A DNA stretch of 55,266 bases. Source: Longimicrobiales bacterium. GTDB taxonomy: Bacteria; Gemmatimonadota; Gemmatimonadetes; Longimicrobiales; Gaopeijiaceae. The first letter of the stretch is position 1; every line of letters begins with the position of its first letter. The notes below the pieces were generated by a model, which did not search any database, was not told where the DNA came from, and worked only from the letters and a program-made list of their open reading frames with translations. Made by a program: the position numbers and the translations under genes. The stretch is taken from the NCBI GenBank assembly GCA_028823235.1, contig JAPKBW010000018.1, positions 1 to 55,266 of the forward strand, written 5' to 3'. Below, piece after piece: positions 1 to 55,266 of this stretch.

Positions 1-130
1 AGTGGCTTTCTTCGGAGCAGCCTTCTTAGTGGCTTTCTTCGGAGCAGCCTTCTTAACGGCCTTCTTCGGAGCAGCCTTCTTAGTGGCTTTCTTCGGAGCA
101 GCCTTCTTGGCAGCCTTCTTCGGAGCGGTT
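1..130. repeat. 27-bp tandem repeat coding for KKAAPKKAT units
   Basis: Copies of a 27-bp unit start at 1, 28, 55 and 82, with a partial divergent copy from 109. Copies 1, 2 and 4 are identical. Copy 3 differs only at its first few bases, changing Thr to Val in the protein. The unit is nine codons, so copy-number change keeps the histone-like frame. Such arrays vary readily by slippage and can also collapse in assemblies. Confidence 0.9.
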
Positions 131-246
131 TTCCGTGCCGGACGCTTCTTCGCTCCGGAAGCCTTATTCGATGTCGGCTTAGCTGCGGCCTTCTTCTTGG
201 GCGCAGCCTTCTTCTTGGACGCTGGTTTCTTTTTCTTCGTAGCCAC
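1..246 (-). CDS. Histone H1-like Lys/Ala-rich DNA-binding protein (C-terminus off the window)
   Basis: On the minus strand a GTG at 246 opens a frame that stays open to base 1 (82 codons). It begins VATKKKKPASKKK and then consists of repeated KKAAPKKAT-type blocks. The extreme Lys/Ala/Pro content and nine-residue periodicity match bacterial histone H1-like (HctB/AlgP-type) proteins, which bind DNA non-specifically through disordered basic tails and compact the nucleoid. The start is supported by GGAGG six bases upstream; an ATG five bases earlier is in another frame. The gene is divergent from the SprT-like gene at 436. The phenylalanine/alanine-rich reading frame on the opposite strand is only the antisense of this repeat. 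The C-terminus is not visible, so total length is unknown. Confidence 0.8.
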   Translation of the reverse strand, partial: MATKKKKPASKKKAAPKKKAAAKPTSNKASGAKKRPARKTAPKKAAKKAAPKKATKKAAPKKAVKKAAPKKATKKAAPKKAT

Positions 247-435
247 GACATGCCTCCGGAACTGGGTGTGTCCGAACGGGAATTCAGGGGAATCGTTGTT
301 ACGAAACACCAAACGATGATTCCGCGCAATAGGGATGAGAGGCATGTGCACCGTATACAGTGCTGCCCCAGACTTTCCGCTACGATATCTCGTGCGATAG
401 GTTCTTAGAAACGCATTGGGGATGGGGGGCGTAAC

Positions 436-1233
436 GTGCTGACACCGACAGACTTCCTGCACGCACTCCGGGAGCGCGGCACAGTGCACGTAAGATGCGT
501 GCGCTTTCGCCACAACCGCCACACGGTGTGGTCGCTGACACAGCGAGGTACGGTGTTGAACGTCCACGCCGCCTACCGCCGTGCGACACCAAGCCTGCTG
601 GACGCGTTCGCCAGAATAGCGATCGAGGGAGGTATCACTTCTCGACATTCGCGCGCAGCCGCCGAAGAAATCAGTGACTGGCCTGACCTCAAGACAGCCC
701 TCGCCGACCTGCGCCGGCAGCACGCAGACCGCACTGCAGGCTCAGTAGGCGGTGGCGCTGCACATTGTTGCGCCACTCCGGATCAACACGCCTACCTACG
801 GACCTTGTATCACTTCTTCAATACCACTCGCTTCGACGGACGGCTTCCAGACAACGTGCCTGTTCGGCTCAGCAACCGAATGAAGTCAGCCCTCGGTCAT
901 ATGATGCCGGGCGTCACGAAAGACGAAGAGCGTCGAGTGACCGAGATCGCGCTGAACGTTGACCTCATGCTCCCGGGGAATGGAGCGGAGCGTGCCGACA
1001 CACTTCTCCACGAGATGGCGCACGTCGCTGACTACCTTGAGTCGGGGGGACGCGGTCACGGTGCATCCTGGAAGGCATGGGCGCAGGGGGTGGGTTGTCG
1101 ACCCACGACACTGTATGACCGGCCAGTCCGATACCGGAAGCGGCGGCGGGATGCTGTCACGCGCGTTCCGCCTCTCCCCGCCGCGCTGTCCGCCCAGAGG
1201 TCCGCGCTCGCTGAAGCGGCTACTCAGGCCTAA
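436..1233 (+). CDS. SprT-like zinc metallopeptidase domain protein
   Basis: This 265-residue protein has a SprT-like core in its second half. The zinc-binding motif HEMAH sits near residue 192 and is followed by GHGASWKAWA, the usual third-ligand region of SprT/Spartan-type proteins. The C-terminal tail is basic (VRYRKRRRDA). SprT family proteins are putative cytoplasmic metallopeptidases; eukaryotic Spartan degrades DNA-protein crosslinks, but the bacterial role is not settled. The frame starts with GTG at 436, preceded by a G-rich stretch that could act as ribosome binding site. The N-terminal 110 residues do not resemble anything I recognise. It is divergent from the histone-like gene and convergent with tkt. 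Confidence 0.75.
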   Translation: MLTPTDFLHALRERGTVHVRCVRFRHNRHTVWSLTQRGTVLNVHAAYRRATPSLLDAFARIAIEGGITSRHSRAAAEEISDWPDLKTALADLRRQHADRTAGSVGGGAAHCCATPDQHAYLRTLYHFFNTTRFDGRLPDNVPVRLSNRMKSALGHMMPGVTKDEERRVTEIALNVDLMLPGNGAERADTLLHEMAHVADYLESGGRGHGASWKAWAQGVGCRPTTLYDRPVRYRKRRRDAVTRVPPLPAALSAQRSALAEAATQA

Positions 1234-1432
1234 CGCAGTGCCGTCGCCTCTGGGCATCGGCTGATTGCGGATCGTAACAGTCCTCGCGGCACGTATACGA
1301 CGCACCCCCCATACGCACACTTTCTAAGAACTCGCTGCGACTGAACCGGTCGACCTTTATCATGGGGCGCTGTTTTTCGAGCGGATAATCCCGACGAGGC
1401 CGAGATCCTGTCCGACTCTTACACGACGGGAC

Positions 1433-3469
1433 CTAGCGGCCAGCCCCATCCCGAGCGAGGGCGACGACATTGTCGATCGTGAATCCGAACTTTTCGAAGA
1501 GAATTTCTGCCGGTGCGGACGCACCAAAGTGATCGAGCCCAATAGCCTGCCCACCGTCACCGATCCAGCGGTGCCAGCCGAATGTGCTTCCGGCCTCGAC
1601 AGAAACGCGAGCCGACACCGAAGGTGGGAGGACCTCGTCTCGATACGTCTGATCCTGCTGACCGAAGAGGAACCAGCTCGGCAGACTCACTACTCTCGTC
1701 GGAATCCCATCGGCTTCGAGCACCATACGCGCGTCGACGGCCAGGCCAAGCTCAGTTCCACTCGCCATGAGAATCACCTCGGGTTCTCCACCCGTGGCCT
1801 CGGCTAACACATACCCACCGCGGCGAAGTCCGTCTGCAGACGCGAGCACATCTCCGGAGTTCTCGTCCGCTGCGGCACTTCCCTCGCGAGCGAGCACGGC
1901 CACCTTCTGGCGGCTCAACGCCAGGAAGGACGGGCCGTTCTTTCGTTCGATCGCAACCCGCCACGCCACCTCCGTCTCAGGGCCATCTCCAGGCCTCAGA
2001 TCCATGACGTTCGGAATCGCGCGCAGCGCCGCCATATGCTCGACCGGCTGATGCGTGGGGCCGTCTTCGCCGAGACCGATCGAGTCGTGCGAGAACACGT
2101 ACACAACCGGCTGCTCCATCAGCCCCGCGAGACGAATCGCCGGCCGCATGTAGTCGGAGAAGATCAGGAACGTCCCAGCGTAGGGGCGGACACCCCCGTG
2201 CAGGGTCATGCCGTTCATGATTGACCCCATTGCGTGCTCTCGGACGCCATAGTGGACGACCCGACCCGCCGGAGTAGCCGGCAGCAAGCTGTCAGCTCCC
2301 TTGATATCAGTCTTGTTCGAACCACCTAGGTCGGCCGAACCACCAATGAGGTTCGGCATGCCTGCGGCGAGTCCCTGGATGACTTTCCCTGACCAACCGC
2401 GCGTGGCATCGGCAGAGGTAGTCGCAGCCAAGTCAGGCACTTCTGCGTCCCACCCGTCCGGCAATCCACCAGCCATCACCTGCTCGTACTCACCCGCGAG
2501 ATCAGGATGAGCGGACCGGTAAGCATCAAAGCTCGCCTGCCATTCAGTCTGTGCAGTCTTTCCCTTCGGCACGCACGAGCTCCAGTGCTCACGAGCCCCC
2601 GCATCGACGTGGAAGGGCTCGGTCGAAGGGTAGCCGAGGTTCGCCTTGGTCGCAGCGATCTCGTCTGCTCCCAGTGGCGTACCGTGCGATGCAGACGTCC
2701 CGGCCTTTCCGGGGCTCCCGTATGCGATGGTCGTGCGGAGGACGATGAACGTCGGGCGGGCGGTCTCGGCCTTGCCTGCGGCTATGGCCGCGTCGATCGC
2801 ATCCACGTCGTTTCCGTCTTCGACATGGAGCACGTGCCATCCGTACGACGCGAAACGAGCGCCCTGATCAGTAGAGGTGGAGAGGTCGGTCCCGCCCTCG
2901 ATGGTGATCCGGTTGTCATCCCAGATCCAGATCAATTTCCCGAGCTGCTGATGGCCCGCGATGGCTCCTGCCTCATGCGAGATACCCTCCATGACATCAC
3001 CGTCGGAGCACAGCGCGATCGTGTGGTGGTCCACGACCTCGTGTCCCGGCCGATTGAACCGCTCCGCGAGCCAACGCTCAGCGAGTGCGAACCCGACTGA
3101 GTTGGCGATCCCCTGCCCCAATGGACCGGTGGTCGTCTCGACCCCAGGGATATGTCCGTACTCCGGGTGCCCAGCCGTGGGCGAGCCCCACTGCCGGAAG
3201 TTCCGGATATCTTCTTCCGAGACCTCGTAGCCGCTGAGGTGCAGGAGAGAGTACATGAGCATCGACGCATGCCCGATCGAGAGAATGAAGCGGTCACGGT
3301 CCAGCCACTGCGGATCACGCGGATTGTGACTCAAGTGACGATGGAAAAGCACATATCCCACCGGGGCCAGGGCCATCGGTGTACCCGGGTGCCCGGAGTT
3401 CGCCTGCTGTACGGCGTCCATCGAAAGAACCCGAATCGCATCGATCGCCAGCTGTTCGGTGCTGTTCAT
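1433..3469 (-). CDS. tkt: Transketolase
   Basis: At 678 residues this is the usual full length for bacterial transketolase, which moves two-carbon units between sugar phosphates in the pentose phosphate pathway using thiamine diphosphate. The N-terminal domain carries the cofactor motif GDGDVMEG followed by IWDDNRITIEG. The central domain has the GVREHAM and DSIGLGEDGPTHQPVEH segments containing the catalytic Glu and His. The C-terminal domain ends near GWHRWIGDGG. It lies 51 bp downstream of leuS on the same strand and is probably co-transcribed with it. Its end faces the SprT-like gene across about 200 bp in which I see no other gene. Confidence 0.97.
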   Translation of the reverse strand: MNSTEQLAIDAIRVLSMDAVQQANSGHPGTPMALAPVGYVLFHRHLSHNPRDPQWLDRDRFILSIGHASMLMYSLLHLSGYEVSEEDIRNFRQWGSPTAGHPEYGHIPGVETTTGPLGQGIANSVGFALAERWLAERFNRPGHEVVDHHTIALCSDGDVMEGISHEAGAIAGHQQLGKLIWIWDDNRITIEGGTDLSTSTDQGARFASYGWHVLHVEDGNDVDAIDAAIAAGKAETARPTFIVLRTTIAYGSPGKAGTSASHGTPLGADEIAATKANLGYPSTEPFHVDAGAREHWSSCVPKGKTAQTEWQASFDAYRSAHPDLAGEYEQVMAGGLPDGWDAEVPDLAATTSADATRGWSGKVIQGLAAGMPNLIGGSADLGGSNKTDIKGADSLLPATPAGRVVHYGVREHAMGSIMNGMTLHGGVRPYAGTFLIFSDYMRPAIRLAGLMEQPVVYVFSHDSIGLGEDGPTHQPVEHMAALRAIPNVMDLRPGDGPETEVAWRVAIERKNGPSFLALSRQKVAVLAREGSAAADENSGDVLASADGLRRGGYVLAEATGGEPEVILMASGTELGLAVDARMVLEADGIPTRVVSLPSWFLFGQQDQTYRDEVLPPSVSARVSVEAGSTFGWHRWIGDGGQAIGLDHFGASAPAEILFEKFGFTIDNVVALARDGAGR

Positions 3470-3520
3470 GTGACTCGCTCGTCAGAGTAATCCCTGGCCT
3501 AACCCATCCCGACCGTGGCG

Positions 3521-5974
3521 TTAGCCCACGACAAAATTCACGAGGCGTCCCGGCACATAAATCACGCGCCGCTCCTGGACCCCCTCCAGATGCCGACGCA
3601 CATTCTCGTCGGCCCTCGCCGCAGCGACGACAATCGCCTCCTCGGCGTCCTTGGGCATCTGGATCGCAGCACGCCGCTTTCCGTTGACCTGGATCGCGAT
3701 CTCGATAGTGGACTCGACCGCCTTTTCCGGGTCAAAGTCAGGCCAGTTTCCGCCATCGAAGATGCTGTCTTCATGCCCCAGGCGTTCCCAGAGCTCCTCT
3801 GCCATGTGAGGCGCAAACGGAGCAACCATGACGATCAGCGGCTCGACTTCGGCCCGTGCGGCGGAGCGTCCCCCGGATCGAATCACGTTTAGGCACTCCA
3901 TCAGTGCCGCAATCGCCGTGTTGTAGCCGAGCTTTGGCAACTGGTCCGTCACCTGGCGAATCGTCTGATGAACCTTCCGTTCCACTGCCGCGTTCGGCTC
4001 TCTGTCACCGGCAGAGACCACGGTGTCCCAGAGGCGATGCAGGAAGCCGTGTGGCCCCTGGATCCCCTGCGGGCGATAGTCACCACCCTCCTCGAACGGC
4101 CCCAGGAACATCAGGTAAGTGCGGAAGGTGTCCGCACCGAATTCCTCAATAATCGGGTCAGGGACGATCACGTTCCCCTTGCTCTTCGACATCTTCGTGC
4201 CGTCGGCAATTATGAGCCCGTGCGCCCGGAAGACCTGGTACGGCTCTTCAAAGTCGATATGGCCCAGGTCCTTCAGCACCATCGTGATGAACCGTGAGTA
4301 AAGCAGGTGCAGCACGGCGTGTTCATTCCCACCGATGTACGTGTTCAGCGGCAACCACTTCTTCGTGATCTCAGGATCGAACGGCACATCGTCGAAATCT
4401 GCAGATGGGTACCGGATGAAGTACCAGCCCGAATCAAGGAACGTGTCGGACACGTCAGTCTCCCGACGCGCGCCTGCTCCACACTCCGGACACGTCGTCT
4501 TGTACCACTCTTCGACCCGAGCCAGAGGGCTGATCCCTGAATCATCGGGCTTAAAATCCTCAACTCGCGGCAGAATGACCGGAAGCTGATCCTCGGGTAC
4601 CGCGACCGGCCCACACGCCTCACAGTGAACGATCGGAATAGGAGGACCCCAGTATCGCTGCCGCGAAATGCACCAGTCATGGAGGCGGAAATTGACCTTC
4701 GCGTCACCCCATCCCTGCTCGGCCGCCCACGCGGTGACCGCGTCCACGGACTCCTTCACGTCTATCCCGTCGAACAAACCGGAATGCACCAGCCGCCCAG
4801 CGCCAACGTAGGCTTCCGTCAGTGGCGTATCGGCATTGTCGTCAGGACCCGCGACGACGCGAACGATCGGCAACTCGAACTGCTCGGCAAACTCGAAGTC
4901 ACGACTATCGTGGCCGGGTACCGCCATGATCGCGCCGGTCCCGTACTCCATGAGCACGTAGTCGGCGACCCAGATCGGGATCAATTGTCCCGTCGCGGGA
5001 TTCCGACAGAAGCCACCCGTTGGCACACCAGTCTTCGTCTTGTCGGTCTTCTGTCGGGCCACGAGGTCCTTCTTCGCGGCCTTGTCGACATACGCATATA
5101 CCGAGGGGCGCTGGCCGTCGTCAGTGACCTCCTGCACGAGCGGATGCTCAGGAGACAGAACAACGTACGTCGCCCCGAACACCGTATCCGGACGTGTCGT
5201 GTAGACCTCGATCTTCGTCCCGGTGGGCTCCCCGGCTGCGTCGACCACGGGGAAGTGGAGCTGGGCCCCCGTACTTCGGCCGATCCAGTTCGACTGCGCC
5301 TTGACCGTCGTGGTCGACCAGTCCAGGTCCTCGAGATTGTCGAGCAGGCGCTGTGCGTATTTCGTGATCCGGAAGAACCACTGCGTGATGCGTCGTTGTT
5401 CGACAGGCGTACTGCAGCGCTCGCACGCTCCTCCAACGACCTGCTCGTTCGACAGCACGGTCATGCATGAGGGACACCAATTGACCGGCGCCTCCTTCTG
5501 CTCGGCCAGCCCTGCCTTGAAAAACTGCAGGAAAATCCACTGCGTCCATTTGTAGTAGGACGGGTGGGTTGTATCGACCGAGTGCTCCCAGTCGAACATG
5601 CCGCCGATACGGCGCAACTGTCGCGTAAAGTTCTTGACGTTCGACGGGATCAGATCCATCGGATGCGTGCCGATCTTCAGTGCGAAATTCTCGGAGTGAA
5701 TCCCGAACGCGTCGAAGCCCATCGGCTCGAAGACCGTCTTGCCGAGGAGTCGCTGAAAGCGGCCGTGCGTGTCTGCGCCTGCGAATGCGTAGATGTTGCC
5801 GACGTGAAGTCCCTCTGCGGACGGATACGGGAACATCATGAGGTTGTAGAACGGGTCCTCCGCGTTCCTCAGCTCCTCACGCGTGAGCGTGTTCGTGCCT
5901 CGCTCTTCCCAGAGACGCTGCCACTTCTCTTCGACTTCCGACGGGTTGTACCCGTCTTTTTCTTCGTGGGCCAT
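3521..5974 (-). CDS. leuS: Leucyl-tRNA synthetase
   Basis: This 817-residue class I synthetase charges tRNA-Leu in the cytoplasm. The N-terminal signature reads FPYPSAEGLHVGN (HVGN at residues 57-60 in place of HIGH) and the second signature is KMSKSKGN near residue 595. Between them are a zinc-type cluster (CPSC...CERC), the CP1 editing domain (TTRPDTVFGATYVV) and a second Cys pair (CEAC). The anticodon-binding domain follows KMSKS. The HVGN and FGIHSENFALKIG sequences differ from the Escherichia coli type and mark a sub-family I associate with Gemmatimonadota and related phyla. The start ATG begins MAHEEKDGYN, typical of the family. Confidence 0.97.
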   Translation of the reverse strand: MAHEEKDGYNPSEVEEKWQRLWEERGTNTLTREELRNAEDPFYNLMMFPYPSAEGLHVGNIYAFAGADTHGRFQRLLGKTVFEPMGFDAFGIHSENFALKIGTHPMDLIPSNVKNFTRQLRRIGGMFDWEHSVDTTHPSYYKWTQWIFLQFFKAGLAEQKEAPVNWCPSCMTVLSNEQVVGGACERCSTPVEQRRITQWFFRITKYAQRLLDNLEDLDWSTTTVKAQSNWIGRSTGAQLHFPVVDAAGEPTGTKIEVYTTRPDTVFGATYVVLSPEHPLVQEVTDDGQRPSVYAYVDKAAKKDLVARQKTDKTKTGVPTGGFCRNPATGQLIPIWVADYVLMEYGTGAIMAVPGHDSRDFEFAEQFELPIVRVVAGPDDNADTPLTEAYVGAGRLVHSGLFDGIDVKESVDAVTAWAAEQGWGDAKVNFRLHDWCISRQRYWGPPIPIVHCEACGPVAVPEDQLPVILPRVEDFKPDDSGISPLARVEEWYKTTCPECGAGARRETDVSDTFLDSGWYFIRYPSADFDDVPFDPEITKKWLPLNTYIGGNEHAVLHLLYSRFITMVLKDLGHIDFEEPYQVFRAHGLIIADGTKMSKSKGNVIVPDPIIEEFGADTFRTYLMFLGPFEEGGDYRPQGIQGPHGFLHRLWDTVVSAGDREPNAAVERKVHQTIRQVTDQLPKLGYNTAIAALMECLNVIRSGGRSAARAEVEPLIVMVAPFAPHMAEELWERLGHEDSIFDGGNWPDFDPEKAVESTIEIAIQVNGKRRAAIQMPKDAEEAIVVAAARADENVRRHLEGVQERRVIYVPGRLVNFVVG

Positions 5975-6115
5975 GATCAGGCGGACTTCGTGACCGGCAG
6001 CGAGTTCATGGCCGCCGAGTCAGTACATGAGGACCACAGCGGGTAAGGCCGGTGATCCGAAGGAACCGCAAAGCTACATGGCGCGGGAAGTCGTCCCAAG
6101 GGGCGACAGCCCCGG

Positions 6116-6547
6116 TCAGATACGCCCCAGCTGTATCGTCAGGACAGCAGCCCGCGCGCCCGAATCGAAATCGTACATCATGGCCGCGCCCGTCAGCGTC
6201 ATTTCGACATCGTTGTCCACGATGTCAAACACGTCGCCTTCAATGGTCAGGGTGCCAACCGTGATATCCACCGTCCCGCCGCCGGAGACTTCCATTCCCG
6301 CACCATCGGCAAACGTGGTGCTGATGATCGGAGGCCTCGGGCCGTAGTCAACCACAGCAGTGAACATCGCGCCGTCTCTTGCGACGAGATCAACTGACGG
6401 CTCTTCACCGGAGACGTCACTGTAGACGTAGCTCGACGCGACCCACAGACCGGAGATATCCCCGATGGCGAACCCCAGGACCGTGTCCGGCTGACAACCG
6501 GTCAGCGACACGCACGTGCTGACAATCAGGAGGTAACTCGTTCGCAT
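6116..6547 (-). CDS. Small lipoprotein of unknown function
   Basis: This protein of about 143 residues has a lipoprotein signal peptide ending in SLTGC, so it is probably anchored in the outer or inner membrane facing the periplasm. The mature part is rich in beta-strand-forming residues and alternates short strands with acidic turns (GLWVASSYVYSD, TVDITVGTLTIEGDVFDIVDND), which suggests a small beta-barrel or lipocalin-like fold. That is only a fold guess. I start it at the ATG at 6547; the codon before is an alternative TTG. It is divergent from the ABC exporter and lies about 140 bp upstream of leuS on the same strand. Confidence 0.75.
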   Translation of the reverse strand: MRTSYLLIVSTCVSLTGCQPDTVLGFAIGDISGLWVASSYVYSDVSGEEPSVDLVARDGAMFTAVVDYGPRPPIISTTFADGAGMEVSGGGTVDITVGTLTIEGDVFDIVDNDVEMTLTGAAMMYDFDSGARAAVLTIQLGRI

Positions 6548-6633
6548 CAAATCAGGTCTGTACGGGATCGGGACTTGGTCCAGCGCCGCGAAGAGTCCCG
6601 CAGCGACTCACTCATAGTGTATCTTCCGAGACA

Positions 6634-8382
6634 ATGTCGAAACCCAAGAAAAAGATCTCCGGCGCGAGCCTGCGCAACGCGTTCGAAGAGATCATATGGC
6701 CGCGGAAGAATCTGATCGGAATCGGATTGATTCTGATCGTCATGAACCGCCTTTCAGGACTCGCCCTCCCGCTCGTGTCGCGCTACATCATCGACGGACC
6801 CACGACTGGCGATACCGACCGCCTTCCCTTCTACCTGAGCATTGTCGCAGGAGCTATCGCGATCCAGGCGTCGACGTCATACGCGATGACGATGCTGCTC
6901 AGCGTGGAGGCACAGAACCTCATCGCGAACCTGCGGTCACAGGTGCAGAAGCACGTGCTGCAGCTTCCCGTGCGCGTCCATGACAACACCAAGACCGGTG
7001 AACTGGTGTCCCGGATCATGGATGACGTCGAAGGTGTCAGAAACCTTGTGGGGACTGGACTCGTGCAGCTTGTCGGCGGGACGATCACCACGATCGTTGC
7101 GTTCGTATTCCTCATGCGTACGAACGTCGCAATGACAGGTCTGGCCCTCGTGCCACTCGCCGCGTTCGGCTTTGTGTCCATAAGGGCGTTTCAGACGCTG
7201 CGCCCCGCCTTCCGCGAGCGTGGAAAGATAAGGGCGGAGGTCATTGGCCGCCTGACTGAAGCCCTCGGTGGCATCCGGATCATCAAAGGATTCCACGCGG
7301 TCGACAAAGAGGGGGACATCTTCCTGGAAGGGGTCATGAAGATCTTCGCAAACGTGAAGACGACCCTCACCACATCGAGCCTGGTGACGAGTCTCGGCAC
7401 GTTCTTCATAGGCATGGCGAGCGTTCTTATTCTCGGCTACGGAAGCCTTCTTATCGGTCAGGACCTGCTCACCGCAGGTGAGCTCATTTCGTTCATTCTC
7501 CTGCTCGGTTTCCTGATTGCCCCGGTCCTCCAGATGGCGAACATCGGGACCCAGATGACCGAGGCGTTCGCTGGACTCGATCGTACTGCGGAAGTCTTGG
7601 GCTGGCCCCAGGAAGACGATGACCCGGAGCGTACGGTGACGATGCCCGCGATCACGGGACATCTCGTATTCGAGGACGTCCGCTTCCGGTATGATGACGA
7701 CAAGCCGGTACTGCATGGTGTTTCCTTCGAAGCGACGCCAGGCATGGTCGTGGCACTCGTCGGAAGTTCCGGTTCAGGTAAATCCACGATGGCCGGGCTC
7801 GCAGCGACGTTCCTGACGCCGGACTCAGGTCGCGTGGTCATGGACGGTGTCGACCTGCGCACGGTGAACCTCGCGAGCTATCGGAAGCAGCTTGGACTGG
7901 TGTTCCAGGACGACTTCCTCTTCGACGGGACGATTCGAGACAATCTCCGATTTGCGAGCCCCGAGGCGACGGACGCGGAAATCGATGACGCGGCAGAGAA
8001 GGCTTATATAAGGGAATTTTCCGATCGGTTCCCGGACGGCCTGGAGACGATCATAGGCGAGCGAGGGGTCAAACTGAGCGGTGGTCAGCGTCAGCGCGTA
8101 ACAATCGCACGAGCCCTGCTCGCCGACCCACGTGTTCTGCTCTTGGATGAGGCGACGTCCAGCCTCGACACCGAAAGCGAAGCTTTGATCCAGGCGAGCC
8201 TGGACGACCTGCTTCGCGACCGTACCACCATCGTGATCGCACATCGCCTCACAACGATCCAGCGAGCAGACCTGATCCTGGTGCTTGAGGGCGGAGAGGT
8301 GGTCGAGCGCGGCAAGCATGATGATCTCATGACGGCCGAGGGCCGCTACCACCAACTCTACACCGTGCAGGCACGTATCTAG
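6634..8382 (+). CDS. ABC exporter, fused permease and ATPase (MsbA/type IV fold)
   Basis: This 582-residue half-transporter has a six-helix transmembrane domain (about 1-320) followed by an ATPase domain. The ATPase has Walker A GSSGSGKST near 377, an LSGGQRQR signature near 482, Walker B VLLLDEATS near 500 and the switch His in IAHRLTT. It should act as a homodimer in the inner membrane, exporting lipids, peptides or drugs; the substrate cannot be told from sequence. It stands alone on the plus strand between two minus-strand lipoprotein genes, so there is no partner half-transporter next to it. The protein begins with lysines (MSKPKKKISG). Confidence 0.92.
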   Translation: MSKPKKKISGASLRNAFEEIIWPRKNLIGIGLILIVMNRLSGLALPLVSRYIIDGPTTGDTDRLPFYLSIVAGAIAIQASTSYAMTMLLSVEAQNLIANLRSQVQKHVLQLPVRVHDNTKTGELVSRIMDDVEGVRNLVGTGLVQLVGGTITTIVAFVFLMRTNVAMTGLALVPLAAFGFVSIRAFQTLRPAFRERGKIRAEVIGRLTEALGGIRIIKGFHAVDKEGDIFLEGVMKIFANVKTTLTTSSLVTSLGTFFIGMASVLILGYGSLLIGQDLLTAGELISFILLLGFLIAPVLQMANIGTQMTEAFAGLDRTAEVLGWPQEDDDPERTVTMPAITGHLVFEDVRFRYDDDKPVLHGVSFEATPGMVVALVGSSGSGKSTMAGLAATFLTPDSGRVVMDGVDLRTVNLASYRKQLGLVFQDDFLFDGTIRDNLRFASPEATDAEIDDAAEKAYIREFSDRFPDGLETIIGERGVKLSGGQRQRVTIARALLADPRVLLLDEATSSLDTESEALIQASLDDLLRDRTTIVIAHRLTTIQRADLILVLEGGEVVERGKHDDLMTAEGRYHQLYTVQARI

Positions 8383-8552
8383 CACCCGTCTCAAGGGCGG
8401 TAACCTACCAGTCCCCAGTGATGGCCTGCACAGCTACCACTTCCGGCGGGAGGTCACCGGCCGTCATCGTCGATAAGAACGCGGCACAAAGTCCTGAGCG
8501 GCTCATCGAACCTGTTTCCCGGAAAGCGGGTGGGCACGGAGAGAGCGAAGGG

Positions 8553-9308
8553 TCAGCGATTGGGAGCTTCCGTGCCTTCCCAGGCACACCCCGTACTTAC
8601 ATCAGCTCCGATTTCAACACGCGCGGTCCAAGTGAAGACCGCCCCAACCATGCTGTCGCTACAGGGTCCGGCCTCGAACACGGCCCGTATCCTGATGGCT
8701 TCGGGACCGGTGGCTCGGGACTCGTAAGCCCAACCGTCCCCGAACCGAGTCGGAGAGGCGGGTTCGAATACCGTCTCAGGGATGTCCGGCGTGGACAGGA
8801 AGATCCCCGAAGGCGTGACCCTGAGGTGCCAGAACGGCTCCTCGCCGGAAGCTCGAAAAGCGAAAGTACTCACGTCCTCGCCGCAACCAAAACCCTCAGT
8901 CGCAGGCGCCGCGCGTCGGAGTTCCCGCACGGTCAACAGTCCCTCATAGGCAGCACCGAACCCGGTCTCGGGCGCCGGGCCCGAAAGGGCCTCGACCTCC
9001 ACGAAGACAGGCGCATAGGGCTCTCCACTGAGCGCATCGTACACCTCCACCAACTCTCTCGTCGGGATCACCCAGAACTCACGGTCTTCTGCGCAGGGTT
9101 TGATGCTCCGAACCTCCAGACCCAAGACGAGAGACCCTCGGACTAAGGAGACACCCGAGGCACTCGGAGTGGGCTCGCTGGCGGTGACCGAGGCCGCCTC
9201 ACTTTCGCCATCTGACACCGGCTCGCACGCAGCAGACCCTAACGCGACCGCGATCGCCGCGAGAGTCGCGAGCGGTCCCTGTCTGGACACACTGGAATTC
9301 TTACTCAC
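8553..9308 (-). CDS. Lipoprotein with COG3650-like domain
   Basis: The signal peptide ends at the lipobox GSAAC, giving a periplasmic lipoprotein of about 230 mature residues. The segment FAFRASGEEPFWHLRV in the middle resembles the conserved ASGNEPFW motif of COG3650-type proteins, often found near HslJ/META or NlpE-like domains. The last quarter has paired Cys around PCSDSM and GCAWEG, probably a disulfide. I start it at GTG 9308, the codon nearest the hydrophobic signal sequence; the frame is open to an ATG at 9401, which would overlap the upstream gene. It follows the lipoprotein gene ending at 9331 by 22 bp, probably in one transcript. Its function is unknown. Confidence 0.7.
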   Translation of the reverse strand: MSKNSSVSRQGPLATLAAIAVALGSAACEPVSDGESEAASVTASEPTPSASGVSLVRGSLVLGLEVRSIKPCAEDREFWVIPTRELVEVYDALSGEPYAPVFVEVEALSGPAPETGFGAAYEGLLTVRELRRAAPATEGFGCGEDVSTFAFRASGEEPFWHLRVTPSGIFLSTPDIPETVFEPASPTRFGDGWAYESRATGPEAIRIRAVFEAGPCSDSMVGAVFTWTARVEIGADVSTGCAWEGTEAPNR

Positions 9309-9330
9309 TTTTCCGTCAGTTAACCTGGAC

Positions 9331-9723
9331 CTAGCGGCAGATCCCGTTGAACGCGACGAGCATGGCCGGGATCCTGGTTGCAACATCATCCCCCGGGCCA
9401 AGCATCACATCACGAGACACGCAGCGCGGCCCAAGCGTGATGTCGAACTCCATGTGCACCGAGCGAATGCCGTCCATGGGATGGTAAAACGTCTTGGTCT
9501 GGTTCCCACGGAGGGATCCAAGGCGCTCACGCTGCCCGTCCACAATCAAGTAGACACGGGCGTCCTCGAGCTGCTGGTTCTGAATTTCGATCGTGAGAAC
9601 CGTCGAGACATCGCCACTGAAGGGCTCGGGTGGGGGAGTTGCTACGCCGCCGCCGCATGCCGAACCCATGATGGCAAGGGCCGCTATCCCGAACACACTC
9701 GGTACAGATTTCGAAGACAGCAT
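9331..9723 (-). CDS. Small lipoprotein of unknown function
   Basis: This 130-residue protein starts at an ATG with GGAG eight bases upstream and has a lipoprotein signal ending GSACGGG. The mature sequence has alternating hydrophobic strands (STVLTIEIQNQQLEDARVYLIV and onward) and one Cys pair late in the chain (PRCVSRD, NGICR). The pattern suggests a small all-beta periplasmic domain. It appears to be the first gene of a two-gene unit with the COG3650-like lipoprotein. I do not recognise a family. Confidence 0.75.
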   Translation of the reverse strand: MLSSKSVPSVFGIAALAIMGSACGGGVATPPPEPFSGDVSTVLTIEIQNQQLEDARVYLIVDGQRERLGSLRGNQTKTFYHPMDGIRSVHMEFDITLGPRCVSRDVMLGPGDDVATRIPAMLVAFNGICR

Positions 9724-10253
9724 CGAAGAAACTCCGATTTCAAGAATTCAGAAACGGCCCATATCTGATTCAAACTGAATGACGAGTCAAAGAAACGCCA
9801 TTGCACATAGGTCTTACTCGCCTAAGGTGAATAAATTACTCGTCCAGCGGGGAGCCCCTACTCGGCCGTGGCGGAAAATATGTCAAGCGGCGGCACCAAG
9901 CTTGATCAGCCTCGAAAGATCGATGCCAACCAACACCCGTCGGGGCCCATCTGAATGACTCGAAATAGTCGGGACGCGGCCAGAAAGACGGCCGCAACCA
10001 GATTCAGGGAGAGAATTCGAAGTCCGATGTTGGCTGTGAGGCAATCCAGTACAGCCGAACTCCGATTTGCCGCGTGGCCTCCGGACCACCAAAGGTCGAT
10101 CATCGTCTACAGGCTCCCGTCGTCCGCACACGCGATACATCGGGGCTTCCTAGGGCAGCTCGCCAACCACGCCCTCGATAGAAGCGGAGAGCCGACCGCA
10201 TGGCCGCCCCCCTCAGACAGCCCAGAATCGGACCGTCAGATCTCAGCCTTTCA
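9724..10253. other. 530-bp region without a convincing gene
   Basis: The part next to 9724 is AT-richer than its surroundings (about 9760-9860) and is the likely promoter region of the lipoprotein pair. The rest holds a minus-strand frame of 65 codons (9906-10103) with one hydrophobic stretch, LRILSLNLVAAVFLAAS, that could be a membrane helix. Its ribosome binding site is poorly spaced and codon third positions are mixed, so I do not call it a gene. It may be the remnant of a membrane protein. Confidence 0.4.
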
Positions 10254-10760
10254 TCAGCCGATAATGAAGCCGGCCTTGAATACGATCGGATCGTTGTCGA
10301 GGTCCGGGAGGGATGGGTCGTCCTCAATAAACTCCACCGAGCCCTCGAGGAACAGCCTGCTGATCTGAACGCCCAGCCCGACAAATCCAACGTTCTCCAA
10401 TCTTTCCAAGCCGCCGAGGCTCGTCGCGCTGCGCTGATAACCACCGAGGAGATACGGGGAAATAACCGGGACCGGGACACCGAGCTTCCCCATGACTGAC
10501 GCCGTGTAGTACGACACCTCGGCATCGTCCGTAAAGAAGTAGGTGCCCATCGCGTAGACGCCAATCGGAAACATTGGCACCTCAAGGCCAAGCCGGGCAC
10601 CTGCGCCGAACTTACCGTTCAGCCCCAGAGTGTTGTCGATGGCGTCAGCGAAGCTTGAGACCATGGCCACATGAGGAGCAAACTTTAGCTGTGCGTCGAC
10701 TGGCTTCGCCGAAACAGCGAGCACCCCGGCCACACCCAACACAAACACGAGACGTCGCAC
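10254..10760 (-). CDS. Small outer-membrane beta-barrel protein
   Basis: I choose the GTG at 10760. It has GGGAG at good spacing upstream and gives a clean signal peptide (VRRLVFVLGVAGVLAVS ending AQ). The frame is open to 10916 but the extra N-terminus looks non-coding. The mature protein of about 145 residues shows amphipathic strands with aromatic ends and Gly-rich turns (GAGARLGLEVPMFPIG, VYAMGTYFFTDDAEVS, FVGLGVQISRLFLEGSVEF) and ends in a hydrophobic strand (FKAGFIIG). This fits OmpX/OmpW-like eight-stranded barrels. No substrate or partner can be inferred. Confidence 0.75.
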   Translation of the reverse strand: MRRLVFVLGVAGVLAVSAKPVDAQLKFAPHVAMVSSFADAIDNTLGLNGKFGAGARLGLEVPMFPIGVYAMGTYFFTDDAEVSYYTASVMGKLGVPVPVISPYLLGGYQRSATSLGGLERLENVGFVGLGVQISRLFLEGSVEFIEDDPSLPDLDNDPIVFKAGFIIG

Positions 10761-10966
10761 TAGGAATCTCCCTTCAGAACGAAACATACGCATACGAACA
10801 AACAAGTGGCCACGGAAGTTCATCCGCAACAGATAGCGCTTACCGGGCACCCCCACCGTACGCTCCATCGGCACCTCCGGTTTCGATAACTTTGGGGAGA
10901 TCGAAAACCTAAACATGGGTTGCCGGTTGGCAGAGCATCTATGCTTAGGCAGCCCGGCAAGATCAC

Positions 10967-11947
10967 CTAGAGTGGAATCCTCAAACCTTCGGTCGCGATT
11001 TCGAAGCCGCGAGACCGTACTTCCGCCGCTTCGGGGCTGTCCTCGAAGATGGCCGGATTCGTGTTGTTGATATGCGTGAAGACGACCCGGTCGCCCGACT
11101 CAACACGTTCTTGAAGCACATCCATCGAGTGTGGCATGAGCGGATGCGGAATGTCTTCGATATTTCGACCCGGCACTTCCGCACCTGAATAGAACGACCC
11201 ATCGAGGAGGGCGGTGTCCACGCTCGCGACGACATCGGCTACGTCGAGCTCCCACCGTTCCCAAGAGTCGATGTCGGGCAGGTATAGGACGGTCTGGCTC
11301 GGTCCCCGGAACATCCACCCTACCGTATCGGCATACTCGGGGCGGTGCGGCACGAGGAGCGCCCGGGCCTCGAGTTGCGGGTCGATGTGTGTCCACGCGT
11401 CGGGCGTAATCGGATAGAGATCGAGACGTCCCTCACGCACCATCAATTCCCAGGGACCGTTCTCCCTCAGGTAGGCCGCCATTCGCTCAGTGCAGTACGT
11501 CGGCGTCGGAGCCATGCCGAGTCCCTCGCGCCCGAGGACGGCGAGACCCGCGTAGTGGCCGATGTGGGCATGGGTCAGGAAGATCCCATCGAACGGCCTT
11601 CGCTCCCCTGCCCTCGTCCGAAACCTGGGCTCGTCAATCAGGTCTAGCTGTCTGGTGATGTCCGGTGTCGCATCGACCAGGTAGAAGCGGTCGGCATCAG
11701 GATTCACGAGTGCGAGTGACGATGCGAAGCGGGGCTGCTCACGCTCACGAGCCTTGTTGCAGCGGTCCGCATAGCAACCGACCTGGGGCATCCCGGCATC
11801 CTGGGCGATGCCGAGCACGATGGCATATGGGTCAATGGCAATCTTGCTCGCCATCCGCATCGCAGCCGACAGCCCCGCAGGCCCTGCGGCGAATCCGACG
11901 CCAGCCATCCCTAGCGTCCGCACGAAGTCACGCCTTGAAGAGTTCAT
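10967..11947 (-). CDS. Tat-exported MBL-fold hydrolase, PqqB-like
   Basis: This 326-residue protein starts with a twin-arginine signal (NSSRRDFVRTLGMAG). The mature part opens with LGIAQDAGMPQVGC, the hallmark opening of PqqB-type metallo-beta-lactamase-fold proteins, and includes FLTHAHIGHYAG, where the classic HxHxDH zinc motif reads HAHIGH. Later metal-site elements are VLYLPDIDSWE, ALLDGSF and VFTHINNTN. True PqqB is cytoplasmic and acts in pyrroloquinoline quinone synthesis. This copy is predicted to be exported and has no pqq neighbours in the window, so it is more likely a paralogous hydrolase. It is divergent from yajQ across about 90 bp. Confidence 0.82.
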   Translation of the reverse strand: MNSSRRDFVRTLGMAGVGFAAGPAGLSAAMRMASKIAIDPYAIVLGIAQDAGMPQVGCYADRCNKAREREQPRFASSLALVNPDADRFYLVDATPDITRQLDLIDEPRFRTRAGERRPFDGIFLTHAHIGHYAGLAVLGREGLGMAPTPTYCTERMAAYLRENGPWELMVREGRLDLYPITPDAWTHIDPQLEARALLVPHRPEYADTVGWMFRGPSQTVLYLPDIDSWERWELDVADVVASVDTALLDGSFYSGAEVPGRNIEDIPHPLMPHSMDVLQERVESGDRVVFTHINNTNPAIFEDSPEAAEVRSRGFEIATEGLRIPL

Positions 11948-12038
11948 GTCGACAATCGAACCGACGAGTTACGGATCCGCGAGAGGCCACGTACTTTCCG
12001 AGAATCCAAAGTGTTCACGTGTTACCCCCCTGCGAGCC

Positions 12039-12539
12039 ATGGCCAAGAAAGAATCCTTCGACATCACGACGAGTATCGATCTCCAGGAAGTCGACAACGC
12101 TGTAAATCAGGCGACCAAGGAGACGCTGACTCGCTATGACTTCAAGGGGACGAGTTGCGAGATCGACTTCGATCGGGCGACCAGTTCGGTGAAACTCGAC
12201 GCAGACGACGAGTACCGTCTCACGCAACTCCTCGGCGTTGTGAGGGAGAAGCTCGCCCGCCGACAGGTACCGCTAAAGAATATTGATGAGGGCCCGGTGG
12301 AGGTCGGCTCACTCGGGCGTGCACGAATGGTGATCAGCCTCAAGTCAGGTATCGATCAGGAGACCGCCAAGAAGATCGTGAAGGACATCAAGGACGACGG
12401 CTTCAAGAAGGTGCAGGTACAGATCCAGGGCGAGGAATTGCGCGTCACCTCCGCGTCCCGAGATGACCTTCAGGCCGTAATGGCGTTTCTGAAGCCGAAG
12501 GACTACGGGGTCGAACTCATGTTCGGGAACTACCGGTAG
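12039..12539 (+). CDS. yajQ: YajQ-family nucleotide-binding protein
   Basis: This 166-residue protein begins MAKKESFDITTSIDLQEVDN and is recognisable over its full length as YajQ (DUF520), which has two ferredoxin-like domains. Xanthomonas and Pseudomonas homologues bind cyclic di-GMP and act as cytoplasmic effectors. Conserved blocks here are RYDFKGTSCEIDFD and RMVISLKSGIDQETAKKIVK. The frame is open upstream to 11808, but that extension is antisense to the PqqB-like gene. The ATG at 12039 gives the family's normal length (about 163 residues), although no strong ribosome binding site precedes it. Confidence 0.95.
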   Translation: MAKKESFDITTSIDLQEVDNAVNQATKETLTRYDFKGTSCEIDFDRATSSVKLDADDEYRLTQLLGVVREKLARRQVPLKNIDEGPVEVGSLGRARMVISLKSGIDQETAKKIVKDIKDDGFKKVQVQIQGEELRVTSASRDDLQAVMAFLKPKDYGVELMFGNYR

Positions 12540-12659
12540 CGGGGACTCCTTGCTGTGTCTCGCGCCCATTTTCGTCTTGTCGATCGCAGTCGGCGCTCGC
12601 TCGTCACACACACCTGCACAGTTGCCGGATGCTACCGAGGCTTATGACGATCCACATCA

Positions 12660-14138
12660 ATGGAAATGTGGCATCGACGTTCACCGTCGACGTCCTGTCG
12701 TGACTCCGTGACCCAGTCTCTTGCGGAGACGGTCGACGCGCTTCGCCGTCGAGACATCACCGCACGACAGCTCGTGCAGGAGGCCGTCGAGTGCCATAAG
12801 GCGAGGGACGGAGCGCTCGGGGCCTACAAGCACTTCGACGCCGAGGGAGCCCTGACTCAGGCTGCCTCCGCTGACGCGGCCCTCGACGCGGCCGCGATCA
12901 AAACCAGAACCCCACTCGCCGCCCCCGCCCCACCACTGTGCGGTATTCCCATTTCGGTGAAGGATCTGTACGGCGTCGAAGGCATGCCGAGCTTCGCCGG
13001 CTCGGCTCGTCAGCTGCCGCCGGATCCGTGGTCGCAAGATGCCTGGATGATCGAGAGACTCCGTCGGGCAGGAGCTGTCATCGTAGGAAAAACCCACACA
13101 GTCGAGTTCGCATACGGAGGCGTGGGGTTCAACCCGCATTGGGGCACACCACGGAATCCTTGGGATGCCAGGGTGCCGAGGATTCCCGGCGGATCGTCCT
13201 GCGGGGCTGGTGTCAGTCTCTGGGAGGAGTCAGCGATGGTTGCCCTTGGCTCTGACACAGGCGGATCCATACGCATCCCGGCCGCCTTTACCGGCGTGGT
13301 CGGTCACAAGACCACGAAGGGCCGATGGCCAACGGACGGCGTGGTCCAGCTCAGCACGACCTTCGATACCGTCGGGGCGCTTACCCGTTCGGTCGAGGAC
13401 AGCGTCCATTTCTTCGGATCCGTTGATCCGCGGTGGAGCGACCCATCCCTGCTCATGGAAGCGCTCGAGACGAGCATACTGGATGGGGTCAGAATCGGAT
13501 TGCCTGAGTGCACCATCTGGGAGGCGTGTCAGCCCGACATCCGTGATGTCCTCGAGAGTACACTCGAGGACATCGAGAGCGGAGGCGCTCGCCTGAGGCG
13601 AGTGGTCGCAACCATGCTGGACGACGCGGCCGACCTGTACATGAGCTCGGGGATCGGGAGGGCGGAGATCAATGCCTTCCTGCATGAGACCCTGCCAGAG
13701 TGGCCTCCCATCTTGCACCCTACAGTCGGTCAACGACTCGACGGGGCCCTGCCCTTGAGCTCGGAAGAGTACCGCGCAGCAATCGCAAAGCACCGACGAA
13801 TGGCCGCGTTCGCAGACACGCTCTTTTCGGACGTCGACGTGCTCGTCCTCCCGGCCAATCTCATCACTCCGCCCCCTGTCGCCGAGATCGAAAACGATCT
13901 CGACCGCTACGCCGAAGTGAACTACGCGACGCTACGGCCGGCCTGCGCCATCAATCTTCTCGCCCTGTGCGCGATCTCGATTCCCGTCGGACTCGATGCG
14001 ACCGGGATGCCGGTGGGGATGCAGGTCGTCGCTCGAGGTGGTGATGATGAGTTACTCCTTGGCGTGGCCCTCGCCATTGAGCGAGCCATCGGAAACGGGC
14101 ACGATCGGCTGGGTCAGCCTCCCGTCCCCTCGCTGTAG
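12660..14138 (+). CDS. Amidase-signature family hydrolase (GatA-like)
   Basis: This 492-residue cytoplasmic-type protein has no signal peptide. The amidase-signature triad is visible: Lys101 in GIPISVKDLYG, the cis-Ser in IPGGSSCGAG near 180, and the nucleophilic Ser203 in SDTGGSIRIPAA. The second half (VDVLVLPANLITPPPV, GMPVGMQVVARGGDDELLLG) is standard for the family. It could hydrolyse aliphatic or aryl amides. It lacks gatB/gatC neighbours, so I do not call it the tRNA amidotransferase subunit. A GTG at 12708, just before the first conserved helix, is an alternative start, since the first 16 residues look irregular. Confidence 0.85.
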   Translation: MEMWHRRSPSTSCRDSVTQSLAETVDALRRRDITARQLVQEAVECHKARDGALGAYKHFDAEGALTQAASADAALDAAAIKTRTPLAAPAPPLCGIPISVKDLYGVEGMPSFAGSARQLPPDPWSQDAWMIERLRRAGAVIVGKTHTVEFAYGGVGFNPHWGTPRNPWDARVPRIPGGSSCGAGVSLWEESAMVALGSDTGGSIRIPAAFTGVVGHKTTKGRWPTDGVVQLSTTFDTVGALTRSVEDSVHFFGSVDPRWSDPSLLMEALETSILDGVRIGLPECTIWEACQPDIRDVLESTLEDIESGGARLRRVVATMLDDAADLYMSSGIGRAEINAFLHETLPEWPPILHPTVGQRLDGALPLSSEEYRAAIAKHRRMAAFADTLFSDVDVLVLPANLITPPPVAEIENDLDRYAEVNYATLRPACAINLLALCAISIPVGLDATGMPVGMQVVARGGDDELLLGVALAIERAIGNGHDRLGQPPVPSL

Positions 14139-14441
14139 ATCCAAGGGCCGACAGACCACACGACAGAAATCGAACAGCCTTGGATATCATCGAGTGAATC
14201 CGAGGACCTATCCTCGAGACGAAATGATCCGCGGATCCCTAGCGGTCGCCCCCCCAGCTCGCCTAAACAACCGGGACAACGAAACCTTCAGATTTCTGAT
14301 CGGCGGCGGACCCTACAAGACCGACATCACAGGATCCACCCCGATCAAACTCGGCGATTAATTCTGGTACTATCTAAGCCAGGCCGACTCGCTTGCAAAT
14401 TCAGCCGATACTCACGTGCCCCTGGCAGGACGCTCGTACCC
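14139..14441. other. Convergent intergenic region, no gene seen
   Basis: This spacer separates the plus-strand amidase from the minus-strand S9 peptidase. A short perfect hairpin (CGAGGA, four-base loop, TCCTCG; 14201-14216) might help end transcription but lacks a T-tract. A 45-codon plus-strand frame (14224-14361) shows no recognisable signal or motif and I do not call it. Confidence 0.5.
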
Positions 14442-17243
14442 CTATCCGATCGGCTTTTTCGAGCGGAGACGGTCCTGCTGCTCTATGTAGGAGAGACCAC
14501 GTGAGATCCAGTCCGGGGCGGGCTCGCCTTTCAGGTAGTGCGCGAACCACTGCAAAATCCGATTCTGGTAGTCGAGCTGGTTCGGCTCGCGAGCAAGTCC
14601 GTGGTTCTCCCCGTCGTAGGACAGGAGCACCATCTCTTTTCCGGTCCGTCTCGCCGCATTGTAAAATTCGACGCCCTGATTGTACTCGACCGCTCCGTCG
14701 TTCGTCCCGAACATCATGAGCAGCGGAGTCTCCATGTTCTGGATGTTGTGAACGGGTGAGTTGGCCTCATACGAGTCCCAGTCTTCCCACCACGGAACCT
14801 GCATCCGGCCTTGGCTGATCTCGAAGATCCGCGCGTCCGTGCCTCCACTGTTCCAGTAGTAGGAGAGGTACATGCTCATGAGGTTCGTGAGCGGAGCCCC
14901 CGCGACGGCTGAGGCGAATAGATTGTCCTGCGTGACAAAGAACGCGGTCTGATAGCCGCCCCAAGAGTGCCCGATCAGTCCGATCTTCTCTTCGTCAATC
15001 GGCGCCTGAGCCACGGCCGAGGCGACGGCTGGCCGGAGTGTCTCGACGTTCGACTGCCCCGGACGCCGGTCGCGGTACACGATGTCCGGCCTCAGGACGA
15101 AGTACCCGTCCTGGCTCCAGATCTGCTGGTTGTAATACTGCGTCGGATCCGGGATCTGATACTGGTGCATACCCTGCGAGAGTAACTCGTAGTGGTACAC
15201 GATCATCGGGTATTCCTGAGACGGATCGTAGTTGGCCGGATACGTCAGAACACCCTGGAGTCGGCGTCCCCACTCGTTCACGTAGTCGACCAACTCGGTG
15301 CGCCCCCATGCATAGTCACCATGGAACGCATTCGTCGTTGTAACCTGACGTGGATCCGAGAGGTCGGGGCCGGCCACGAAGTAGTCCGGCGAGTCGCCGA
15401 AGGCCTCCATGCGGAACGCATACACTTCGGCGTCCTCAGCCTTGAGGAACGGCACGTTGAAGCCGCCGAACATCCGGTCCTCCCACACGAGCGTCTCCGG
15501 CTCGTCACCCGGCTCGGCGCTCGCGAACCCAGCGGCCTTCGTCCACTCGCTGTACATGGCATAGTAGAGATCTTCGTCTGCCGGGAAGCCTTCGCGATCC
15601 TCGTCACGACTTGCCACCCGGTACCTGATCTCATCAGGCGTGCCGTGGGTGAGTGCCTCACCGCCCGAGCCGTCGAGCTCCACCTGCCATACGTCCCACC
15701 GATCGTAAAGGAGAACCGCCTGGTCGTCCGCAAGCCATCCAGCGAAGCCGAAAGGCGGCATCTGCTCACGAGTCGGCGTGACATCCAGATTCACGAAGGC
15801 AGTCGCTACGCTCTCGGTCAGGTTGTGGGTCTCTCCTCGCTCGATGTCGTGGGCGAACCAGTCGTTACCGGAAAACCACGTGATGTATCGACCTCGGGGA
15901 CTGCCACTACCCACGATGGTGACCCGTTCTTCGACGAGCATCTTCGCTCCAGTGGCGACATCGATCGTATAGAGGTCTGCGTACTGCTGCCGGAACATTG
16001 CTTCTTCGTCGTAGGGGCTTTCGTCGCGTCCCATGACGTGACGTCCGCCGGGCACCATCGACGTGATCTCAGTCAGGTCGTCACCGAGCTGAACGAAGGT
16101 GCCCGTGTCAACATTCCAGGCGGAAAGGAAGTTGATCTGACGAAGCTGGCGGTCACGAACCCGCTGGCCGGGGACCGGGTCGAGGTCCCGTGAATGCCAG
16201 ATCTCGACGCCCGCCACGTCGTCGTCGTTGCACTCAACAGTGGCATCGTCGCTGCCCTCAGCTTCGTCGGACTCGCTGTCGGGCTCGTCCCCGGTGGACG
16301 CGCATTTCGGAGGCGCAGGCCGGCGAGCCTGAATCCCGACGAAGAGTGTCGCACCGTCTTCGGACCAGCTCGGGTCACGAAATTCGACGACCCGCATCGA
16401 GCCCGGGAAAGACGCATTCGTTTCCGGATCTAGCACGCGCTTTTGCAAGGCATCACCCTCGAGCCCTTGCCATACCAGCGCCACGTGCGCCGTGTCTTCA
16501 AACGCTTCGCTCTCCACGGTCCTGTAGACGACCAGGTCATCTGCATCATCGCGCCACGAGAGGTTGCGATACGTAGCCTCGGCCGCATCCAGAGAGCGGA
16601 TTCGGCCGGAGGCTGGATCATAAAGGGTGATCCCGTTGCCAACGCGGTCGTCCGCATCGGTCGCAAGCGCGAGCAAGCTGCCGTCATCCTGCCAGGCCAT
16701 CTCGGAAATGTTTCCGAAACTCATGTCCGAGCCTGAGGAAAGGTCGTGTACGACTACGTCGACGCCCTCGCTCTCCTTGTCCTCGGGCTTGTAGCGTTGG
16801 AGCGCCAAGAACCGACCTTCGCCGGAAAACGTGAACGATTCGAAATCATCACGTTCTGCCTGAGCGCCGGTCCCGAGATTCAGGAGCCCGAGCTTGTTGT
16901 ACACCTGCTCGTCGCGTGCCTCCGCAGCATCCCGATCGTCTTCCGACGTCCCGATCGAATAGGCGACCCACTGATTGTCCGAGCTGAACGACGGACGGCT
17001 TCCAAATGGAACGATGACGACCGAGTCGGATGTCGTGCTGTGAATCCGCAGTTCCCCCTCATCACTCACTCGATCAATCGAGACGGCCATCCAGGCGCCA
17101 TTCGGGGAAAGGACCCCGGCACCAAGTCGCTCCCACTGGTCGTAGTCGTCAGGTGTAAGGGTCGGCTTGTCCTGTGCCATGAGAGCGCCCGAGCTGACCA
17201 GGATGCCGACAACGGCAGCCGTGCACGTCTTTTGAATCATCAT
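14442..17243 (-). CDS. Secreted S9-family prolyl oligopeptidase-like peptidase
   Basis: This 933-residue protein has a Sec signal peptide ending SGALMAQ, preceded by AAGGAGAT at good spacing before the ATG at 17243. Residues about 30-640 form repeated beta-propeller strands typical of DPP IV/acylaminoacyl-peptidase N-terminal domains. An acidic insert (about 330-365) contains two Cys that could pair. The C-terminal alpha/beta hydrolase has GHSWGG near residue 758 (nucleophile Ser), Asp in GTNDGAVEY and His in DGENHGL. It should cleave short peptides in the periplasm. It ends the minus-strand peptide-utilisation block; a decayed gene fragment separates it from the DUF1028 gene. Confidence 0.93.
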   Translation of the reverse strand: MMIQKTCTAAVVGILVSSGALMAQDKPTLTPDDYDQWERLGAGVLSPNGAWMAVSIDRVSDEGELRIHSTTSDSVVIVPFGSRPSFSSDNQWVAYSIGTSEDDRDAAEARDEQVYNKLGLLNLGTGAQAERDDFESFTFSGEGRFLALQRYKPEDKESEGVDVVVHDLSSGSDMSFGNISEMAWQDDGSLLALATDADDRVGNGITLYDPASGRIRSLDAAEATYRNLSWRDDADDLVVYRTVESEAFEDTAHVALVWQGLEGDALQKRVLDPETNASFPGSMRVVEFRDPSWSEDGATLFVGIQARRPAPPKCASTGDEPDSESDEAEGSDDATVECNDDDVAGVEIWHSRDLDPVPGQRVRDRQLRQINFLSAWNVDTGTFVQLGDDLTEITSMVPGGRHVMGRDESPYDEEAMFRQQYADLYTIDVATGAKMLVEERVTIVGSGSPRGRYITWFSGNDWFAHDIERGETHNLTESVATAFVNLDVTPTREQMPPFGFAGWLADDQAVLLYDRWDVWQVELDGSGGEALTHGTPDEIRYRVASRDEDREGFPADEDLYYAMYSEWTKAAGFASAEPGDEPETLVWEDRMFGGFNVPFLKAEDAEVYAFRMEAFGDSPDYFVAGPDLSDPRQVTTTNAFHGDYAWGRTELVDYVNEWGRRLQGVLTYPANYDPSQEYPMIVYHYELLSQGMHQYQIPDPTQYYNQQIWSQDGYFVLRPDIVYRDRRPGQSNVETLRPAVASAVAQAPIDEEKIGLIGHSWGGYQTAFFVTQDNLFASAVAGAPLTNLMSMYLSYYWNSGGTDARIFEISQGRMQVPWWEDWDSYEANSPVHNIQNMETPLLMMFGTNDGAVEYNQGVEFYNAARRTGKEMVLLSYDGENHGLAREPNQLDYQNRILQWFAHYLKGEPAPDWISRGLSYIEQQDRLRSKKPIG

Positions 17244-17279
17244 TCCATATCTCCTTCGATTTTTTCGAATGCTACTGCT

Positions 17280-17466
17280 CTACCGTCCCACGCGCTCATC
17301 CAGGATCTGGAAGAAATACTGGACGCCAATCAACCCGCTCGTCGCCCCCTCGGCCGGTCCGCCACGCTGGAGCATCAGCAAAGCGCTGATCGTCCGCGGC
17401 GACGTTGCTGTGGTGCTTAAGATCCTCGACGAGGAATACGGTGGCCATGCCGCCTCCCCGATTCAT
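17280..17466 (-). pseudogene. Decayed fragment, serine/threonine kinase-like start plus unrelated tail
   Basis: The 326 bp between the DUF1028 and S9 genes contain no intact gene. One minus-strand frame (17410-17463) encodes GGGMATVFLVEDLKHH, which closely matches the glycine-rich loop and following strand of Hanks-type kinases (typical: GRGGMATVFLAEDLKHHR). The invariant Lys that should follow (VAVKVL) is absent, because the frame continues into unrelated sequence. In a neighbouring frame, LIGVQYFFQILDERVGR ends at a TAG at 17280, looking like the tail of another or the same gene. I read this as a deleted and frameshifted gene remnant. A short GGTAGC/GCTACC hairpin lies nearby (about 17502-17516). 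Confidence 0.5.
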
Positions 17467-17569
17467 GGTCGACTCTGTGTCGGCCCTCGAGGGTAGCGAA
17501 GCTACCGACGAGATCGTCGAGAACCCGGTATTTATTCGCAAGTTCAAAGGGCCTGAGGAGCACTCTCGG

Positions 17570-18598
17570 CTAGCGAATGATCCGCAGGAACTTCGGGTCG
17601 GCATGAAGGCTTTCGAAATTCCCGTCTCGGGGCAGCATCGTGCGCCGCCCGGGATTCAGCTCGACGGCCTGGCTCAACGAGGCAAAGGCACCGTCGCGAT
17701 CGTCCATCCGGAGCAGCACGCTTGCAAGTGCAACGTGCGCATTGTCGTTGCCAGGTGACTTCTCGACGGCAGCCTCAGCCACTCGGAGGGCTCCGGTGAG
17801 ATCTTCAGCCTCGATCAACGGTCCGATATCACGGATGATCTCACCCGACCGCTGCAGGTCCAGAATCCGACGCAGTTCGGCGAGCGGAGTTCGATGGTCG
17901 TCGACACGGATGTCTACCACTCGGTCGTGGAAGGCCTCACGAACGCGAGGCGCCACCACGAGGATCGCACCCGACTGCATGCCGCGGGCGTCCCCACCCG
18001 CACCTTGAGCGGCATCGAGCGCATCCATCAGCCGTTCCGCAAGCGAGCCCGATGACGCCTGGAACGACGCGACCATCGCGTCGACGACCTCAGGCCCTGC
18101 CAGAATGTTGCCCTGAGCGCAGAAGTCCACACCGCAGGTGTGACCGTGCCAATCGTTCGTGCTCTCACCAGTCCACGCAGCTGTACGTCCCTGAATGTCG
18201 ATGACGGCGTTCTGCCGTCTGTCCCGACCCTCATCCGACCGGACGAGCTGATCGAGCGCCTCTTTGGGAGAGTATCCACGCTCGATGAGGTCGATCGTCA
18301 TCGGCCCGTACATCGGATTGGCCGAAGCCTGATGAGCGATGATCGCGACACCACCCTTGGCGGTCATCGCCCGATTCCCGGCACCGAACGCCTTCGACTG
18401 CACGCCCATGCCGAGCTCGCCAGTTGCTCGGTCGAGCGCGATGATCGAGAAAGTGGAGAGGTAGTCGTCGGTGTAGTCCGAGTAGGGATCGGCGACCTGC
18501 ACTCGCTGGGCGAGGGCCCCTGTCGCCGAGGCCGCGTATGCGACCCCGGCAATCAGGAAGACTGTCTTCGACAGGCGTCCCGAGGCTCGACTGATCAT
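17570..18598 (-). CDS. Secreted DUF1028 (Ntn-hydrolase-like) protein with C-terminal TPR
   Basis: This 342-residue protein has a signal peptide ending ATGALAQ and then a DUF1028 domain (about 45-260), recognisable from FSIIALDRATGELGMGVQSKAFG and the later GVDFCAQGNILAG. DUF1028 adopts an Ntn-hydrolase fold and is often encoded with peptidases and amidases. Its substrate is unknown, and it may act on peptide-derived amides. The last 80 residues form tetratricopeptide-like helices (NAHVALASVLLRMDDRDGAF) for protein contacts. Its ATG overlaps the stop of the dipeptidase gene as ATGA, so the two are translationally coupled, which supports a joint role in peptide breakdown. Confidence 0.9.
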   Translation of the reverse strand: MISRASGRLSKTVFLIAGVAYAASATGALAQRVQVADPYSDYTDDYLSTFSIIALDRATGELGMGVQSKAFGAGNRAMTAKGGVAIIAHQASANPMYGPMTIDLIERGYSPKEALDQLVRSDEGRDRRQNAVIDIQGRTAAWTGESTNDWHGHTCGVDFCAQGNILAGPEVVDAMVASFQASSGSLAERLMDALDAAQGAGGDARGMQSGAILVVAPRVREAFHDRVVDIRVDDHRTPLAELRRILDLQRSGEIIRDIGPLIEAEDLTGALRVAEAAVEKSPGNDNAHVALASVLLRMDDRDGAFASLSQAVELNPGRRTMLPRDGNFESLHADPKFLRIIR

Positions 18599-19944
18599 CC
18601 GGCGGCCTGCATCTCCGCGGCCACCGCCTGAACCTCATCGAGGACGCGAAACAGGTTGCCGCTCCAGATCATCCCGATCTGCTCTTCCGTATAGCCACGG
18701 CGCACGAGCTCAAGCGTCACGTTGAACGTCTCGGACGCGTCGTTCCAACCGGTAACGCCGCCACCACCATCGAAATCAGAACTGATACCAACATGCTCAA
18801 GGCCGATCAGGTTCACCAGATAGTCGATGTGATCGACAAAATCCGACACGCCGACGGGAGGGGTAACCGGGTCCACCTCAGCCTCGACCCGTGCCGCAGC
18901 GGCATCCTGAACGCTCTGGTACTCGGCCATGAACGTCTCCTGCTCGGCCGGACTCATCGCGGACATGGCGCGGAACATTGCACCGCGGCCGCCGGACGGC
19001 ATCTCGAAGCCCATCTCCTCAGCGACCTCGGCAATAATCGCTTGGGACGCCTCGTTGTGAGCGGTGTTTTTCCCAGGGCGCAGGTAGCTACGGAAGGCTA
19101 CGGTCTGGATCACGCCACCGTTCTCCTTCAGTGCCATCAGGAGTTCGTTGTCCATGTTGCGGCTGACGTCGCCAACGGCACGGGCGCCCGAATGTGATGC
19201 GATAACCGGAGCGCGGCTGAGCTGCATCGTCTCGAGGTTCGCCACCTTCGACGGATGCGAGAGGTCGATCATAATGCCCCACTTGTTCATCTCCGTGACG
19301 ACCTCACGGCCCAGATCACTCAACCCGTTATGGAGCCAGACGTCGTCCCTCTCACCCGTATTCGAGTCGGAGAGCTGGCTGTGGCCGTTATGGGCGAGAG
19401 ACATGTAGCGGCCACCACGTTCGGCGAACTCCTGTACCCGGCCAGCGTCCATGCCGACCGGATAGCCGTTCTCGATCCCGATCATGGCGATCTTCTTGCC
19501 CTCGGCATCGAGCCGGCGGACGTCATCCGATGTCAGAGCGAGGCCGATCTGGTCGGGCGCGATCTCCTCGGTCAGCCGGTGGATCGCATCGAACTTCTCG
19601 ACGGCCTGTGCATACGCATCGTTGAAGCCGGCATCCGTCAGCTCGCCCTGGCCGACGTAGACGATCATGAAGGACACGTCGAGACCACCAGCCTCCATCT
19701 TCGGCAAGTTCACCTGGTTGCCGAGATCCATCGTGTAGTTCTGCTCAGCAGTGAAGTTGGCAGCGCTGATGTCGTTGTGGGTATCCAGGGTGATCACGCG
19801 CTCGTGGATGCCTCGTGCACGAGCTACGAGATCGGCTTCAGATTCCTGCACGGGCTCACCGCCACCGCAGCCGACGAGCGTGGCCAAAGCCACAAACGGG
19901 AGAATGCGCGAACGGCGAAAGTAGGTGTCAGTCTTCATGCTCAT
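18595..19944 (-). CDS. M19 (renal-type) membrane dipeptidase lipoprotein
   Basis: I start at the ATG at 19944 (MSMKTDTYF...). The frame is open to 20076 but the extra residues look non-coding. The lipobox ATLVGC gives an anchored periplasmic lipoprotein of about 449 residues. Zinc-site elements of family M19 are present: TLDTHNDI (His and Asp), IGIENGYPVG (Glu), IDLSHPS (His) and IASHSGARA (His). M19 enzymes cleave dipeptides, including some with a D-residue at the C-terminal position. Next to an N-acyl-D-amino-acid deacylase this suggests use of D-amino-acid-containing peptides such as peptidoglycan fragments. It is coupled downstream to the DUF1028 gene. Confidence 0.93.
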   Translation of the reverse strand: MSMKTDTYFRRSRILPFVALATLVGCGGGEPVQESEADLVARARGIHERVITLDTHNDISAANFTAEQNYTMDLGNQVNLPKMEAGGLDVSFMIVYVGQGELTDAGFNDAYAQAVEKFDAIHRLTEEIAPDQIGLALTSDDVRRLDAEGKKIAMIGIENGYPVGMDAGRVQEFAERGGRYMSLAHNGHSQLSDSNTGERDDVWLHNGLSDLGREVVTEMNKWGIMIDLSHPSKVANLETMQLSRAPVIASHSGARAVGDVSRNMDNELLMALKENGGVIQTVAFRSYLRPGKNTAHNEASQAIIAEVAEEMGFEMPSGGRGAMFRAMSAMSPAEQETFMAEYQSVQDAAAARVEAEVDPVTPPVGVSDFVDHIDYLVNLIGLEHVGISSDFDGGGGVTGWNDASETFNVTLELVRRGYTEEQIGMIWSGNLFRVLDEVQAVAAEMQAAG

Positions 19945-20023
19945 CGGTTCGGTCACTGTGGGGTGGTTTGAGGAGCCCAAGATTGTACGCGACTGCCCGG
20001 ATGCAGGCCACGGGCCCACAGGA

Positions 20024-23000
20024 TTAGCGGCCCGTGCCCGCTCTCGTGTTCGGAGCCTCAATCCCCACCCAGTCACGCCGCTCGAGGGGTCGCTGCTCGG
20101 GCCATGTCTCGTTGAGCGTATCGCCCTCGTAGAGGCGGCCGTTCTTCATCACCTGTGAAATGGTGTTGGTATTCCGAATGTCATCGAGTGGATTTCCGTC
20201 CAGGATGACCAGATCGGCCAGCTTGCCGGGCTCGATAGTGCCGAGGTCGCCATCGAGCCCGATCGCCTCGGCACCGAGGATCGTGGCCACCCTCAATGCG
20301 TCGTACTCGTCCATTCCACCGGACTGAATCGACCAGAGCTCCCAGTGATAGCCGAGGCCCTGTAACTGCCCGTGACTGCCGACGCCCGCGCGGCCTCCAG
20401 CTTCGACCAAGGCCTTCACACCCTCCGCATGACGCTGGAAGACATGCTCATCGTCGCGGAACCACGCCGGGCGGCGCCTGCTCTTCTGATCAAGCTCGCC
20501 GTGCGCGGTGAAGTACTGGAGCTTCGGATCGTCATGCGGATTCTCACGCGAGTAGTAGTAGTTCTCACCCCACGGACCGCCGTACGAAACCAGCAGCGTG
20601 GGCGTGTACGTCGTCCCGATCGTCGTAAACGCCTCGACGACGTCTGAGTAGAACGGCGCGATCGGTAGCGAGTGCTCGAGCCCCGGGTACCCGTCGAGCG
20701 TGGTCGTGAGGTCGTATTTGAACATCAGGCCACCCTCGAGCGTCGGCATGATGCCCTGCTCTCTCGCGGCCATGACCACCCACTGCCTCTGCTGACGATT
20801 CCCGGCCATGTACATCTTGATGGTATTCGTGTCGTAGTACTCGCTGTACCTGCGCATGATGTCGCGCGCGTGGTCGAGGTCGCGGATCGGGTCCTCGACG
20901 TAGTCACCGAAGATTCCAGGGCCCGTCGAGTAGATACGCGGCCCAATCATCTGGCCTGCCGTAACGAGGTCGGAGTAGGACAGAACGTCTGTCGTGGCCG
21001 TCTGTGGATCGCGCGTCGCGGTCACCCCGTATGCGAGGTTCGCCAGGTAGATCCAGGACTGCGTCTTGTGGAGGCCGGACGCCGACCACATGTGGGAATG
21101 GGTATCGACGAATCCCGGCGTGACAGTTTTTCCAGAGATGTCGATGACGTCCGCCCCACCGGGGACATTGACCGAGCCCTGAGCACCAACTGATTCGATC
21201 CGGTTGTTTCGGATTACGATGTCGGCGTTTTCGATCACTTCACGTCCGTTCATCGTCAGCACACGTCCGCCGCGCAGCACGAGCACGCCCTCAGGCGTAT
21301 CACGGGGTGCCTGAATCAGGACTCGCTGCTCGGAGGCGCGATAGCCCGCGTCGTCGTCTACGACGTCTTCTGCGTCTTCTACCCGGGCCGCCGCCTCAAC
21401 GGAGTCCGCGTACGCCTCCGAGGCGTCTAGATCGTACACGAAGTGCGCGTTTCCGACGGAGTAATGGACCGTCCGACCGTCCACGCCCCAGCGAGGGAAG
21501 TCGCCACCGATATCGGTGAGCCTCTCTGCCGGAAAGGCAGCGTCGTCGGGTTTGGCCACAGAGATATTGGGTGTGTCTCCTCCGACCTGAGGCACGGTAA
21601 CCACGTAGATATCGTCGTTGACCTTGGCCAAGGCCCGGTCGCCACTCGGAGCCATGAGGATCTCGGAGGCGCGATTCGCCTGAGTGCTACCCGGCCTCGT
21701 ATTGCCAACCACGGTCACGTGCGCTTTCTCGTCCGTGCCGTCCCATCGAATCGAAACGACGCCACGCGCCTCATGGTGGAAGTAGATCCGGTCGACTCCC
21801 TCCACGAAGTGCGGTGCCTGCCGCCCGCTCGCGGCGGTGATAACCGTCGCACCTCCGCCAGTGGCCGGCACCCACACGATGTCCATCTCCGCGCCACTGA
21901 ACTGCGGACCATCTGACTCCTGGAATGCCCGTGCCGGATTGCGCATCGCCACGATTCGATCCCCCGTCCCATTCCAGGCCACCTGCTGATACTGGGCCGG
22001 TGCAGTCGTGAGTTGCTGCACATCGTCACCATTAGGGCGTGCCTTCACGATATGACCACCGGTCGCATCCCAAGTGACGTACGCGATCCACTCGCTGTCG
22101 GGCGACCAGGCCGGTTGTGCCTGCGTACGATCCGATGGGTCGACCATACGCGGAGTGCCGCCCGGATAGTCCATGACGTAGAGATCGTCCAGCGCCACGA
22201 AGGCGAGTCGAGACCCCTCGGGGGACGGGACCCCGTCCCGGATCTGGCGCACGGTAAACGTCGGTGTGTCCTCGATCGGGTAATCGAACTCGACCAGGGG
22301 CCCTGCAGCCACATCAGCTCGTACTCGGAACGGGACCGCGATTGGGTCAGCACCATCCGTGACTGGGATACGCCAGATCTTCCCACCGTAGGATGCGACA
22401 ACCTCCCTCGAATCCGGAGTAAAACTCATGCCCGGATAGGCGTCCCGATCTCCGACCGACTCCTGATCGTCCCGCTGCACAGGGTACGCAAGCCAGCGCT
22501 CGTCACCCGTCGCGAGGTCACGGAGCCGAAGGCCAGTCTCGTTCTCGTATCGCGAGGCATAGACGAGCCACGCACCGTCGGGTGAAAGCGTCGGCCGTAC
22601 CGCGGATCCGTAGCGCGACGTGCGAGTGAAGACTTCCCCGGTCTCACGATCGTACACAGCGATCTGATACTGAGGATACTGCGCGTTGTAGTCCCACGAG
22701 TTCCTGCGCTGCGCGTGCCAGATGTATCGACCGTCGGGGGATACTGCGGCCCCGTTGGTCTTCAGGTTCTCAGGTTCGTCCCTGAGCATTTGGCCCGAAC
22801 CACCATCGACGTGTCCCATCCATAGGTTGACTGTCCCCAGTCGAGTCGCCCCTTTCGAGGCGACGATGTAGTCACCGTCCGGTGTCCAGTCCGGCGACAT
22901 CCAGCTGGACCCATTCCCTTTCGTCACCTGCGTGGTGTCCCCGCTCGCTACATCAAGCGTCCACACGTTGTCCCCGCCGCTTCGGTCGGAGATAAACGCG

Positions 23001-23353
23001 ACCTTCGTTCCGTCCGGGCTATACCGTGGCTGAGTGTCATAGGCGAGCCCCTCCGTAATCCGCGTCGCATCTCCACCGCCAAGCGGGACTGTGTAGAGGT
23101 CTCCGAGCATCTCGAAGATCACGCTCCGCCCGTCGGGACTGACATCAAGGGAGAGCCAGGTCCCCTCATCCGTGTCTAGTTCAATTGTTCGCGACGCTAC
23201 GAGCGGCAGTGGCGCAGCCTCCTCCTTCTTTCTGTCGGCCGCTGTATCGGGAGCCTCCTGAGCGAAGGCAGTAACGGGCATGGCGACCAGGAGCAGAGCA
23301 GCCGGAATCGCAACCGCCAGAGCACGCTTAATGTTCTTGATTGATGGAAGCAT
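20024..23353 (-). CDS. Beta-propeller (TolB/PD40-like) and amidohydrolase fusion, secreted
   Basis: Starting at 23353 (MLPSIKNIKRALAVAIP...) gives 1109 residues with a Sec signal ending VTAFAQ. An ATG at 23368 is equally possible, and the frame is open to 23491, which would overlap the amidase gene. No clear ribosome binding site helps. Residues about 50-690 are repeated PD40/TolB propeller blades (ISPDGRS-, YSPDGTKVAFISD-type repeats). Residues about 700-1105 form an amidohydrolase with GFVDTHSHMW as the metal-binding HxH strand and the family's closing GTIEPGKLADLVILDGNP. Fusions of this sort are common in Gemmatimonadota and Acidobacteria and probably act on peptides or cyclic amides in the periplasm. 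The exact substrate is unknown. Confidence 0.9.
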   Translation of the reverse strand: MLPSIKNIKRALAVAIPAALLLVAMPVTAFAQEAPDTAADRKKEEAAPLPLVASRTIELDTDEGTWLSLDVSPDGRSVIFEMLGDLYTVPLGGGDATRITEGLAYDTQPRYSPDGTKVAFISDRSGGDNVWTLDVASGDTTQVTKGNGSSWMSPDWTPDGDYIVASKGATRLGTVNLWMGHVDGGSGQMLRDEPENLKTNGAAVSPDGRYIWHAQRRNSWDYNAQYPQYQIAVYDRETGEVFTRTSRYGSAVRPTLSPDGAWLVYASRYENETGLRLRDLATGDERWLAYPVQRDDQESVGDRDAYPGMSFTPDSREVVASYGGKIWRIPVTDGADPIAVPFRVRADVAAGPLVEFDYPIEDTPTFTVRQIRDGVPSPEGSRLAFVALDDLYVMDYPGGTPRMVDPSDRTQAQPAWSPDSEWIAYVTWDATGGHIVKARPNGDDVQQLTTAPAQYQQVAWNGTGDRIVAMRNPARAFQESDGPQFSGAEMDIVWVPATGGGATVITAASGRQAPHFVEGVDRIYFHHEARGVVSIRWDGTDEKAHVTVVGNTRPGSTQANRASEILMAPSGDRALAKVNDDIYVVTVPQVGGDTPNISVAKPDDAAFPAERLTDIGGDFPRWGVDGRTVHYSVGNAHFVYDLDASEAYADSVEAAARVEDAEDVVDDDAGYRASEQRVLIQAPRDTPEGVLVLRGGRVLTMNGREVIENADIVIRNNRIESVGAQGSVNVPGGADVIDISGKTVTPGFVDTHSHMWSASGLHKTQSWIYLANLAYGVTATRDPQTATTDVLSYSDLVTAGQMIGPRIYSTGPGIFGDYVEDPIRDLDHARDIMRRYSEYYDTNTIKMYMAGNRQQRQWVVMAAREQGIMPTLEGGLMFKYDLTTTLDGYPGLEHSLPIAPFYSDVVEAFTTIGTTYTPTLLVSYGGPWGENYYYSRENPHDDPKLQYFTAHGELDQKSRRRPAWFRDDEHVFQRHAEGVKALVEAGGRAGVGSHGQLQGLGYHWELWSIQSGGMDEYDALRVATILGAEAIGLDGDLGTIEPGKLADLVILDGNPLDDIRNTNTISQVMKNGRLYEGDTLNETWPEQRPLERRDWVGIEAPNTRAGTGR

Positions 23354-23429
23354 CGAAAGACAGGGCATAGGGGAAATTCGAGTGCGGGGCGGAGAGTCAC
23401 CCAAACGGAAGGGTTCCCAAAGGAAGAGC

Positions 23430-25067
23430 CTACCCAAGGGAAGGAGCGAAGGTTGGCGGACGACGCATCTGCGTCGCCTGCTCGTACGCATATGCGACGC
23501 GCAGGAGCGTCGGTTCGCTCCACGCCCGCCCGAAGAAGGACAGCCCGACGGGAAGCCCAGAAATCAGCCCCATAGGAACGCTGATGTCCGGGTATCCTGC
23601 GATCGCCGCCGGGCCAGCGCTACTACCACCCTCCAGACGATCTCCCCTGATGTGATCAGTCGGCCAGGAGAGATCCCTGGTCGGTGCGATGATCGCGTCC
23701 AGGCGGTGGCCATCCATGAGGCCGTCGATGCCATCTTCGCGGTTCGAGCGCTGAACGGTCCGCTTCGCCTCGACATAGGCTCGATCAGTCAACGGCCCAC
23801 GCGCCTGTGAATCGTGCATGCGCTGTTGGCCGAAGTACGGCATCTCCCGGTCTGCGTTCGCCTCGTTGAAGGCGATCACCTCAGCGAGGCTCTTCACCGG
23901 TGCGTCAGGGCCCAGTCCCTCGAGATAGGCGTTGAGATCTGCCTTGAACTCGTACTCAAGCAGCACGAGTGACAGTGGATCATTCCATGCGGAAGCATCC
24001 AGGTTCGCAGGGTCCACGATGACGGCACCGGCATCACGCATGGCGTTGATCGCGTCGTCGAACAGCTCGATGATCCGGGGGTCGAATCCAGTGAAGCTAC
24101 GAGCGACTCCGATGCGTGCTCCCCGCAGGCCGTCAGCGTCGAGGAACTGGGTGTAGTCCGTGTGGGCGTTCCCTGCGCTGGCGGCTGTCGCCTCATCGCG
24201 AGGGTCGACCCCCGTCAGTGGTCCGAGAAGAATCGCTGCGTCACGCACCGTGCGCGCCATCGGGCCGGCTGTATCCTGGGAATGGGAGATCGGAATGATG
24301 CCCGACCGGCTCCAGAGGCCGACCGTGGGCTTGATTCCGACCACGCCATTGATCGAGGATGGGCACATGATCGAGCCACCCGTCTCCGTCCCGATCGTGA
24401 GCGGTACCAAGTTGGCAGAGACGGCGACGCCCGAGCCTGAGCTGGAACCGCACGGGTTCCGATTCAATGCGTAGGGCATCCGGCACTGGCCACCGCGAGC
24501 GCTCCAGCCACTCGACGCAGCATAGCCACGGAAATACGCCCACTCACTCATGTTGGCCTTCGCGAGCACAATCGCCCCGGCAGCCTTGAGCTGAGCGGCG
24601 ATATACGCGTCCTGAACAGGAATCGACCCCTCGAGAGCCAGCGAGCCCGCAGTTGTCGTCATGCCGTCATGTGTATCGATGTTGTCTTTGATAGCGACGG
24701 GGATGCCGTGTAGCGGTCCGCGCACATTCCCGGCGGCACGCTCGGCATCGAGCTCGTGAGCCAGCGCGAGCGCGTCGGGATTTGTCTCGATAATCGAGCG
24801 CAACTCGGGCCCTTGCCGATCGAGGGCTTCGATTCGCCCCAGGTACAACTCCGTGATCGAACGAGACGTGCGTTCGCCCGAGGCCATGCTCGCCTGGAGC
24901 TCGGTGACCGTGACCTCGTCCAGCTCGAACGGAGGAACCTGACTGTCCTGTGATGAAACTGTTGCCCCGCCGCTCGAGTCACCCCCGGGCGCGCACCCGG
25001 AGGTGCTCATCGCGAGACCCGCAGTCCCTGCTGCGGTCGTTCCCAGGAATCGACGTCGATTGATCAT
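23430..25067 (-). CDS. Tat-exported lipoprotein amidase (amidase-signature family)
   Basis: This 545-residue protein begins INRRRFLGTTAAG, a twin-arginine signal, followed by a lipobox (STSGC), so it is probably a folded, exported lipoprotein. AAGGAG precedes the start ATG. The triad is Lys127 in GIPVAIKDNID, the cis-Ser in PCGSSSGSG near 210 and the nucleophilic Ser232 in TETGGSIMCPSS. The C-terminus carries YPDISVPMGLISGLPVGLSFFGRAW, usual for this sub-family of peptide-amidase-like enzymes. It probably releases ammonia from peptide or carboxylic amides in the periplasm. It lies between the deacylase and the propeller-amidohydrolase genes with short spacers. Confidence 0.92.
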   Translation of the reverse strand: MINRRRFLGTTAAGTAGLAMSTSGCAPGGDSSGGATVSSQDSQVPPFELDEVTVTELQASMASGERTSRSITELYLGRIEALDRQGPELRSIIETNPDALALAHELDAERAAGNVRGPLHGIPVAIKDNIDTHDGMTTTAGSLALEGSIPVQDAYIAAQLKAAGAIVLAKANMSEWAYFRGYAASSGWSARGGQCRMPYALNRNPCGSSSGSGVAVSANLVPLTIGTETGGSIMCPSSINGVVGIKPTVGLWSRSGIIPISHSQDTAGPMARTVRDAAILLGPLTGVDPRDEATAASAGNAHTDYTQFLDADGLRGARIGVARSFTGFDPRIIELFDDAINAMRDAGAVIVDPANLDASAWNDPLSLVLLEYEFKADLNAYLEGLGPDAPVKSLAEVIAFNEANADREMPYFGQQRMHDSQARGPLTDRAYVEAKRTVQRSNREDGIDGLMDGHRLDAIIAPTRDLSWPTDHIRGDRLEGGSSAGPAAIAGYPDISVPMGLISGLPVGLSFFGRAWSEPTLLRVAYAYEQATQMRRPPTFAPSLG

Positions 25068-25121
25068 GTTGGCGGTGCTCCTTGCAGATAAATCGCTGAT
25101 TAATGCGTCTGGGTCGGCTGT

Positions 25122-26735
25122 CTACCCCGCGTATCCCGGGCCTTTCAAGGCCTCGCCCGGTCGCTCGTCGGTGATCTCGCCGTCCTTCACTACTGCGATG
25201 CCTCGGACAAATACATGTGGAATTCCGTCCGGATACTGGTGAGGGTTATCGAATGTGGCCCGGTCGATGACCCGCGCTGGGTCAAACACGGTGAGATCGG
25301 CCACGAGCCCCGGTGCAATGCGACCACGATCGGTGAACCCAAGTCGGTCCGCGGGCACAGCGGTCATGCGACGCACCGCTTCAGGCAGCGTGATCACTCC
25401 GAGATCGCGCGCGTAGTGACCGAGCACCCGCGGAAATGTCCCGTACCCACGGGGGTGTGGGCTGGCCTCACCGTAGTGACTGAGGCCCCCATCCGACCCG
25501 ATCATCCCGAACTCCGACTGCATGAGCGTCTGGACATCGCCCTCGTCGAATGCGTGGAAGATCGCGCTGCATCTCCCTGCCTGATCAATCTCGAGGATCA
25601 GATCAGCCACCGCTGTCGGCCCCTCCGTCTCACGATCGGCGAGAATGTCGAGCAGCGTCAGGCCCGCCATATCCGCAGGGAACGCGGCTCCTGCCTCATC
25701 ATCGAAGCCACAGGACACGAGCTGGATCTTGGACGGGTCGTCAGCGAAGCGCATCTCGATCCACGTGACCATGTCCGTCACGATCCGGCGGCGTGTTTCT
25801 GGATCTGCGAGGCGCTCCGCAAGTCGATCGCCCTCCCGAGCCCATGGAGGAATAATGCTGGACAACCCCGTCGAGGACGCTGTGTACGGGTACTGATCGA
25901 AGGTCACATCCACACCCTCCGCACGAGCGGCCCTGATCAGGTCGATCGACTCCTGGGCGCGCCCGAAATTCCGCCATGCACCGATCTTGTGGTGCGTCAT
26001 CTGCACCGGGATACCAGCCTCCCGGCCGATGCGAATCGTCTCTCGCACAGAGTCAAAGACTCCTTCGCCCTCATTGCGCATGTGCGAGATATAGATACCC
26101 CCGGCCGCCGCGGCCACGAGCGAAAGCGCTACGACCTCCTCGGTCTCGGAGAAAGTCCCGGGCACGTAAAACAGCCCGGTCGACAGTCCCAGCGCCCCGG
26201 CAGCCATGCCGCGCTCGACGAACGCCTCCATCTCTCGGAGCTCTTCCTCCGTGGGCGCCCGGTCTTCGTTGCCGATCACCTCGGATCGAATGGAGCCATG
26301 CCCGACAAACATCGCGAAGTTGGCGGAGGTGCCGCCGTTCGCCGCGAGCGAGTCGTACCATCTCTCGAGGTCGAGTGGTGAGCCTCCGTCGTTTCCCTCG
26401 ACCAGAGTCGTGACCCCCTGCCTTACGAAGTTTTCCGCCGAGGGGATTTCGAAAATCGTCTCACGCGAGTGCGTATGTGGGTCGATAAATCCTGGCGCAA
26501 CCACGTGGCCCGTGACGTCGATACGGTCGACGGCCGTCCGCCCGCTCAGGTCACCCACCTCGATGATCAGACCGTCACGTACTCCGACATCCGCGAGAAG
26601 GCCTGGGGCTCCGGTCCCATCGAGAACCGTCCCTCCTTGAAGAACGAGATCGAACTCCTGAGAGCAACCGCCGAGGCCAACCAACAGCGCGGCGAGAAGC
26701 GAAGTGCGACGAACGAACGGGTTTGTCTGCTTCAT
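25122..26735 (-). CDS. N-acyl-D-amino-acid deacylase (D-aminoacylase-like) lipoprotein
   Basis: This 537-residue protein has a lipoprotein signal with lipobox GLGGC. The amidohydrolase metal site is clear in GFIDPHTHSRETIF. Sub-family blocks include TTLVEGNDGGS, ISHMRNEGEGVFDSV, VQMTHHKIGAW and GSDGGLSHYGEASPHPRGYG, diagnostic of the D-aminoacylase group. These zinc enzymes hydrolyse N-acyl-D-amino acids and some N-terminal D-peptides. GGAGAG lies just before the ATG at 26735. It heads the minus-strand block of amidase, propeller-amidohydrolase, dipeptidase and DUF1028 genes. I infer a D-amino-acid scavenging function from context; the acyl group preferred is unknown. Confidence 0.92.
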   Translation of the reverse strand: MKQTNPFVRRTSLLAALLVGLGGCSQEFDLVLQGGTVLDGTGAPGLLADVGVRDGLIIEVGDLSGRTAVDRIDVTGHVVAPGFIDPHTHSRETIFEIPSAENFVRQGVTTLVEGNDGGSPLDLERWYDSLAANGGTSANFAMFVGHGSIRSEVIGNEDRAPTEEELREMEAFVERGMAAGALGLSTGLFYVPGTFSETEEVVALSLVAAAAGGIYISHMRNEGEGVFDSVRETIRIGREAGIPVQMTHHKIGAWRNFGRAQESIDLIRAARAEGVDVTFDQYPYTASSTGLSSIIPPWAREGDRLAERLADPETRRRIVTDMVTWIEMRFADDPSKIQLVSCGFDDEAGAAFPADMAGLTLLDILADRETEGPTAVADLILEIDQAGRCSAIFHAFDEGDVQTLMQSEFGMIGSDGGLSHYGEASPHPRGYGTFPRVLGHYARDLGVITLPEAVRRMTAVPADRLGFTDRGRIAPGLVADLTVFDPARVIDRATFDNPHQYPDGIPHVFVRGIAVVKDGEITDERPGEALKGPGYAG

Positions 26736-26790
26736 ATGCTCTCCGAATAGGCCCGTGAGCTTACGTAGTGGTTCCTGCCATCGCTACACG

Positions 26791-27726
26791 TCAGGCGCCG
26801 ATCAGCACCAGAATGACCGAGATCGTCACCATTGAACCCACCGTCGTCAGAAGTACGGACCGAGCCGCGATGCCGGGTGCTGCGTCGTAACGCGCTCCGA
26901 ATAGATAGACATTCACTGCGCTGGGCATCGCCGCGAGAAGGACTGCCACGGACATCCACAGGCCAGACAACCCGAGCAGCGGTCCCGCGATCAGCCAGAC
27001 GAGAAACGGATGCACAATGAGCTTGAGCGACGACAGCGCGACTGCGGGTGCGACATCGCCCGTCAGGGGGTAGCCCGCGATCGAAGCGCCCATCGCGAAC
27101 AGCGCGCACGGAACGGCGGCGGCACCCAGGAAGTCCAGCATACCGGCGGCCGGCGGCCAGATCTCGATTCCCGTGACGTTCAGAAGCAGTCCTGTGAAGA
27201 TTCCGAGGATGATCGGGTTGCGGATCACATCGACGAGAACGCGAGCCGCACGCTGCCCGAATGATCCCTCGCTCCCTTTCCCAGCCTGGATCAGGATCAC
27301 CGTAAGGGGCATGAACGTCGCCGAATGGAATCCGATGATCAGAAGCATGGGGAGAGACGCTTCCGGGCCGAGCGCAGTGAGCACGATGGGTATCCCCATG
27401 AGCACCAGATTCGAGAACGCGGCACCCATGCCGAAGATCGCCTGCTCCGAAAGCGACCGACCGAAGACGAGGCGGCCGAGGAGCGCACCGCCACCGTAGA
27501 CGAGAAGCGATGCCCCGTAGAACGCGATGAGGAATCTCCAGTCCATATCAGGCGGAAATTCCAGCGCCACCATGCTAGTGAGAAGCAGCGACGGGATCGA
27601 AAAATTGAAGACGAAGAGAACGAGTCCCTTCACACCCGTCTGCTCCATGAGTCCAACGCGCACAGCTGTGAAACCAAGCGCCATGAGCCCGAAGATGGGC
27701 ACCATCGTCTGCAACAGCATGCTCAC
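26791..27726 (-). CDS. AEC-family (auxin efflux carrier-like) permease
   Basis: This 311-residue protein has about ten hydrophobic segments arranged as two five-helix halves. It begins MSMLLQTMVPIFGLMALGF and has FMPLTVILIQ in the middle, the layout of bacterial AEC/MdcF carriers for dicarboxylates or amino-acid-derived acids. It lies 55 bp upstream of the D-aminoacylase gene on the same strand, so it could move products of peptide or amide breakdown. That is inferred from position only. The start ATG follows the end of the short frame at 27740 by 13 bp, without an obvious ribosome binding site. Confidence 0.88.
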   Translation of the reverse strand: MSMLLQTMVPIFGLMALGFTAVRVGLMEQTGVKGLVLFVFNFSIPSLLLTSMVALEFPPDMDWRFLIAFYGASLLVYGGGALLGRLVFGRSLSEQAIFGMGAAFSNLVLMGIPIVLTALGPEASLPMLLIIGFHSATFMPLTVILIQAGKGSEGSFGQRAARVLVDVIRNPIILGIFTGLLLNVTGIEIWPPAAGMLDFLGAAAVPCALFAMGASIAGYPLTGDVAPAVALSSLKLIVHPFLVWLIAGPLLGLSGLWMSVAVLLAAMPSAVNVYLFGARYDAAPGIAARSVLLTTVGSMVTISVILVLIGA

Positions 27727-27739
27727 GCGATCACCGCAA

Positions 27740-28021
27740 TCACGCCGTCAGTAACCGGTAGTGATGTGGTGCCAGCCGATGGCCCGGTCCATCGGACGCC
27801 AGCCCGCCTTGGTCATCTCGATGCGGCAGCGCGATGAGCGCCGCGACGATCTTCAACGAAGCTGTAAGGAGCGCCCGTTCAACCGGATCGGCGACTCCCC
27901 ATGGTCGATCCGGTCCGACGAGTTCCCATAACCAGGGCAGTCCCCAGATCGCGAATCCGATGCCGGGGGTCAGGTGGCCGCCGAAGGTGCCCGAGGGCCC
28001 AGCCATCATCTCATGATCCAC
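27740..28021 (-). pseudogene. Short membrane-protein frame, TMEM45/DUF716-like start, possibly frameshifted
   Basis: A GTG-started frame of 93 codons opens with GTFGGHLTPGIGFAIWGL, similar in pattern to the GHxLPGxxF start of TMEM45/DUF716-like membrane proteins. After the helix SLKIVAALIALP the frame becomes Arg/His-rich and unconvincing. A neighbouring frame over 27748-27845 reads GWRPMDRAIGWHHITTGY and looks more protein-like before ending at 27748. The simplest reading is one lost or gained base in a short membrane-protein gene, though an intact 93-residue protein cannot be excluded. It lies directly upstream of the AEC carrier gene. No function can be given. Confidence 0.4.
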
Positions 28022-28096
28022 GGGAGTCGCTCCGGGTGGTTACTGTGGTGGTCTCAGCGCGGATTCGACGGGAAAAATGATCAGTCTCGGCGGTGA

Positions 28097-28243
28097 TCAC
28101 CACCTTAACAGTGCCGAGATGCCCGGCATGTCTTCTCTGGTGCGGAATACGTAGAGACTTTCGGCGACGAAGGATGACTGACCGCCGTGGTCAAGATATA
28201 TGACGCGAGCTGGATTGCCGGTGCTCTGCACCTGCCCTACCAT
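28097..28243 (-). CDS. Possible 48-residue protein
   Basis: A minus-strand ATG at 28243 opens 48 codons ending at a TGA at 28097. The translation is balanced and protein-like (ARVIYLDHGGQSSFVAES, then LYVFRTREDMPGISALLRW) and many third positions are G or C. Weak ribosome-binding sequences (GAAGGG, AGG) lie upstream. It is divergent from the 2Fe-2S subunit gene, whose promoter must overlap its 5' end. It could be a genuine small protein or the C-terminal remnant of a larger gene. I recognise no family. Confidence 0.35.
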   Translation of the reverse strand: MVGQVQSTGNPARVIYLDHGGQSSFVAESLYVFRTREDMPGISALLRW

Positions 28244-28272
28244 CAACCTGCACCCTTCAAGGAGCGCCCTTC

Positions 28273-28902
28273 GTGAGTCCTACGGAGCTTCCGACCACCA
28301 CGATCTTGCTGCCCGAGACCCGGCCCCGATGGTCTCGCCGCGACTTCATTAAAGGCGTCATTGCGTCGGGCGCGACTGTGTCTGGCCTCACTTGGTTCGG
28401 CACCGGCGTACGAGGGCAAAGCCAGGCGGGAGGTCTTGAACGCCTCGTCACGCTCACGGTCAACGGGCAGACCCGGCGGGTCGACGTGCTACCGAATGAG
28501 ACCCTAGCGACGACGCTGCGCTATAAGCTCGGACTGACCGGAACAAAGATCGGGTGCGATCGGGCAGAATGCGGTGCCTGCACCGTGATTCTCGGGGATA
28601 CGACGAGCTACTCGTGCTCGACGCTGACCCACCGGGTGCGCGGCCGGGAAATTCGGACCGTCGAGGGGCTGGAATCGGAGGATGGCACGCTGCACCCGGT
28701 ACAACAGGCGTTCATCGACGAACTCGGGCCCCAGTGCGGGTTCTGCACGCCGGGTCAGGTCATGTCCACTGTTGCGCTGCTCGAACGCAATCCTTCGCCC
28801 ACCCGCGACGAGGCTCGCGATGCACTCGCCGGCAACCTCTGCCGATGCGGGGCCTACGACCACTACCTGAACGGCGTCATGCGCGCCGCACAGGAGGCCT
28901 GA
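28273..28902 (+). CDS. Tat-exported 2Fe-2S subunit of molybdenum hydroxylase (PaoA-like)
   Basis: This 209-residue protein starts at a GTG with AAGGAG nine bases upstream and carries a twin-arginine signal (SRRDFIKGVIASG). Residues about 55-130 are a plant-type [2Fe-2S] ferredoxin domain with Cys in GCDRAECGACT and a fourth in SCSTL. Residues about 130-205 are the second [2Fe-2S] domain with CGFCTPG and NLCRCGAYD. It passes electrons from the molybdenum cofactor to FAD. A Tat signal on this subunit is the mark of periplasmic aldehyde oxidoreductases such as E. coli PaoABC, in which the whole complex is exported with it. It is separated by one base from the large-subunit gene. Confidence 0.93.
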   Translation: MSPTELPTTTILLPETRPRWSRRDFIKGVIASGATVSGLTWFGTGVRGQSQAGGLERLVTLTVNGQTRRVDVLPNETLATTLRYKLGLTGTKIGCDRAECGACTVILGDTTSYSCSTLTHRVRGREIRTVEGLESEDGTLHPVQQAFIDELGPQCGFCTPGQVMSTVALLERNPSPTRDEARDALAGNLCRCGAYDHYLNGVMRAAQEA

Positions 28903-28903
28903 G

Positions 28904-31303
28904 ATGCCAGAGCTGATCGGAAAGGACTTCACTCCGCCGGATATCCGAGCCAAGGTGACGGGGGCTGCGAAGTACGCGGAAGATTTCCGCATGGATGGCA
29001 TGCTCTTCTGTCGCCTCCTCAAGAGCCCCATGCCGCACGCAGTCGTCAGAAGTATCGACGCTCGGACAGCGCTCGCGATGGACGGGGTCGTGGCGATCCT
29101 CACCGCCGCCGACGTGCCAAAACAGCCCGCGCCCGGCAACAGCATCCTGACGAACGAGCCTCTCTTCGTCGGCGACCCGATCCTCGCGGTCGCGGCCGTC
29201 GACGAGGAGACCGCTCAGAATGCGATCGACGCGATCGTGCTCGACCTCGAGCCGCTCCCCTTCTGCACCGACCCACTCGACAGCCTGAGGCCCGACGGGC
29301 CCAACGCGAGGAGAGACGGGAACACCTTCTCTCGCGACGAGGGCGTTTTCGAACAGAAATGGTCGACTGACGATTTCCTGGACAGTTCCGATTCCGAGAT
29401 GCCTCGCGGAGCACCTGGCGCGGAGTGGACGTACGGCGATCTCGATGCCGGATTCGCGGCCGCGGACCTGGTCCTCGACGAGAGTTTCGTAACCGCGAGC
29501 ACAGCACACCATTCGATGGAGCCACGGACCGCCTTCTCATACTGGCAGGGTGGGAAGTGCTTCGTCCACGGCTCGACTCAGAGCCAGTCGATCGTCCATC
29601 CCGGATTAGCGAACTATATCGGGATTCCGCCTGAGGACCTGGTTTTCGTTTCGGAGTTCTGCGGCGGCGGATTCGGATCGAAGGCGGGAGCCTATCCGAT
29701 CATGTCGATCCCGGCGCATATGTCGAAAAAGACCGGACGTCCGGTCATGATGCGGATTAGCCGCGCCGAGGAATACTTCCTTGGCTCAGCCCGGTGTGGA
29801 TTCCAGGGCCGCATTCGAATGGGCTTCCGCGCCGACGGCCGGGTCACGGCCGCAGACCTTTACATCGTTCAGGAGAACGGGCCCTACAGCGGCTTCGGCG
29901 ACATGGGGAGCGCCGCGGGGGCGGTCTCACTCGTCTACACTCCCGAGGCCATGCGCTATCGCGGGATCTCGGTACTGACCAACACCCCACCGCGCGGAGC
30001 TCAGCGGGGACCTGGCCAGAACCAGATCGCATGCGCGGTCGAGCCGATCATCGACAAAGCCGCGCGAGAACTGGGGCTGGACCAGATCGCGATCCGACGC
30101 ATAAACGCTCCGGACAGCAGTGCGAAGTACAACGGCAGCCAAGGTCCGGTCACGAGCGCACATCTTGGCGAGGCTCTCGATCTCGGACGAGAACGATTCA
30201 ACTATGACGACCGACGCGCGCGCAGCGGTCAACGAAATGGATCCAAGGTTCGAGGCGTCGGCGTGGGCCAGGCCTTCCACTCGGCGGGTGCGAGCGGATT
30301 CGACGGGCTCGTGCGGATCGACGAAGACGGGAAGCTCCACATTCACACTGGTGTCGGGAATCTCGGGACGTACTCCTACGCCGCGACCTCTCGTGTAGCC
30401 GCTGAGGTCCTTGGGTACGACTGGGACAACTGTGTCATCCACAGGGGTGACTCCAGCCGGCACCTCCCCTGGAACAACGGTCAATTCGGCAGCAACACGT
30501 CGTTCACCATGACGAGGACCAACTACGTCGCTGCGATGGATGCGTTGAGCAAGCTGAAGCAGATCGCCGCCATCAGGATCGGCGGTCGAGAAGCCGACTG
30601 GGACGTCTCCGGCGAGAGTCTGGTTCACCGTGAAAACCCATCCTGGCGAATGACGTACTCGAGTGCAGCTCGTTGGGCGATTCGCATGGGCGGTCACTAC
30701 AGCGGGGAAAACCTGCCAGCCGACCTGAACGCGATGACGCGACGATCGGCGGAGGCGCTTGCGGGCACTGGACTTCTCGGCGTCGCCCGAGACAGCAACC
30801 GGCACACAGGTACTGTCCCGGCACTCGCCGCGGGCTTCGTAGAGATCGAACTGGACGTCGATACAGGGCGCGTGGAGATCATCGACTACCTGGGCGTCGT
30901 AGACTGTGGTGTCGTACTCCACCCACAGAGTCTGGGCGCGCAGGTGCGCGGCGGAGCCGTCATGGGCTTCGGCATGGCTCTCACGGAACGGCACGTCTAC
31001 GACCGACGGTGGGGCTTGCCGGCTGGCATAGGACTCCATCAGGCCAAACCGATGACCTACCTCGATGTCCCAACCACCATGGATTGGGCGGCAGTGGGCA
31101 TTCCCGACCCCCAAAATCCGGTTGGCGCAAAGGGAATCGGAGAGCCGCTGATGGGATGCGCGGCCTCCGCCGTCCTGTGTGCGGTCTCGGACGCGCTGGG
31201 CGGTCACTATTTCAACCGGACCCCGATCGCGACGGACATGATTATCAATGCCGCCAACGATCGCGAGCCGTCGCACCGACCGCTCGCGGTCAACACGCAG
31301 TAG
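28904..31303 (+). CDS. Molybdopterin-binding large subunit of aldehyde/xanthine-type oxidoreductase (PaoC-like)
   Basis: This 799-residue protein has the aldehyde oxidase/xanthine dehydrogenase a/b hammerhead domain at its N-terminus (IRAKVTGAAKYAEDF) and the cofactor domain after it. Cofactor and active-site elements are FCGGGFGSKAG, PPRGAQRGPGQNQ, VGVGQAFHSAGASGF and the C-terminal GAKGIGEPLMG with the catalytic Glu. It lacks the AYRCSFR loop of CO dehydrogenase, so it is not CoxL. It should hydroxylate an aldehyde or N-heterocycle. It has no signal peptide of its own, consistent with hitch-hiker Tat export. The frame from 27 to 31 kb on the other strand is antisense noise. Confidence 0.93.
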   Translation: MPELIGKDFTPPDIRAKVTGAAKYAEDFRMDGMLFCRLLKSPMPHAVVRSIDARTALAMDGVVAILTAADVPKQPAPGNSILTNEPLFVGDPILAVAAVDEETAQNAIDAIVLDLEPLPFCTDPLDSLRPDGPNARRDGNTFSRDEGVFEQKWSTDDFLDSSDSEMPRGAPGAEWTYGDLDAGFAAADLVLDESFVTASTAHHSMEPRTAFSYWQGGKCFVHGSTQSQSIVHPGLANYIGIPPEDLVFVSEFCGGGFGSKAGAYPIMSIPAHMSKKTGRPVMMRISRAEEYFLGSARCGFQGRIRMGFRADGRVTAADLYIVQENGPYSGFGDMGSAAGAVSLVYTPEAMRYRGISVLTNTPPRGAQRGPGQNQIACAVEPIIDKAARELGLDQIAIRRINAPDSSAKYNGSQGPVTSAHLGEALDLGRERFNYDDRRARSGQRNGSKVRGVGVGQAFHSAGASGFDGLVRIDEDGKLHIHTGVGNLGTYSYAATSRVAAEVLGYDWDNCVIHRGDSSRHLPWNNGQFGSNTSFTMTRTNYVAAMDALSKLKQIAAIRIGGREADWDVSGESLVHRENPSWRMTYSSAARWAIRMGGHYSGENLPADLNAMTRRSAEALAGTGLLGVARDSNRHTGTVPALAAGFVEIELDVDTGRVEIIDYLGVVDCGVVLHPQSLGAQVRGGAVMGFGMALTERHVYDRRWGLPAGIGLHQAKPMTYLDVPTTMDWAAVGIPDPQNPVGAKGIGEPLMGCAASAVLCAVSDALGGHYFNRTPIATDMIINAANDREPSHRPLAVNTQ

Positions 31304-31312
31304 GAAAGGCCG

Positions 31313-32302
31313 ATGCTGAAAGATGCGATGGCAGGCTTCGAGTTCTATCAGCCTGCGGACCTGGACGGCGCAGTCACCTTGATGGATCGCTTTGGACCGG
31401 ATGGCTGGGCTCTCGCGGGTGGATACGACAGCCTCGACTGGTTCAAGGAGCGCGGTAAGTCTCCACTGGCTGTGATCGATCTCGAAGGGGTGACAGAACT
31501 CCGTGGTATCCGGGCCTGGGAGGGGGGGCTCGAGATCGGTGCGATGACCACTCTCAGCGAGGTGGTCGACGACTCGGCAGTGCGCACGCAGTTCCCACTG
31601 CTCTCAGAGGCTGCGGGCCGCGTGGCGAGTCCACAGATCCGCAACGCGGGGACGCTCGGTGGAAACGTCTGTCAGGATGCGCGTTGCTGGTACTACCGCT
31701 ACGGGGTGAATTGCTATCGGGCGGGCGGGAATACGTGTTATGCCGCAGCGCCCGATGCCATGAACCGCGAGCACGCGATCTTCGGGGCCAGCCGCTGCGT
31801 GGCGGTATCACCCTCTGATACCGCGCCGGCTCTCGTGGCCTTGGATGCGTCGATGGTAGTGCGCAGCGCAGGAGGCGAGCGAGTGATCAAGGCGGAAGAC
31901 TTCTTCATGCAGCCATCCGTGGACATCACACGCATGACGGTGCTCGAGCCGGGAGACCTCCTGGTGTCGATTCGGCTGCCGGCAGCCTGGACCGGCGCAG
32001 ACTACTACTTCGAAAAGGTCGCCGATCGCGACACGTGGGACTTCGCGCTCGCATCTGTGGCTGCGGTCTTCCGGATGGACGGCCCGACGGTGGCTGAGAC
32101 ACGCATCGTATGTGGGGCCGTGCAATGCGTGCCTCGGCGATTCTCATCGGTCGAGCGAATCGTCCGCGGCCAGGCACGCACCCTCGATGTGGCTGAAGCA
32201 GCAGCGGCTGCGGCCGGGCGGGGAGCAGACCCGCTCGCACACAATGCATACAAGGTGCCGCTTACCGAGCGACTGATACGGCGAGCGGTCGAAGCCGCCT
32301 AG
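31313..32302 (+). CDS. FAD subunit of molybdenum hydroxylase with 4Fe-4S-type cysteines (PaoB-like)
   Basis: This 329-residue protein binds FAD through the family motifs LAGGYDSLDWFK (about 34-45) and RNAGTLGGNVCQ (about 110-121). It carries Cys125, Cys134, Cys142 and Cys162 in the order RCW...NCY...TCY...RCV. These positions correspond to the extra [4Fe-4S] cluster ligands known from 4-hydroxybenzoyl-CoA reductase and PaoB. The cluster is therefore likely but not proven. AGGAAAG lies close to the ATG. The order small-large-medium (A-C-B) differs from E. coli paoABC. No dedicated cofactor-insertion chaperone (PaoD/XdhC) is next to it. Confidence 0.92.
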   Translation: MLKDAMAGFEFYQPADLDGAVTLMDRFGPDGWALAGGYDSLDWFKERGKSPLAVIDLEGVTELRGIRAWEGGLEIGAMTTLSEVVDDSAVRTQFPLLSEAAGRVASPQIRNAGTLGGNVCQDARCWYYRYGVNCYRAGGNTCYAAAPDAMNREHAIFGASRCVAVSPSDTAPALVALDASMVVRSAGGERVIKAEDFFMQPSVDITRMTVLEPGDLLVSIRLPAAWTGADYYFEKVADRDTWDFALASVAAVFRMDGPTVAETRIVCGAVQCVPRRFSSVERIVRGQARTLDVAEAAAAAAGRGADPLAHNAYKVPLTERLIRRAVEAA

Positions 32303-32347
32303 CTGAAGGCCGCCTGGTTCGAGATCGCCTAGTTCGAGATCTCGTGG

Positions 32348-33379
32348 CTAACGGACCCTGAGGTGCTTCCGTAGCATCCGGGGACCGACCTCTGCTCCAT
32401 AGATGTTGCCGAGTGCGTCGACCGCGACTCCTTCTGCGGCTGTCGTTCCGCGCACGCCAAGCCGCCACTGCGGATCCGGAATGAAGGCAGTAATGAGGCC
32501 GTCGTGCACGCTGCCAACCCGGATGCCACGGGAGAAACCCATGTTTGACATGCTGCCTGCGTCGGTCGACTCAGAGTCCGCTGAGTAGAGGACATCGTTC
32601 TGGTCGATGAAGAGGCCGCTAGGGCGCCCGAACTGGGTCCAGGTCAGAAGGTGCTCACCGTCCTGTGTGAACACCTGGATTCTGCTGTTGCCTCGGTCAC
32701 CTACGAACAGGCGGCCCCGAGAGTCCATCGCGAGCGCGTGCGGATCACGGAACTCTCCGTTCTCCTTCCCAGTTTCGCCCCATTGGAGAAGGAATTTTCC
32801 TGAGCTGTCGAACTTCACGACCCGATTGTTGTTTCCGGCCCCGTGTCCGTCCACGACGAAGATCGATCCATCGGGAGCCACCAGGATGTCGGACGGCTGG
32901 GTGAACGTGTCCTCTCCACTGCCAGCCACCCCCGCCTGACCCAGGCTCATGACGAGTTCTCCGTCGGGACTGAACTTGTGAACCTGATGGCCACGACCGT
33001 CGGCCGAGCCACGCGCATCCGCAACCCAGACGTTTCCGTCCGAATCGACGTGTAATCCGTGGGGCCAGACGATAATCCCGGCACCGAAACTCCGAACGAG
33101 TTCACCCTCACTCGAAAAGAGAAGGATCGGGTCCGCATCGGAATCTTCGCACAGGTTCGCTCCACAGCGCTCGCCCACCCACATGTGCATGCCATCGGCA
33201 GCCGGGTAGACCGCGCTCGTCGACCCCCAGGTGCGTCCCTCCGGAAGCTGACCCCATACGCCCTCGACCGTGCGGTACGGGTTGGATGCATGGTTCTGCG
33301 CCGCAGCGTCAGGGGCAGGAAGAAGCAACGCTCCTAGAAGCAGCGTGAACTGAAGGCCAATATTCACTGGGCGTCGCAT
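32348..33379 (-). CDS. Secreted NHL-repeat six-bladed beta-propeller protein
   Basis: The ATG at 33379 (MRRPVNIGLQ), with GGGAG six bases upstream, gives 343 residues with a signal peptide ending PDAAAQ. The mature protein is a run of NHL-type blades (WPHGLHVDSDGNVWVAD, QPSDILVAPDGSIFVVDG, DPHALAMDSRGRLFVGD). Automated annotations usually call such proteins peptidyl-alpha-hydroxyglycine alpha-amidating lyase-like because the eukaryotic lyase has this fold. I see no proof of that activity and read it as a periplasmic binding or lyase-like propeller. Two Cys (RCGANLC) near residue 70 may pair. It converges with the FAD-subunit gene. Confidence 0.85.
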   Translation of the reverse strand: MRRPVNIGLQFTLLLGALLLPAPDAAAQNHASNPYRTVEGVWGQLPEGRTWGSTSAVYPAADGMHMWVGERCGANLCEDSDADPILLFSSEGELVRSFGAGIIVWPHGLHVDSDGNVWVADARGSADGRGHQVHKFSPDGELVMSLGQAGVAGSGEDTFTQPSDILVAPDGSIFVVDGHGAGNNNRVVKFDSSGKFLLQWGETGKENGEFRDPHALAMDSRGRLFVGDRGNSRIQVFTQDGEHLLTWTQFGRPSGLFIDQNDVLYSADSESTDAGSMSNMGFSRGIRVGSVHDGLITAFIPDPQWRLGVRGTTAAEGVAVDALGNIYGAEVGPRMLRKHLRVR

Positions 33380-33505
33380 TTCGATCTCCCGGTCGCACCT
33401 GATTGACTGCACTCAATGACCTGCAACCTGAGGACTACGCATGCCCGAAGCCAGCGACGGTGCGATCGTTGCGACGAACGGTGGCGTGTTCGAGCCGTCC
33501 AGTCT

Positions 33506-33805
33506 TCAACGTGGGGGGCGACCGTGGAGGCCAGTTGAGATCCAACCGCCTGAGCGAACGATGCAAGTTGCGATATCATCGCCGATCCCGACCTCGCAGA
33601 CCTGCCACGTCCAGGCACCTCGCTGAGCCTCTCCAACAGCCAGGTGGTCCTGAATGGCGGAGGCAAACGCAGGCCCCCGCCCGTTCCTTGGCGTGATCTC
33701 ATAGACGAACACAAGATTCGCGCCCTGCGCTAGCGCATCGGACAGGACACCTGAGGCCATAAGCATGGCCACCAGGCCTATGACGCACTTCGTACGCAGG
33801 TGCAT
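33506..33805 (-). CDS. Small secreted protein, possibly 3'-truncated
   Basis: From the ATG at 33805, which directly follows a GGGGAG box, a 99-residue protein reads MHLRTKCVIGLVAMLMA, a clear signal peptide ending DALAQ. The mature part (NLVFVYEITPRNGRGPAFASA, then AWTWQVCEVGIGDDIATCIVRSGGW) has two Cys and coding-like codon use. The last 14 residues are Gly/Pro/Arg-rich and atypical, so the original 3' end may have been lost by a frameshift, with the downstream 120 bp still containing non-coding debris. I do not recognise the family. It is divergent from the metalloprotease gene. Confidence 0.5.
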   Translation of the reverse strand: MHLRTKCVIGLVAMLMASGVLSDALAQGANLVFVYEITPRNGRGPAFASAIQDHLAVGEAQRGAWTWQVCEVGIGDDIATCIVRSGGWISTGLHGRPPR

Positions 33806-34056
33806 CTCCCCTGCTTGTGGTCGGTGCCGAATGGACGAGCGGGGTATCGCGCAGTGAATACGCGATACTCGGTGAGGCCCGTCCCCTGGCGCACCCGCCC
33901 GCCCGTGCACGCCTACGTTGCCGCGGCCGGGGCATCCGAGCTTGCCCCATCTCCACCACATCAGGGGCCTTGTCGCAACGTCACCTGCTCATAGGTTGGC
34001 TTCCCTGCGGTAGCCATTCTCATCGCCTCAGTCCGATGCACTTGAAGGAGCCTAGC

Positions 34057-36612
34057 ATGCCACTCGTCCATTCGTACGTCCCGACCCGACTTCGGTCCGG
34101 CGTCGTCGGACTCATCGCCCTTCTCGCAGTCGTGATGCTCCCTGCGCCCGCCGTGGCCCAGGACGCGATCCCGACAATCGAAGACCGAACCGCCGGCATG
34201 GACCGGATGGACGGCTTCTTCAACATCTTCTGGGATGCCGGCACCGGCTCCCTCTTCTGGGAGATCTCGGCGCTCGATACCGAATTTCTCTACCAGATCT
34301 CGATGGGGTCGGGATTGGGCAGCAACCCGATCGGAATCGACCGGGGACAGTTGAGGGGAACGCACATCCTCGAAGCCCGGCGCATTGGGCCCCGCATCCT
34401 CTTAATGGAGCCGAACTACCAGTTCGTGGCTCAAAGTGACAATCCGGTCGAAGTGCAGGCGGTCCGGGATGCTTTCGCACCGTCGGTTCACTGGGGCTTC
34501 GACATCGAGGCCGCGACGGGCGATCGAGTCCTCGTGGACGCAACGAGCTTCTTCCTTCGTGACGCACGCGGCGTAGTCGACCAGATCGCTGCAAGCGGCC
34601 AAGGCACCTTCACGCTCGACGGCTCTCGCTCGGCAATTCACATGCCTGCAACGGCGTCCTTCCCGGAGAACACCGAAGTCGAGGCGATGCTCACCTTCAC
34701 GAGCAGGAATCCCGGTGGCCTGGTAAGAGGGGTCGCAGCCTCGGCCAACGCGATCACGCTCCGACAGCACCACTCCTTCATCCAGCTTCCTGGCCCGGGC
34801 TTCAAGACTCGCATCGCCGACCCGCGCGTTGGCGTGAACGGACCAACGCTGTACGACTACGCTACCCCGATCGACGTCGACACCCGGGTGCGTCTCTCCG
34901 CGAGACATCGCCTCGAGAAGGCCGACCCCAGCGCCGCAATGTCTCGGGCTGTTGAACCGATCGTCTACTACGTCGATCCAGGCACGCCGGAGCCGGTACG
35001 GTCCGCCCTGGTGGAAGGTGCCGGGTGGTGGGCAGACGCCTATGAGGCCGCAGGCTTTACCGACGGATATCGCGTAGAGGTCCTGCCCGAAGGCATCGAC
35101 CCGCAAGACATCCGCTACAACATGATCCATTGGACGCACCGTCGAACCCGTGGCTACTCCTACGGAAACACGGTCATCGATCCTCGTACTGGCGAGATCG
35201 TTCGAGGTGTCGTGAATCTCGGCAGTCTGCGTCTCCGCCAAGACTATCTGCACGGTCAGGGCATGGTGCCACCATATCCGACCGGCATCTCCGCACCACA
35301 GCAGGACCCGGAGCTCGGCGAGTTCGCCGACGCACCATCCTACGAGTATCTGGCACAGGTCGCCCCCGGATCTGAAGCGATCGAGATGGCTCTCGATCGC
35401 GTCCGCCAGCTGTCAGCCCACGAAGTGGGGCACACGCTCGGATTTCCGCACAATTACATGTCGAGCAGCTACGGACGCGAAAGCGTCATGGACTACCCGG
35501 CACCCCGCGCGGAGATCGACGGGAATGGCGACATCGACCTCTCCAACGCCTATGTGCAGCGGATCGGAGAATACGACAAGCTGTCGGTGAACTGGCTCTA
35601 TCGTGAGTTCCCTGCGGGCACGGATGAAACTGCAGCGCTAGCTGAGATCGCAGCCCAGGGCGTGCGCGACGGACTCATCTACATGGGGCACACGAACAAC
35701 AACTTCATTGGTGCCGGCCACCAGTACGCCGGCGTCTGGGACAACGGCGAAAATCTTGTCGACCACCTGAAGCTGGAAATCCGGATTCGGGAGATCGGGC
35801 TGAACCGCTTCGGCACCGACGTTCTGCGGGCCGGAGAGCCGATGTCGAATCTGGAGTACGTACTCCTTCCGCTCTACATGCACCACCGCTTTCAGCTCCG
35901 CTCCGCCGTGCAGAGTCTCGGCGGGGCCGACTACCGGTACGCGCTCAAAGGCGACGGACAGACGCCCTTCACTATCATTGATGGTGACGAGCAGCGCGAC
36001 GCCATGGAGACGGTGCTTTCGACGATCTCGCCTGAATTCCTCGCACTCTCGCCGGAACTCATCTCAATGATTCCACCCCCGGCCTTCCGGCACGGCGAGG
36101 GAGAATCCTTCCCCGGAAGAACCGAGCAGATCTTCGACCCGATCGGTGCCGCCGAGGCCGCGGCAGCGTTCACCGTCGGTGAGGTTCTCCAGCCCGCCCG
36201 AATGGCTCGCCTGGTTCTCTACGGCAGCATTGGCGATTACCCGGATCTCGAGGAGGTCGTCGATCGACTCATGGCGGTCAGCTGGGGCATCGACGACACT
36301 TCGAACGAATACGAGACCCAGGTCGTACATGCGGTGCAGCGCACCGTCGCTGACCAGATGATGAGGCAGGCTTCACTCAACGGAAATCCGGCCGAGGTTC
36401 GTGCGATCCTAGCCGATCGTCTCGAGGCGCTGGCAGTTGAGATCGAGGGCTACGGAACGCCCACACCTCACCAGAGACTGGTTGCCGGGGATATCCGGCG
36501 CTGGCAGTCCGGCATCGAGAACACAGTTCCCGGGCCGGCGATCCAGCTCCCGGCAGGTGACCCGATTGGCGGCAGCCCACGAGGTGGAAGCCCTCGGGGT
36601 GGTGGACGCTGA
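34057..36612 (+). CDS. Secreted zinc-dependent metalloprotease (Met-zincin, DUF5117/DUF4953 type)
   Basis: Starting at the ATG at 34057, with AAGGAG six bases upstream, the protein has 851 residues and a signal peptide ending APAVAQ. The long open extension back to 33817 is non-coding. The active site is HEVGHTLGFPHN at about residue 455, an extended HExxHxxGxxH zinc motif, with the Met-turn in SVMDYPAP further on. The N-terminal DUF5117 region (about 40-250) and C-terminal helical DUF4953 region flank the catalytic domain, ending in a Gly/Arg/Ser-rich tail. Such enzymes are widespread secreted peptidases of unknown precise substrate. Confidence 0.92.
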   Translation: MPLVHSYVPTRLRSGVVGLIALLAVVMLPAPAVAQDAIPTIEDRTAGMDRMDGFFNIFWDAGTGSLFWEISALDTEFLYQISMGSGLGSNPIGIDRGQLRGTHILEARRIGPRILLMEPNYQFVAQSDNPVEVQAVRDAFAPSVHWGFDIEAATGDRVLVDATSFFLRDARGVVDQIAASGQGTFTLDGSRSAIHMPATASFPENTEVEAMLTFTSRNPGGLVRGVAASANAITLRQHHSFIQLPGPGFKTRIADPRVGVNGPTLYDYATPIDVDTRVRLSARHRLEKADPSAAMSRAVEPIVYYVDPGTPEPVRSALVEGAGWWADAYEAAGFTDGYRVEVLPEGIDPQDIRYNMIHWTHRRTRGYSYGNTVIDPRTGEIVRGVVNLGSLRLRQDYLHGQGMVPPYPTGISAPQQDPELGEFADAPSYEYLAQVAPGSEAIEMALDRVRQLSAHEVGHTLGFPHNYMSSSYGRESVMDYPAPRAEIDGNGDIDLSNAYVQRIGEYDKLSVNWLYREFPAGTDETAALAEIAAQGVRDGLIYMGHTNNNFIGAGHQYAGVWDNGENLVDHLKLEIRIREIGLNRFGTDVLRAGEPMSNLEYVLLPLYMHHRFQLRSAVQSLGGADYRYALKGDGQTPFTIIDGDEQRDAMETVLSTISPEFLALSPELISMIPPPAFRHGEGESFPGRTEQIFDPIGAAEAAAAFTVGEVLQPARMARLVLYGSIGDYPDLEEVVDRLMAVSWGIDDTSNEYETQVVHAVQRTVADQMMRQASLNGNPAEVRAILADRLEALAVEIEGYGTPTPHQRLVAGDIRRWQSGIENTVPGPAIQLPAGDPIGGSPRGGSPRGGGR

Positions 36613-36655
36613 TCTGACATCACACTTCGCCGGCGAGTGATCTCGTCAAACGAAC

Positions 36656-36688
36656 GATGCCCCCGGAAGCCAGGCTTCCGGGGGCATC
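36656..36688. terminator. Bidirectional rho-independent-type hairpin
   Basis: A perfect inverted repeat of 14 base pairs with a five-base loop (GATGCCCCCGGAAG ... CTTCCGGGGGCATC) lies between the convergent metalloprotease and zinc-ribbon genes, followed by TCTTCGT on the plus strand and CGTTCGTTT on the minus strand. Its position 44 bp after the metalloprotease stop fits termination for both genes. Confidence 0.8.
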
Positions 36689-36736
36689 TTCGTAATCATG
36701 CCGACAAACAGTCGGTCATATCATCCTCGAGGCCGA

Positions 36737-36928
36737 TCAGACCGCGCAGGCCATATCGTCACCGCAGCACATTGGCGACTTGATCTTGCCGTGGCCCTCG
36801 GGGCACTTCGAGACCTGAACCTCAACGCCTGAATCTGTCGTGATCGTGTCGTTCACAAGCTCACTGTCGCAGGTGGCGCAGGTCATGTTCACGCTCATGC
36901 CGCACTTGTCGCAGGTGTACGTCGCCAT
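36737..36928 (-). CDS. Small zinc-ribbon protein
   Basis: I start at the ATG at 36928, which has AGGAGAGG eight bases upstream; an in-frame TTG two codons earlier is less likely. The 63-residue protein has Cys pairs CDKC and CATC near its N-terminus, a single Cys-Pro (KCPEGHGK) and CC/C near its end, consistent with one or two zinc-binding knuckles. It has no signal peptide or membrane segment. Small proteins of this kind may be regulators or metal-handling proteins, but no function can be assigned. Confidence 0.75.
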   Translation of the reverse strand: MATYTCDKCGMSVNMTCATCDSELVNDTITTDSGVEVQVSKCPEGHGKIKSPMCCGDDMACAV

Positions 36929-37016
36929 GGGCAAGTTCCTCTCCTGAGTAGGTCCGATATCGAGTGTGGGGCGCGGACATTAGCGAATCCTCCCGCTTCC
37001 GTCACGGCCAAGGCGT

Positions 37017-38456
37017 TCAACGAACACCGACCCACCCTTTCACCGAGTCGAACAGCCCAGCCGAGTCGTACCCGACACCGTCCTTGAACACGAGCGTCAT
37101 CGCACGCAGCGCCTCAGGATCGGCTCCGGGGTCTCCCCACATCAGCACGAGGTCAGCGCGCTTACCGACTTCGATCGTACCGATCTCGTCGCCCTGTTCG
37201 AGGTACTCGGCACCATTCTTCGTGGCGACCTCGATGGCCTGCTCAACAGTCAGCCCGACCTCCATCAAGAGCTGCACCGCGCGCTGATTCGCATACCCAG
37301 GCACCACGTCGCCACCGCCGGTTGGGTCCGTGCCGAGTACGAGCGTACCGCCGGCGTCATAAAACGCCTTCTCCATGGCCATGTACTGCCGGAGAAGCTG
37401 GCCTCCGGTCTCGCTCGCCCGATCGAGTCCCGCGATGACCCGTTCGTGCAGCTGCGGGAGCATGGCCTCCTGCGCCCCCTCAGGAGGCGGCGACCGATCG
37501 GGCGCGCGACGCTCTACAACGGTCAGCGTCGAAGTCAGCGCCACGCCCTTCTCAATGAGGTGATTGGAAACATCGGTAAACGCCGCACTCGCAACATCCA
37601 GATCCAGGTAGCTCTGGTTCGCTCCGCGCGGGCACGAGTCAGGCTCCTTGCCTTCGACCCAGTCCGTCGCTGCGAAGAAGCCATGCTCCAGGTTGTCGAT
37701 TCCGAGGTCCGCGGCCTCCCTGTACGTGATCGAACACAGATGGCCGGTGACTTTAACGCCGCGCGCGTGCGCAGCATCGATGGCCGCCCCGAGCGTGGCT
37801 CTGTCGATGAGGTTGTAGGCCTTGAACGAGGTGACGCCCTGGTCGATCCAGAAATTGACGTGCGCGCGAGCCTGCTCAGCTGTCTGCAATTGGGGCATCG
37901 CCCGCACAAATCCGTTGGCGCCCTCGAGATAGGGCCCGGTGACGTTTATGTGCGGCCCCACGATAAGGCCTTCCTCGACGTGCTGTGCCACCCTGAGGTC
38001 GGTATAGGTATCCACGCTCCCGCCGGTTCTCATCGTCGTCACACCACCGGCGAGATAAAGCGGCGGAAACGAGATCTCGTTCGTGTTGTAACGTGCCTGC
38101 CCAGACGGGTAAAAGAGGTGCTCGTGTAGCATCACGAAGCCGGGCATCACTGTTTGACCCGTACCGTCGACGATTTCGGCTCCTGACGGACTGCCGATCT
38201 CCCCAGAACTTCCGACGCGGACGATGCGTCCCTCGCGAATCTCGATCGACATGCCAGTGCGGGCGGGCGCGCCGGTGCCATCGATGAGTCGCACGTTCTG
38301 GACTACGACATGGTCCGCAGAAACTGACACGAACTCCTGCACCTGCGGGGAGAGATCGTCGTAGCTCTGGGCGGCGGCCGTGCTGGCCAGGGACAGGCTC
38401 ACCGTGACCAGCGCCACGAGCCAGGCCTCTCGTCTGTAGTGCCTCAACCTCGTCAT
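37017..38456 (-). CDS. Secreted imidazolonepropionase-like amidohydrolase
   Basis: This 479-residue protein has AGGAG five bases before the ATG at 38456 and a signal peptide ending STAAAQ. The metal-binding strand reads GFVMLHEHLFYP (HEH in the HxH position). Further ligands are in VKVTGHLCS, LEHGFF and GTDPTGGG, and the family's closing block is GTIEVGKRADLVLMWGDPG. It belongs to the periplasmic amidohydrolases related to imidazolonepropionase and prolidase-like isoaspartyl hydrolases. The substrate is unknown. It is downstream of the quinoprotein gene but separated from it by a strong hairpin, so it is probably transcribed separately. Confidence 0.9.
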   Translation of the reverse strand: MTRLRHYRREAWLVALVTVSLSLASTAAAQSYDDLSPQVQEFVSVSADHVVVQNVRLIDGTGAPARTGMSIEIREGRIVRVGSSGEIGSPSGAEIVDGTGQTVMPGFVMLHEHLFYPSGQARYNTNEISFPPLYLAGGVTTMRTGGSVDTYTDLRVAQHVEEGLIVGPHINVTGPYLEGANGFVRAMPQLQTAEQARAHVNFWIDQGVTSFKAYNLIDRATLGAAIDAAHARGVKVTGHLCSITYREAADLGIDNLEHGFFAATDWVEGKEPDSCPRGANQSYLDLDVASAAFTDVSNHLIEKGVALTSTLTVVERRAPDRSPPPEGAQEAMLPQLHERVIAGLDRASETGGQLLRQYMAMEKAFYDAGGTLVLGTDPTGGGDVVPGYANQRAVQLLMEVGLTVEQAIEVATKNGAEYLEQGDEIGTIEVGKRADLVLMWGDPGADPEALRAMTLVFKDGVGYDSAGLFDSVKGWVGVR

Positions 38457-38534
38457 GCCATCTCCTGAGTTCGGCCGTCACCAGCCAAGTAGTATGTGGG
38501 TGGGCGCCTGCACTTGATCAGGTCCCAAACTGAA

Positions 38535-38565
38535 GCGGGGCCCTCGGCTCAGCCGAGGGCCCCGC
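38535..38565 (-). terminator. Rho-independent-type terminator of the quinoprotein gene
   Basis: A GC-rich perfect inverted repeat of about 13 base pairs (GCGGGGCCCTCGG ... CCGAGGGCCCCGC) lies 37 bp after the quinoprotein stop. On the minus strand it is followed by TTCAGTTT, a modest T-rich run. It separates this gene from the amidohydrolase downstream. Confidence 0.8.
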
Positions 38566-38601
38566 ATTCATGTCATCCGGCGCGAGCGCCGTCAGCGGTA
38601 C

Positions 38602-40650
38602 TTACTGCGGCAGCACCATGGCAAAGTTTCCACCATTAGCGTTCACCACGATGTACTGCCGACCGTCGTGCTCGTAGGTCATCATCCCGTAGCGATTGGA
38701 CGCCGGGATCTCGACACGGCCGAGCTCCTCACCCGTCGCCTTGTCGATGGCGAAAAGGTGCGGGTCATTGTCGCTGTTGTGTCCGGCATACACGACCATG
38801 CCCGGAGTCGCGAAGAGTGCGGCCTGACGGCCTGAACCAGTCCTCGGGTCAGGGCCACTGCTCACCGCCGGGTGCTCGAGCACATTACGCGGCGTATCCC
38901 CGATGGGGACATACCAGAGGTGGTCACCCGTATTGAGGTCGATCGCCGTGATCCGGCTATACGGCGCCTTCCAGATGGGCAGACCCTCCACTCGACCGGG
39001 GCTCGCTGCGGAGCCCGGTACCCATGCGTTGATCGTCGTGCCGGTCGGCTGCGTCGTGAGATCATCGGCCACGCCACCGTCATCCTTCTCGGCCCCGGGA
39101 ATCATGATTCGTGACCCACAACCCTTCTGCGACGGCACGTATATGATGCCTGATTCAGGATCGAAAGCCGGCGTACCATCGATGTTCGTTCCCCCGACAT
39201 CAGCCGGGCACCAGAGTGCCGCGCGCTTGCCGATGTCGTTGTCGCGATGAAGCGGCGGCATAAAGAGCGGTCCGATCTCGAAATCCTCGAGCGCCTCGAT
39301 CGCTTTCTGACGAAGCTCCGGCGAGAAGTCGATCAGCTCGTCCTCGCTCAGCCCCTGCATGTCGTATGCGGCCGGCTTCGTCGGGAACGGCTGCGTCGCT
39401 GCAAGCTGCTCTCCAGGAATTTTCGACTGAGGAACAGGACGATCCACGATGGGCCAGATGGGCTCACCCGTCTCGCGATTGAAGACGTACAGGAAAGCCT
39501 GTTTCGTCGCCTGAGCAACGATCGGCGTCCGCACACCATCAATCATGACGTCTCCGAGCACCGGTACCTGAGGTGTGTCGTAGTTCCAGATGTCGTGTCG
39601 GACCAGCTGATAGTGCCAGCGACGCTCACCCGTCTCGACGTCCAGCGCGAGAAGACTTCCACTGAAAAGGTTGTCGCCGGGTCGGAAGCCACCGTAATAA
39701 TCCTGCGTGGCCCCGTTGGTCGGGATGTATACGAGTCCGAGATCCGGATCTGCGGAGAGCGGGGCCCAGGATGAAATGTCACCGGTCCACTCCCAGGCGT
39801 CGTTCTCCCAGGTCTCATGGCCGACCTCACCCGGTCCCGGGATGACGTCGAACTTCCAGAGGTGCTCACCCGTCCGAGCATCGTACCCGAGGATGTCACC
39901 TGGAATCATCTCTGCGCGGGTCTGGTTGTACCCCTGCTCAGCCGAGTTTCCGACAACCACCACGCCGTTGACGACGATGGCCGGCGAAGAACTCGTGATG
40001 TAGCCCTGCTCCAGCGGGATGCCATCCGCAGCGTCATCGTACTCATACCCGAGGCCATTCGGCCCGAGTAGATCCACGACGCCTGTCGCCGGGAAGCCCT
40101 CGATGTCGATCTGGCCGCCAAAGCCCTCGATGTGCTGCCCGGTGTGGGCATCGAGCGCGTGCAGGAAGAACGCCGGTGAGATCAGATAGACGACGTCGCG
40201 ACCATCGATGTTGGCGTACGAGACACCCTTACCGTGGTTCTTCCGCATCGAGTAGGCCCACCGGAACGTCTCAGGCTCGGTATACGTCCAGATCTCCTCA
40301 CCCGTGCCGGCGTCGGTCGCCACCACGCTCCGGTGCTCGGAATGCACGTTGATGAGCATGCCATCGACGTATACAGGGGTCGAACGTGCGTTCACGGAGC
40401 CGAGGTGCGACGCGTCATACTCCCACGCCACTTCCAGGTCCGAGAAGTTGTCGCCGTTGATCTGAGTCAGCCCGCTGTAACGCTGGCCTGACATGTTTCC
40501 GGCGATGTTCGCCCAGTCGCCGTCGGACGTGATCCCTGCCCCGCGATCGCCGCCCATAGACGCAGAATCTCCGCAGGCAGCGCCCAGGAGGACGAACATG
40601 CCAAGCGCGAGCCAGCGCATCGGGGAGGATGTCGAAATCCCAGTGCCCAT
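38602..40650 (-). CDS. PQQ-dependent dehydrogenase lipoprotein (glucose-dehydrogenase-like quinoprotein)
   Basis: The ATG at 40650, with GAGAGG seven bases upstream, gives about 682 residues; an in-frame TTG two codons earlier is less likely. The lipobox LLGAAC gives a periplasmic lipoprotein. The chain is an eight-bladed quinoprotein propeller with tryptophan-docking repeats (ATDAGTGEEIWTY, GYDARTGEHLWKF, ALDVETGERRWHY, AIDLNTGDHLWYV, AIDKATGEELGRV). There is no CxxCH haem motif, so it resembles membrane glucose dehydrogenase more than alcohol dehydrogenases with a cytochrome domain. It would oxidise a sugar or alcohol and pass electrons to quinone. No PQQ synthesis operon is in the window. 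Confidence 0.92.
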   Translation of the reverse strand: MGTGISTSSPMRWLALGMFVLLGAACGDSASMGGDRGAGITSDGDWANIAGNMSGQRYSGLTQINGDNFSDLEVAWEYDASHLGSVNARSTPVYVDGMLINVHSEHRSVVATDAGTGEEIWTYTEPETFRWAYSMRKNHGKGVSYANIDGRDVVYLISPAFFLHALDAHTGQHIEGFGGQIDIEGFPATGVVDLLGPNGLGYEYDDAADGIPLEQGYITSSSPAIVVNGVVVVGNSAEQGYNQTRAEMIPGDILGYDARTGEHLWKFDVIPGPGEVGHETWENDAWEWTGDISSWAPLSADPDLGLVYIPTNGATQDYYGGFRPGDNLFSGSLLALDVETGERRWHYQLVRHDIWNYDTPQVPVLGDVMIDGVRTPIVAQATKQAFLYVFNRETGEPIWPIVDRPVPQSKIPGEQLAATQPFPTKPAAYDMQGLSEDELIDFSPELRQKAIEALEDFEIGPLFMPPLHRDNDIGKRAALWCPADVGGTNIDGTPAFDPESGIIYVPSQKGCGSRIMIPGAEKDDGGVADDLTTQPTGTTINAWVPGSAASPGRVEGLPIWKAPYSRITAIDLNTGDHLWYVPIGDTPRNVLEHPAVSSGPDPRTGSGRQAALFATPGMVVYAGHNSDNDPHLFAIDKATGEELGRVEIPASNRYGMMTYEHDGRQYIVVNANGGNFAMVLPQ

Positions 40651-41259
40651 CTGCAAGCCTCTCGATGAGGTGAGCGCCTTGTTCAGGCGCGTTTTCGAAG
40701 CGTTGGCATAATGCCCGCCCGATCCTGTTCTCGCCAGTATTGGCCACGCTTTTTCGATCGCCCCCCCCTCACATCATCGCTAGCACCACCGTACTCGAAC
40801 CCGCTACTACACAACTGTTTCTCCGTTCGCTTCCACCTAGGAAGGAGCGTAAGCGTCCACGCGTCTGTCTGCTCGAACAGGTAGGTCGATGAAAGGATAT
40901 CCCCGGCGTCGCCGACCGGATCTACCGGCATCACTTCGACGCCTTCGCCCTTGTGATTCCGAAGGCCAACGCTCTCTGTGCTTTCAGAGACGTAGCCCGA
41001 GATCACCGGTTAGTCCATCTGTCGACGATCGGCCACGGCATCCGAGGACCCTCGGTATGGAAGGTGGCTCACTGGATCTCTCATCTTCGTGTTGGGATAG
41101 GCGGACCGACCGCACCCAATCGCACGCACATCCGGCCGCGACACCGTCCGCCACAGGGTCGATTCGGTGACACACAACGTTATCCGCACTACGTTTTTTC
41201 CTCTCGTGCCAAGGGCCAACTAGGCTCCACTGGACAAAATCCGAGCTACTGAGGCCCGC
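40651..41259. other. 609-bp region with a possible gene remnant
   Basis: Divergent promoters for the quinoprotein and SnoaL-like lipoprotein genes must lie here. On the minus strand a GTG-opened frame (40683-41006, 107 codons) has protein-like sequence for its first 60 codons, including DAGDILSSTYLFEQTDAW and then TLTLLPRWK, with many G or C third positions. The second half turns into Gly/Arg/Lys-rich junk. A stop lies just upstream. I read it as the possible remnant of a degraded gene; no family is recognised and it is not called as a CDS. Confidence 0.35.
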
Positions 41260-41802
41260 ATGAAGCGCATCTCTACTGTGACCGCACTCCTGCTGACCGT
41301 GGTCGGCTGCTCCGGTTCCGAATCAGCCGAAATAAATGCAGGAGTGCCTGCCGCTGATCCTCTCGACGCGTACACACCGACCGCGGCACAGCATGCCGAA
41401 GTCGTCGGAACGCTGCAGAGACTGTTCGACGCGCTCGAGTCAGGCAACGAAGCGCTGCTACGATCCGTGACGGACGCCTCCGTGGTGATGCATTTTTCGG
41501 AGACCCGCGACGGGGCCACGACCTTCGGAAGCGCGACGCTCGACGGCCTCGCGACGAGAATCACATCGAGCGAAGTGCCGCTCATTGAGCGGATGTGGGA
41601 CCCGACCGTCGTGGTGAACGGGCCGCTGGCGACGATCTGGACGCCGTACGACTTCTACGCCGGAAAAACATTCAGCCATTGTGGTGTGGATGCGGCCAAC
41701 ATGCTCCGCACTGAGGAGGGCTGGCAGATCGTAGCCCTGTCATGGACACGCCTCCAGCCCCCGACATGTGAGCTTCACCCCGACGGCCCACCCGCGTCCT
41801 GA
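41260..41802 (+). CDS. Lipoprotein with SnoaL/lumazine-binding-like (NTF2-fold) domain
   Basis: This 180-residue protein has a lipoprotein signal ending TVVGC. The mature domain begins with a helix containing VVGTLQRLFDALESGNEALL, continues with VVMHFSETRDG and ends EEGWQIVALSWTR. This is the layout of NTF2-like SnoaL, DUF4440 and Lumazine_bd_2 proteins. The sequence WTPYDFYAGKTFSHCGVD resembles the Lumazine_bd_2 branch. Members are cone-shaped ligand-binding or isomerase-type domains. The function here is unknown. Two Cys (HCGVD, PTCEL) could form a disulfide. It stands alone on the plus strand. Confidence 0.8.
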   Translation: MKRISTVTALLLTVVGCSGSESAEINAGVPAADPLDAYTPTAAQHAEVVGTLQRLFDALESGNEALLRSVTDASVVMHFSETRDGATTFGSATLDGLATRITSSEVPLIERMWDPTVVVNGPLATIWTPYDFYAGKTFSHCGVDAANMLRTEEGWQIVALSWTRLQPPTCELHPDGPPAS

Positions 41803-41839
41803 TCAAACGAAGCCATCACCACCTGGGGCAGGGGCATCT

Positions 41840-42020
41840 GTGCGCCTCCGAATCGCATACGTCGCTCTCTTCGTCACGCTGACAACTTCCTGCTGAAAGC
41901 CTGTGCACCCAGAGCGACTTGAGGCTTGTGTCCGTGCAGTGTGGCTTCGAGAGGGCCTTTGAATTTCCCGAGACTGAGTCAGCGCTACGTCGACGGTGTT
42001 CTGGTGGAGACTCCAGAACA
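41840..42020 (+). pseudogene. Decayed small lipoprotein gene
   Basis: After AGGGG at good spacing, a GTG at 41840 opens a perfect lipoprotein signal peptide (VRLRIAYVALFVTLTTSC), but the codon directly after the lipobox Cys is TGA. Reading on gives KPVHPERLEACVRAVWLREG before a further stop. A neighbouring frame then gives LSQRYVDGVLVETPEHQLCY. The intact signal plus coding-like pieces in two frames suggests a small lipoprotein gene lost by a nonsense mutation and a frameshift. Confidence 0.4.
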
Positions 42021-42029
42021 CCAACTCTG

Positions 42030-43376
42030 CTATTCCAGGCTCTTCCTGAGCGTGTCGACGGTCATGGAGAAGCTCCGCATACCGGAAAGCGGATCGTAGG
42101 CGACCAGCATCGCGCCTCTGTAACCAAGTCGGTCGGAGCTCGCTCCGGAGAACGCCATCAGGGTCCGCGCGAGCCCTTCCTGGGTCTCCCTGCTGAGCTC
42201 TCCACCTGACGTACCAGCGAAGGCTTCGTCAAAGAGTGCATTGAGCGGGAGCCCCTGAGGCTTCGACTCAAGCAAGGCCAAGGTCACGATCGCGACCAGC
42301 GCGTTGTGCGGGAAATTGAAGTGGAGCGCGAGGGGTGCGTAGCCGCTCCGCTCGGGACGAAACGCTTCCAGGTCCTCCAGCAGCCGTCCTCCGTGCTCGA
42401 CGAGCAACCTGCGCACCTCGGCATACTCTGTCTCGTACGGCTGGAGCAATGACGGCACCGTGCCCCGAAACGCCCAGGGATCCGCGGCCAGCGCCTGTAG
42501 AAGAGAGCCCAGGATCGCGTCCCGATCTGCAACTTCGCCTAGGTCATCCCCAGCGACTCCGGCCGCCTCATCTGGAACGGACCCCGTGTATGCTTTCATC
42601 AGCGTGCGTGTCGCATACAGCAGCCAAGGATAGTCACCCACGTTGTCGTCCCGCATGCGAACCACGTCTCGTCCGTACATCAGCCAGAAGCCCCAGCGCA
42701 GGTGCGCACTGAGGACAGCGGCGCTCACTCGTGCGAACTCGAGTTGATGCGACCAGGCCAGAGTCGAGACGCGTTCGATGATTCTGTCGTAGGCCTGCTC
42801 CTCGGGGTGAAACTGGGACAGCGCATAGATGAGGAGTGTCTCCGCATTGGACACGAACTGATGCCCACTCCCCTGTTCCCCCTGGAGTGTCGTCACGAGA
42901 CCTGTCAGCCGGTCCAGCAAGGCATCGAGGTCCTCTGCATCCCACACGCGCATCGCACAAAGGGACAGGAGGTGCAGAAAGTAGTAGTCGAGGAGGATCT
43001 CCAGCGTCATGCGATGATCCGGGTCTTCCACCTCCACACGTTCGAAGAAGTCCAGAAGCAGTACCGGAACTAAATCCTCAGTGAAGCGATGCGTCTGATG
43101 ATTCCACGAGTGAAGAACTCGGAAGCCATCTTTTCGGGTACGACCGTCGAGCTTCCGGACCAGGGTAGCGAGTCGTCCGGACACACCGTCGAACCGGTGA
43201 TCCGCCATCGCCGACCTCAACGATGTCAGCTTCGTCGAGAGGTCCGCGCCTGTTGAGAAGCCATCGACGAGGCGGGCTCTCGTGCCGTCCCCCAGCATGG
43301 CTTCAAGCAGGTCGCAGAGCTCGAGCACCTCGGCGGCACTCGATGCAGCATTCGCGGGGGCACCCGAATCAGGCAT
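42030..43376 (-). CDS. Uncharacterised 448-residue helical protein, last gene of the Pfa-like operon
   Basis: The gene begins five bases after the asparaginase stop, so the two are almost certainly co-transcribed. The protein has no signal peptide and no clear membrane helix. It is predicted mainly alpha-helical, rich in Leu, Asp, Glu and aromatic residues (DFFERVEVEDPDHRMTLEIL, DYYFLHLLSLCAMRVWDAED, HLRWGFWLMYGRDVVRMRDD). The pattern is like a soluble helical-repeat protein. I do not recognise a domain or catalytic motif. Its position at the end of a lipid-synthase operon suggests an accessory role, which is inference only. Confidence 0.8.
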   Translation of the reverse strand: MPDSGAPANAASSAAEVLELCDLLEAMLGDGTRARLVDGFSTGADLSTKLTSLRSAMADHRFDGVSGRLATLVRKLDGRTRKDGFRVLHSWNHQTHRFTEDLVPVLLLDFFERVEVEDPDHRMTLEILLDYYFLHLLSLCAMRVWDAEDLDALLDRLTGLVTTLQGEQGSGHQFVSNAETLLIYALSQFHPEEQAYDRIIERVSTLAWSHQLEFARVSAAVLSAHLRWGFWLMYGRDVVRMRDDNVGDYPWLLYATRTLMKAYTGSVPDEAAGVAGDDLGEVADRDAILGSLLQALAADPWAFRGTVPSLLQPYETEYAEVRRLLVEHGGRLLEDLEAFRPERSGYAPLALHFNFPHNALVAIVTLALLESKPQGLPLNALFDEAFAGTSGGELSRETQEGLARTLMAFSGASSDRLGYRGAMLVAYDPLSGMRSFSMTVDTLRKSLE

Positions 43377-43381
43377 ATGTG

Positions 43382-44518
43382 TCAGCGGTTGAAGTAAGTG
43401 CGTAGCTCATCCGGATTGCTCGTGTGGGTCATCGCGACCATGAGCAGTACCCGGGCCTTCCACGGACTCAGATTGTCCGCCTGAACTGCCCCCATCTCGA
43501 GGAGATCGAGGTTGTTCGCGTAGAGCGGTACGATCCTGCCCGTACTAACACGAGAGGCTACGACAACTGGAATCCCGGCTGCTCTGACCCGTCTCAAGGC
43601 CTCGAGCGTGGGTGTGCTCACATGGGCCAGACCGAGACCCGCTACCACGACGCCGTCGAGATTACCGTCTGCGAGGAGCAACTCGAGCGCTCGCCCGTCT
43701 GAGCCGGCGTATTCGCTGATGAGTACGACGTTCCCCAGTTCAGGGTCGTCTGGCAGCGGCACGGTCTGTCGACGCATGGGCGCACGATAGAAGCGCACTG
43801 CCTCGATGTCCGCGACGCCAAGCAACCCGAAGTCGAGTGTCTGGAAGGTTTCGACGTCGAGCGTGTTGGTCTTCGTGACTTCGCGCGCCGCGTTGATCTG
43901 ACCGTTCATGACAACCATCGTGCCCATGCCCACAGCTTCATCGGAGACGACGACCCGCACGGCGTTCAGCATGTTCCTTGTGCCATCAGTGTCGTACATC
44001 GTAGGTGCGCGCTGCGCACCTACAACGACCACCGGCTTCTCGCTCATGACCGTCAAGTCGAGGAAGTACGCCGTCTCTTCGAGGGTATCCGTCCCGTGCG
44101 TGACCACGATCCCTGCCACACCAGGCTCTGCAAGCAACGCGTTCGCCCGTGCAGCCAGCAGCAGCCAGATGTCCGGGGTCATGTCCCGGCTATTCACGTT
44201 CGCGATCTGCTCTACGGACACCTGTGCGATCTCGCTCAGCCCCTCGACCGAGCTGACGATCTCGTCCCCTGTCAGTGCCGCTCGTAGTGCGCCGATCTCC
44301 TCATCGTAAGTACTGGCAATCGTGCCGCCGGTCGCAAGGACGACCACGCGGGGCAACTCAGCGACTTTAACCCCGGCCGTGGTGCTGGCCGTCACCGACT
44401 GGGCTGAAGCGCCCGAGGTGCCGAGCCGCCCTGAGCGAGCGCTTGGACTTACAAGGACCGAAGCGCTGCCGAGCAGCATAAACGCTGTCGCTATTTGTAG
44501 AAGATGAGCGCGCATCAT
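43382..44518 (-). CDS. Secreted type II-like L-asparaginase
   Basis: I start at the ATG at 44518, which overlaps the upstream stop as ATGA. The frame is open to 44617, but that extension lies inside the upstream gene. The 378-residue protein has a signal peptide (about 1-40) and then both asparaginase triad motifs: VVLATGGTIAST with the nucleophilic Thr, and VVTHGTDTLEETAYF with the Thr-Asp pair. Conserved GAQRAPTMYDTDGTRN and GQINAAREVTKTNT segments follow. It hydrolyses Asn to Asp, probably in the periplasm. Its place within an operon of lipid-synthase genes is unusual, and translational coupling to the VOC gene argues it belongs there. Confidence 0.92.
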   Translation of the reverse strand: MMRAHLLQIATAFMLLGSASVLVSPSARSGRLGTSGASAQSVTASTTAGVKVAELPRVVVLATGGTIASTYDEEIGALRAALTGDEIVSSVEGLSEIAQVSVEQIANVNSRDMTPDIWLLLAARANALLAEPGVAGIVVTHGTDTLEETAYFLDLTVMSEKPVVVVGAQRAPTMYDTDGTRNMLNAVRVVVSDEAVGMGTMVVMNGQINAAREVTKTNTLDVETFQTLDFGLLGVADIEAVRFYRAPMRRQTVPLPDDPELGNVVLISEYAGSDGRALELLLADGNLDGVVVAGLGLAHVSTPTLEALRRVRAAGIPVVVASRVSTGRIVPLYANNLDLLEMGAVQADNLSPWKARVLLMVAMTHTSNPDELRTYFNR

Positions 44519-45129
44519 GCGAGATCCACCGTGCCATTGGGCGTATTCAACGTCGCGATTACCCGAGGTGATTCGCCGCCTGAAACAGACGTGTCGAGTC
44601 CGAGAGCCTGGAACCACCCACGAACGATGTCCGGCTCAGGATGTTCGACCCTCACACCCTCCAACGAGCACACCGAGGGAAGATGGGTACCGGGGTGCAC
44701 CGTGTCCCCCCAGTCGATAAAGAAAGGGATCACGCCGCCGGCGCGGTCCGCCCATGGGTCCGTAACCGTCCAACGCAGAGCACTGCCGTCCGGGCGCACC
44801 CTGCCACCCTCCGACAGTTCGCCGAGGTCGATACCGGCCTCACGTCCCGTGGCCACCAATCCCGACAAATCGCTCGCCTTCGCACACCATGTGACTAGTC
44901 GCATCTCCTTCAGGTCGCTCAGACCAAACCATCTGGGCCCAGCAGGATCAGGCTCGTCAGGGTCCACGCTGACCACCTCCATATAGCAGTCCGGGCCAAA
45001 ACCGATCAGTCGATTGCGGGTGCCGAAGCCGAGGTGCCGCCCGCCTGGTGACATCTCCACACCGAGGCGCTGCTCGATGTACTCGACGCCATCGTTCAGG
45101 TCGGGTGAGGCAAAGACTAGATGGTCCAT
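44515..45129 (-). CDS. Glyoxalase-like (VOC) domain protein
   Basis: This 204-residue cytoplasmic protein begins MDHLVFASPDLNDGVEYIEQ, the standard first strand and helix of glyoxalase-like proteins (PF13468 type). It continues LGFGTRNRLIGFGPDCYMEVV and ends with the second half of the fold (VEHPEPDIVRGWFQALG). GGAGAG lies five bases before the ATG. The start overlaps the PPTase gene by 13 bp and the stop overlaps the asparaginase ATG, so translation is coupled on both sides. Members of this superfamily include isomerases, dioxygenases and binding proteins. A role modifying or protecting the synthase product is possible but unproven. Confidence 0.85.
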   Translation of the reverse strand: MDHLVFASPDLNDGVEYIEQRLGVEMSPGGRHLGFGTRNRLIGFGPDCYMEVVSVDPDEPDPAGPRWFGLSDLKEMRLVTWCAKASDLSGLVATGREAGIDLGELSEGGRVRPDGSALRWTVTDPWADRAGGVIPFFIDWGDTVHPGTHLPSVCSLEGVRVEHPEPDIVRGWFQALGLDTSVSGGESPRVIATLNTPNGTVDLA

Positions 45130-45803
45130 TCATGCTCTCCAGGTTGTAGAATTTGAATGTCCTCAATCACCTCACTGCTCGCGAGCGCCGCAGCGTAGCC
45201 TACCGCCGTCTTGAAGTAGCGGAGGCGTTTCGCGTCGATGGCTGCCTGGATGTTCAGCTCTCCGACGTCGCCCTTCATGAGGCGCAGGCCCGCCCCATGC
45301 CGCTTGGCGAGCGCCTCCTTCGCCGTCCAGAGCCTCATGAACTCGGCATCCGCCTGCTCCCGGCTGAGTCCGGTGAGACGGCTGGCTTCGGCAGCCCCGA
45401 ACCAGCGCGTCGCGATCGCTTCGGCTCTGGGTACGGTCCGCACCTGCTCGACGTCGATGCCGAGGCTCCTCACCCCTCCTAGCGCCACGGCGAACAGGTC
45501 GCCCGTGTGCGCCACCGAAAAGGCGAGGGGTGTGGCATCCGGTCTCCCGATCGGGACATAAACGGGCTTACCGCCGGGCGCGACTACGACCCTCACCTCT
45601 CCCGGTGCGCAATCCGCCTGACGACCCAGGAGCACTCGTACGGCAGCATGTCGAGCCAGCAGAATTCGACCGCGCGCGGGATCCGCCATGCTGTCGGCCC
45701 GCCGCCGATCCTCTTCGGTTGGGAGATCGGTATCAGCGAGCGCCTCAAATGCTTCGTCCGTCACATCGACAAGCCACACGCACGGCCGCCGCGGATCGAT
45801 CAT
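45117..45803 (-). CDS. 4'-Phosphopantetheinyl transferase (Sfp/PfaE type)
   Basis: This 228-residue protein transfers the phosphopantetheine arm of coenzyme A to acyl carrier proteins. Family motifs are SVAHTGDL (His99), GIDVEQV (Asp117 and Glu119, Mg2+ ligands) and WTAKEALAKRHG (Glu163, Lys167). Length and motifs fit the Sfp/EntD group and not AcpS. The ATG directly abuts the TAA of the PfaC-like gene, with GGGAG five bases upstream inside that gene. This placement strongly suggests it activates the tandem ACP domains of the PfaA-like protein, the role of pfaE in known clusters. Confidence 0.93.
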   Translation of the reverse strand: MIDPRRPCVWLVDVTDEAFEALADTDLPTEEDRRRADSMADPARGRILLARHAAVRVLLGRQADCAPGEVRVVVAPGGKPVYVPIGRPDATPLAFSVAHTGDLFAVALGGVRSLGIDVEQVRTVPRAEAIATRWFGAAEASRLTGLSREQADAEFMRLWTAKEALAKRHGAGLRLMKGDVGELNIQAAIDAKRLRYFKTAVGYAAALASSEVIEDIQILQPGEHEWTI

Positions 45804-48800
45804 TTACGCTCCCGAACGCACTCGAACCGCAAAGCACGGGACTTCATAAATTCGGAGGCCGTCCACCCACTGCGTACCGAATATCTCCACCGTGACGGAC
45901 TCGCCTTCGACGATGTCGACCTTGAGAGCCTCTACCTCCGTGACGACTTCATCGCGAGATGGAACGACCTGTCCGCGGTACTTCCAGGAAACAGGGAAGC
46001 CCACGATCGGATGCTCCCAGACTGGATTCTCGAGACCGTCGAGCCATCCCTTCAAATGGACGAGTGCACGAGCAGACTGGACGAGCGCCTCGAGTCCGAG
46101 CGAACCGGGCTGGACCGGGTCGTCGTAGAAATGCGCCTTGAAGTACCAGTTTTCGGCACGGATTTCCTGTAACGTCCGAATTCGACCCAGGCCGGCATCT
46201 CCGGCGTCCGGCCAGAATCCAGTGACCGCGTCCAGCATGCGGATCGCACCAGACTCCATCCCAGGCAAATGCGCGAGTTCTCCGCCATCAGGGATCAGAG
46301 ACATAGGGGCGAGGTCAGAAGGCTCGATGAGGCGAGCCCGCATCTCATCGGTCATGGGAAGACCCTTCTGTTCTTCCAGAATCTTCGGACTGAAGAACCC
46401 GAAGTCCGTCTTGAGGGTCAGCACAACACCCTCCGCATCGCGACAGGTGACGTTAAAGAACACGATGCTCGTCCCGCCGGCCTTTGCGAAACGAGTCAGC
46501 TCTGTTGTGAAAGTGAGCGTGCCGATGTCCGGCCCGATGTCCTTGTAGATGGTGCAGTCATCTCCGTCGAGATTCCGGAACGCGACGTCGCCTTCCGTAT
46601 CCGCGAAGAAATTGAGGTAGCAAGAGAACCAGCCGCAGGGCTGGAGCAGAGCCTCCACAACGACCGCGAACGGCATCGTACCCTGCCCCTCTGCGAAGTA
46701 CCACGCGTCCGGGTCAACTTCGAGGGTCGATACGAGCGTGCCGGAGTCCGAGGCGGAGCCGGGCGCAACGTCGACTTCGACGATGCTGCTCATGAAGTGG
46801 TAAGGAGGACCAGGCAAGCGCGGACATTTCAGTGCCCCGTCATACTTCTCAAACATCGTCCCGAACGCGTCGCTCGGCTTGCCCCAGGCACAGGACAGCA
46901 ACGCCCCGTAGTCGCCGCGCACATCGCTGTTTCCTGGTCCGACGAGCCGGATCGGCTCCGCACCCTCCAAGAACTCACCCTTCGTCGTCAGTGGGTAATC
47001 CGGAACCAGCCGTAGGCCGAAGCGTCGGCACTGGAAGACCTTGAAGCCATCACTCGTACACAGGAGCGACGCGTAGACCTCGGGGAGGTCACCATCGATG
47101 ACCTCCTCGATGAACACTTCGTAATCCAGATCGTGCGGGCCCGTGGGAATCACCTGGCCGCGGCAGAGGAAGCGCGCCATCTCACCGGGGACCGGCTCGA
47201 AGCGCCATCCGTCGCGCGGGAGTGTGAAGCCCATCGCGGCCATCGCGAACGACAGTGCCTGAGTAGCTGCATCGGCCATCAATGTGCCGGGCATGCACGA
47301 GTCATTCTTGAAGTGCCCGTCATAGAACCAGGCATCGGCAGGTACGTGCGCCTCAGCACGGACGTAACCACGTCCCCACGGTCCACCTTCCGGCTCGAAC
47401 TCCGGTACCGAATCGATTAGACGCAGCAATCCGTTAGGTGTATTCGGCGTGCGGGTGTGGCATGAAGCCAGCTCGAAACCTTCCCCGAAGCAGGCGAAGG
47501 CATCCCCTTCGACCCATGCACCGAACTCCTCTGACGTGAAGCTCCGCTTGGTGCTCAACATCGGCGCCGGATCGAGGCGAGCGTCCGGATCGGGCGTGTC
47601 CTCGGCGGCATCCCAAAGGACACCACCAGAACCAGACAGCTCCTCTTCGGTGAAGAATCCGGCCTGTCCGTTTCGTACAGAGATCAGCAGCCGGTCACCG
47701 ACGTAGCAGTCGTAGTGGAAGAAGAAGAGACGAACGTCACCAGTCTTCGCATGACCATCGACGTAGATGTCATACGTGAGCGTCTCACCCGGCGCCGGCA
47801 GGTCGCCGTGGAACGTCAGGTCACACCCGAGCAAGCGGTATACACGATCTCCCTTGTTCAGGAAATCAGCGCCCAGCCATGAGATCAACAACAGGTCGGC
47901 CTGACCGGACTCGATCACGACGCCCGGGGCCATCCGGCCCGTGTGCAGGTACCACGCGTCTTCTTTGACGTCCGTCTCCGTGACGACACGCCCTTTCTTC
48001 ATCGTCCCCGGCTCGCCCTCGATGAGCAGCGCACGATCGGTGAAGAGGAGCGGCGGCTCCGGCATACGCACCTGACGTGCGTATCCATCCTGCTGCTCAA
48101 ATAGTTCGCCAAAGATCTCGGAGATCTTTCCTCCCGAGTGTATCTCAAGCTGTTCGCGGGTGAGGAAGACTGTGTCCGGCAGTTCGTCACGGTTGATCGG
48201 TGGTGCAACCGGGATCACCGGTGACGGCGCAGCGGACGAAGCCTTCTTGTCGGCCTTCGCCGGAGCTGCCGGAGCTGCCGCGAGGGGTGCCACTGAGGGC
48301 GCCGGAGTGTGCGCAGCAGGTGTCGCCGGCGCATCCACGACCACGCGCAGATCTGGAGCGCGCGGTGCGGCCGGTGTCGAAGTTGGAGCCGGCAGAGCAA
48401 CACTACCGGAGTCCACGACGGCGCTCAGTCCGAGCGACAGGAAGGCATCGTGCGTCTCCTTCTGCTCGCGCAGAAAGTCTGCATGGACCTGGGCGATGGA
48501 ATTAAACAGGTCGAGCGCGGCGTTTCCGGTCGGCGCCTGAAGAGCCTCGGCCGCGATCGAACCCGTGCCACCGGCCGAAGGCGTCACGGGAATCGCCGCA
48601 GGTGGCGACGCCGGCACTACGGGAGCGTCCGCAGCAGGTGTGGTCGGCGCACCGGGACTGAACTGGTGGCGCACATCGTACCCAACGCCCGATGAGGGCG
48701 GTGGTGCCATCGTTTCCCCATCTGGGGATGAAGTCGTTCCAGGCATCTCGTTCACTGCTTCAGAATGCGACGGGGCGGGCGCAGACGGCGCCACGACCTC

Positions 48801-51800
48801 TGTTTTCAGTACAGCGTTCTCGCCAAACGTGGCGGGCCAGACGACGGCTGGTGGGTGCGCAGCCAGCCGCAGGAGTGAACCCGCTGGCTCTTCGAGAGGC
48901 TGACCGCCCTCCCGGAGACCGCGCAGACGGTCGACAAACGTCTCGAGTTGCATGGGCACGCCCGTCGCCCAGAGCTTTGCGACCGACCGACCCACCGCTT
49001 CGAGACCCGCTCCTTCATGCGGATCGAGTGCCACAGCCATGTGGGGTCGCCCTTCCAGAATGCGACCCACGGCCCCTGTGACAATGGCTCGTGGCCCGTG
49101 TTCGACGAAGATCCGAACGCCGTCCGCGTAAGCCTGCTCGATCGTCTTTGGGAAGTCGATCGGATCGATCGCCTGCTGCGTGATCGCGTCAGCGGCGGCC
49201 TCTCTGGTCGGTACATAGGCACGGTTTCCGGCATTCGTGTAGAACCGGATATCGGGCACCTCGCGCGTGTCGCGCGAGTGAATGTCATGCCAGGTCTTCT
49301 TGAATGGGGCCAGTGGCGCGGCGTGAACGATCATGTCCAGGCCGAGCTGAATCGCCTTGTTCCGTCCAACCGCCTCAACCACTCGATCACAGCCAGCAGC
49401 GTCTCCGCCGATGACCACGTCTTCGTAGTGGTGGATAACCGTTAGATAGACACGATCCTCGCCCTCCATCGCCGCCTCGACGACCGCGAGCGGAGCGGCA
49501 ATGCGGAAGTTCTTCCAGTCGGGTAGCTCGCCTTCGGGCAGTCCCCAGTATGTCGCCGCAGACCGGCACTCGCCGGTCAACTGATTCACGTACATCTCGG
49601 ACGTATTGATCTCGACGAGCATGTCATCGAGGTCGTGCCAGACACCGAACGCCATGAGGGAGTTCGTCTCACCCGACGAGAGTCCAAGAGCAACCTGAGG
49701 TCTCATGCCGAGGATGTCGCGCGTGAACTCCGTGTGCGCCTGACAGACAAAGGACGAACCCTGTAGCTGGGTCGCCGGCGAGAACGGCTCAACGTCGGCT
49801 CCGTACAACGTGGCAGCGAGGCTCGGAGTTCCGTCGAATTTCACTGCGAGGTTGTGACCAATCTTTGGGAAGGCGAGGAGGAGATCTCTCGCCGCGCCTG
49901 GGTAAGCGGCCGCCGCCCCGGTGTAGCAGAACGCGACTTCGCCTTCCGGCCTGCCTTCGCCATAGAACAACCCCGGTGCAGACGGCACACGTCCTTCCGC
50001 CAACTCACCGGCGGCATGGGCTCGGAGACGCTCCACTTCTTCGAAAGTTTGCCCCACGAGGGCCAGTCGAACGCTGCCCTGATGGACCTGCAGGCCAGCA
50101 GCCACCGTCGCAGCTAATTCGCTTATCGAATCAGCGGCATGGAAGTGGATCACAGGCGCGTCGACAGGCGAGATGGCATCCGTCGTAGCCGCAGGAGCTG
50201 CCAGCTGAACGGTCGACGCGAGCCCCGAGTACGAGGTCACGGACGCGGTGGTGTGAACCAGGTCCTGACGTCGAGGAGCAGGCCACGCGCCCTCTCGATC
50301 AATCACGGCGCCCAGGTGGGCCGTGACTGCGCCCGCTGCGACGTGAAGCAGCCCCGACGCTCCGTGGGCGTGGCCGAACCGCGCCGTCACTTCGCTCTCA
50401 CCGGTCTCCGGCACGAGGGCGAGGTCTACCGCTCCGACTTCGGGCTCGTCCATATCCTCGACGAGCGAAGCGAAGATGGGATAGCCCTTCTCGGTCGCAT
50501 CACGCTCACGCATGAGGACCATCGCGACCGCCACATCTCCGGGTCGCTGGCGATCTGCGGGCAGCACGGATGCCGCTGCAGCGCGGTGCGACAGCTCGTG
50601 GGAGAAATCCGATGCCCCCACGAGAGCCGCGTCGATCTCACCGGCCTGGAGCGCACGGACTGCGAGCTTCAGCGCGTCGAGGCCAGACAGCTCCTCGCTC
50701 GCAACCGTAAAGCCAGGGGCGCGCCAATCCTGCTGTGCGTGTACGCGATTCGCAGGAATGTTCGGCATGCAGCCGATCACTCCGGCAGCCGTCAGATGAC
50801 GCGCCGCCCGATCATTCACATCGCGCCAACCGGCCATATCGGCGTCGGGGCCAAGCAATTCCCGAAGCCGAACACGCAATCCGTGTCGAGCTACCTGAGG
50901 ATCGACGCACATCCCAATGTAGACACCCGTCCGATCAGGATTGAGGCCGCCGACCTGACCCAGGGCCTCTTCGACCACTTGGAGGATCGATGTCTGTTGG
51001 GCAAGGCTTTCCTGCAAATCATTCGGAGGAAACCCGAGCTTCGTCATCGAAAGGACGATCTCTTCGGTCCGCGTTGACTCCTCTCCTCTCGCCTCGACCA
51101 ATCGACGCACGAAGGCCGGAAGCCCGACCTGGTCGCCCGCGATCACACCGAGGGCCGAGATTGCCACGGCCTGCGCGATCTTTTCGGCAGGATCAGATCG
51201 CGGCAAAGACACCGCAGGTGCCTCGCCCGTCCATTCCTCGACGATCAGGTGGGCGTTGTTCCCGCCAAAGCCGAAGTTCGAGATCGCCGCGCGGCGCGGG
51301 CCCTTGCTCTTCCAGGGCTCGGCTTCAGCCAGTAGACGGAAGCCCTGCTCATCGATCATGCTGAGCGGATCATCGCAGGGCGTTGGTGGGAGGAGACCCG
51401 CTTCGAAAGCGCTGAGCATCTTGAGGAGGCTCGCGACTCCCGATGCAGTAATCGGATGCCCGATGTTGCCCTTCAGTGACCCGATCACCGGCTTAGGTCC
51501 GTCACCCCAAAGCAGAGCAAGAGACTCGAGCTCGATGCTGTCGCCTCGAGGCGTTCCCGTGGCGTGGCACTCGATGAACCCGATGTCCTGAGGGGTTAGT
51601 CCGGCCTGGGCGTACGCGGACTTCATGGCCCGCACCTGTCCGTCCGCCGAGGGGGCAAGGAATCCACTCTGCCGCCCGTCGTTAGAGAGGCCGATCCCGC
51701 GAATGACTCCGAAGATCCGGTCGCCCGACTCCACAGCATCGTCGAGCCGCTTGAGTGCGACTAGTCCCGCACCTTCAGCGGGGAGCAATCCGTCTGCGGC

Positions 51801-52544
51801 CTTGTGGAACGGACGTGACTGGCCTGTCGGGCTCAACGCCTGAAGCGCGGTGAATCCCAGGTGAATAAAGAGTGGATCCGCACGTGCCACACCGCCCGCC
51901 AACATGAGGTCGGCTTCGCGGTCCTGGAGGCGCCGACAGGCGATCTCCAGGGCGTAGAGTGAGGACGCGCAGGCAGCGTCGAGCGCAAACACGTCCCCTG
52001 TGAGCCCATATGCAGCCGCTACGACATGCGCCGGCCCACCCGAGGAGAAGCGATTCCGGGCATCGGACCTGCCATCATCCAGGCCAGGCTTCGGCGCATT
52101 TTGTCCCTCGCCAAGCCAGAAATCCTCAACGAAGCGAGTATGCTCGACTGTCGGATATGAAAGGTTGCCGATCACCAGCCCCGTCCCAGGCGGCGGTGTA
52201 TCAACGCCCGCTTCCCCGAGAGCGACCCCCGCGCAATGAAGCAGCCACTGGGTCAGCGTGTCGAGACGGTGAGGCTCATCGATGCGGTCGGCAAGCGTAG
52301 ATACGTCGAAGACCTCGTCGAAGCCGGTGACATACCCACCACGATTGCTCACGACGTGCTCTGCACCGACACCTGGCGACTTGTCCGCCAGCAGCTTCTC
52401 GGAATCGATCCCCCAAGCTCCGGCAGGCGCCTCTCCAATAAGAACACGGGCGTCCCGAACGGCTTCGAACAAAGCCTCAGGGCTCAGCGCCCCGGGCAAC
52501 ACGCAGGATCGCCCAACAACCGCGATGGGCTCAAAACTACTCAT
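45804..52544 (-). CDS. pfaC: PfaC-like iterative synthase, KS-CLF-AT-DH-DH
   Basis: This 2246-residue megasynthase has an intact ketosynthase (about 1-440) with Cys192 in DAACASSLY, His327 in CHATGT and His363 in GNIGH. A chain-length-factor domain (about 455-790) has no active Cys (FTVASEELSG). An acyltransferase (about 860-1215) has Ser956 in GLSSGE. After an Ala/Pro linker (about 1245-1450) come four hotdog units forming two FabA-like dehydratases (about 1465-1850 and 1880-2245), with catalytic-type His in LHTGRMAPG, DGHFKNDSCMPG and KAHFYDDPVQPG. The third unit reads GQGTMPFAV, the usual His-less form. GGAG lies seven bases before the ATG. An AT inside this subunit, rather than in a separate PfaB, matches the myxobacterial Pfa3 type. 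No acyltransferase of the AGPAT type follows. A secondary-lipid or polyene product is equally possible. Confidence 0.93.
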   Translation of the reverse strand: MSSFEPIAVVGRSCVLPGALSPEALFEAVRDARVLIGEAPAGAWGIDSEKLLADKSPGVGAEHVVSNRGGYVTGFDEVFDVSTLADRIDEPHRLDTLTQWLLHCAGVALGEAGVDTPPPGTGLVIGNLSYPTVEHTRFVEDFWLGEGQNAPKPGLDDGRSDARNRFSSGGPAHVVAAAYGLTGDVFALDAACASSLYALEIACRRLQDREADLMLAGGVARADPLFIHLGFTALQALSPTGQSRPFHKAADGLLPAEGAGLVALKRLDDAVESGDRIFGVIRGIGLSNDGRQSGFLAPSADGQVRAMKSAYAQAGLTPQDIGFIECHATGTPRGDSIELESLALLWGDGPKPVIGSLKGNIGHPITASGVASLLKMLSAFEAGLLPPTPCDDPLSMIDEQGFRLLAEAEPWKSKGPRRAAISNFGFGGNNAHLIVEEWTGEAPAVSLPRSDPAEKIAQAVAISALGVIAGDQVGLPAFVRRLVEARGEESTRTEEIVLSMTKLGFPPNDLQESLAQQTSILQVVEEALGQVGGLNPDRTGVYIGMCVDPQVARHGLRVRLRELLGPDADMAGWRDVNDRAARHLTAAGVIGCMPNIPANRVHAQQDWRAPGFTVASEELSGLDALKLAVRALQAGEIDAALVGASDFSHELSHRAAAASVLPADRQRPGDVAVAMVLMRERDATEKGYPIFASLVEDMDEPEVGAVDLALVPETGESEVTARFGHAHGASGLLHVAAGAVTAHLGAVIDREGAWPAPRRQDLVHTTASVTSYSGLASTVQLAAPAATTDAISPVDAPVIHFHAADSISELAATVAAGLQVHQGSVRLALVGQTFEEVERLRAHAAGELAEGRVPSAPGLFYGEGRPEGEVAFCYTGAAAAYPGAARDLLLAFPKIGHNLAVKFDGTPSLAATLYGADVEPFSPATQLQGSSFVCQAHTEFTRDILGMRPQVALGLSSGETNSLMAFGVWHDLDDMLVEINTSEMYVNQLTGECRSAATYWGLPEGELPDWKNFRIAAPLAVVEAAMEGEDRVYLTVIHHYEDVVIGGDAAGCDRVVEAVGRNKAIQLGLDMIVHAAPLAPFKKTWHDIHSRDTREVPDIRFYTNAGNRAYVPTREAAADAITQQAIDPIDFPKTIEQAYADGVRIFVEHGPRAIVTGAVGRILEGRPHMAVALDPHEGAGLEAVGRSVAKLWATGVPMQLETFVDRLRGLREGGQPLEEPAGSLLRLAAHPPAVVWPATFGENAVLKTEVVAPSAPAPSHSEAVNEMPGTTSSPDGETMAPPPSSGVGYDVRHQFSPGAPTTPAADAPVVPASPPAAIPVTPSAGGTGSIAAEALQAPTGNAALDLFNSIAQVHADFLREQKETHDAFLSLGLSAVVDSGSVALPAPTSTPAAPRAPDLRVVVDAPATPAAHTPAPSVAPLAAAPAAPAKADKKASSAAPSPVIPVAPPINRDELPDTVFLTREQLEIHSGGKISEIFGELFEQQDGYARQVRMPEPPLLFTDRALLIEGEPGTMKKGRVVTETDVKEDAWYLHTGRMAPGVVIESGQADLLLISWLGADFLNKGDRVYRLLGCDLTFHGDLPAPGETLTYDIYVDGHAKTGDVRLFFFHYDCYVGDRLLISVRNGQAGFFTEEELSGSGGVLWDAAEDTPDPDARLDPAPMLSTKRSFTSEEFGAWVEGDAFACFGEGFELASCHTRTPNTPNGLLRLIDSVPEFEPEGGPWGRGYVRAEAHVPADAWFYDGHFKNDSCMPGTLMADAATQALSFAMAAMGFTLPRDGWRFEPVPGEMARFLCRGQVIPTGPHDLDYEVFIEEVIDGDLPEVYASLLCTSDGFKVFQCRRFGLRLVPDYPLTTKGEFLEGAEPIRLVGPGNSDVRGDYGALLSCAWGKPSDAFGTMFEKYDGALKCPRLPGPPYHFMSSIVEVDVAPGSASDSGTLVSTLEVDPDAWYFAEGQGTMPFAVVVEALLQPCGWFSCYLNFFADTEGDVAFRNLDGDDCTIYKDIGPDIGTLTFTTELTRFAKAGGTSIVFFNVTCRDAEGVVLTLKTDFGFFSPKILEEQKGLPMTDEMRARLIEPSDLAPMSLIPDGGELAHLPGMESGAIRMLDAVTGFWPDAGDAGLGRIRTLQEIRAENWYFKAHFYDDPVQPGSLGLEALVQSARALVHLKGWLDGLENPVWEHPIVGFPVSWKYRGQVVPSRDEVVTEVEALKVDIVEGESVTVEIFGTQWVDGLRIYEVPCFAVRVRSGA

Positions 52545-52569
52545 GTACGACTCCGTTCAACTTTTTCGA

Positions 52570-55266
52570 TCAGGCGCCCGGCGCGTCGAACTGCACTTCG
52601 CGCAGCTCGGCAACGAGGTCGCCATCTTCAGTCGCAAGAATGAAATCGAACAGCGTGCCTCGCTCCGTCTGCCGTGCCCGGAACGCCGACCTCAGCTGCT
52701 CAGGAATCGACTCGAGGTGGTGCACGACCATCGTGCCCATGCTGGCGATCTTCTCCATGGCACCGGCCTTCTGGTGCGTCCAGAGCTCTCCGAGTTGCAG
52801 GAGCCCCTCGAACGTCGCCGGGTCAAACCCACGCGAGAACGCCTTGGGCGGCCACCCAAGACTGGTGGCACTTCTCAGCAACGCCATCCCACCCTCTTCG
52901 GATACGCCCTCCAAGTCGACGATCGAGCGGTAGGAACTCGCGTTCCCGAGAACCTCATAGGCGCCTTCCGGCTCGAACGGCCACGGCTCTAGGCCACCTG
53001 ACGGGACCGACGGTGGCGGGGTCGCGCCATTCTCATCGTACCGAACCGTCGTCTCATGGTGCACCGTACCTACCGCGTCCTTGAACATGAGGCGGTACCC
53101 GGGGATCGCACCCTCGATCGGATGAACCTCGACGGTGTGACCACCCTCCGACGGGTTCGTGTCCTGACCGGGCATCGCGATCACGAAGTCTTCCAGGTAC
53201 ATGCGCATGGTCCGGACAGGCTTGAGGGCCTGTCCGATCCGCAGCGCAAAGTCAGCAACCATCGCAGGAGCGAGTCGGCCATTCGCCGATCCGTTGCCCG
53301 CAGCCTCGAGCGCTGTCGCGGCCGGGAACGAAAGCGTGTGCATGCTCGCCGGGAAAGAAGGAGCCGCGAGCACGACGCGCTCGACGCCCTCACCGTCCAA
53401 ACTGAGCTCATCGACAAAGAACTGAGCGCCGAGATCGACATCAAGAAGCGCGATGCCCTGCTTCTCGAAGTGAGCGGCCAGGCCTGCATCGACCATTCCG
53501 CCCGCCCACGGGCCCCAGTTGTAGGACCGCACCCGGCACCACTCGCCGCGGCGTTGTGCCTCAGCGGCAGCAACCTTGTTGAGCACTTCATTAGCAGCAG
53601 CGTAGGCCGACTGGCCTGCGTTTCCAGCTCGTGCTGCGATCGAAGAGAAGATCGCGATCAGTTGGATCGGGTCCTCTTTCGTCGCCTCGAGCAGTACGGA
53701 CAGACCGCCGACCTTCGGGCCGAACACATCTGCTACCCGGTCGGGCGTCATGTCTACGATCGCCTTGTCACGCAGCACCCCGGCCCCATGAACGATGCCG
53801 TCGATCGAGCCCCAGGTCTGGCGGACCTGATCGAGCGCTGCCTGAACCTGCGCAGGATCGTTGACGTCCGCGCTCAGATACATGGCGTCGACGCCGCGGG
53901 CGTCGAGATTGGCCAATGACATCTGCACCTCGGCACTCGCCGCGAGTGACTGCGCCTGCTTCTGAATGCCTGTGAAGTCGACCGTCTGGCCCTTCTTACT
54001 CGCGACAGCCGCGAGGGCTCCCGTGATCTGCACGGAGTCGGTCGAGAGAGGAACGCCCTCAGGCCACTCAGCAAGAGCTGACCGCCCAAGGAGAGCAAGC
54101 TTCACATTCCACTCTTCGGCGAGGCGCGCGACCGAACTTCCGGTAACGCCTCGCGCTCCGCCCGACACGATAATCACGGATCCAGGCTCGAGTGCCGCAG
54201 ACTTTGTTCCGGTCATCGTCAGCGGCTCGATCTGCACGACCGCCCGGGCGCCGTCGGCCCCAATGCCAACTTCGAGGGCCGGACCGCCAAGGAAGAGTTC
54301 GTCGATAATCTCGGCCGCCGCGGTCGAGGGATCGGCTACATCGATGGCCTTGAGTGATGCACCGGGCCATTCGCGCGCCGCGGTCTTCACGACACCTGCC
54401 AGGCCACCGGTCCACGCTCCGGCTCCGGGATCGCCGGCGAGACCGAAGTCCCCGCCAGTCGACTGGATCGTAACGAAGACCCGCTCTGACGACTCCGGGT
54501 GCTGCGCGACCATACGGGCCGCCTGAATCGCATTCTGGTGAACGGCGATCGCGCCGTCTGCGCCGACCTGATGACCTCCCAGGCCCGCCAGGCTAATCAC
54601 GGCCCGGGCAGAAGCCGACGGGACCTCAACAATGACCGGCTCGAGCCCGCGTTCCTTGAGTCCTTCTGCAAGCTCGCCCGCCAACTCCGTGTGCTCTGAT
54701 GTAATCTCGACCGAGGTACCCTCGGAAAGCCCAGCGAGACCGAACCCAGGCCGGAGCTCAGAAACGATCCGCGGAACGAACGCAGAGACGGTGGTGGCAT
54801 CCACGACCATCGGTGTCACCGCAGAAGAAGCGACCGGCGCCGCTGCTGCTGCCTGCGGAGCCACCTCAACTACTGGCGCCTCGACAACGGCAGGAGCCGC
54901 CGGTGTTTCTACCGGAGCCGCGATACCGCCAGCCAGCCTGTCCGCTACATCCCGTAGTGTGCGAAGCGTGGCCAACTCAGACGGAGCGATCTCCGGCATG
55001 CCAGGGATTCGCTCCTGGAGCTCGGACAGAATCTCGACCTGCTTGATCGAATCGATTCCGAGACCGGCTTCCATTTCCATGTCCAGATCGAGCATTTCGA
55101 CCGGGTAACCAGTCTTCTCAGCTACGACCTCGAGCGCGAGCGCCGTCACGTCTATATCGGGCGTTGCGGCTGCAACCAATGCCGCAGGTGTCGCAGGTGC
55201 AATGCTCGGTCCCGCCGCTGCCGCAGGCATACCGGCGATCAGCTTGTCCGCGACATCACGCAGCGT
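52570..55266 (-). CDS. pfaA: PfaA-like synthase, C-terminal part (ACP-ACP-KR-DH), N-terminus off the window
   Basis: The frame is open to the right edge. Its first residues, TLRDVADKLIAG, are the end of one ACP and repeat the end of the next (TLRDVADRLAGG). One complete ACP follows (about residues 47-112) with the phosphopantetheine Ser in LGIDSIKQ at about 73. After an Ala/Pro/Val linker there is a ketoreductase (about 155-650) with NADP motif GGARGVTG and catalytic Ser, Tyr and Asn in FSS and SAYAAANE. The last 230 residues are the PfaA terminal dehydratase-like region. The expected KS, acyltransferase and further ACPs must lie to the right. The gene ends 25 bp before the PfaC-like gene. 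Confidence 0.93.
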   Translation of the reverse strand, partial: TLRDVADKLIAGMPAAAAGPSIAPATPAALVAAATPDIDVTALALEVVAEKTGYPVEMLDLDMEMEAGLGIDSIKQVEILSELQERIPGMPEIAPSELATLRTLRDVADRLAGGIAAPVETPAAPAVVEAPVVEVAPQAAAAAPVASSAVTPMVVDATTVSAFVPRIVSELRPGFGLAGLSEGTSVEITSEHTELAGELAEGLKERGLEPVIVEVPSASARAVISLAGLGGHQVGADGAIAVHQNAIQAARMVAQHPESSERVFVTIQSTGGDFGLAGDPGAGAWTGGLAGVVKTAAREWPGASLKAIDVADPSTAAAEIIDELFLGGPALEVGIGADGARAVVQIEPLTMTGTKSAALEPGSVIIVSGGARGVTGSSVARLAEEWNVKLALLGRSALAEWPEGVPLSTDSVQITGALAAVASKKGQTVDFTGIQKQAQSLAASAEVQMSLANLDARGVDAMYLSADVNDPAQVQAALDQVRQTWGSIDGIVHGAGVLRDKAIVDMTPDRVADVFGPKVGGLSVLLEATKEDPIQLIAIFSSIAARAGNAGQSAYAAANEVLNKVAAAEAQRRGEWCRVRSYNWGPWAGGMVDAGLAAHFEKQGIALLDVDLGAQFFVDELSLDGEGVERVVLAAPSFPASMHTLSFPAATALEAAGNGSANGRLAPAMVADFALRIGQALKPVRTMRMYLEDFVIAMPGQDTNPSEGGHTVEVHPIEGAIPGYRLMFKDAVGTVHHETTVRYDENGATPPPSVPSGGLEPWPFEPEGAYEVLGNASSYRSIVDLEGVSEEGGMALLRSATSLGWPPKAFSRGFDPATFEGLLQLGELWTHQKAGAMEKIASMGTMVVHHLESIPEQLRSAFRARQTERGTLFDFILATEDGDLVAELREVQFDAPGA

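Follow-up and report, generated by a model that had tools for sequence, protein, structure and literature searches.

The window, i.e. the whole 55,266-nucleotide stretch analysed, is one whole contig (C18) of a Longimicrobiales bacterium and ends inside a tandem-ACP array. Its Pfa genes all lie on the minus strand and comprise the C-terminal part of PfaA, PfaC and a phosphopantetheinyl transferase (PPTase; Table 1); the intergenic gaps are 25 bp (PfaA/PfaC) and 0 bp (PfaC/PPTase), and on these grounds the three genes are read as an operon. An earlier note on this DNA had proposed a Pfa-type synthase operon across positions 42030-55266. The synthase itself is borne out by its domains, by a PfaD score above cut-off, by the contiguity of the genes in congeners and by the KS tree; the proposed extent is too wide, since its lowest-numbered 3 kb or so holds non-Pfa genes. 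A tailoring role was considered for these genes (42030-45129, encoding a 448-aa unknown protein, an asparaginase and a glyoxalase-like protein) and dismissed, as they are absent beside the operon in other genera; the stretch is a genus-specific neighbour outside the Pfa system, and a model of the 448-aa protein gave no PDB match at E < 0.001. The immediate neighbours that were examined include no recognisable lipid-handling gene such as AGPAT.

Table 1. Features of the Pfa operon on contigs C18 (the window; plain coordinates) and C25.
Feature	Position	Strand	Basis
PfaA, C-terminal 898 aa; reading frame open at contig end	52570-55266	-	
ACP, C-terminal ~20 residues; contig breaks here in ACP array	55207..55266	-	sequence
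Complete ACP domain of PfaA, GIDSIK	54934..55134	-	PP-binding domain match
KR of PfaA, catalytic S-Y-N present	53503..54177	-	PF08659, E 1.6e-36; motif
PKS-type DH fold, PfaA C-terminus; HxxxGxxxxP lost, Asp to Glu; predicted inactive	52573..53352	-	fold and motif
PfaC, complete, 2246 aa, KS-CLF-AT-DH-DH	45804-52544	-	
PfaC KS, Cys-His-His present	51225..52544	-	KS match, E 7.7e-53; motif
Chain length factor (CLF), KS-like, without active-site Cys	50160..51182	-	motif
PfaB-like AT fused into PfaC, GLSSG	48900..50147	-	AT stretch 867-1162 of PfaC
FabA-like DH1, HF..D..MPGTLMADA..Q (His and Asp)	46965..48161	-	FabA match
FabA-like DH2, AHF..DPVQPGSLGLE (His and Glu)	45807..46937	-	FabA match
Sfp/HetI-type PPTase, PfaE role	45117..45803	-	PF01648; starts right after PfaC stop
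KS-MAT-ACP-ACP (N-terminal PfaA fragment)	C25:3-3923	-	domain matches
PfaD enoyl reductase	C25:3932-5575	-	TIGR02814, 614 bits (cut-off 449)

The other half of the operon opens another contig of this genome, C25 (C25:1-20000, locus L005), where the KS-MAT, further ACPs and PfaD that the earlier note had advised seeking upstream are all present. In congeners these genes are contiguous with those of the window, in an unbroken unit that reads pfaD, pfaA (KS-MAT-ACP4-5-KR-DH), pfaBC (KS-CLF-AT-DH-DH) and PPTase. The ends of C18 and C25 have no exact overlap, and the last 55 bp of C18, which are identical to C25:50-104, represent only an ACP repeat, so that the join is based on congener synteny; similarly, because the assembly gap splits PfaA, we infer the middle of this protein from the congeners. 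PfaA, PfaC and PfaD are mostly 65-77% identical to their congener counterparts, and the PPTase, which occupies the same operon position in 8 loci, 45-53%. The operon is open, syntenic and kept within the genus and in two further genera, among which the flanking genes vary, identifying pfaD, pfaA, pfaBC and PPTase as the conserved unit. The GC content of the operon region is similar to that of the rest of the contig.

Catalytic motifs are kept in the KS, MAT, KR, DH1, DH2 and AT domains. The N-terminal PfaA fragment of this genome alone exceeds the TIGR02813 (omega_3_PfaA) cut-off (1111 versus 1010 bits), PfaC matches the FabA family in three stretches (E 6.2e-69), and the top-scoring solved structures for PfaD are PfaD/ER domains of PUFA synthases (4yx6, 6lkc). 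The KS-CLF portion of PfaC is homologous to 'ORF10' of PDB 6riw, which we take to be the KS-CLF of Moritella PfaC. Both a complete KS-CLF-AT-DH-DH protein and an abutting PPTase had been described in the earlier note, and these assignments hold. The ACP-ACP-KR-DH architecture given there for the PfaA C-terminus stands as regards the KR and the DH fold; only about 1.3 ACPs lie within the window, and the DH appears catalytically degenerate.

This PKS-type DH preserves its fold (Z 22.9 to the CurF DH), and its HxxxG motif is gone in all distinct loci of its clade that were checked (n = 10, plus 3 duplicate records), in most of which the catalytic Asp is also altered. The domain is predicted to be inactive, and may be regarded as a structural remnant with its fold kept and its active site erased. 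In the published scheme the PKS-type DH at the PfaA C-terminus is assigned the saturating cycles (PMC9702510), and an active domain of this kind, taken as a feature of the EPA/DHA/AA-producing synthases (types A, B and D), appears to be lacking here. It is the loss of HxxxG from the PfaA DH across every clade member examined that is new. The motif gaps in L080 and L100 proved to be substitutions that leave the His in place.

The KS tree places the PfaA KS within the Pfa clade and apart from modular PKS ketosynthases (support 99 versus CurL and EryA), a check that the earlier note had asked for; as the KS-MAT and the enoyl reductase are also present upstream, neither outcome that would have overturned that note was obtained. 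In the KS2 and concatenated trees the sister group comprises mycobacterial synthases and one Caulobacteraceae bin (SH-aLRT 99-100), and both Moritella and the split-pfaA type of Bacteroidota are distant from the synthase. Two loci were left out of the argument, i.e. L031, whose contig stops in PfaA and whose row in the first KS2 tree is probably KS1, and L118, which has a long branch in the KS2 tree. A single Gemmatimonadota Pfa clade was not rejected by KS1 alone (p 0.15; KS2 rows L050, L071 and L099 having been removed before the test) and was rejected with five concatenated domains. The genus has apparently gained the operon horizontally.

Gemmatimonadota are widespread and barely cultured; although Pfa synthases have been described in many phyla, our literature search found no paper that links one to this phylum. 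The host assignment made earlier, to Gemmatimonadota, agrees with that of the congeners; no 16S gene was found in the genome. PfaD occurs in all 14 genomes of the genus but in only 19 of the 395 sampled across the phylum. The genome is 97% complete and contains no NRPS condensation domain, from which we conclude that the Pfa synthase stands alone here. Its only carrier domains are the Pfa ACPs and one separate ACP on contig C8, which adjoins a FabF-like KS and is taken as the FAS II ACP.

We consider it probable that these genes constitute a complete Pfa-type (secondary-lipid) operon, pfaD-pfaA-pfaBC-pfaE, that works alone to give a long-chain, probably polyunsaturated acyl product, the PfaA DH being a remnant; most likely this is a stand-alone synthase of long-chain unsaturated lipid that depends upon its FabA-like DHs. 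In an active enzyme, and by analogy with the few characterised Pfa enzymes, the PPTase would arm the tandem ACPs and the MAT would load malonyl units, with condensations by the PfaA KS and the PfaC KS-CLF and reduction by the KR. All dehydration would then fall to the two FabA-like DHs, which could isomerise the products to non-reducible double bonds, whilst PfaD would saturate those trans-2-enoyl units that remain. The cycle would end with the fused PfaB-like AT, which would hand off or release the long and probably polyunsaturated acyl chain for use in cell lipids. That the chain is polyunsaturated is probable rather than proven, since synthases of hydroxylated or amino lipids carry FabA-like DH motifs too, and the earlier note was right that the product is not predictable from sequence. 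A rather improbable extension of this scheme is that, lacking the PKS-type DH, every cycle would proceed via the FabA-like dehydratase/isomerases to a core membrane or envelope lipid, with a double-bond pattern unlike those of EPA, DHA or arachidonic acid.

The operon might instead make some other secondary lipid, a very long chain that is hydroxylated, partly unsaturated or saturated and serves in an envelope glycolipid or a structure of that sort, and we give this a substantial chance, if one short of even. The products of most Pfa types are unknown, with some being structural, non-PUFA lipids (Shulse and Allen, PMC3098273), and loss of one DH could leave hydroxyls or change the pattern, as in the early cycles of chitinimine (PMC13291983); nevertheless, in every clade member checked the catalytic residues of both FabA-like DHs are kept, and the flanking genes examined included no recognisable glycosyltransferase or other tailoring gene. 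More doubtful is that membrane phospholipids receive a classical methylene-interrupted C20-C22 PUFA such as EPA, arachidonic acid or DHA. The tree position of the synthase with mycobacterial and alphaproteobacterial synthases, three of them published with NRPS or PKS-NRPS partners, the distance from Moritella and the split-pfaA type, and the degeneracy of the DH assigned to saturating cycles (PMC9702510) all weigh against such a product, even though the domain set is full (including two FabA-like DHs, the ER and a PfaB-like AT), PfaA exceeds the omega_3_PfaA cut-off, and the operon is a stand-alone, genus-core one, as is the EPA cluster in every Shewanella analysed (PMC3098273).

That the locus is a decaying or mis-binned, functionless remnant is very unlikely: pfaA contains an assembly gap and a domain without its active site, but the reading frames are open, the genes are conserved in synteny across the genus and two more genera, the remaining catalytic motifs are intact, and GC matches the rest of the contig. 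Least credible of all is an acyl building block for a hybrid lipopeptide with partner genes elsewhere in the genome. The sister group does include the clusters of M. fortunisiensis, Mycolicibacterium CBMA 234 and M. simulans, published beside PKS and/or NRPS genes; set against this are the missing condensation domain in a near-complete genome and the single non-Pfa carrier domain, assigned above to FAS II.

The operon also supplies a gene marker for what may be a lipid biomarker. A Pfa synthase is a core trait of this uncultured Gemmatimonadota genus, closest to the lineage that feeds peptide hybrids in mycobacteria, and the PKS-type DH, its fold kept and its active site erased, provides a natural experiment as to which dehydratase sets the double bonds of PUFA synthases.

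By the features used by Shulse and Allen (2011), the system has a PfaA of KS-MAT-tandem ACP-KR type (in halves on C25 and C18, contiguous in congeners), a PfaC with KS-CLF and FabA-like DHs, a PfaD enoyl reductase, a PPTase in the cluster, and a KS that groups with Pfa and not modular PKS. It is no heterocyst glycolipid synthase: HglC of the heterocyst type (type F, hgl) is KS-CLF-AT without DH domains (PMC3098273), whereas here two FabA-like DHs follow the AT. Marine EPA/DHA synthases (types A and B, from Shewanella and Moritella) share the catalytic domain set, with homologous PfaD and KS-CLF, but are distant in the KS2 tree; the present operon begins with pfaD, ends with the PPTase and has pfaB fused into pfaC. 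Type D clusters of Bacteroidota, exemplified by Persicobacter (L121), likewise have PfaD and a fused KS-CLF-AT-DH-DH protein (whose KS and DH parts are 31-37% identical to those of PfaC here); they differ in a split pfaA, a separate KR protein and an intact PKS-type DH motif. Compared by description, myxobacterial pfa1-pfa2-pfa3 shows the same order of ER, KS-MAT-ACPn-KR-DH and KS-CLF-AT-DH-DH (PMC9702510), whereas the present operon has no AGPAT domain and includes the PPTase. The same KS-MAT-ACPn-KR-DH and KS-CLF-AT-DH-DH pair is found in Mycolicibacterium/Mycobacterium and the Caulobacteraceae bin (L045, L049, L056, L061 and L063), with 55-60% identity across the DH region. Two of these, L056 and L061, are strains of the 'clade IV' hybrids, and the PKS and NRPS genes near pfa that mark hybrid PKS-NRPS-PUFA clusters (PMC13291983) are absent from our locus; the species of L056, L061 and L063 are published with linked PKS and/or NRPS genes, whereas the Gemmatimonadota synthases stand alone, and the mycobacterial and Caulobacteraceae PfaA DH retains the catalytic His of HxxxG, a motif erased in its Gemmatimonadota counterpart.

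The source genome (3.14 Mb in 90 contigs, 97% complete), in which the window is coextensive with one contig (C18), carries a Pfa operon that is divided between two contigs. At the high end of the window the C-terminal part of PfaA, a complete PfaC-type protein and a phosphopantetheinyl transferase (PPTase) follow one another with gaps of 25 and 0 bp. The domain reading of the earlier note was right overall, except for the acyl carrier proteins (ACPs), of which the window contains one complete copy and the tail of a second; its range, 42030-55266, encloses the synthase genes but also a three-gene neighbourhood of the genus outside the synthase. The search it proposed beyond the contig end, for KS-MAT, extra ACPs and an enoyl reductase (ER), located KS-MAT-ACP-ACP and PfaD on contig C25. 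There, a genome search with PfaC found a KS and AT at the contig start, and the adjoining PfaD is the single match in the genome to the PfaD family model (matched stretch C25:4004-5329, 614 bits, curated cut-off 449). The C25 PfaA fragment by itself scores 1111 bits against TIGR02813 (omega_3_PfaA, cut-off 1010). Because an exact copy of the window's last 55 bp lies within the second ACP on C25, we place the assembly break in the ACP repeat.

Features of the divided Pfa operon and its neighbourhood
Feature	Contig	Position	Strand	Remark
PfaA, C-terminal 898 residues	C18	52570-55266	-	high end of window
PfaC-type protein, complete, 2246 residues	C18	45804-52544	-
DH1 of PfaC	C18	46965-48161	-
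PPTase	C18	45117-45803	-
PPTase, Glyoxalase_3 protein and type II asparaginase run	C18	43382-45803	-
Unknown 448-aa protein, asparaginase and Glyoxalase_3 protein	C18	42030-45129		not synthase genes
448-aa protein	C18	42030-43376	-
KS-MAT-ACP-ACP, 1307 residues	C25	3-3923	-	runs off contig start
PfaD	C25	3932-5575	-

Congeners with long contigs show the unbroken order (DUF1028)-(amidase)-pfaD-pfaA-pfaC-PPTase-(glyoxalase)-(asparaginase)-(448-aa protein), with 4-5 ACPs per PfaA where countable, and the four-gene unit is kept in two further genera (genomes G036 and G061), where the flanks differ on both sides. The PPTase, Glyoxalase_3 and asparaginase frames overlap head to tail, in an order kept in congeners, and are possibly co-transcribed, without obvious tie to lipid synthesis. 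The 448-aa protein, conserved and mostly helical, adjoins the asparaginase in congeners, whose copies (L128-L131) show 58-60% identity, and has many invariant residues, including HFNFPHN; it gave no match in Pfam, and none at E under 0.001 in a PDB fold search.

Both KS domains carry Cys-His-His, and the CLF lacks the Cys; the MAT has GHSFG, the ACPs DSI, the KR the residues S-Y-N, and the fused AT, which resembles the terminal acyltransferase PfaB (PMC12895367), GLSSG. In the FabA-like pair, DH1 has His and Asp, DH2 His and Glu. The window's DH1 carries a substitution adjoining the active site: its motif is HFKNDSCMPG, against DPCMPG in every congener seen and in most relatives.

The PKS-type DH at the PfaA C-terminus is a different case. 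Relatives with a tail of ~280 residues, including other Gemmatimonadota types, Bacteroidota and mycobacteria, retain the catalytic His of HxxxGxxVxP, and in some alphaproteobacteria the tail is gone entirely. In the window's clade (its own genus with g4 and g18, two further genera) the tail is present, at 259-274 aa, the motif is lost in 10 of 10 distinct loci (L038-L040, repeats of three, not being counted), and most have Glu in place of the partner Asp. The predicted tail structure (pLDDT 79) is that of a PKS dehydratase (CurF DH, Z 22.9, rmsd 3.0 over 245 residues), and pairwise identity among clade members is 44% in what was the catalytic loop, against 60-74% for the remaining domain. Loss of the motif in a kept fold, with the loop diverged relative to the rest, leads us to read the tail, from sequence and model, as a dead domain whose structure is retained. 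In characterised PUFA synthases this DH dehydrates before the ER reduces, and the FabA-like DHs dehydrate and isomerise to cis double bonds (review PMC9702510). With the PKS-type DH dead, all dehydration would be left to DH1 and DH2; for the window's synthase we infer this division of labour (by analogy with the characterised enzymes), as well as enzyme activity and product.

Counting matches above the family cut-off, PfaD occurs in all 14 genomes of the genus, in 21 of 121 in the family and in 19 of a phylum-wide sample of 395. Other genera of the family (G088/G089, G119/G120) have a clearly different Pfa type (PfaD identity 47-48%). More distinct clusters in other Gemmatimonadota genera or families (L028-L031, L118, L119; ER domain ~45-52% identity) are probably separate acquisitions.

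When the DH region was scanned once against 84,980 species genomes, it matched, after Gemmatimonadota, a Rhodospirillaceae bin (61%), bins of other Alphaproteobacteria (58-59%) and members of Mycolicibacterium/Mycobacterium (55-60%). The window's clade is sister to a mycobacterial/Caulobacteraceae clade, whose synthases share its architecture, in the PfaC-KS tree (SH-aLRT 99), the PfaA-KS tree (94) and a five-domain concatenation (100); modular PKS KS domains lie outside the Pfa clade in the PfaA-KS tree, in keeping with the earlier Pfa assignment. The concatenation rejects a single Gemmatimonadota Pfa clade (lnL -263.6, p-AU 1.3e-67), which argues that these clusters are likely independent horizontal acquisitions; the PfaA KS alone does not reject it (p 0.15). 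Two contigs binned as Acidobacteria (L076, L078) have Pfa genes nearly identical to Hyphomonas, a recent transfer or mis-binning. Azospirillum lipoferum 4B plasmid AZO_p1 (L120) carries a related pfaD, pfaA, pfaBC cluster without the PfaA-DH tail, at a place where the PLSDB table lists no genes.

Secondary-lipid synthases are already known in 20 types from 10 phyla (PMC3098273); we found no published report of a Gemmatimonadota Pfa cluster, within incomplete literature coverage. What is new here is a genus-core cluster in that phylum, its degenerate PKS-type DH in PfaA, and its phylogenetic place. The window's genome has no condensation domain, and its only carrier domain besides the Pfa ACPs, on contig C8 beside a FabF-like KS, is presumably the FAS II ACP; the synthase therefore stands alone, with no NRPS partner. 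In the sister clade, the clusters published for M. fortunisiensis TNTM28 and Mycolicibacterium CBMA 234 are PKS-NRPS-PUFA-like hybrids; a related cluster in M. simulans has NRPS but not PKS genes (PMC13291983). Whereas the mycobacterial hybrids have PKS and/or NRPS partners, the Gemmatimonadota synthase is placed beside them minus those partner genes.
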